DNA of 33,201 bases from Prasinococcaceae sp. CCMP 1430 (taxonomy: Eukaryota > Prasinodermophyta > Palmophyllophyceae > Prasinococcales > Prasinococcaceae): assembly GCA_013416795.1 (NCBI GenBank), contig RQSC01000025.1:55232-88432 (forward strand), in the 5' to 3' direction. The notes under the pieces were generated by a model that searched no databases, was not told the origin of the DNA, and was given only the letters and a program-made list of their open reading frames with translations. Positions 1 through 33,201 of the stretch are shown here, piece after piece. The position numbers and the translations under genes are program-made. Each line of letters opens with the position of its first letter. Within the stretch, counting starts at the first letter, position 1.

Positions 1-511
1 CCGCCGTGGCGCCGCCGCAGGCGCGCGCGCCGGCGCCGCCGGCGCAAATCCCGCCCCAAATGTACTCCCGTCGTTTAAAATAATGTAGATAAACATACAC
101 ACGCGGAATAAGCACCTTTCAAATTGTCGGTCTTCCGCGATTCGCAGCGCCGGCGCGCGCGCGCGCGCGCGCGCGGGCTGCCCCCTTTTTGCGCGTGCGG
201 CCTCGCCGCCTCCCCGCCGCGAAACGCCCCCGAAATTCTCTCCGCGACGCCCCGCGGCGCGGCCGCGACCGCGCGCCCGCGCGCGTCGAAATAGATCCCG
301 CGTTTTTCGTTTCAAAAGCGCGTTGGAATGACGCCCTGCGGCTTCCCGGTTCTGCCCCGCGCGGAGGACCGCGCGGGACCCCGCGGACCGCGCTCGCGCG
401 AAATGGCCGCACCGCCGCGAAATCCCCTTTCAGGGGCGAAGGCGACGCGTCGGAGTGTGCCCCCACGTGCGATCGAAGGGAAGGCCATTGCGAGCCTCAA
501 ACGCGGCGTAA
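1..511. other. GC-rich gene-free flank
   Basis: No convincing gene is seen. The stretch is dominated by GC dinucleotide runs (about 140-180 and 260-290). One AT-richer patch at about 75-120 could be the 3' region of the RING-H2 gene that ends at 512 on the minus strand. Open frames here overlap on both strands and look like chance products of the base composition. Confidence 0.5.
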
Positions 512-539
512 TTAGGGTTTATTTATATTAGGGTTTAGG
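512..539. repeat. Telomere-like TTTAGGG motifs at the 3' end of the RING-H2 gene
   Basis: Two motifs, TTAGGGTTT (512-520) and TTAGGGTTTAGG (528-539), are separated by an AT spacer. Read on the minus strand they encode the final residues of the RING-H2 protein (YLNPNINKP) and its stop codon. Confidence 0.75.
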
Positions 540-2243
540 TACGGCGACGGCCGCACTGCCGCGACCGGCGCTCGGCAGAGGGGGCACTGCGCGCGGACCT
601 TGAGCCACTCGTCCATGCAGCGGAGGTGGCACGCGTGTCCGCACGCGGGCAGCCTGCGCAGCTGCTGGCGGGGCTCGAGCTCCGCCAAACAGATGGCGCA
701 GGCGTCCGCCTGCGCGCCGGACGTGGCGAAGCCATCGTCCGCCCCGGCCGATGATGCTCCGGTCGTGGTGGGAGCGCGGGCCGACACCAGCTCCAGGGGA
801 AGTGTTGCGATGGCCTCTTCGGAGAGGCCAGCTGGGGCCGCATCCTTCGCGGCCTCCGCAGTGCCAGCCTCGTCGACTGGTCGGAGAGTGGAGAGGAGTG
901 AGCGCGCGAGCGCCGCCACGTCGCTGGCGTTGCTCTCGAGCGTCGCGGCACCCGCAGACGTTGCTGCGGGTTGAGGCATTGCTCCAGAGCGTCCTCAAGC
1001 AATGTGACCACGCTTTGGGGGCCACGGGGGAGCGGCAGGGCGGCGCGTCAGCGTCCATGATCATGTCCTCGCTCCCGGAAAGACGTAAGCGCACGCGCGC
1101 ACGCGCACACCCGAGCGTACGAGACCAGCCCGCGGCGCACCTGTCGATGAGCGCGAGCTGCCGTGATCGCTGGTGCTGAACCTGCGGGTCCACGCCAGTG
1201 TCTCCGGTGACCGTGGCAGCAGAAGTGATGGCGGCGCGATGCTCAGCGCGCTCCGCGTTGAGCAGCACTGCAAGGGCCGAGAGCTGCCGTCGGCGCAGGC
1301 CGAGCTGCTCTGCGCGCAGCGCGCGCAATTCGTGCATCGACGACTCCTGCGCGGCGCGCAGCCGGCGCAGGCGAGTCTGCAGCGCGGCGCTTCCTTCGAC
1401 GCTCGCAGCGGACTCGCCTCGAGGCGCGTGGTGCTGCGGCTGCCGCACCCCAGGCGGGCGCATCACGCGCAAGTTTGAGCGCTCGTCCTCATCCACCGAG
1501 GTGGCCCAGAAGAGCGATCGCCGCGCACCCCGCGGGTTGCTGCGCTCCATGTTTTGCGGTGGGGCCGGTCGCAGACGCAGACGCTGTTCGGCAGTCTGCT
1601 CCCGCTGGCGCTGCGATGTGCGCACGAGCTCTCTCAGGACTGACGTGGCGTCGTCCGTCGGAGACCTCGACAGGAGCGCGTGCACGTGCGAGCCCGAGCG
1701 CGGCGGCTGCGTTGGATGGCGCTGCAACGCGGCGACCGCCAGCCCCGGCGGGGACTGGTGCAGGGGTGCCGGCCTCGCTCGCCGCAGCACCCCCCCTCGC
1801 GCGCGCCCCTCGCTCGAGAGCGCGGGCCATCTCCGCGCCGCCGTTCCCGAAGGACTCCCGCTGCTTGGCGAGCCGCGCTGTGGGGAGATGCGGGGCACGG
1901 CGCCAGCTGCGTCATCTGTCCCGGCGGAGAAGAGTCCCCGAGGCTGCACCCGCGCGCGCGAATGAGACTGCGGCGGTGGCTGAGTATGATTCTCCGCGCG
2001 CGCGCCCTGCCATCTCGGGCGTAGCTCCCTGGCTGACAGGGCATACGGCGGCGACGGGGGCAGCCTCACGCTAACGGGGGCGCCCTCAGACGCCACGGCG
2101 CTGCGCATCGTCGCGGAGGGCGCCCTGGCGCCCTCAATCTCGCGCCCGCCCACTGCGGTGCCCGGCAGACTGAGCAGCGAAGCGACCGTTCCTTGCCTTG
2201 CGCGCTCGAGAGCTCGCTCGGCGCGCTGCTGCGTGGAGTCCAT
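512..2243 (-). CDS. RING-H2 finger E3 ubiquitin ligase-like protein (one unresolved splice)
   Basis: Exon 1 runs from the ATG at 2243 to about 1141. It encodes a disordered Ser/Pro/Arg-rich region and then a likely coiled coil rich in Leu, Arg and Glu (about 1150-1400). A plausible donor follows (GACAG|GTGCGC, intron from 1140). The last exon, 512 to about 960-994, encodes GLSEEAIATLP followed by a full RING-H2 finger: CAIC, CGHACHLRC, CPLC (spacing C-x2-C-x15-C-x-H-x2-H-x2-C-x10-C-x2-C). Such fingers bind E2 enzymes and promote ubiquitin transfer; the substrate is unknown. The two parts lie in different frames. The RING frame is closed by a stop at 995-997, so a splice or sequence error lies between 1141 and about 960. 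CCGCAG at 969-964 is a candidate acceptor but does not match the phase of the obvious donor. The last residues and stop are encoded by telomere-like repeats. It is divergent from the kinase gene. Confidence 0.7.
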
Positions 2244-3197
2244 CGCCCCCCACCCCCCACCCCCCACCCCGGCTGCTTTCCCGCGCCGTGCCGCTCCGAG
2301 GCGCTCCGCGGCACGGCGCTCCGAGTCGCGGAACGCGCCGCGCTGCACCCCCCAGCGCAAACACCCTTTCCCCGCTTCTGCGCGCACCTCTCTTCCCCCT
2401 CCGTCCCAACGAGCGGCTCGTGCCCCGCCGCAGGGCCGCGCGGCCGCGCCGCGCGCGCGAATTTCAAAAATCGCGCGCGCGGCGCGGGCGCAGTGCGTTC
2501 TGATGGGGCGACGCCACGCGGGGGCGAAGGCACACCCACCGGCCTCGGCCGGCCCGCCATTCGTCCGGTCGGTCAGTCAGTCATTCAGTCAGTCAGTGGG
2601 GGACAGGCAAATGTTCCGGTGAAAGAGGATTGAGCCCGAAGGTGAGAATTCGATCCGGGAACGGCCGCGAGGCGCGCGCGCGCGGCGCGGCGCGCGCGGC
2701 CAGCCAGCCCCCATCCCCCATCCATCCACCCTTGGTTTGGTTGTTGGTTGGTTGGTTGGCGTTGGCGCGGAGCGGCACCATCCCGCCAGACATCCATCCT
2801 GTGCCGGCCTCGCGCGCGCGTCGTCCGATCGCTCGCCGTCGGCCAGTCAGTCAGTAGCCCAGTCAGAGTCAGACTCGGAGCGCTCGCTCGCGCGCGCTCG
2901 CGGCGCCGTGCTGCTGCCAGCTGGCTCGCTCGGTCGGTCGCGGTGGCAGCTGCCGTGATGTGTGCGCCGCGGCCGGTCCAGACGTGTGTCAGTGCCATGC
3001 TGACGAGCAACAACACCCTCGATCGATGCGTGAGATCGGTGTTGAGACCTCCGAGCTGACCCTTGGCAACTTCCACTTCCGACCGGGTGCGCAGTCCGGG
3101 TGTGACCTTTTGTTTGACCTTGGCTTGACCTCGCCAGTCAGGCTGTCGCCGCCCGACTCCTCGGGTTCCGGAAGCACGCGTGCAACGGACGGTGCAG
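2244..3197. promoter_or_regulatory. Divergent promoter region, RING-H2 gene / WEE1 kinase
   Basis: This intergenic stretch separates two divergent starts. It holds G tracts on the minus strand next to the RING-H2 ATG (2246-2272), CAGT-type microsatellites (2569-2598 and 2844-2873), a GGTT-type run (2735-2760) and a less GC-rich segment (2980-3200) with one protein-like open frame (listed separately). No TATA box is evident. Confidence 0.5.
2246..2272 (-). promoter_or_regulatory. G-tract (quadruplex-capable) immediately upstream of the RING-H2 start
   Basis: On the minus strand, four runs of four to six G separated by single T residues end two or three bases before the ATG at 2243. This satisfies the G-quadruplex sequence pattern and would lie in the 5' UTR or core promoter. 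The function is inferred. Confidence 0.4.
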
Positions 3198-3235
3198 ATG
3201 GCTCGCCCGTCGGCTCTTCCGATGGGCTGCGGTGA
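3026..3235 (+). CDS. Possible small upstream ORF or 5' exon before the kinase gene
   Basis: A 69-residue ATG-started frame with balanced amino-acid composition (for example ELTLGNFHFRPG and LGLTSPVRLSPP). Its GC content is lower than the flanks, unlike the Arg/Ala-rich chance frames around it. It overlaps the proposed kinase start at 3198 in another frame and ends with a possible donor (CTGCG|GTGATG at 3231/3232). It may be an upstream ORF, the real first exon of the kinase, or chance. No family is recognised. Confidence 0.25.
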   Translation: MREIGVETSELTLGNFHFRPGAQSGCDLLFDLGLTSPVRLSPPDSSGSGSTRATDGADGSPVGSSDGLR

Positions 3236-5822
3236 TGGGGAGCTCGGAAGCGCGCGCGCGCGGCGCCGCCGGCGCAGCCCCTCGGCCGGCTCGCGAGCGG
3301 GACGCCGGGTGCGTTTCGATGGGCGAGCCGGGAGCGGGAAAGGCGCTACGAAAGAGGGCGCGGGCGCGCGCGCGCGCAAAAAGCGCAAACTTCTCGCGCG
3401 CAGGCCACACCGCGCCCGCGGCGCGCGGGGTGCGGAGCGCGGGTCGGACGCCCCCCTTCCCCCCCCACCCACCCACACAACCACCACCACCACCCTCGCG
3501 GACCACTCCTCCCCCCTACTGCCCCCTCCCCCCCCCCCTCGCGGTTCCCGCGGAGGCGGCGGGCGGAGGGGGCGGACGGGAGGCGCCCGGTCTGTTCCGA
3601 GCCGGCCGCGTGCGCAGCGCGCGCCTCCCGGATGGCGCCCTCGGCGAGGAGGCGATCGCCGGTGCTCGGCGAGCCTGGGCCTCGCGGCGGCTGCCGACGC
3701 CGACGCGCGGCGCATCGGCGGTGGCGGTGGCGATGGTTCAGGCGCCAGCGGGGGCGCGGGCGCGCGCGGGCTGCCCGCGCAGAGGAAGACCCGCTCGCCG
3801 CTAGGCCTGCTGCACGGGAGCCCCTCTTTCGAGGGGAGCTACAGCGCGGCGAAGGCGCCACCGCCGGGCACTGCCGCCGGTGCCACTGGGCGCGCGACGG
3901 CGAAGCAGCCCGCAGGCGCCGAGCGGCCGCACACGGCGCCAGCGCGGTCGCCGGACACGCCGCTGTCGGTGCTCGAGGAGGCACTGCGCCTGACGCCGTC
4001 CCCGCTGGACAACGCGCCGCCGCCGAGGATATACGACCCCTGCGACGGCACCGACCCCTCGCGAAGGCTGAGTGGAGTGCTCGCCGCCGGCACGCCCGGC
4101 GGCGAGGGCGGAGGCGCGTTCGCGCGAGAGCCTTCGAGCGCGAGCGACATGCCGTGCACGCCGACCGCGGAGGACGTCGCGAACGCTGCGGCGAAGGGCT
4201 TCGGTGGCAACTTCGGACCGCCCGCGTCGGCGACCTACTCGCCCGTCGCTCTCGACGCGCGGCCGCCGCGCCTGGACGTCGTGCACTTCGGCAAGTCGCC
4301 GAGCTGCAACGGCGCCTCCCCGCGCGTCAGCGCGGGCAGCCACACGTTCGGGCGCTCGCCGAGCAACGGCGCAGGCCCGTTCTCGCCCGACGCGGACACG
4401 CCCACGTGGCCGCCACCCGATCGGCAGCAATTCGGCGCAGGCGGGTCCTCACCGGGGACCAACTTCGTCGGCGGTAGCGCACCGATCCCGTGTCCCGAGG
4501 CGCCGCGCCCGAACAAGATGCTGGCAGCAAGGATGCGCCTCGCGAGCATCAGCCGCTCGTCGAGCCTCAGCGGCAGTCGCAGCTTCGGGTCAGACTCGAT
4601 GGACTTTTTCGCAGCGCAGGCGGGCCCGCGCGAGCTCGCGCCTCTCACACGCCAGGACTCGCTCACGGAAACGAAGCTCCTGGTGACAACGCGCGCCAAA
4701 ACGCTCGCGAGGTCGCAGTCCGTGTTCGAGTACGAGGACCAGTTCCACTCGTACCAGCTCATAGGCAAGGGATCCTTCAGTGAGGTGTACCGCGCGAGGC
4801 ACCGCCTCGACGGCGAGCTCTACGCGGTCAAGCGCACCATCCGTGAATTCCGGAACAGGTCGGACAGGGAGAGCTATCGCCACGAACTCGATGCGGTGGC
4901 CGACTTGCCTCTGCATCCCAACGTGGTGACGTACTTCCGTGGCTGGCAGCAGGGGAAGCACTTCTGGGTGCAGATGGAGTACGTTGTCTACGGCAGCGTC
5001 AAGAGCGTCATCGAGCGGCTCGCGCCAATGGAGCTGCCGCTGCTGGCGGCGTGGGGGATCGTGCGGGAGGTTGCGGCCGGGCTGGACTTTTTGCATGCCA
5101 ACAACATCATGCATCTGGACATCAAACCTGACAACATCTTCGTGGACGATCACGGCATTGCCAAAGTGGGCGACTTCGGTCTCGCTGTCGCAGATTCGAA
5201 GTGGGGCTGGGAGGATGGTGACGGCGGCTACCTCGCGCCTGAGCTGCTCGTTCTCGACCACACGGTGGTGAAGCCCACTTTCGCTGCGGACGTCTTCTCG
5301 CTCGGCGTCATCATGTACGAGCTCGCGTGCCACAAGAGGTTGCCGCGCGACCGGGCCGAGCGCAAGGCGGCGCTCGAGCAAGCGCTCTCGACAAGCACAG
5401 ACTTGAAGCTGGAATTGCTGCAGCTGGCAGCGCGCTGTCTCTCGTGCGATCCGAGTGCGCGCCCTACAGCGGCCGAGATCTACGCGCAGTGTCCGCCGCC
5501 GAAGCCCGGCACACGCGCCGAGGAGCAGGACGAGAGGGCACGTGCGGTGCTCGCTGAGGTGCAACAGGCCGAGGACGAGGTGCCGCTCGTTGAGCAGGTG
5601 ATGCAGGAGCAGGCGCTCCTCCAGCGGACGCAGCTGCAGCAGCAGCAGCACGAGCTTCGGGCAGCCGATGAATTGCCCTTGCACGGCTCCCCCATGTACA
5701 CGGCCCGACCGGGCAAGCATGTCGGCAGCACCGCCCGCCCACCGCTCTCGAACAAGCGCCAGCGCATGAGCTTCGAGATGGTCGACGTCTCACCGGTCCA
5801 GCGCATGAGCCTTGACGGCTGA
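3198..5822 (+). CDS. WEE1: WEE1/MYT1-family inhibitory cell-cycle protein kinase
   Basis: The kinase domain starts near residue 516 of 874. It has the glycine loop GKGSFSEVY (523-531), the VAIK-type lysine 545, the catalytic loop HLDIKPDN (639-646), DFG (659-661) and a GDGGYLAPELL segment matching the MYT1/WEE1 pattern EGD-R(Y/F)(M/L)APELL. It also has FSLGVIMYELA and a GWQQ..HFWVQMEY hinge region typical of WEE1. The family phosphorylates the inhibitory Tyr/Thr of CDK1 and delays mitosis. The roughly 500-residue N-terminus is disordered and rich in SP/TP motifs, as in CDK-regulated WEE1s. The C-terminal tail has a short poly-Gln and further SP sites. The start is uncertain: 3180 is GTG, 3198 is the first ATG, and the first 190 codons are low complexity, so a shorter protein or a 5' intron is possible. 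No membrane anchor is evident, which favours WEE1 over animal MYT1. Confidence 0.88.
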   Translation: MARPSALPMGCGDGELGSARARRRRRSPSAGSRAGRRVRFDGRAGSGKGATKEGAGARARKKRKLLARRPHRARGARGAERGSDAPLPPPPTHTTTTTTLADHSSPLLPPPPPPRGSRGGGGRRGRTGGARSVPSRPRAQRAPPGWRPRRGGDRRCSASLGLAAAADADARRIGGGGGDGSGASGGAGARGLPAQRKTRSPLGLLHGSPSFEGSYSAAKAPPPGTAAGATGRATAKQPAGAERPHTAPARSPDTPLSVLEEALRLTPSPLDNAPPPRIYDPCDGTDPSRRLSGVLAAGTPGGEGGGAFAREPSSASDMPCTPTAEDVANAAAKGFGGNFGPPASATYSPVALDARPPRLDVVHFGKSPSCNGASPRVSAGSHTFGRSPSNGAGPFSPDADTPTWPPPDRQQFGAGGSSPGTNFVGGSAPIPCPEAPRPNKMLAARMRLASISRSSSLSGSRSFGSDSMDFFAAQAGPRELAPLTRQDSLTETKLLVTTRAKTLARSQSVFEYEDQFHSYQLIGKGSFSEVYRARHRLDGELYAVKRTIREFRNRSDRESYRHELDAVADLPLHPNVVTYFRGWQQGKHFWVQMEYVVYGSVKSVIERLAPMELPLLAAWGIVREVAAGLDFLHANNIMHLDIKPDNIFVDDHGIAKVGDFGLAVADSKWGWEDGDGGYLAPELLVLDHTVVKPTFAADVFSLGVIMYELACHKRLPRDRAERKAALEQALSTSTDLKLELLQLAARCLSCDPSARPTAAEIYAQCPPPKPGTRAEEQDERARAVLAEVQQAEDEVPLVEQVMQEQALLQRTQLQQQQHELRAADELPLHGSPMYTARPGKHVGSTARPPLSNKRQRMSFEMVDVSPVQRMSLDG

Positions 5823-6314
5823 ATCGGTGCAGGCACTCGGCTCGGCGTGGCGTGCGCACGGGACCGCAATACTATATTCTATACAGACTCGACCCCCCCA
5901 CAAACTGGCAGTGACAAGGACGGCAGGCGGTGACAGCCTGGCGCACGGGGCTCTCGTACACTATAATTTTGCGACACTACTGTACATATCAGTGGCGCAG
6001 TCCGCGGCGCGGGCACGCCCTCGCGTCTCCGCCGGCATCGCGTGCACCCCGTCGCCACCCACCGCTCAGCGCGCCCAGCACATCGTATAGGCTGCTGCGA
6101 GGAGCTGCGTCGCAAGCTCAAGTGCGGCGCGGGCGTACGCGCCAGCGTCCGCATCGGCGGCGGCTGCAGCTCCGACCCCGGCGCAAGCGCGTGAACCCTA
6201 AACCCTAATTCGTGTGGCTTGGGTGCGCTGGGCGGGGCGCCGCGGACTCTCGTGCCACACACCGCGACGAGCGCCCTCGGCGCGCGTCGCTGTGCGCGGA
6301 GGGCACTGTCGTGG
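5823..6314. promoter_or_regulatory. Intergenic region between kinase and YkgJ-type gene
   Basis: It holds an AT-richer kinase 3' UTR (about 5865-6000) and then the presumed promoter of the next gene with an AAACCCTAAACCCTAA-type motif at 6194-6210. No other gene is seen; the frame opening at 6219 starts with TTG. Confidence 0.45.
6194..6210. repeat. Telo-box-like motif (two CCCTAAA units)
   Basis: AACCCTAAACCCTAATT, about 105-120 bp upstream of the ATG at 6315. In land plants AAACCCTAA is a known promoter element (telo-box). Here its role is inferred from sequence and position. Confidence 0.7.
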
Positions 6315-7202
6315 ATGGTGGCCCAGGCTTCGACTGGGCGAGTGCCGCCGCGACGGGGGGCTTCCAGAGGAGGCGGCGGGCGCAGAAAGCGATGCACCAG
6401 GCGCGCCCGCGCGGTGGCTGCAGGGGACGGTGGCGCGCACGCACCAGCGCCTGAGTGGGTCGCGGCCCGTGGCGGTCTGCCGTTTGATTGCACGCGCTGC
6501 GGAGCGTGCTGCTCCGCGCGCGGCCGGGACGAGTACAACTCAGTGTTCGTGAGCGACGCCGAGGCGCGTGCCATCGCGGGCGCCCTCGGTTACACGCATG
6601 GCGCCTTCGTAGAACGCTTTACTGAGGTCGTTACCGGCGACGTCCCCGCCGTGGGCGGGGGCACGAAAGAGGTCACCAGGCGCATGCTGCGCTTCACCGC
6701 CGAGGGGGACTGCCCGCTCCTGGACACAACGACGAAGCTGTGTTCCGTCCACGCGGTCAAGCCCGTACAGGTACGAGCGCGCGCACGAGCGAGCGCGCAT
6801 GCGAGCGCACCTGTGCGCGTCTGCTCGCTTGCGCCTCGTAGCGCTGACTCCCATGCATGCGCGCTCGCCTTGCAGTGCCGCACGTGGCCGTTCTGGGAGG
6901 AACTGCTGGTTGATGAGGCGACGTACGCATCAGAGGTGCAGCAGGTGTGCCCCGGCTCGAGCTTCGCGCAAGGTGATGGCGGCGCACCGCTCGTGCCGCT
7001 CGCAAGCGTGTGTGCGCAACGCGACGAAACGCTCGCGTGGGAGGCAGCGCTCGATGCAGAGGGGGCGGCTGCAGAGGCGCGTGATAGCGAGGGAGACCCG
7101 AACGGGCTTACCGCGGAGCCCTTGCCTCCACAGCTCCTCGCAGCGGCCGCTCTACCACTCGTGGCGGCGCTCGCAGCTCTCTCGCTCTACGGCGGCGCTT
7201 AA
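6315..7202 (+). CDS. YkgJ/FliB-type CxxCxxCC zinc- or iron-chelating protein, plastid-targeted (2 exons)
   Basis: CDS 6315-6770 joined to 6876-7202, 260 residues. The CxxCxxCC family signature FDCTRCGACC puts Cys at 59, 62, 65 and 66. The second half follows as CPLLD...CSVH (C133, C143) and, across the splice, CRTWPFW (C153), matching the family pattern C-x-FLD...C-x-IY..RP..CR.WPFW. Members are thought to bind Zn or an Fe-S cluster; the substrate is unknown. The first 50 or so residues are Arg/Ala/Gly-rich, like a plastid transit peptide. The C-terminus has a 20-residue hydrophobic stretch (LLAAAALPLVAALAALSLY), a likely tail anchor. The intron at 6771-6875 is 105 nt (GTACGA donor, CTGAC branch at about 6844, TTGCAG acceptor). 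It is divisible by three and has no stop, so retention would add 35 residues between two motif cysteines. The gene is convergent with the PhyH fusion. Confidence 0.8.
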   Translation: MVAQASTGRVPPRRGASRGGGGRRKRCTRRARAVAAGDGGAHAPAPEWVAARGGLPFDCTRCGACCSARGRDEYNSVFVSDAEARAIAGALGYTHGAFVERFTEVVTGDVPAVGGGTKEVTRRMLRFTAEGDCPLLDTTTKLCSVHAVKPVQVRARARASAHASAPVRVCSLAPRSADSHACALALQCRTWPFWEELLVDEATYASEVQQVCPGSSFAQGDGGAPLVPLASVCAQRDETLAWEAALDAEGAAAEARDSEGDPNGLTAEPLPPQLLAAAALPLVAALAALSLYGGA

Positions 7203-7228
7203 GACCCAATCGGATCGTTCTCCGAGGA

Positions 7229-7238
7229 TGTAATTACA
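7229..7238. terminator. Palindromic TGTAATTACA, candidate bidirectional poly(A) signal
   Basis: TGTAA is the green-algal polyadenylation signal. Here TGTAA on plus and TGTAA on minus overlap as one perfect 10-bp palindrome. It lies 27 nt after the YkgJ-type stop and about 150 nt after the stop of the convergent PhyH fusion. A role for both genes is inferred. Confidence 0.5.
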
Positions 7239-7354
7239 CGGGGTGCGAGGGAGCCCTTCCGCCGGCGCGTGTCGCGTAGTGGCACCAGCGAACGCGCAGC
7301 GCCCGTGGGTAGCTACTACCCGCGCGCGCGCGGATTAGCTTGGCGCGCGCGCGC

Positions 7355-7402
7355 TCAGGCGCTCGCTCGCTCAGGCGCTCGCTCGCTCAGGCGCTGCTCG
7401 CT
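7355..7402. repeat. 16-bp tandem repeat, three copies
   Basis: Period-16 units of the form TCAGGCGCTCGCTCGC begin at 7355, 7371 and 7387. The third copy supplies the TGA stop (7387-7389, minus strand) and last codons of the PhyH fusion protein. Confidence 0.75.
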
Positions 7403-9226
7403 CGCGCTCGCAGGATCTCATCGGCGGGCGGGGCGGGCGGCGAGCCCAGACCAAGAGCGTCCCAACCCGGCACGATGCTGAACAGCGCCTCGGCGGCGCT
7501 GATGGACCACGTCTCGTACTGCTGTGCGATGCGGCCCTGCGAGTCGAGTGTGTACGTTGTGTCCCCTGTATACGCGCGCACCTTGGCACGCCCCCATGGC
7601 AATCGTATGTCCCCTTCGAGGCGCCACTCAACAAAGACTTTCCCATCGTCGGTCACACTCGCACTTAGCAAATCGAAGCGGCTGGTCGCCGGGTCGAAGA
7701 GCTGCGACACAACAGCAGTGTACTTCTCCCGCCCAATCACGTCCGTAGTGGGATCAATGAAGTGTGCTCCGGGGGCCACGAGCTCCTCTGGCAGGTCACC
7801 CGTTACATAGTACCGCCGGTTGACCAAGGCGTCCACAATGTTCTCCTTGGCAGCCACGAGCTGCTCGGGGCTCAGTGCCCCCACACCAGCACCGTCTGCG
7901 CCATCTGCGCGCGCCCGCGGCGCCCCAACGAGCCCCGCCGCGCTACCGGCTGCCGCCGTCGCTACGAGGCCCGCCAGGACGTCACGCCGTCCACTGGGTG
8001 CCGTAGCCTCGACCGCGGCCGCCTCGTCGCGCGGCTGCTGCTGCTCGCTGGCACCGTCATCATCACCCTCGTCACTGAGGCCGAAGTCGCGCAGCGTCCA
8101 CTTGCCGAAATCCTCGGCGCGAATTGAGTTCGAGCCATGCTTCCCGTTCGGCAATGGCCACTCGTGCTGCGCCGACACTGTAAAATAGAAGAGCACCCGG
8201 CGCTTGTTGGAGCTGTTCTCGCGCCCGCAGTGCAGCAGGCGCGAGTCGAACACCGCCACGTCGCCGCACTTCAGAGCTGACTCGCACGCGTCGTTTGAGG
8301 CGATGAAGCGCTCCTTGGCGCGCTGCGGGCTGTTCCATAGCTCGTGCGCCTGCGCGTGAACGCGCGAAGGTGCGCGCGCGGGGCGGGCTCATCGTTAGCG
8401 TGCATGTCGCGAGCGCGCGCGCTCCCAGCGCAGCACGCTCACGTGCAGAGCACTCGCGCGCTCGCATGAACACACCCTCGGAGTGTGGGTCTTCGGCAGG
8501 AAGACCGTGTGCCCCATCCCGTCTTCCACATCCTGCAGAGCGATGAAGAAGGTGTACAGAGGCGCCATGCTGGCGTTTGGAAACTGCGGCGAGGGCACCA
8601 CGATGGTATCAGCGTGCACGCACTGCCGCGGGGCACCCGGGTCGCTCACGAGCGTGCTCACTTCGTGCAGCAGCGCGTCGGCGCCAACGGCCTCCCGTAG
8701 CAGCGGCCCCAGGCGCGACACGGCCTCGCGCAGCGCGCGCTGCACGGTTGGGTTGCTGACGGGCAGCCACATGTCCTGGAAAGGAAGAGCCGCGCGTCCA
8801 ATGGCGCACACGCGCGCAGTTGCGCCAACGCGTTAGCGCGAGGGCGATGAGCATGTGAGCGCGCGCGCGTGCGCGCGTGCTCGCGAAGCACACCTGTCGG
8901 CGCCCGAATGTGCCCTGACCACGGCAGTTCACCTCTCCGAATGACTCGTCGAAGCCCACGTCGCCCGCCTCAACCTCACGCTTGGCCTCGTCAGAGAGCG
9001 CGTTGGCGTAGGCGAGCATCTCCGCAGCTGTCTCGGGCGTCAGCGCTCCTGGAATGCCAACGCAGCCCTGGCTCTCGAGCAGGCCGGCTAGCGCGGTGGG
9101 CTTCTCGGCCATTGTTTCTCGCGGACAAACGATAAGCGGTTTGACCCCGCCAGTCTTAGCGCCCACGAGCTCGCGCGCCTCCTTCTTCGCCAGCCGCTCG
9201 GCGTTGACCGCCGCCGCAGACTTCAT
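7387..9226 (-). CDS. PhyH-type dioxygenase fused to an internal Tat/lumen-like signal and an NTF2-like domain (3 exons)
   Basis: Exons 9226-8894, 8775-8476 and 8349-7387 (all phase 0) give 531 residues. The introns are 118 and 126 nt with GTGTGY donors, CTAAC branch points and TTCCAG or GCGCAG acceptors. Residues about 30-290 are a phytanoyl-CoA-dioxygenase-like Fe(II)/2-oxoglutarate oxygenase: CVHADT gives the HxD pair (H165, D167), and LLHCGREN with KRRVLFYF gives the distal His (251) and the 2-oxoglutarate Arg. After an acidic/Gln linker comes GRRDVLAGL (RR at 332-333), a hydrophobic Ala/Gly stretch and an ARAD cleavage-like site (about 357-361), as in Tat signals of thylakoid-lumen proteins. 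Residues about 370-505 are NTF2/SnoaL-like, resembling plastid DUF2358 proteins. The last exon has no ATG, so the NTF2 part has no AUG start of its own there. The start at 9226 is the first ATG before the conserved region; an in-frame upstream extension is open. Confidence 0.8.
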
Positions 9227-9596
9227 GAAGGACGCGCCGAGGCCAGCGCGCGCGCGCAAGCGCGCGGGCCGCGGCCGGGACCGCCCCTCCCCCCATCGCA
9301 GACACGCGCCCGCACGTGCCCCCCTCCCGATCGCGCTTTTCGGCCTCGGTTTTGGCGCCCCCGCCGCGCGGGGCGTTTTCGAACGCCACCAGCACACACG
9401 CACCAGCGCGCCGCCTCGCCTCGCGCGCCGCTACTGGCCGACTTATAACAATAAAACACATTACATTTAACCACGGGAGACTCAAAGCGGCGGCGCGCGC
9501 GCGAGCGCGCGAGGCGGCGAGGGGGGCGGACTCGACGCAACGCGCATGCGAATCATCGTGATTTTTAACCCTGTGTTGTTAACCCAAATAATGGGC

Positions 9597-9613
9597 AAAC
9601 CCTAAACCCTAAT
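9597..9613. repeat. Telo-box-like motif AAACCCTAAACCCTAAT
   Basis: Two perfect CCCTAAA units in the divergent promoter region, preceded at about 9565-9585 by degenerate copies (TTAACCCTG, TTAACCCAA). Confidence 0.75.
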
Positions 9614-9658
9614 AGTGTTCAGCCTTGCGGAGGGTGCTGTTGTGGCGGGGGTTGAAAA

Positions 9659-9684
9659 GGGGGGGGGGGGGGGGGGGGGGCCCA

Positions 9685-9736
<52 letters not shown>
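9659..9736. repeat. Poly-G tract (G22-CCCA-G52)
   Basis: Twenty-two G (9659-9680), CCCA, then fifty-two G (9685-9736). It may be a real homopolymer, but a tract this long is also a typical place for sequencing or assembly error, so its length is unreliable. Confidence 0.9.
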
Positions 9737-10169
9737 CTGTGCCACGCGACACAGCCCCGCCCCAACCACCCACGCGCGCACGCACGCCACACCGCAAGCG
9801 CGCCGCGCGCAGCACGCGCCCGCGGGCGCGCGCCAGAGGCTCTGGATAACACGACCCACATCGTGGCGCATGCGGAAGGAGCGAACAAAAGAGGGGCAGG
9901 GCTCTCCAAACGCCTTTCGGAACCGCAGAATCGTCCATGCCCAGAAAAGCGATGTCGCGACCGGGAGATGATCTATCATTTTAAGTGTTTTACGGTTTAA
10001 ATTCACAGCACCTTCCCGCGATATTCCGCGCTTTGGGGGAGGTTCGGTCCCGCGCGCAGCCCAGCCGCCGCCGCGCCGGCGGCCGCGCGGGCGATCGAGC
10101 GATCGCGCGCGCCCCGGGAGAGCCCGCCCCCCTCCCATCCCCCTGGATAACCCCTCCCCGGCGGTCGCC

Positions 10170-12603
10170 ATGGGCGCCCCGCGCGACGCGGCCTTCGCGG
10201 CCGTGCCGCCGTTCTCGTCGCACGACCCGCTCGCCGAGCTGTGCGAGCGCGTCACTGCGGAGGTCGCCGACTTCATCGCCGACAGGAACATCGAGGGCCT
10301 CGCCGAGGTGCCCAAGCTTCAGAAGAGCCGCGAGCTCGCAAAGGGCGACTTCGTCATGCTGTGGGCGCCCTACTGCTCCAGGAATAAGATCAAGCCGCAG
10401 GAGTTCACCGCTGAGCTCGCCAAGGACCTGCAGGTGCGCCGCGCGCTCGGCGCGCCGCGGTCGCCCACTGCGGGCGCCAACCCTAGCGGTGCAGCCCAGC
10501 GGCCAGTGGCGGCGGCGGCCGCCGCGAGCGCACGCAGCTATGGGTGCGCGCCATCGCCCGCGGCATGGCACGCAGGCAAGCGCGCGTGATCGGTGACGGC
10601 CTCCAATTGCGAGCGCTTTGCGCCCTGCCAACGCCCTGCTGACCTCGCGCCGGCGCACCTCCGAACCCGCTATGGGCCCCCAGGCACATGTCGATGCTGC
10701 GGCCGCGGGCGGCGCGGCGCGCTTCGTGTGCAAGGTGGTGGGCGCCGGCCCCTACCTGAATCTGTTTGTCAACCGCGCGCTCGTGTACTACCTTACGGTG
10801 CAGCAGGTGCAGGCGCGCGCCGGAAAGTTCGGCCATGGTGAGGTGCACAAGGGCAAGAAGGTCATCATCGAGCACACCTCGTCGAACCCGAACGCGCCGC
10901 TGCACATCGGCAACCTGCGCAACGTGATGGTGGGCGCGCACATGGCCAAGATGATGTCGGCCGTGGGCTACGACGTCAAGCAGCACTTCTACGTGAACGA
11001 CCTCGGCGCGCAGATTGGCCTGACCGCGCTCGCGTACAGCCGCGTGTACCCGAAGCTCAAGCCCTCCCAGGGCGTGAAGCGCGACCACTGGATTGGGCAG
11101 ATGTATGCTGTGATGAACACGTGCTCCGAGCTGCAGAAGGTAGGCGTTGACATTGGTCGCATCGCCGACGCCGCGCACGAGTCGCAGGGCGCCGTGGATG
11201 AGGTCCAGGAGGCGGCGGTGAAGGCGCTCGAGGGTGACGAGAAGGCGCAGGGCAAGGTGAGGGAGTATGTGGACATCTTCATGGACCTGCGCTCGCGCTT
11301 CGGTGAGATGTTTGAGGTGACCTTGGACACCATGCGTCACGTGCCCAACATTCAGAAGACGTCGGCGGAGCTCAACCTCGCGTACGAGCGCCAGGAGCCG
11401 TGGGCAATCAAGATCTTCCGCAAGATGGTCACCGACTGCCTTTCTGGCGTGACGGAGACACTCAACACGTACGGCGTGCGCCACGACAGCTTCGACTTTG
11501 AGTCTGAGCTCGGCTGGGAGGGCTCGAACGACAAGGTGCTGGAGATCATCAGGTCGTCCCCGTACTACGTGCCGGAGACACAGTGCAACGAGGAGGGTGT
11601 GCCGCAGGGCTCCTACCTCAACATGACCAAATTCATCGCGGACCAGAAGCTGCCCACCGGCAAGAAGGGCTATCAGAAGGAGTACCCCAACTTCTACGTG
11701 CTGCGCCCCGACGGCTCGACGCTGTACACCTTCCGCGACGTGGTGTACTCCTTTAAGAAGGCGTCAAAGGCCGACATGATCCTCAACGTGATCGCGAGCG
11801 AGCAGAACCTGGCGCAGGAGAAGGTGGCACTTGCGATGTACATGGTGGGCGGAAAGCAGATGATCGGCCGCCAGACGCACCTGACGTACGACATCGTGCG
11901 GTTGCCGCACGGCAAGATGAGTGGCCGCCGCGGCCGTTACCTGCTAGCGGATGACCTGTACGAGGAGCTGAAGGACGTCATCAGGGGCGTGATGCGCGCG
12001 AAGTACGACGAAAAGGGCGGCATTGACGAGGCTACCTTCGACGCCGTGACGCACGAGGTGTCGTCGGCATCGATGAAGTACGCTCTGCTGAGCGTGGGCG
12101 CGCGTGTGCAGGTGACCTTCGACATGAAGAAGGTGACTTCATTCGAGGACGCTTCCGCGCCCTTCATCCTGTACAACTCCACGCGCGTGGTGAGCCTCCT
12201 CAACAAGTTCGCCGAGCGCTCTGCCGCGGGAGATGCGCGCTGCCCGCCGCTGCCGCCAGTCGGCGAGTGCGACTACTCCACCCTGGACAACCAGGCGGAG
12301 TGGGAGCTGCTCATGGACTTTGTGCTGCCCTTCTACAGCATCATCGAGAGCAGCGCATGCCCAACGTTCCCGCAGCTGCCTGGCCTTCCTGAGTTCAAGA
12401 CGCACGTCATGTGCGAATACCTGAACTCGTTCACGCGCCGCCTGTCGTCGTACTACAGGAGCGTGCGCATCCTGCCGGGCGATGAGCCGGGCACGGGCGG
12501 AGGCGATGCCATGCACGCGCGCCTGCAGCTGTGCAAGGCCTTCAAGCAGTGCATCGATAACGGCCTCCGGCTGCTGATGATCGAGCCGCTAGAGAAGATG
12601 TAA
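10170..12603 (+). CDS. RARS: Arginyl-tRNA synthetase (2 exons)
   Basis: CDS 10170-10433 joined to 10684-12603, 727 residues. The intron is 250 nt (donor CTGCAG|GTGCGC, CTGAC branch, CCCCAG acceptor, phase 0). The start has a strong context (GTCGCCATGG). The enzyme charges tRNA-Arg with arginine. Residues 1-150 are the Arg-tRNA-synthetase N-terminal domain (EFTAELAKDLQ, GAGPYLNLFVNRALV). The class I core follows: EHTSSNPNAPLHIGNLRN with the HIGH motif as HIGN (162-165), YVNDLGAQIG, FDSFDFESELGW with LYTFRD, and a KMSK-loop counterpart KMSGRRG (from K499). The DALR anticodon-binding domain ends at LLMIEPLEKM. HIGN instead of HIGH and KMSG instead of KMSK deviate from the bacterial consensus. 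No targeting peptide is obvious, so a cytosolic role is likely. A TGTAA poly(A)-like signal lies at 12657. It is convergent with the ankyrin gene. Confidence 0.95.
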
Positions 12604-12656
12604 GCGCTCGTAGGTCGGCGTGCGAGACGGCGGTGGGCGCCGCTCAAGTAGGGACA

Positions 12657-12661
12657 TGTAA
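12657..12661 (+). terminator. TGTAA poly(A)-like signal after arginyl-tRNA synthetase
   Basis: TGTAA, 54 nt after the stop at 12603. It matches the green-algal polyadenylation signal; assignment by position. Confidence 0.5.
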
Positions 12662-12735
12662 TGATTGGTAAGTGAATGGTGATAGCACAGCGGCGATCAC
12701 TGCCCCCCAGTTTAGAATCGAGCGCCGCGCGGCTC

Positions 12736-13935
12736 TCAGATCTGCTGCGCGACCACGACGGCCATGGTGCGATCCTTTTTGCTGAACTTGGCCCTCGTCG
12801 CCTCCACGTCGACTGCGAACGGCAGCGCCGCGCGCAGCGCACACTCACCCCCAACGTCGAGCGAGATGCCCGCATCGCTGACGTCCAACGCAACGTCCGC
12901 AGCAGATGTACATGCGGGCAGCGCTACCACCATCGCCGCACGGGCTTGGCCGAAGGCGCCAGCAGGCCGCGGCTCCCAACGATACTCGAGGATCGGCAGC
13001 TGCTGCACGGGCTCGCCAAGTTCAACCACCTGCTGCCGCGCGCGCGCCATTGACTCGCTGCCCTGCCGCCCTCCCTCCCGCTTCTGCGCTCCAGCGCCAC
13101 TTTCAGCCTCCTCAGGGACGTCCCCGGGCCTTTCGAATGCTCTCGTCACAGCGGCGTTTGAGCTCTGCGACTGCGGTACTCTACCCTTGTGGTCTTTCCT
13201 GTCCCAGTCGGCGCCTGCTCGCAGCAGCGTGCCGACAGCCTCGGCACTTCCAGAGCGCGCCGCGTCGTGCAGGGGGGTCGAGCCCTGCCTCGTCGCGGTG
13301 TTCACGTCAGCACCGCGCTCGATGAGAACGGCGAGCACGGCTGCGTGCCCCTGCTTGGCCGCGAGGTGCGCTGCAGTGAGTCCAAGCACGTCCTTCATGT
13401 CGACGTGCGCAACGAATCCCGCCCTGGGCGTTGCGGCGGGCGCAATGTGGACCTCGCCGTCCGCGCGCCAGTCGAGAAGCGCAGCGCACATGTGCGCATG
13501 GCCGGCGGCCGCAGCCCTGTGCAGGGGCGTTTGCCGGGCCTTATCCAATGCCGTGAGATCTGCTCTCGCGCGTAGGAGCACTTCGGCCACCTCGACGCGA
13601 CCGGCCCACGCCGCCTCGTGCAGCGCCGCCCGCGCGTCCTTATTCTTCAGGTTGGCGTTGGCGCCCCCGCCGCCGTCTGCGCGCGGCTCTACCAGCCACG
13701 CGACAACCCCCGAATGCCCACCCCGCGCGGCTCGGTGCAGCATGGTGTCAAGTCCCTTTGGCTCGCGCTGGTTCACGTCGAGGCGCTGCTCGGCGACGTA
13801 TCGCACGACCTGCTTGAGCTGGCCCTCGGCCGCGGCGAGTGCTGGGCGAACGCGTGCCCGAGCTGCCGCCCGTCGCCGAGCGACGTCATGACGCGGGTGC
13901 GCGGCCGGCCCTGGCCACTCGCAGCTGCAGCTCCC
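12736..13935 (-). CDS. Ankyrin-repeat protein with C-terminal PIH1_CS-like (p23/CS fold) domain; 5' end unresolved
   Basis: About five ankyrin repeats are seen (for example DTMLHRAARGGHSGVVAWLV, ARAALHEAAWAGRVEVAEVL, QTPLHRAAAAGHAHMCAALL, STPLHDAARSGSAEAVGTLL). A linker follows, then EYRWEPRP and a stretch of about 85 residues with MVVALPACTSAADVALDVS, LDVGGECALRAALPFAVDV and AKFSKKDRTMAVVVAQQ. These match the C-terminal CS-like domain of PIH1 proteins (LPLPYPV..., AKFDKK...L.V). PIH1 proteins act with HSP90/R2TP, often in axonemal dynein preassembly; the job of this one is inferred only. The frame is open up to 13935 but contains no ATG upstream of the repeats, so a 5' exon or a frameshift is missing. 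A neighbouring frame starts with ATG at 13889 (MTSLGDGRQLGHAFAQ) and would join smoothly with a one-base shift. It is divergent from CDT2 and convergent with arginyl-tRNA synthetase. Confidence 0.75.
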   Translation of the reverse strand, partial: GSCSCEWPGPAAHPRHDVARRRAAARARVRPALAAAEGQLKQVVRYVAEQRLDVNQREPKGLDTMLHRAARGGHSGVVAWLVEPRADGGGGANANLKNKDARAALHEAAWAGRVEVAEVLLRARADLTALDKARQTPLHRAAAAGHAHMCAALLDWRADGEVHIAPAATPRAGFVAHVDMKDVLGLTAAHLAAKQGHAAVLAVLIERGADVNTATRQGSTPLHDAARSGSAEAVGTLLRAGADWDRKDHKGRVPQSQSSNAAVTRAFERPGDVPEEAESGAGAQKREGGRQGSESMARARQQVVELGEPVQQLPILEYRWEPRPAGAFGQARAAMVVALPACTSAADVALDVSDAGISLDVGGECALRAALPFAVDVEATRAKFSKKDRTMAVVVAQQI

Positions 13936-14195
13936 TTATCACCTCCTCCTCCCTCCACCTCTTCACCAAGGAGGCCTTCGACGGCCCCACCCCCACCCGC
14001 CCACGGCCCCGCGCGCGCCCCGCCGCGGCCGCGCCGCTCTGTGGCCGCGCCGCACGCGCGCTCCTTTTCCTTCTGCTCTGCATACTCTTGCCGCCCGCCG
14101 CATGCCACTTGGCGCACCCGCGCCGCCGCGCGCGGGCGCCGCGCGGTGCCACTTGGGGAACCGCACGCGCGTGCCACCACCAGCATGTCCTGTAC

Positions 14196-14240
14196 TTAGG
14201 GTTTAGATTTTAGGGTAATGTTGCATATCTAGGGTTTAAT
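14196..14240. repeat. Telomere-like motif cluster
   Basis: TTAGGGTTTAGATTTTAGGG (14196-14215) followed by AGGGTTTAAT (14231-14240): three TTTAGGG-type units, partly degenerate, in the ankyrin/CDT2 divergent region. Confidence 0.7.
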
Positions 14241-14405
14241 ATCATAATCAGAATGCACGATGGTACAGCGCCTTCCTCTGCGGTGGCGTGCCTCGATTCG
14301 TAGGTGTGCATTTCATCCTTTTTTTCCCTCCTGGCTTTTCCAGTTTCCGCGCCCTTTGTTTCTTTCCTTTCCTTTTTCCTTTTTTTTTTCCGGGCGCGTT
14401 CCCGT

Positions 14406-14413
14406 TTTCCCGC
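14406..14413 (+). promoter_or_regulatory. E2F-like site TTTCCCGC upstream of CDT2
   Basis: It is a perfect match to the E2F consensus TTTSSCGC, 540 bp before the CDT2 start. A second match, TTTCGCGC, lies at 14591-14598. E2F control of CDT2-type genes is plausible for an S-phase factor, but in GC-rich DNA such matches can be chance. Confidence 0.3.
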
Positions 14414-14454
14414 CGCGGGCGCGGTTCGAAAGCACGAAAGCGCGCGCGGGCGGA

Positions 14455-14478
14455 GCGAAAGCGAAAGCGAAAGCGAAA
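14455..14478 (+). repeat. (GCGAAA)4 hexamer repeat
   Basis: Four perfect GCGAAA units upstream of CDT2. Each unit resembles half of an E2F site (GCGSSAAA), but none is a full match. Confidence 0.7.
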
Positions 14479-14809
14479 GCGCGCGCGCGTGCCGGGAAAG
14501 AAGGCCGGCGAGGGGCGGCGCGCGGCGGCGGCGGGGCGCGCGGGAGCGGCGGCGGCGCGCGCCCGGCGCTCTCCCAGCACTCGCGCGCGCTTTCGCGCGA
14601 GCGCGGCAGGGCGGCTGCGGACGCGCGGCGAGGTGGTGTGGTGTGGGGTGGGGTGGAGGGAGGTCGGGGTAGGGGGGTGAGAAATTGGCCGGGGCGAGTG
14701 AGGGCAGGAGAGGGTGGGAGTGGGGTGGGTAGCGCATCCCGTGGGCGCAGGCGTGTGACTACCGCGCTGCCCCTTCGCCGACTCGGCCTCTGCGCCTCTT
14801 CCCCGCAAT

Positions 14810-14833
14810 CCCCCCCCCCCCCCCCCCCCCCCC
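14810..14833 (+). repeat. C24 homopolymer upstream of CDT2
   Basis: Twenty-four C, followed by ACCCCCCACCC, about 110 bp before the CDT2 ATG. It could form a G-quadruplex on the minus strand; the exact length may be unreliable. Confidence 0.85.
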
Positions 14834-14945
14834 ACCCCCCACCCAAGCCAACCCGAGACCCGCGCAGCGGTAGGTCCGGGAGGGGGCTGGCGGCGACCGT
14901 GCGCTCTCGCGGTGAGCTCACCGCGCAAACACATCCTCCATCGAA

Positions 14946-14977
14946 ATGACGCCAGCTGCCATAGCTGCTGCCTTCGG

Positions 14978-15028
<51 letters not shown>

Positions 15029-16847
15029 GCTTGAGCGGCACATGACACTCGCGGCCGCACACGGCGGCGCGCACGCTCTTGCATCACCCTCGCTGCACCA
15101 CAACCTCTTGCGGCGCGAACTCGGCGGCAGCGGATACGGGTACAGGTGCGGCGGTGGTGGCAGCGGCGCAGGCGGGAGCGCCTTCCGCCAGGCGCGTCGC
15201 GCGCTGCGTCCATCGGTGGAAGGCTTCGCCTGTGACGCGAAGCGTGCACCGGGTAGCGGAATCGTGCCCATCGAGCCTCGCGGCACATTAGTGCCGCCTT
15301 TCGCGCTGCGCTTCGCCAGAACGGCGCCCTCGCTGCTCGCCATTGCAGATGAGGAAGGCTTCGTCACCGTGGTCGACACGAACAGGGCCTTGGGCGATGG
15401 CTCCACCGTGTACGGGGCGGCAGGGGCGGGGGTCGCGAGCGGGGAGATCCCCGCAATCCGATCGCAGTACGAGTGCCACCACAACGCCGTCTTCGACGTC
15501 ACGTGGCTTAGCTGTGACACGCGGCTGCTGACGGCATCGGGGGATCAGTCCGTGAAGCTTTGGGACGCTGAACGCTGCACGAGCCTGGGCCTTTTTAAGG
15601 GCCACAAGGGCAGCGTCAAGTCAGTGACCGTGCGCCCGTCCTGCGAGGACACGTTCGCGACTGGGTCGCGGGATGGTGAGATGATGCTTTGGGACATGCG
15701 AGCGCCCGCGCATACGTGCTCACGGTCGGCACGTCAGTACGTGCCGCCGGTGTCCAGGATTCGGGCCCACCCGATGGCAGGAAAGTCGAGGCGGCGGCGG
15801 CGCGGTTCGCTCGCAAGCGACAGCCAGCAGAGCGTGACGCAAGTGATGTTCTTACGGGATGACTCCCTGCTGGCGTCTGCGGGTGCTGCAGATGGCACTG
15901 TCAAACTATGGGACGTGCGCTCGCTGAAGAAGCCCGTGGCTGCGCTTGGAGCTGCAAGCGAGTGGATAGGCGGCTCCGGAGGTGCTGCTGATGGCGACGC
16001 GAGCGTGGGCAACAACGCGCGGCTACACGGTGTGTGCTCTATGGCGCAAGACGACGGAGGCGGACGCATGGTGGTGGCACGCGCAAATGACGCCTGCTAC
16101 GTGTACGACGTGCTGCGCCCCGAGAACGGCCCCATCTCCAGGTACGCCGGTGCGAGTTTGCGCTCATTCTACATCAAGACCGACTTCGCCCCTGGCGGGT
16201 CGCATTTCGTTACCGGCTCTGCGGACAAGCGCGTGCATGTTTTTGAAGTGGACTCGCCAGAGGACGGGCCTTACACCCTGCAAGGACACACCTCCGAGGT
16301 CACTGCGGTGGCGTGGTGCCAGGCCGACGTAGGCAAGCTGGCGACAGCGGCGGATGATGGCACCGTGCGTGTATGGAGTCTTCAGCGCAACAACGAGGCG
16401 TGCGACGAACCGGACGGCATCGAGGACCCTCTGCGCTCTGCAGCCAAGCGCGGTGTGCTTGTAAAGCGCCACCGGCGAGCTATGTGTGCTGCAGCAAGAA
16501 GCATGCGTGGTGGCAGGCGAGTGTTTGGAGAGCCCACTCGTCTGGACTTCGCGGGGCTGATGGGTAGCCCCAGGGCCGCCACGGCTGCACCTGCTGACGG
16601 TCTTGCCAGCAATGTGGGCAATCCCCTCGCCTGCGCTACCGCTTCCGACGAAAATGTTGAAGGGGAGCTTGCCGCGCCGGCTGCTGCGTGGGCCGCGGCA
16701 GCCGGAGCCTCTGTCTCTGCAGCGTCGGTCGGGCTTCAAGTGGAAACGCCCATGCAGGGCGACAGGCGCTCGCCCTCGCCGAGTGGGACGTCCTCGAAGC
16801 GCGCACGCATTCAAACAGACATCGCCTCGTTCTTTCGCCGACCGTAG
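14946..16847 (+). CDS. CDT2: CDT2/DTL-like WD40 substrate receptor of CRL4 ubiquitin ligase
   Basis: 633 residues, no intron seen. After a poly-Gln tract (12-26) and a Gly/Ser-rich region comes a WD40 propeller with the CDT2 order: CHHNAVFDVTWLSCDTRL, SGDQSVKLWD, FKGHKGSVKSV, GSRDGEMMLWDMR, an insert with SDSQQSVTQVMFLRDDSL, AGAADGTVKLWDVR, SFYIKTDFAPGGSHFVTGS and GHTSEVTAVAWCQADVGKLA. The two WDxR ends (LWDMR, LWDVR) are DDB1-binding DWD boxes. CDT2 targets PCNA-bound proteins such as CDT1 for destruction in S phase and after DNA damage. The protein ends in QTDIASFFRRP (623-633), a perfect PIP box (Q-x-x-I-x-x-F-F) that would bind PCNA directly; human CDT2 also has a C-terminal PIP box. A TGTAA signal follows at 16875. 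The neighbouring WEE1 and ECO1 genes act in the same cell-cycle window. Confidence 0.92.
14982..15026 (+). repeat. CAG trinucleotide repeat, 15 units (poly-Gln in CDT2)
   Basis: Fifteen uninterrupted CAG codons near the CDT2 start encode 15 glutamines. A pure codon run of this kind is prone to length change. Confidence 0.95.
16812..16835 (+). other. C-terminal PIP box of CDT2 (QTDIASFF)
   Basis: It encodes Q-T-D-I-A-S-F-F, residues 623-630, matching the PCNA-interacting consensus Q-x-x-(I/L/M)-x-x-(F/Y)-(F/Y). It lacks the TD pair at positions 5-6 of a CRL4-CDT2 degron, so it looks like a binding site rather than a self-degron. Confidence 0.85.
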
Positions 16848-17282
16848 CTAGAGCTAGTGGACTACAGAACGCTATGTAAAAGTACATATACCTACTACAT
16901 TTAGGACTACGTACACTGAACGTAGGACTCCATCGACCGGCTATCGGCTCTTGGCAACATTAGACCCTCATTCTCCCAGAACCTCAAAAATGCGTTTGGC
17001 CGTGTCATCACGTTGGGGTTCCGCGCTGCACGCCCTCACCGTAACCGCTGGGTGCGCGCTGCGCCGCGCTGCGCGCGTGGACCAACGGCCTCCGCCGCAT
17101 GGGGGCCGCAGTGAGGGCTCGCGCGCATGTGGTCGGGCGAGGCGAGGCGCGAGTGGGAGGGAGACGTCGACGGGTGTCAGTGCGCGTGCAGGGAGCGCGG
17201 CGCAGGCGGGGTGTGGGGTGGGGTGGGGTGGGGGGTGGGGGGGGTGACTGGGAGGGGGTCGCGGGCGACGCGGGGCTCGAAG
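16848..17282. promoter_or_regulatory. Intergenic region CDT2 / allantoinase
   Basis: The first 100 bp are AT-rich (the CDT2 3' UTR with TGTAA at 16875). The rest is GC-rich, ending in strong G tracts (about 17210-17255) 30-70 bp before the allantoinase ATG. No gene is seen; the frame continuing upstream of the ATG is low complexity. Confidence 0.5.
16875..16879 (+). terminator. TGTAA poly(A)-like signal after CDT2
   Basis: TGTAA, 28 nt after the stop at 16847, in an AT-rich stretch. It matches the green-algal polyadenylation signal. Confidence 0.55.
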
Positions 17283-18851
17283 ATGGCTGGCTTCCCCGCA
17301 AAGCTCGCCGCCCTTGGCGCCCTCGCGACGGCGCTCTACCTCGCGACGCCACCCGACGGCTTCGCCGGCGGGCCGCACAGGCTACCGCATGAGGTGCGCG
17401 CGGTGCGCTCGTCGCGCGTGGCGCTGCCGGATGTGTCCGGTGCGGGCGTCAAGATTGTCCCGGCGACAGTGTTCATCGGGGACGATGGCACCATTGAGAA
17501 GATCGTGGGCGAAAACGATCCGGACTCTGGGCCCGGCGCCGGCGTGTACAGCTTCGGCGACGCGCTCATTGCTCCGGGGGTAGTTGACGCCCACACGCAC
17601 CTGAACGAGCCCGGGCGCGAAGAGTGGGAGGGCTTCGAAACGGGCACGTCTGCCGCTGCTGCCGGGGGCATCACCACAGTGGTGGACATGCCGCTCAACA
17701 GTAGCCCGGTCGTCACCACGGCCGAGGCGCTCCGCGGCAAGCAGGCGGCCTCCACCGGAAAGTTGGCTGTCGACGTCGCGTTTTGGGGCGGGATCGTGCC
17801 CGAGAACGCCGCCGACGAGGCTGTGCTTGGCGAGCTCCTCGACGCGGGCGTCGTCGGACTGAAGTCGTTCATGTGTCCGTCTGGGATCGACGAGTTCGGA
17901 CACACCGGGGCAGCAGACTTCGAGGCCGCCGCGGCAGCGCTCGTCTCGCGGTCCAAGCCGCTCATGGCGCACGCTGAGAAGGCACTCGAGGGCGAGGCCG
18001 CTGCTGAGGCCAAGGCCGCAGCTGCCGCGCACGCACCGACCAGCCACGCCTCGTGGGCGCTGACCCGCCCAGGTACGATGGAGGGCGCTGCGGTCGACGA
18101 GCTCATCGCTGTGGCCAAGAAGCTCGGCAGCGGTGGCGCGCCGCGAATTCACGTCGCGCACGTCGCCGACGTCGCCGCGGCCGCCGCCATCGCCGCCGCC
18201 CAGGCTGAGGGGGTGGACATCACCGGCGAGACTTGCCCGCACTATCTCACCTTTGCGGCGGAGGAGGTGCCGGAGGGCGCGACGCAATACAAGTGCGCGC
18301 CACCCATCAGGCCAAGCGAGACGCGCTCCGCACTCGCTCAGACTTTGCGCGGAGGCGGGGCGCTCGCGATGGTGTCATCGGATCACTCTCCCGCCCCCGC
18401 CAACGTCAAGGCCTTCCCAGGCGAGCCGGGCGTCGACGGTGACTTTACGAAGGCCTGGGGTGGCATCGCTGGTCTGCAGATGCTCCTGCCCGCGACGTGG
18501 ACAGCCGTGAAGCGCGTCGGGATGGAGGTCTCCGATGCCGTACGGCTGCTCTCCGTTGCGCCCGCACAGGTTGCAGGGCTAGGGGCGAGGAAGGGCTCTA
18601 TCGCGGTCGGGAAGGACGCAGACTTCGTTGTGTGGGATCCGGAGGGCAAGTCGGTGCTCTGCGATGGGTCCAGCGAGCCAGCTCCGGGCGGGTGCACCCA
18701 GCGCAATCGCCACAAGCACAAGCTGTCGCCCTACAACAACCTTGTGCTCGACGGCGCTGTCATCGCCACCATCGTCCGTGGCAACGTCGTGTACGACGGG
18801 CGCAACGACGCTGTCAGCCAAAGCCGTAGCGGTCGGCCCGTGCTGGTCTAA
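17283..18851 (+). CDS. ALN: Allantoinase
   Basis: 522 residues. It hydrolyses allantoin to allantoate in ureide breakdown, recovering nitrogen from purines. The amidohydrolase metal ligands are all visible: DAHTHLNEPG (H104, H106), GLKSFMCPS (K194, the lysine carboxylated in this family), MAHAE, HVAHVAD and SSDHSPAP (D367). SDHSP and the NEPGREEWEGFETGT segment are typical of allantoinase rather than dihydropyrimidinase. The start at ATG 17283 gives an N-terminal hydrophobic segment (FPAKLAALGALATALYLA), a signal peptide or anchor like that of the ER-located plant enzyme. The frame is open further upstream but only through G-rich low-complexity sequence. The gene is in tandem with CDT2 and convergent with glucosidase II beta, whose stop is 112 bp away. 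Confidence 0.93.
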   Translation: MAGFPAKLAALGALATALYLATPPDGFAGGPHRLPHEVRAVRSSRVALPDVSGAGVKIVPATVFIGDDGTIEKIVGENDPDSGPGAGVYSFGDALIAPGVVDAHTHLNEPGREEWEGFETGTSAAAAGGITTVVDMPLNSSPVVTTAEALRGKQAASTGKLAVDVAFWGGIVPENAADEAVLGELLDAGVVGLKSFMCPSGIDEFGHTGAADFEAAAAALVSRSKPLMAHAEKALEGEAAAEAKAAAAAHAPTSHASWALTRPGTMEGAAVDELIAVAKKLGSGGAPRIHVAHVADVAAAAAIAAAQAEGVDITGETCPHYLTFAAEEVPEGATQYKCAPPIRPSETRSALAQTLRGGGALAMVSSDHSPAPANVKAFPGEPGVDGDFTKAWGGIAGLQMLLPATWTAVKRVGMEVSDAVRLLSVAPAQVAGLGARKGSIAVGKDADFVVWDPEGKSVLCDGSSEPAPGGCTQRNRHKHKLSPYNNLVLDGAVIATIVRGNVVYDGRNDAVSQSRSGRPVLV

Positions 18852-18914
18852 CGACGTCGCCAGCTCGCGGGCTGATGTCGACAAGGCCGACCGTACATAC
18901 ATGACCGCGAGAAA

Positions 18915-18919
18915 TTACA
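18915..18919 (-). terminator. TGTAA poly(A)-like signal after glucosidase II beta
   Basis: TTACA on plus reads TGTAA on minus, about 45 nt after the stop at 18964. Assignment by motif and position. Confidence 0.45.
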
Positions 18920-18963
18920 CGCGCGCGGTGCGCGGGGTAAAATGGACACTAACAAGGGCGATG

Positions 18964-20469
18964 TCACCTGCGCAGCTCGTCGTGGGTGCCGCCACGCTTT
19001 GCAGCGGTGATGGCGCGCTCAATGCGCTCAAGTGCCGCGCCTGCGGCATTGGCAGCCGATTCGGTGCACGCCGCGGGCGTCACCCACTCGGCGGTGTACG
19101 CGCATCTCTCGGGCTCGGCGAACGCACGCACGCCGCTCTCCACACCGCACACCAAGGCGACCTCGGCGGAGCGCGCTAGCCCACCAGGGCACATGTCCCC
19201 GCCCTCGAAGAGCATTGCCGAGCCGTGCTCCCCAGGTGCCACACCCTCCGGTGCGCTCCATCCCGCGAAGCTGCCGAGCCGCGTCGATGACAGACCAGCC
19301 TTCTGCTTGGCCTCCCCGAAGGGGCACACCTCGTACGTGTATTGGCTGTCCTCGCCCGTGAAGCACTCGCCGTCTAACGGCAGATACTCCGCCGCGGGGC
19401 CGTACGTGCCGTCCTTCAGCTTCGTCTCCAGCGCAGCGGCATCCTCTGCTGTCTTGCGCGCGTCTGCGAGCTCCCTCTCGGCGGCCTGTGCATTCTCACG
19501 CGCCTCGATCAGCTCAGGTGGCGCGCTGTCGTCGCGCGGCAGGTAGTCGTCGAAAGTTTTCATGCCGAGATAGTCTCTGTACTCTCCATGGTAGTGATCC
19601 CCGTAGGGCATCTCACCGCTGTACGCGTCATCGAAGGTGTCGTAAGTCGGCGGTCCTGCACTCGCGCCCTCGACGTTGTCCTCGCCCTGCCACCGTGCTG
19701 CGACGAGCCGGCCGCGCTCCTCGGCACTTAGCTCGGCCTCCTCGGCTTCGCCCTCGCCGGAACCCACCTCGGTGTCCTCTCCACCGCCCTCTTGCAGATG
19801 CACATCATCCGCCTCCTCGTCGCTGTCGCTGTGCCTATTGGGCGCCCCCTCGCCGCCGAAGTCGTACTCATCAGCTCGGTGCTCCGTCGCACCTTCGGAC
19901 TCGTCCAGCCTGTTCGCCTCCTCGAGCGCATCCCTCGCGGCGCACGCTTCGGCCGCTCGTGCCTCCGCTTCAGCAATCTTTCCAGCGCTGCCAAGCGCAT
20001 CTGCCCGCCTCTTCGCGATGGCGTCTGCTCCCTCACGCACCAGGCGCTCGCGAATCAGCATGCCCTCTCTCGCCGTTCGCGCCTCAGCTCGCGCCGCATC
20101 GCGCAGCCTGGCCCCCTCCGCAGCGCATGTGTCCGGGCAGCCCGCCGTGCTCGCACGCTCGTCGCTCCCGTCGCAGCAGTCGCAGATGCCATCGCCGACG
20201 CGGCTCGCGGGCAGGACCAGGGGCAAACTCCCCCTGTTGTCGCAGCTGAAGCGCCCCGAGGCGCACGCCGCCGTGTGCGGCTCGTCCGAGCCATCCACGC
20301 AGTCGCAGAAATCGTCGTCGATCGCCGCTGGCGGCACGGCGACAGCGCCCCCGTCGCAGTGGCGCGCTGCGCCGCCGCCAGCGGCACCGCCGGCGCCTGC
20401 GGCAACCGCCGCCGCGAGCGCGGCGATCGACGCCACCGCTGCCGCTCTCACCTTGCGCCCCGCGCGCAT
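18964..20469 (-). CDS. PRKCSH: Glucosidase II beta subunit (PRKCSH-like), ends in HDEL-RR
   Basis: 501 residues. This is the regulatory subunit of ER glucosidase II, which trims glucose from N-glycans. The start is ATG 20469 (20568 is GTG); it is followed by a signal peptide (KVRAAAVASIAALAAAVAAG). Two LDL-receptor-A-like calcium motifs follow, CDCVDGSDEP (55-64) and CDCCDGSDER (96-105). Then come an Ala/Arg/Glu coiled coil and an acidic region with SDSDEEADD. The C-terminal MRH (mannose-binding) domain contains ECFTGEDSQYTYEVCPFG, GDMCPGG and ALVCGVESGV. The usual ER-retrieval signal HDEL is present but followed by two arginines (HDELRR, 496-501) before the stop, which would block KDEL-receptor binding unless removed. 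TTACA at 18915-18919 (TGTAA on minus) is a candidate poly(A) signal. Confidence 0.93.
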   Translation of the reverse strand: MRAGRKVRAAAVASIAALAAAVAAGAGGAAGGGAARHCDGGAVAVPPAAIDDDFCDCVDGSDEPHTAACASGRFSCDNRGSLPLVLPASRVGDGICDCCDGSDERASTAGCPDTCAAEGARLRDAARAEARTAREGMLIRERLVREGADAIAKRRADALGSAGKIAEAEARAAEACAARDALEEANRLDESEGATEHRADEYDFGGEGAPNRHSDSDEEADDVHLQEGGGEDTEVGSGEGEAEEAELSAEERGRLVAARWQGEDNVEGASAGPPTYDTFDDAYSGEMPYGDHYHGEYRDYLGMKTFDDYLPRDDSAPPELIEARENAQAAERELADARKTAEDAAALETKLKDGTYGPAAEYLPLDGECFTGEDSQYTYEVCPFGEAKQKAGLSSTRLGSFAGWSAPEGVAPGEHGSAMLFEGGDMCPGGLARSAEVALVCGVESGVRAFAEPERCAYTAEWVTPAACTESAANAAGAALERIERAITAAKRGGTHDELRR

Positions 20470-21208
20470 CGCGCTCCCAATGTCCCTGCCCCAGCCCTGG
20501 CCGCCGTGCGCGCGCGCGCGCGCGCCCTCGCTGTGTATGGCTCCGCGCAGCAGAGCGTCGCTGATCACGGCATTTGAGAGGTCAACACCCTGAGCCCTCA
20601 GCCCGCGTCTGGAACCCGGATGAATCCGTCAGGCGACGAAGATAAACCAGATGTCTGTCACAAAAACAGGGAAAAGCTGTTGGGTCTGTCTTCTCGCACC
20701 CGGGTCACAGCAGGTGCTTCTCACCTCGCTGATTTCGATGACGGGGAAGGTACCGGTTGGGGCCGCGCTGCCACGCCTGGGGTGAGGCAGGTGGGCCGAG
20801 GCGCGCCACACCGGGCGCGCTGGGGTGCGCCTCTGGCGACGGGAGGTCGAGGCCAGGCGCTGCGAGTGGGGCAGGGACCGCCGCGGGCCAGCTGCCCCCT
20901 CGCCTCTCGCAAGGGCGCCGCGCGCGCCGCGCGGCGGGGGAACTGCTCGCCATCAAAACGAATGCGTATTGACCGTTGCCGTCGATTCGTCACACCGCGT
21001 CGTGTTTCGCCTACCCACGGGAGCTCTCCAATGAGGGGTCGCTGCACTCGACATTGCGACCGATTTGATCTGGCCGAGGGTGTTGTGAACGCGCGCGCGC
21101 GAAACCAGACAGCGGCGGCGCGGCGTGCCAGTGCCTCCCTCGCGGTGTCGACGACGCTCAGGCTCGCGGCGATCACGGTCGTCCTCCTGCGCGCAGCCCT
21201 GAGAGGCG
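20470..21208. promoter_or_regulatory. Divergent promoter region, glucosidase II beta / sulfotransferase-like gene
   Basis: GC is more moderate at 20570-20750. A frame opening at 20620 looks protein-like for about 50 residues and then turns into composition noise, so it is not called. No TATA box or telo-box is seen. Confidence 0.4.
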
Positions 21209-22315
21209 ATGATGCGCGCGGCGCGATCAAGGGGGGGCGCGGCGAGCGGCGCGCGCCTCCTCGGCGTCCTCGCGGCATCCGTCGCGGCGCTCGCCGCCGC
21301 CGCCGCCGCGACGCCTGCGAGCACAACTGCGGCTGCACAGGCTACGGGCGTGCGCCTTGCCGAGCTCAACGCTGCGCTTGCAGCGAAGGCAGACGCGGAC
21401 GTTGGACGCGCGCCCCTCATCGCTGCACCCGCGATCGATCCCGCCGCGCGCGCTGAGCGCGCCGTGGCGTGCCTGCGCAACAAGGCGCAGGGCCTCGGCT
21501 TCGACGCGCACTTGACCGACGTCGTCGCGCGGTTGGACGCGACCGCCGGCGGCCACGCGGGCCGCATGCGGTCGTTTCTGTATGTGGACGTCGTCAAGGC
21601 GGCGAGCTCGTCCATCCGCAAGGTGCTCGCCAGACCGCCCTTCAAGGTCAGCTGGAAGGACGAGGGTCCAAAGAGGGTTGATGGCGTTGCCGAGTCGTGC
21701 GCGACGGGCAAAAGGACAAAGACGTCGTGCTGGACGGCAGCGCAGCTGGAGGAGCGCTTCGCGAGCGTGTGGTCGGTCGTGCGCGAGCCGTCAGCCAAGT
21801 TCGAGAGCGGCGTGCGGCAGATGTGGGCGCAGCAAGGGCACACCATGCTGTCACTGCCCACGGCGGACGCGGCGCTCGACGCCTTGCTCGACGCCTTCGA
21901 GAATAGAGATGGCAAGGACAACAGGTGTTGGGGCAACGAGCACCTCCAGACGGCCGGGTGGCGGCTGAGCGGCTGCACGGGTGAGGCAGATGGCGGTGTT
22001 GGCGGCGGCGGGTGCGATCCGATCTACAACCACCTGACCATGCTTGGGACCGCCGAGACGCTAGACGCCGACTGGTTCAAGCTCGTGGGCGCTGCGATGC
22101 CCTTTGGACAGCGTCCACCGTCGCTGCCGCACGCAAACGCGAGGGCGACGGGTCAAAGTGCCCCCCCGAAGTGGAACGAGCGCGGCGAGCGTCTCGTATC
22201 GACGTTGAGCGCGGCCGGTGTGCGCCGCCTGTGCGCATCGCCGCTGTTCCAGCTTGACTACGAGTGCTTCGGGTACCCTCTGCCGCCGGAGTGCGTGAAC
22301 TCTACTCGCTCATAA
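21209..22315 (+). CDS. Sulfotransferase-like type II membrane protein
   Basis: 368 residues. After a short basic N-terminus comes a hydrophobic segment (LLGVLAASVAALAAAAAA, about 17-35) that would anchor it in the ER/Golgi. FLYVDVVKAASSSIRKVL resembles the 5'-phosphosulfate-binding loop of carbohydrate sulfotransferases (HVPKTGGTSI type). SVVREPSAKFESGVRQMW resembles the 3'-phosphate-binding region (RDPVERFLSAY type). YNHLTMLGTAETLDADWFKLV matches the later iGxtEtl..d segment, and QLDYECFGYPLP resembles the common C-terminal DyelFgY. Known relatives move sulfate from PAPS to sugars. The lysine is kept in VVKAASSS but the usual Gly/Thr are Ala/Ser, so activity is not certain. It is convergent with the PRT1-like gene. 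Confidence 0.65.
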   Translation: MMRAARSRGGAASGARLLGVLAASVAALAAAAAATPASTTAAAQATGVRLAELNAALAAKADADVGRAPLIAAPAIDPAARAERAVACLRNKAQGLGFDAHLTDVVARLDATAGGHAGRMRSFLYVDVVKAASSSIRKVLARPPFKVSWKDEGPKRVDGVAESCATGKRTKTSCWTAAQLEERFASVWSVVREPSAKFESGVRQMWAQQGHTMLSLPTADAALDALLDAFENRDGKDNRCWGNEHLQTAGWRLSGCTGEADGGVGGGGCDPIYNHLTMLGTAETLDADWFKLVGAAMPFGQRPPSLPHANARATGQSAPPKWNERGERLVSTLSAAGVRRLCASPLFQLDYECFGYPLPPECVNSTRS

Positions 22316-22342
22316 ATTTGGTAGTCTGGACTAGTCTACTGG

Positions 22343-22367
22343 ACGGTGTGTGTATGATACACACCGT
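22343..22367. repeat. Perfect 9-bp inverted repeat between convergent genes
   Basis: Arms ACGGTGTGT and ACACACCGT flank a 7-nt loop, 28 nt after the sulfotransferase stop. It is a likely RNA hairpin in the 3' UTR; the function is unknown. Confidence 0.6.
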
Positions 22368-22457
22368 ATGTACAAATATCAAAGTAACATGTGGCGTCAA
22401 TGCACGCATTTTCTGATTGCGGGCGTCCCTGCGCCCTGCTGCCGCACAAGATGGCAC

Positions 22458-23942
22458 TCAGCAGCCCGCATCCCCGCCGCCGCTCGCTGCCCCCGGCGGG
22501 CTCCGCCCGCCGTCGCGCTCGTCGTCATACATGGCTTCATCATCACTTTCGTGGTAAGTGTCGCCGCTCTCATCATCGCCATCTTGCGGCGCGGGCCCCG
22601 TCATCGGCAAGAGTTCGTCCATTTGCATCTCTGCGTGCGCGCGCGAGGCGTGGGTGGGGAAGCGCGGGCGTGTGAGCGGCCGAGGCGAGCACGCGCAGGT
22701 CTGCCCAAGGGGAAGGCGTCGCACACGACAAAATACCGCCGCGGCGCTCACGCACCCAGCATCCATTGCAGGGTCTCGGGCAAAACCTCGCGGTTGGCCG
22801 CCAGCATCGCGTGCACAAGTGTGCGTCTTTCGTCCACGCGCCGCATGCGATGCTCTGGCGTGTGGTGCTGGCCGAAGCGCCCAGGCACAGAGTGCAGGCC
22901 TGCTCGGTGGCAAGTGCCGCACAGGTCAAAGCCCACGCGCTCCGGGCAGTCCATGCAGCGGTAGCGGGCGCCAACAATGGGGTAGCTCCCGCATGCATCG
23001 CAGCCGACGTTGAAGTGAATGTACGTTTCCACATCACGGCCGCCGCCGCCGCCCACGCCCGCCGACTCAAGCCCTCCATCTGTGGCGGCGCCCTCCGCTG
23101 CAGCCTCCGCGCCCGCAATGGCCGGCGTCCCTACTACCCGCCCGGCAGCGCCTCCGACCCCGCCGTCGCACGCGCATGCCTCGGCCTCGGCCTCGCGCTC
23201 CCGCTGGGCGTAGTCGAGCGGCCGGACCGCCTTAACGAGGTCGTCGAGCTTCTTGCACACAACGAAGCGCGCGCTCTCGCCCAGCACAGGAATGCCGCAT
23301 GCTGGGCACGCCGCGGGCGCCTCGGCGACGCCTGCGGCAGCGCGTGGCACACATGTGATGCACACCGAATGCCCGCACGTGAGCACAGTCGCGCCGCGCA
23401 GGCAGCGGGCGCACGCAACGCAGTCGAGCGCCTTGTCGACGTCCGTCGGCTCGACGCGTGCGCTGCTCCCGCCGTCCCCCTCGTACTCCGCAGCCATGTC
23501 GTCTCGCCTTCGCGCGGCCTCCTCAGGGAATGCCGCCAGTAGGTGCGCATGTAGCGCCGCGCACGGTCCCGGCAGCGCCGCGCGCGGGTGGCGACAGAGC
23601 GGGCACGGCGAAGTTGGCCCAAGCGAGTTCATGCCTAGCCGTCGACGGCGACCGATCGTCAGCGCCTCACATGGCGCACGCAGCGCACTCAGCGCAGACA
23701 CACGCACACGCACGCACACGCACCAATGCACGCGCGCACGCGCACGCGCACGCACTGTGGTGGTGGCACCAGAAGCACGACACGTGTCCGCACTCGGACA
23801 CCGTAGGCTTGTCCACGAGCTCCATGCACACCGGGCATTGCCACTCATCCCACGCCGCCGCCCAGCCGCCGCCGCCGCCTCCGCCGCAGCCATCGCCCCC
23901 ACCCGCGGCCGCCACCGCGCTCAGCGCCGGCGCCCGTGACAT
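22458..23942 (-). CDS. PRT1: PRT1-like N-recognin E3 ubiquitin ligase (RING-RING-ZZ, 3 exons)
   Basis: Exons 23942-23756, 23634-22756 and 22630-22458 join in phase (both splices phase 1) to 412 residues, close to the length of Arabidopsis PRT1. The introns are 121 nt (donor GTGCGT, CTGAC branch, GGCTAG acceptor) and 125 nt (GTGCGTGAG, CTCAC branch, ACGCAG). RING 1: CPVCMELVDKPTVSECGHVS (36-55), then CFWC and, across the splice, CPLC. RING 2: CVAC..LTCGHSVCITC..CPAC (134-175). The ZZ zinc finger (270-326) has CDACGSYPIVGARYRCMDC, FDLCGTC and HHTPEH. PRT1 recognises aromatic N-terminal residues in the plant N-degron pathway. The acidic 57-residue tail comes from exon 3; reading through the second intron would end the protein at 22748 instead. 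The start is ATG 23942; the frame above it opens with GTG. Confidence 0.88.
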
Positions 23943-24503
23943 CGCCGCCGCCCAGGAGGAGCCTCGCACCGCCCAATCCTCAGCGGCGCGCACCGCACGC
24001 GAGTCGCCCCCTTCCCCACCCCCAGCGGGCGCGCGCCCCACCACCGCTGCGCCGCCGTCGCTCGGCCCGCGCGCTTTCCGAAATCATAGCTCCGTAAAAC
24101 GCTCAATTGTCCGGCGGCACACGACCGCGGCGCGGAACCGCGGATACCGCGCGCCGGAATGGCAACCGGCGGGGAAAAAGGCGCGGGGCAGTTACGAAGC
24201 CGAGTGGATTGGGTTGGGGTTGCACAGGATTTAGGATATGTCAATGAAATAGGGTTCATAGACAATAATAATTTAGGGGCGCGTTCCGCATTTTTGGAAT
24301 GTTGAAAAGCACTCTTTTGAAAGCGACGGTAAATGGTTCGCGTGGGGCTTTGGCCGTAATTGTGAGACGTGACCAAATGCATGCAGTGGCGGGGCGGAGT
24401 GCGGGGCCACACTGCGAGCGACGCGCCCGCGCAGCGCCCGCCCCCAACCCCAAACCACCACCCCCGCGAGCGCGCGTCCGCTGCAGGGCAGGGATCGCCA
24501 GCC
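23943..24503. promoter_or_regulatory. Divergent promoter region, PRT1-like / flavin reductase
   Basis: G-rich on the PRT1 sense strand near 24008-24022, with an AT-rich centre (24225-24320) that contains TAGGGTT-like fragments, and C-rich on plus (24430-24470) just before the reductase ATG. No gene is seen. Confidence 0.45.
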
Positions 24504-25394
24504 ATGTCCGCGATCGCGATGGCCGCGCTCCCCCTCCTCCCCTCGCGCGCGCGCGCGCGCGCGCCCGCGCGCGCGACGCGCGCGCTCGCGGGGCGCGCGC
24601 GCCGCCAGGCGGCGCGCTGCGGCTGGGGCGACGACGTGGCCTTCGAGGCAGCGGAGGTGACGGCGGTGGAGGCCGTCTGCGGCGGATCTCTCAGCCTGCT
24701 GCGCGTGGGCGTTGGAGCGGACGCCGCCGCGGCGTACACCGCCCCCGGCCAGTACTGCCAGGTGAAGGTCGCCGGCGCCGATGACGCGGCCTTCCTGGCC
24801 ATCGCATCGCCGCCGGATGGCGGCGAGAGCGGCGAGCTCGAGTTCCTCATCAAGCCCGTGGAGGGCAAGCCCGCAGGCGCGCTGTGCGGCCTCGCGGCAG
24901 GCGACGGTGTGGAGATCACTGCGCCCATGGGCAAGGGCTTCGCGCTCGCCGACAAGCTCGGCGACGACCCCAAGGAGGTGGGCGTGTTGCTCCTGCTTTC
25001 CACGGGCACCGGGCTGGCGCCCGTGCGCGCGCTCGCGCTCGCCGATGCCTCGCGTGGCGGCCTCAAGGGCAGCGGCTTTGCCGACGTGCGCCTGATCCAC
25101 GGCGCGCGCACGGCCCTCGACATTCCCTTCGCGGACGACCTGGAAATGCTGCACCAGGCGGGCCTGGAGGTGACGTCCACGCTCTCTGCGGAGGGCGCCT
25201 GCGAGGACTTCCCCTACGAGTGGGGATGCACGGACGGCTACGTGCAGGACGTGCTCGACGAGGCGCGCGAGGATCTGGGCCTCGACGCGAGCTGCGCGGC
25301 GGTGGTCATCGGCCAGAAAGAGATGTTCGAGGGGGTTGCCGACGTGCTGGCCAAGAGCGGCATCGACAAGGCCAGGCTCTGCGCAAACTTCTGA
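24504..25394 (+). CDS. Plastid FAD/NAD(P)-binding oxidoreductase, pKIWI502/ferredoxin-reductase-like
   Basis: 296 residues, no intron. The N-terminus (MSAIAMAALPLLPSRARARA and the Arg/Ala run after it) is a plastid-type transit peptide. The FAD-binding barrel holds APGQYCQVKV, FLAIASPP (in place of RxYS) and the phosphate-side segment GDGVEITAPMGKGF. The NAD(P)-binding half has LLSTGTGLAPVRAL and ADVRLIHGART, then EWGCTDGYVQDVL, AVVIGQKEMF and a terminal CANF, close to plant pKIWI502 proteins (At1g15140 type). It presumably moves electrons between NAD(P)H and an unknown acceptor in the plastid. ATG 24504 is chosen because it directly precedes the transit peptide; an in-frame ATG at 24381 would add a Pro-rich, unlikely extension. 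It is divergent from the PRT1-like gene. Confidence 0.85.
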   Translation: MSAIAMAALPLLPSRARARAPARATRALAGRARRQAARCGWGDDVAFEAAEVTAVEAVCGGSLSLLRVGVGADAAAAYTAPGQYCQVKVAGADDAAFLAIASPPDGGESGELEFLIKPVEGKPAGALCGLAAGDGVEITAPMGKGFALADKLGDDPKEVGVLLLLSTGTGLAPVRALALADASRGGLKGSGFADVRLIHGARTALDIPFADDLEMLHQAGLEVTSTLSAEGACEDFPYEWGCTDGYVQDVLDEAREDLGLDASCAAVVIGQKEMFEGVADVLAKSGIDKARLCANF

Positions 25395-25879
25395 AGGTGC
25401 GGTCGCGCGGGCGGACGCGCCGCCCCCCCCTTCCGCACGTGGCGGCGCCCGCGCCCGCGCGGGCGCGGGCGCGAACGCGCCAACTCTCGCGGTGATTAGA
25501 AACACAAGTAATCTGCAGCAGCCCCGCACGCAGCGGAGCGCGTGTGCGCCAGGAGGCAGGTGGCAGGGCACTGCGTCATGTGCCGGTCACTGCGCCCCTC
25601 AGCCGCCGCCGACTGGCCGCGTGCTATACTACCCGCTGCAGGGATTTCGAAATACTTTCAGACTGTGACGAGCTAAAGGCGTGTATGAGCGAGAGACATC
25701 CGCGCTCAGCGCGTGAGCGTCGCATGGACGCTGCCACCGAGCTGACGCGACGCGCCGCCACCGCCCCGCTAGCCACCGCCCCCCTGCTGCGGTGTGTGTA
25801 CACAGTAATGATATCAACATAACAATTTGCGAGGGGCAAGGCGTGCGCGGCAGCGGCTGCGTTGGCGACGCTGCCCCCC
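25395..25879. other. Convergent 3' intergenic region, flavin reductase / ECO1
   Basis: The longest tail-to-tail gap in the window. It holds a perfect 28-bp GC palindrome (25445-25472) and AT-richer patches (25495-25520 and 25795-25830). No TGTAA is seen and no gene is recognised. Confidence 0.45.
25445..25472. repeat. Perfect 28-bp GC-only palindrome
   Basis: The two 14-bp halves are exact reverse complements with no spacer, centred at 25458/25459, about 50 bp after the flavin reductase stop. It could extrude as a cruciform or fold in RNA. Confidence 0.85.
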
Positions 25880-27172
25880 TCAGCTGGCGTACACCAGGTA
25901 CTCGTCCAGGCCGGTGAAGCGTCTCGCCAGCGCAGCGCCCTCGGCGGTCGGCTGCGAGAAGGCCAGCGCCGCGCGCTCGGCGATGACTCCCGCGCGCAGC
26001 GCGCCGCGCAGCTCATCGAGCAGCCGGGTGGCCACCCCGCGCCGTCGCGCGGACGCGTGCGTCCACACTGCGCGCACGCCGACGGCGCACGGCACGGACT
26101 CGGCTGAGCAACGCGTGGGTCCCATCGACAGCTCAGCGCCCGCACCGTCACTTCCCTGCTCGCTTGCGCCCGCGGGCAGCGCCCTGCACGCCTTCGAGAG
26201 CCGCTCCGCGAAGACGGCGCCTACCACGCGCTTTGCTCCCGACACGTAGAGCAGCACCGTGCACGGCGTCTCCTTCAGCCATTCCTTGGTCAGGCCGAGA
26301 TCCTTCGAGACGATCTCGGCAATCTCGCTCGCCTTGCGCACATGCGCCGCCGCGTCCGTCGGGAGCACAGCGACCACCCGCGCCTTCGAGGCGGCGCCGG
26401 CGCCCCTTTCGAAGCTCGATGGGGCCGCGTACTTCGGCTCGAAGAGCCTGAGCACGCGCTCGGCCTTCCAACCGGGGAAGCGAGGGCCCAGCATGACGGC
26501 ATCGTGCATCGCGGCGTGCGCCCGTTCGTCGTCGGGGACGCCCTTCACGTACACGCAGCCGCACGTGGCGCACGTGATCGCGCCAAAGTTGGCCTGCCCG
26601 AGGTCGAGGAACGTCTGCGTCGAGGCTCGCCGAGGGTTGGCGCTCGACTCGGCGCGGCCCGCAGGCGCCGCAGCAGCGCCCGCGCCCGCTCGCGCGCCCT
26701 CGCCGTGTTTGTCGAGCAGGTGCGCTGCGCGCGCGCCGGCTCTCTTCCTCCTGCTGAAGACCTGCGGCGTGTGCGCCATGGCAGCCTCTCCGCACGCGTC
26801 GTCTCCGCCCAGGAAACTGCTGGCCCCACCATCCTGGCTGCTGTAGCGCGCACGCTTGCCACGCGACGTGTACGTGACAGGCGCGGTCGGCGCGCTCGCC
26901 CGCCTGAACAGGCCGTCCTCGCTGTCGTCCGCGCTGCCGTCCTCGCTTCCGCTGCCACCGTCATGTCCGCCTCCTTCCGCCCCCGCGCTCGGCGGCATCG
27001 CTTCCCCCTCCGAGGCCGCATCGTCCGCACTTCTCGCGCGCCACGTAGGTACGATCCCGCCTAGCGTCTCGGCGAGCTCCGCCGGCGAGTCCCCGCCGCC
27101 GCCGCCGCCGCCGCCGTCGGCCCCGCCGCCGGCAGGCGCGAAGAAGCTGCGCATGGTGCGCTGGCGCGCCAT
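25880..27172 (-). CDS. ECO1: ECO1/CTF7/ESCO cohesin acetyltransferase
   Basis: 430 residues. It acetylates the cohesin subunit SMC3 during S phase to establish sister-chromatid cohesion. The N-terminus MARQRTMRSFF carries a perfect PIP box (Q4-R-T-M-R-S-F-F11) for PCNA, as in yeast and plant family members. A long acidic/Gly/Ser linker follows. Then the family zinc finger: TFLDLGQANFGAITCATCGC, with C201, C204, H219 and H223 in CATC...ERAHAAMH, and FPGWKAERVLRLF. The GNAT core has CAVGVRAVWTHASARRRGVA, LLDELRGALRAG, and the end FSQPTAEGAALARRF with TGLDEYLVY. The start is ATG 27172; the upstream frame has no family similarity. A run of 10-11 G on the sense strand sits 35-50 bp upstream. It is divergent from ATIC. 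Confidence 0.93.
   Translation of the reverse strand: MARQRTMRSFFAPAGGGADGGGGGGGGDSPAELAETLGGIVPTWRARSADDAASEGEAMPPSAGAEGGGHDGGSGSEDGSADDSEDGLFRRASAPTAPVTYTSRGKRARYSSQDGGASSFLGGDDACGEAAMAHTPQVFSRRKRAGARAAHLLDKHGEGARAGAGAAAAPAGRAESSANPRRASTQTFLDLGQANFGAITCATCGCVYVKGVPDDERAHAAMHDAVMLGPRFPGWKAERVLRLFEPKYAAPSSFERGAGAASKARVVAVLPTDAAAHVRKASEIAEIVSKDLGLTKEWLKETPCTVLLYVSGAKRVVGAVFAERLSKACRALPAGASEQGSDGAGAELSMGPTRCSAESVPCAVGVRAVWTHASARRRGVATRLLDELRGALRAGVIAERAALAFSQPTAEGAALARRFTGLDEYLVYAS
27140..27163 (-). other. N-terminal PIP box of ECO1 (QRTMRSFF)
   Basis: Residues 4-11 fit Q-x-x-M-x-x-F-F exactly. PIP boxes near the N-terminus are a known feature of ECO1-family proteins and couple cohesion to the replication fork. 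Confidence 0.9.
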
Positions 27173-27917
27173 GTGCTCCGGTCGCGCGCGCAGGCGGTAG
27201 TCATTCTCCCCCCCCCCCCCTCTCTGCCCCGCAGCCCCTGCCCCCGCGCCGCCCTGCGCGCGGGGTGTGGCGCGCGCTCGCGCAGCGCCGCGTTCGCGTC
27301 TGCGTTTGAACTTTTGACGGCGCGGCGCGGCGGGCAAAAACCCCAATGACTTTCAGCGCACGGCATCTCCAAATGATGGCGTCGATGCGCGCGCGGCAAC
27401 GAAAGTAGGGTTTGCATCCGCGTGATCCCGTATGTTTGCATGAGATCGCCGCGAAAGGTTCGGGTTTCCGCGTTCGAATGCGAGGTGATGGTGTGATCTC
27501 CCGTGGTGACATTTGAAATGAATTTGAATTTTAAATGTCGGTGGCGGCGCGGCGCCACGTGCGTGCGCGCGCGCGCGTCGTGCGTGTGGTCTGCCCCGCC
27601 GCCGGACGAATTACGGATTAATTTCGTGTGTGATAATGAAGTTGTTTTAGTATAAAATGAATATAAATAATGGCGATGGAATCTCCGAGAGTCCGCGATT
27701 TGGGGGGATGAGCGAGCGCTGATCAGCGCGCGCCACACCCGCGACGCGCCAGGCGGCGCTCCTCGCCCTCTCCTGCCTGCTGCTGCGCGATCGGCGGCGC
27801 GAGGGGGCGGGATGGCGTGCTCTAGGTCGTCGACGGCGATGGCCGCGCCCGCGCGCGGCGCGGCGGCGGCCACATGCGCGGCGTGCGGCGCGCGCGACGC
27901 GGCGGTGCGCGGCGTCG
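27173..27917. promoter_or_regulatory. Divergent promoter region, ECO1 / ATIC
   Basis: It contains AGGGTTT (27407-27413, telo-box core), an inverted repeat GACATTT...AAATGTC (27508-27539) around an AT-rich loop, TATA-like elements (27650-27671) and an ATG at 27812 that opens a frame overlapping ATIC. Confidence 0.5.
27651..27670 (+). promoter_or_regulatory. TATA-like elements upstream of ATIC
   Basis: TATAAAATGAATATAAATAA, the clearest TATA-type sequence seen in the window. It lies about 250 bp before the ATIC ATG and 160 bp before the upstream ATG at 27812. Confidence 0.4.
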
Positions 27918-28090
27918 ATGGCCGCCAAGAGGGCGCTGCTGAGCGTGTCGGACAAGGCCGGCGTGGCCGACCTCGCCAAGGGGCTGAGCGAGCTGGGATA
28001 CGATCTGGTGTCCACTGGGGGCACCGCCAAGGCGCTGCGCGACGCTGGCCTCGAGGTGGCCGACGTGGCCGACATCACGTCGTTCCCTGA
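27812..28090 (+). CDS. Upstream ORF overlapping the ATIC start, transit-peptide-like N-terminus
   Basis: The 92-residue frame starts at an ATG 106 bp before the ATIC ATG and overlaps it in another frame. Its first 30 residues (MACSRSSTAMAAPARGAAAA...) look like a plastid transit peptide; the rest is a shadow of ATIC. It could be a regulatory upstream ORF, a 5' exon part that a splice joins to ATIC, or chance. Confidence 0.3.
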   Translation: MACSRSSTAMAAPARGAAAATCAACGARDAAVRGVDGRQEGAAERVGQGRRGRPRQGAERAGIRSGVHWGHRQGAARRWPRGGRRGRHHVVP

Positions 28091-29504
28091 GATGCTCGGC
28101 GGGCGCGTCAAGACGCTGCACCCGGCGGTGCACGGCGGCATCCTCGCCAAGCGCGACGATCCCGAGCACATGAGCACCATCGAGGGCCACGACATCGAGC
28201 CCATCGACCTGGTGGTGGTCAACCTCTATCCCTTCCGCTCCACCGTGACGGCCGAGGGCGGCTGCGCGTTCGCCGACGGGGTCGAGAACATCGACATCGG
28301 TGGCCCTTCCATGCTGCGCGGCGCGGCCAAGAACCACACCGGCGTGCTGCCGCTCGTGGACCCCGAGGACTACGACCGCGTGCTCGAGATGCTGCGTGCG
28401 GGCGACATCCCCGCCGACGCGCCCCTCCGCCGCGAGCTCGCGTGGAAGACCTTCCAGCACGTGGCGTCCTACGACGCCATCGTCGCCGAGTGGCTGTGGT
28501 CGGAGCAGAGCGACGAGGCGCCGCCGGCGCTGTGCGTGCCCATGGAGCGCACCGCGTCGCTGCGGTACGGCGAGAACCCGCACCAGCCGGCGGCGACCTA
28601 CGCGGACCTGTCGCTCCGCGAGGCGGGCGCGGGCGGCGTGTCGCACGCGGTGGTGCACCACGGCAAGGAGATGAGCTACAACAACTACCTGGACGCGCAG
28701 GCCGCGTGGGCGTGCGTCAACGACCTGCCGTCGCAGGGCTGCGTGGTGGTCAAGCACACCAACCCGTGCGGCGTGGCGTGCAACGAGGACATCCTGGAGG
28801 CCTACCGCGACGCCGTGCGCGCCGACGCCACCAGCGCCTTCGGTGGCATCGTGGCGTTCAACTGCGAGGTCGACGAGAAGCTCGCGCGCGAGCTGCGTGA
28901 GTTCCGCTCGCCCAACGACGGCGAGACGCGCATGTTCTACGAGATCGTCATCGCGCCCTCGTACACCCCCGAGGGCCTCGAGACCCTCAAGGGCAAGAGC
29001 AAGAACCTCCGCATCCTCGAGTCGCCCGTGCGCTCCAAGGGCACCACGTCGCTGCGCCAGGTGGGCGGCGGCTGGCTCATGCAGGCGGCTGACGACCTGG
29101 TCCCTGAGGACATCGAGTGGACCTGCCCCACGAAGGCCCAGCCCACCGAGCAGCAGGTCAAGGACGCCATGTTTGCGTGGGTGTGCTGCAAGCATGTCAA
29201 CTCCAACGCCATCACCGTCGCCAAGGACAACAGGATGCTCGGCATGGGCAGCGGCCAGCCCAACCGCGTCTTCTCCGTGGAAATCGCCATGGGCAAGGCC
29301 GGCGACGAGTTCAAGGGCGCCGCGCTCGCGTCCGACGCCTTCTTCCCCTTCGCGCGCGGCGATTCCGTGGAGAACGCGTGCAAGGCGGGCGTCGGGGTCA
29401 TCGTGCAGCCCGGCGGCAGCATGCGTGACGACGAGGCCATCGAGGTCTGCGACGAGCACAACGTGCCCATGATCATGATGGGGCACAGGCACTTCAAGCA
29501 CTAG
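27918..29504 (+). CDS. ATIC: Bifunctional AICAR formyltransferase / IMP cyclohydrolase (PurH)
   Basis: 528 residues, full length, no intron. It catalyses the last two steps of IMP synthesis. The N-terminal MGS-like cyclohydrolase domain holds ALLSVSDKAGVADLAKGL, LVSTGGTAKALRDAG, GGRVKTLHPAVHGGIL and VVVNLYPF. The AICAR transformylase domain has RYGENPHQPAATY, the catalytic KHTNPCG, SAFGGIVAFN, NSNAITVAKD and the C-terminal GVGVIVQPGGSMRDDE...MIMMGHRHFKH. In plants the enzyme is plastidial, but this reading starts directly at the mature domain; a transit-like sequence lies upstream in another frame (27812). The third codon positions are almost all G or C, stronger than in neighbouring genes, which fits high expression. 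It is tightly convergent with the DPP-like gene (72 bp between stops). Confidence 0.97.
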   Translation: MAAKRALLSVSDKAGVADLAKGLSELGYDLVSTGGTAKALRDAGLEVADVADITSFPEMLGGRVKTLHPAVHGGILAKRDDPEHMSTIEGHDIEPIDLVVVNLYPFRSTVTAEGGCAFADGVENIDIGGPSMLRGAAKNHTGVLPLVDPEDYDRVLEMLRAGDIPADAPLRRELAWKTFQHVASYDAIVAEWLWSEQSDEAPPALCVPMERTASLRYGENPHQPAATYADLSLREAGAGGVSHAVVHHGKEMSYNNYLDAQAAWACVNDLPSQGCVVVKHTNPCGVACNEDILEAYRDAVRADATSAFGGIVAFNCEVDEKLARELREFRSPNDGETRMFYEIVIAPSYTPEGLETLKGKSKNLRILESPVRSKGTTSLRQVGGGWLMQAADDLVPEDIEWTCPTKAQPTEQQVKDAMFAWVCCKHVNSNAITVAKDNRMLGMGSGQPNRVFSVEIAMGKAGDEFKGAALASDAFFPFARGDSVENACKAGVGVIVQPGGSMRDDEAIEVCDEHNVPMIMMGHRHFKH

Positions 29505-29576
29505 CGGAAGCGCCTGCGGCGAGACGCCGCGTACATAAAGACGTATATTAATCACACACCGCGCGCTGCGCGTGCA

Positions 29577-32354
29577 TCACGCGAGCGCGTCGTCGAAGAA
29601 TTGCTGCACGCGGGACTCCAGCGTGAGCCTGTCCTCGATCCCGCGGGGCATGTGACGCTCGTCGGGAAACAGCAGCAGCTCGTAGACGCCGCTCTTCCCC
29701 AGCGAGTTCAGCGTACTCACCAGGCGGAACGTGTGGCGCGCGTGGACGTTCTCGTCAAGCAGCCCGTGGACGATGAGCAGCTTCTGCGAGGGCTCGAGGT
29801 TGGCGCAGTGCTCCATGACGGAGCTCAGTGCGTAGCCCTCCTCGTTGAGCGCGGGCAGATCCATGTAGCGCTCCGTGTAGTAGGTGTCATAGCCCTCCCA
29901 GCTGGTGACCGGCGCGCCCGCCACGGCCGCCCTGAACACGTCCGGTGCGCGGCACAGACACATGGCGGCGAGGTATCCGCCGTACGACCACCCGCAGATG
30001 CCCACCCTGCCGGCACACGCAAGGCCCTGCCCGACCGCCCACTTGACCAGGGCTACCTGGTCGGCGACCTCGATATCGCCCAGTCTGTGGCGCACGCGGC
30101 TTTCGAACGCCACGCCGCGCCGCGCCGAGCCGCGATTGTCCACCTTGAGCACCAAGTAGCCCCTATGGCACAGGTACTGCGCACGCATGTCCACGGTCAT
30201 GTTCCACGAGTCGGTGACGTGCTGCACGTTGGGGCCGCCGTACACAGCCACGACCGTCGGGTACGGGCCAGACCCGAAGCGTTCCGGGTCGGGCCTGTAC
30301 ACCGCGGCGTACAAGGTCTCGCCCGCGCCGGGCGTGTTGTGCGGCGCGCGCAGCTGCACGATGGCGGGCGCGCGCAGCCGCAGGCGCGAGATACGCTCGA
30401 CCGCCATGGGCGGCTCGTAGATGAGCAGCGACTGCGCGTCCGAGCTGGTGCTGTCGTACGTGTCGGAGAGTGCGTGCGCGAGCGAGTGCAGCGACATGCT
30501 CGGCACGCGCTCGAGGCCGTCGTGCACGTCGACGAACGATCGCAGGGCGTGGTCGAGCACCACCGAGTGCCGCCCCGATCGGTGCGTGATCTTCCGCGGG
30601 AAGGGGCCGGAGTTGATCGGCCGGACGGTGCCGTCGGCCGCTTTCTCGTACAGCGTGGTCACCAGCAGGTGCATTTCGAGCGGCGCGGGCACTGCCGCCA
30701 TGTAGTACACCAGCCCCCTCTCCTCGTCCACGCCCACAACGTTTTCGACCACATACTCGCCGCTCGTCAGCTGCGCCACCATCGTGCCGTCTCCGGCGTA
30801 TTGATACAAATGCTTGAAGCCCGTTCGCTCCGAGCCCCACAGGAAGCCGCCCAGCTCCACCTTGGCGGCCCCGAGATCGCTGGGTGCGCTGGTGGCCTGC
30901 GCGCTGGCCAGGCCGTGCGGCCGGTGCAGCGGCGTGAGGAAGTGATCGAGATTCACCCACGTCGCGCTCTCCTCGGTGAGCACCAGCCTGCGCGCGCCCG
31001 TCGAGGGGTCGAACGCCAGCAGCTTGAGGCGCGTCTGCCTCCGATTTTGCACCTGCGCGAGCAGCACCCCTGATCCCGTCCACAGGAAGCGGGCGAGGTA
31101 CTCCTCGTCCTTGTCCTGCCTCCCCGCGCCCGGCCCGCCCCCGCCGCAGTCCAGGTCCATCAGCACGGGCGGCCCGCCGCACACGCTCACCACGGCGAGC
31201 CTGACGCGCACGTTCGGTTTGCCCGCGAACGGGTACGCGTGATCCTCCTGCGCCTCCGCCCCCACCGCAGCCTTGCCCTGGTGCATGATGCGGAAGAGCT
31301 CCACGCCGCCGCTGTCCACGACGGTGTACGCCAGCATGCGCCCGTCGAGCGACCACGCCACGCCGCTGCGGCGATTCATTTCCTCCTGCGCGATAAACTC
31401 GGCCACGCCGTGCGCCACCGTGCCCGGCACCGAGCCCCACGTGAGCTGCCGCGACGGCTGCGAGCCGCCGCCGTCCGCCCGCGCCACCGGCACCACGTGC
31501 ACCTCGTCGTCCCTCACGAAACTCACGTGCTCGCCGTCGGGCGACACCTGCGGGTCGAGCACCGGGCTGTCGTACGTGGCGGCGACCAGCGTGCGCAGCG
31601 AGCCGTCGGCGAACGAGAACACGCACGCGCCATCCGGCAGCGGCAGCAGGAGCTCACCGGTGCTCTTGATCCACTCGTAGCGCGTGATGCCCAGCCCGAG
31701 CTCGCGGCTGCGCTCGCGGCGCAGCCGCTCGGCCATCGGCAGGGCGCGCTCGTCGGCCTGCTCACCCACGCTCACGAGCACCTCCTCCCTCCGCGTGGCC
31801 AGGTCGTAGCGGAAGAGCCTACGGCTGAGCGTGCCCTCGGGCGAGTACAGGTACGTGAGGAAGGAGTTGTCCGGCGAGAACGCCACCATCTGCGGCGCGC
31901 CGCATCCCGGCAGCGGGTGTCGCACGATGTCGAGCGCGGTGAACGCGGACGCGACCCAGCCGCCCGCGCCGCCCCCGTCCGCCGACGACGCTGACGGGGC
32001 GCCCGCGCCCTGCACGCTGGGCGCGGCGCCCTCGCACGCGCCGGCGCGCTCTCCGGGCCACGCGCCCGCAGCGGACGGCGCCGCCGAGCCACGCCCAAGC
32101 CGACGCGCACACGAGACGCCCCCCGCCCCTGCCCCGCCCCTCCCACGACCCCGCCCCGCGCACCCGCACCTCCGCCTGCACCAGCGCACCCGCGCGCGCG
32201 CTGTGGCCGCGGCGCCGATCTGGGGAACGCACCCGGGCACGAAGATTTTTCCCCCGGGGTCGGAATCCCCAAATGGAACCCACACCAGGTCATGGATTCC
32301 ATACCATCCCCATTCCATGTGACCTTGACTAAGACTCACAGAAGTATACATCAT
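29577..32354 (-). CDS. Prolyl oligopeptidase family S9B, DPP8/9-like dipeptidyl peptidase
   Basis: 925 residues from the first ATG. It cleaves X-Pro or X-Ala dipeptides from N-termini. The beta-propeller half includes the substrate-binding double Glu in FIAQEEMNRRSGVAWSLDG, the DPP8/9 pattern. The C-terminal alpha/beta-hydrolase has VAVYGGPNVQHVTDSW, the nucleophile GWSYGGYLA (S790), GLLDENVH (D867) and DERHMPRG (H901), with DPP8/9-like spacing. No membrane anchor is seen, consistent with the cytosolic DPP8/9 branch rather than DPP4. The conserved part begins near residue 130 (FTALDIVRHPLPG). Before it lie a Gly/Ala/Arg-rich stretch and an N-terminus (MMYTSVSLSQGHMEWGWYG) encoded in AT-richer DNA. 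No other ATG is available before the propeller, so either that N-terminus is real or a 5' exon is missed. Confidence 0.9.
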   Translation of the reverse strand: MMYTSVSLSQGHMEWGWYGIHDLVWVPFGDSDPGGKIFVPGCVPQIGAAATARARVRWCRRRCGCAGRGRGRGGAGAGGVSCARRLGRGSAAPSAAGAWPGERAGACEGAAPSVQGAGAPSASSADGGGAGGWVASAFTALDIVRHPLPGCGAPQMVAFSPDNSFLTYLYSPEGTLSRRLFRYDLATRREEVLVSVGEQADERALPMAERLRRERSRELGLGITRYEWIKSTGELLLPLPDGACVFSFADGSLRTLVAATYDSPVLDPQVSPDGEHVSFVRDDEVHVVPVARADGGGSQPSRQLTWGSVPGTVAHGVAEFIAQEEMNRRSGVAWSLDGRMLAYTVVDSGGVELFRIMHQGKAAVGAEAQEDHAYPFAGKPNVRVRLAVVSVCGGPPVLMDLDCGGGGPGAGRQDKDEEYLARFLWTGSGVLLAQVQNRRQTRLKLLAFDPSTGARRLVLTEESATWVNLDHFLTPLHRPHGLASAQATSAPSDLGAAKVELGGFLWGSERTGFKHLYQYAGDGTMVAQLTSGEYVVENVVGVDEERGLVYYMAAVPAPLEMHLLVTTLYEKAADGTVRPINSGPFPRKITHRSGRHSVVLDHALRSFVDVHDGLERVPSMSLHSLAHALSDTYDSTSSDAQSLLIYEPPMAVERISRLRLRAPAIVQLRAPHNTPGAGETLYAAVYRPDPERFGSGPYPTVVAVYGGPNVQHVTDSWNMTVDMRAQYLCHRGYLVLKVDNRGSARRGVAFESRVRHRLGDIEVADQVALVKWAVGQGLACAGRVGICGWSYGGYLAAMCLCRAPDVFRAAVAGAPVTSWEGYDTYYTERYMDLPALNEEGYALSSVMEHCANLEPSQKLLIVHGLLDENVHARHTFRLVSTLNSLGKSGVYELLLFPDERHMPRGIEDRLTLESRVQQFFDDALA

Positions 32355-32815
32355 TTCTCACTACAGTGAAATAATTACATTCAGATGATATGAACAAATA
32401 AAGTGGTCAAAACGTCATTATTGGGTTCTGCGTGGATGTTGATAATAGTACGAGTGGTTCCACTGAGGAGAAACGTCAAAGCGAATGGCGCTCGCCCGGC
32501 GGGCGGGCGCCCCGCGCGCGCGCGAAAAGGTCACCTGCGAACCAAAAGCGGGGGAAAAAAAAGGGGGGGGGCTGCTCTGCCGCATGGGCGGCAACGCGCA
32601 CTTTTTTGCAATTGAATTTGATGAGACCCAAAGCAATGAGGAGTGACCTATCGAGGGCGCTCCTCGTGCGCTTCAGAGGCAAGCAGGAGTGACGTGCCGA
32701 GGTCAAAGTGCATGTCGCTCAAGCCGGGACGGGCGGGCGGCGCGATATGCGGTGCGGGCTGACGCGCCTTTTTTCTTTTTCTTTTTGTGTGCGCGGTGTC
32801 GGCCGCGCCCGTGCG

Positions 32816-32842
32816 GAGGCGTGCCATCAGACGGCACACCTC
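32816..32842. repeat. Hairpin flanked by T-rich tracts
   Basis: GAGGCGTGCC and GGCACACCTC pair in 9 of 10 positions around a 7-nt loop, with TTTTTC-type runs on both sides. It might be a small structured RNA or only a rearranged microsatellite. Confidence 0.4.
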
Positions 32843-32892
32843 TTTCTTTTTCTTTTTCTTTTCTTTTTTCTTTTTCTTTTTCTTTTTCTTCG
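32841..32892 (+). repeat. CTTTTT microsatellite
   Basis: An imperfect run of TTTTTC/TTTTC units on plus. A shorter similar tract lies at 32769-32787. Confidence 0.9.
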
Positions 32893-33201
32893 GCCGGTGT
32901 TTGATTTGGCCGCGACTGCGCCTTTTTCCCCTGTTTTTTTTTCTCCAGAGAGAGACGGAATCCTCACGCACTTCTGCGTCATTCAACCTTTCCGTGCCCT
33001 GAATGGATTCGCTCTCGACTTCGTTTTACTACTTGGGTTCCGTGGAATCCCAGTGCGGCCGATCGTTGTGGTCTGTGCACACGCACAAAAATTCGTGCGC
33101 AGCCGGGCGGACCGCCGCGCGTTCGTTCCCCCGGGCGGCGTGGTTCAAATTGCGCGGGCGAGAGGGGGCGAGGGGGCGGGGCGGCAGACCGCGCGCCGCC
33201 A

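Follow-up and report, generated by a model that had tools for sequence, protein, structure and literature searches.

Nuclear-encoded proteins of a primary plastid require an amino-terminal transit peptide, and those bound for the thylakoid lumen carry a Sec or Tat signal directly behind it. The genome of the small, basal green alga Prasinococcaceae sp. CCMP 1430 holds a lumen-type precursor with this order, the PsbP-like protein L049 (PsbP match of 23.5 bits, exactly at the cut-off), in which an ATG and an Arg-rich transit peptide are followed by a short spacer, the motif GGRRDML and an AxA site. No match to PsbO was found in the genome search, and matches can be missed in this genome. Two proteins may also share one nuclear gene, as in SODcp-RPL32 of Malpighiales, a known case of a transit peptide shared through alternative splicing (PMC8429499). 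A fusion of kynureninase and 3-hydroxyanthranilate dioxygenase (KYNU-HAAO) has been reported for Prasinoderma coloniale, whose genome has 69.8% GC (PMC7455551), and in the genome studied here we observed both enzymes in one ORF (L051; G000:C73, around 675050, minus strand 1111-3447). This ORF, together with the GC content of the window and a green-type light-harvesting protein, makes P. coloniale or a close relative the very probable source.

The gene described here lies on the minus strand of the window, by which we mean the whole stretch of 33,201 nucleotides that was analysed (68.6% GC, no N), and joins a PhyH-type oxygenase to a Tat-like signal and an NTF2-like domain. As in KYNU-HAAO, two separate proteins are fused in a single ORF of the same genome, but the two enzymes of KYNU-HAAO belong to one pathway and present no conflict of compartment. 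As in SODcp-RPL32, one nuclear gene encodes two proteins, one of which would need plastid delivery; there, however, the transit peptide comes with the first protein and the two products are told apart by alternative splicing, and neither feature is seen here. With L049 the gene shares the spacer, GRRD(M/V)L, a hydrophobic Ala-rich run and an AxA cut site, whereas it lacks the ATG and the Arg-rich transit peptide of L049 and has the PhyH domain where these would be. Rebuilt from the sequence, the gene has three exons with every join in phase 0 and encodes 531 amino acids, in agreement with the three phase-0 exons in one frame of an earlier note on this DNA. Its features are as follows.

9226-8894, minus strand: exon 1, 111 codons, with M1 at 9226 and an alternative start, M39, at 9112
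9076-8197, minus strand, both introns included: PhyH domain (PF05721), residues 51-262, Pfam E 7.7e-14
8893-8776, minus strand: intron 1, 118 nt, GTGTGC...CCAG (GT-AG), with the branch site GCTAAC at 8837, 57 nt before the AG
8775-8476, minus strand: exon 2, 100 codons, holding the HxD metal motif (H165, D167)
8475-8350, minus strand: intron 2, 126 nt, GTGTGT...GCAG (GT-AG), with the branch site GCTAAC at 8399, 45 nt before the AG
8349-7387, minus strand: exon 3, 320 codons and the stop (TGA at 7387)
8076-7993, minus strand: acidic/Gln linker, SDEGDDDGASEQQQPRDEAAAVEATAPS, with GC3 nearer that of the NTF2 half than that of the PhyH half
7992-7903, minus strand: putative Tat/lumen-type signal, residues 331-360, GRRDVLAGLVATAAAGSAAGLVGAPRARA followed by D
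7788-7522, minus strand: NTF2-like domain, SnoaL_2/DUF2358 match, residues about 399-487, within a fold of about 368-502

Exon 3 carries the C-terminal half of the PhyH domain, the linker, the Tat-like segment and the NTF2-like domain in one frame. It contains nine ATGs, none of them in frame, which confirms that the last exon encodes no methionine, as the note had stated. In the linker, frame 0 has the best coding score of the three forward frames, and this score is unbroken across the PhyH/NTF2 junction. A gene for a CxxCxxCC zinc/iron-chelating domain protein with one intron (6195-7202, plus strand) is convergent with the fusion gene and ends about 185 bp from its stop codon. Between the fusion gene and a divergent ArgRS-like gene, telomere-like TTTAGGG units adjoin a long C tract (9590-9730), and a second telomere-like stretch lies near 14195-14240. 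Convergent with the ArgRS-like gene, a frame on the minus strand (12739-13935) encodes ankyrin repeats and, behind them, a PIH1 CS-like domain.

The profile of PhyH, a family of 2-oxoglutarate Fe(II) oxygenases, scores 52.9 bits against a curated cut-off of 22. In an alignment with AndA (5zm2), H165-x-D167, H251 and R262 of the PhyH half match the same motifs; a shorter alignment with DhiD (8zyb) covers only the HxD motif and the distal histidine (H165, D167, H251). The domain and the HxD...H...R residues are thus common to the fusion protein and these solved PhyH relatives, and the earlier identification of a PhyH-type oxygenase with HxD, distal His and Arg agrees with both the Pfam match and the AndA alignment. 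Because these metal and co-substrate residues are kept, the oxygenase is probably active. Two PhyH paralogs of the same genome, on C62 and C89, share the domain, a start near the equivalent of M39 and a similar C-terminal boundary. The C62 paralog ends ...RWSIRALLGTRM followed by a stop, where the equivalent here is ...KWTLRDFGLS; over this region its C-terminus, KERWSIRALLGTRM, corresponds to FGKWTLRDFGLS in the fusion protein. The C89 paralog has its stop at about the same place. Unlike the fusion protein, which runs into the linker at this point, neither of the two paralogs examined bears a further domain.

The C-terminal half matches both SnoaL_2 (PF12680; E 2.9e-7, 31.4 bits against a cut-off of 27) and DUF2358 (PF10184; E 1.2e-6, 29.1 bits against 24.3), and with both above cut-off either assignment is possible. 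A structure model from a single sequence was poor. A model built from a four-sequence alignment that included three paralogous stretches reached a pTM of 0.65, with core blocks mostly at pLDDT 78-94, and matched SnoaL, ketosteroid isomerase (KSI) and NTF2 structures with Z of 11-14. The C-terminal domain is therefore modelled as an NTF2-like alpha/beta cone fold, in line with the NTF2/DUF2358-like domain first read from the translation. The genome holds four other DUF2358 matches, with 25-31% identity where they could be aligned by sequence, and no close second copy of the NTF2-like protein. Other DUF2358/SnoaL_2 proteins share the fold and Pfam matches above both cut-offs, whereas the domain of the fusion protein sits behind an oxygenase and a Tat-like signal. 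The relative on C52 and C53 differs in being part of an FHA-DUF2358 protein: at L010 (G000:C52:329038-332397) FHA and DUF2358 lie in one open frame with a sub-threshold PAP/fibrillin match behind them, and L011 (C53) is near-identical to this match.

Between the two domains, residues 331-360 read G-RR-DVLAGLVATAAAGSAAGLVGAP-RARA followed by D, that is, a twin arginine, a charge-free hydrophobic stretch and a predicted AxA site. GC-rich DNA easily yields runs of Ala and Arg, and such segments were therefore counted by a fixed rule: RR, then 12-20 residues without charged or strongly polar side chains and with a mean hydropathy of at least 1.3, then AxA. The six-frame translation of the window and loci gave 21 matches in 388,264 codons, or about 0.003 expected per 60-codon stretch, a rarity that rules out chance or composition as the origin of the segment. 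The only other match recognised ahead of a lumen-type domain is that of L049, MAEMVASVVVGGVGTLPTRHRRCRRQRPRQQSRSECTAAKAGAAEVDAGVARAGGRRDMLSSAAAAAMAGAVLSTGAPCASAANV, which bears a near-identical signal (GGRRDML...ASAAN); spacer and signal together read AAEVDAGVARAGGRRDML in L049, resembling EAAAVEATAPSGRRDVL in the fusion protein. The scan and this endogenous counterpart support the Tat-like signal, GRRDVL with a hydrophobic run and a cut between ARA and D, that had been proposed within exon 3. The NCBIfam model TAT_signal_seq (TIGR01409), which is a bacterial model, gives the segment 11 bits against a cut-off of 16.7. The linker ahead of it continues from the PhyH domain and contains a low-complexity GAT/GAG/CAG run; acidic residues make up 23% of the 53 positions that precede the RR. 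Third-position GC (GC3) differs between the PhyH part, at 0.84, and the NTF2 part, at 0.73 (P = 0.007), and the linker, at 0.71, sides with the latter.

What gave rise to this arrangement is best explained, on the balance of these observations, by a real fused ORF formed through an in-frame merger of two genes, a reading that we hold slightly more probable than its alternatives together and that includes the case of a product processed in the plastid. Lacking the expected plastid entry signal at its start, the ORF would reflect a recent fusion of genes or else a fault in the assembly. The ends of the PhyH paralogs, the order of elements in L049, the step in GC3 and the frame-0 score together fit two genes joined near the boundary between DFGLS and DEG. 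The ancestors would have been a gene for a PhyH-family 2-oxoglutarate oxygenase and a lumen-type NTF2-like gene, probably neighbours on the same strand. In the merger the PhyH gene would have lost its stop and the second gene its start codon and transit peptide, while the Tat-like signal and the mature domain of the latter would have been kept. One three-exon mRNA, whose single transcription we infer, would give one polypeptide of 493-531 residues. If this precursor reaches the stroma, the simplest route would be for the internal signal to insert as a hairpin that leaves the PhyH part facing the stroma; the thylakoid processing peptidase would then cut between ARA and D, freeing the NTF2-like domain in the lumen with no need for a stromal cut; this route of a hairpin and a single cut is drawn from how Tat signals work. 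If the stroma is not reached, the signal would be a relic within a cytosolic fusion protein.

The unbroken frame and the presence of both domains speak for the merger; the signal-like segment is intact as well, and there is no separate start. No branch site appears to back another gene structure, and the other fused genes of this genome, KYNU-HAAO and FHA-DUF2358, also count in its favour. A real single ORF is further favoured by a linker that stays coding and in frame throughout, and by the want of splice signals for any alternative. An intact-looking signal would, on the other hand, be odd if it is unused, and since the genome has no close second copy, losing the NTF2-like protein should be costly; both points count against the merger, as does the lack of a relative with this architecture in the viral and prokaryote collections searched. 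That the one close copy of this protein has kept its signal whole suggests continued use, which argues for separate transcripts, plastid import or an assembly gap concealing an ordinary gene.

Of these, a gap in the assembly is unlikely, if not strikingly so. Two ordinary genes would look fused if the PhyH stop, a spacer, an ATG and a transit peptide were missing from the assembly, and the absent pieces are exactly those needed to separate the genes; the low-complexity run in the linker also speaks for a gap. Only one in three accidental losses, however, would preserve the frame; there is no N anywhere in the window, and frame 0 holds its coding score across the junction without a break. The published P. 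coloniale genome was polished with long and short reads, although the assembly analysed here may differ from it (PMC7455551). For that species 12 Gb of RNA-seq were also produced.

We think it rather unlikely that the locus makes two proteins from two transcripts, the lumen protein coming from an mRNA that has a first exon or promoter to itself and is spliced to exon 3 inside the linker, as in SODcp-RPL32, and the PhyH mRNA reading through or ending separately. The Tat-like signal and its spacer look intact and are probably still used, with no other close copy in the genome, which would favour such an arrangement. As exon 3 lacks an in-frame ATG, a separate precursor could arise only through a 3' splice site within the linker or close to it. 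The introns available for comparison are five confidently delimited ones from four genes (two of the fusion gene and one each of the ArgRS-like, CxxCxxCC and C89 PhyH genes, with intron 2 of the C89 gene excluded), a small set that leaves room for an atypical intron; all five have a GCTRAC branch site 28-57 nt before the AG. Not one linker AG has a YTRAC at a distance of 15-70 nt, and among the 27 AGs between 8330 and 7960 the only one with a branch site in range is that at 8330 (intron 2's own), which lies well before the linker begins. The alternative splicing with a different first exon that the earlier note had suggested thus has no YTRAC branch site at any linker AG. The two remaining forward frames of exon 3 have the scores of non-coding DNA, and a first exon would be confined to the introns and exons of the PhyH part or to the 0.9 kb that leads up to the divergent ArgRS-like gene. 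Starts at ATG 8393, within intron 2, or at 8338, in another frame of exon 3, would give Arg-rich, transit-like peptides, but these were rejected because the exon 3 frames concerned score as non-coding (about -1 bit per codon) and any GC-rich DNA yields such peptides.

The question of whether the whole chain could enter the plastid turns on its amino-terminus. The context of M1 (9226, TTCATGA) is weak and that of M39 (9112, ACAATGG) is good, and with the paralogs starting near the equivalent of M39 the fusion protein may start there rather than at M1. By composition, neither form looks transit-like. In the extension M1-M38, acidic residues account for 11%, Ser/Thr for 8% and Arg for 8%, where the L049 precursor has 5%, 14% and 19%, and the first 40 residues from M39 are 3% basic. 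Between 9500 and 9112 there are 18 AGs, none with a YTRAC branch site nearby, so that nothing supports a hidden 5' exon encoding a transit peptide, and the in-frame stretch upstream, to 9430, scores as non-coding. Neither by composition nor as a hidden upstream exon with a branch site was a plastid transit peptide found ahead of the Tat signal.

These results weigh against the polyprotein cut in the plastid that had been put forward earlier. As one case within the real fused ORF, and sharing in its probability, we regard as quite improbable a precursor whose amino-terminus leads it into the stroma, where a cut at the internal Tat signal would release the NTF2-like protein into the lumen and leave the oxygenase in the stroma or tethered to the thylakoid. 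In its favour, the RR, hydrophobic run and AxA site are intact and close to the endogenous signal of L049, and the 38 residues ahead of M39, an extension not seen in the paralogs, begin with a stretch that scores as coding. Against it stand the acidic residues and the paucity of Ser/Thr and Arg in that extension, the few basic residues of the M39 form, the weak context of M1 and the unseen upstream exon.

The architecture itself is likely to be new. No relative with the same order of domains was found in viral and prokaryote collections, and no record of PhyH paired with an NTF2-like domain in the literature searched; since the collections hold almost no eukaryotes or algae, novelty is likely rather than established. 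The collection search with the fusion protein returned one short match of 25 residues in Lysinibacillus. By eye, a light-harvesting protein of this genome is of the green type, and chlorophyll-binding matches occur in open frames of 2,598-6,555 codons (G000:C52:736658, C73:248265, C35:7494 and C2:131320), which may be fused proteins or may simply reflect how few stops occur in GC-rich DNA.

If the signal is a relic of the merger, or if the assembly has a gap, the locus would serve to caution that, where an algal genome is compact and rich in GC, a domain fusion has to be backed by cDNA. There is a small chance that one ORF serves two compartments, the chain being imported whole, its NTF2-like domain passing into the lumen and the oxygenase staying at the stromal face; its signal would then start about 330 residues into the protein. 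A natural precursor with a folded enzyme of about 300 residues before its Tat signal would test in vivo whether the thylakoid Tat pathway accepts internal signals, and also how a gene fusion can survive when its halves belong to different compartments.
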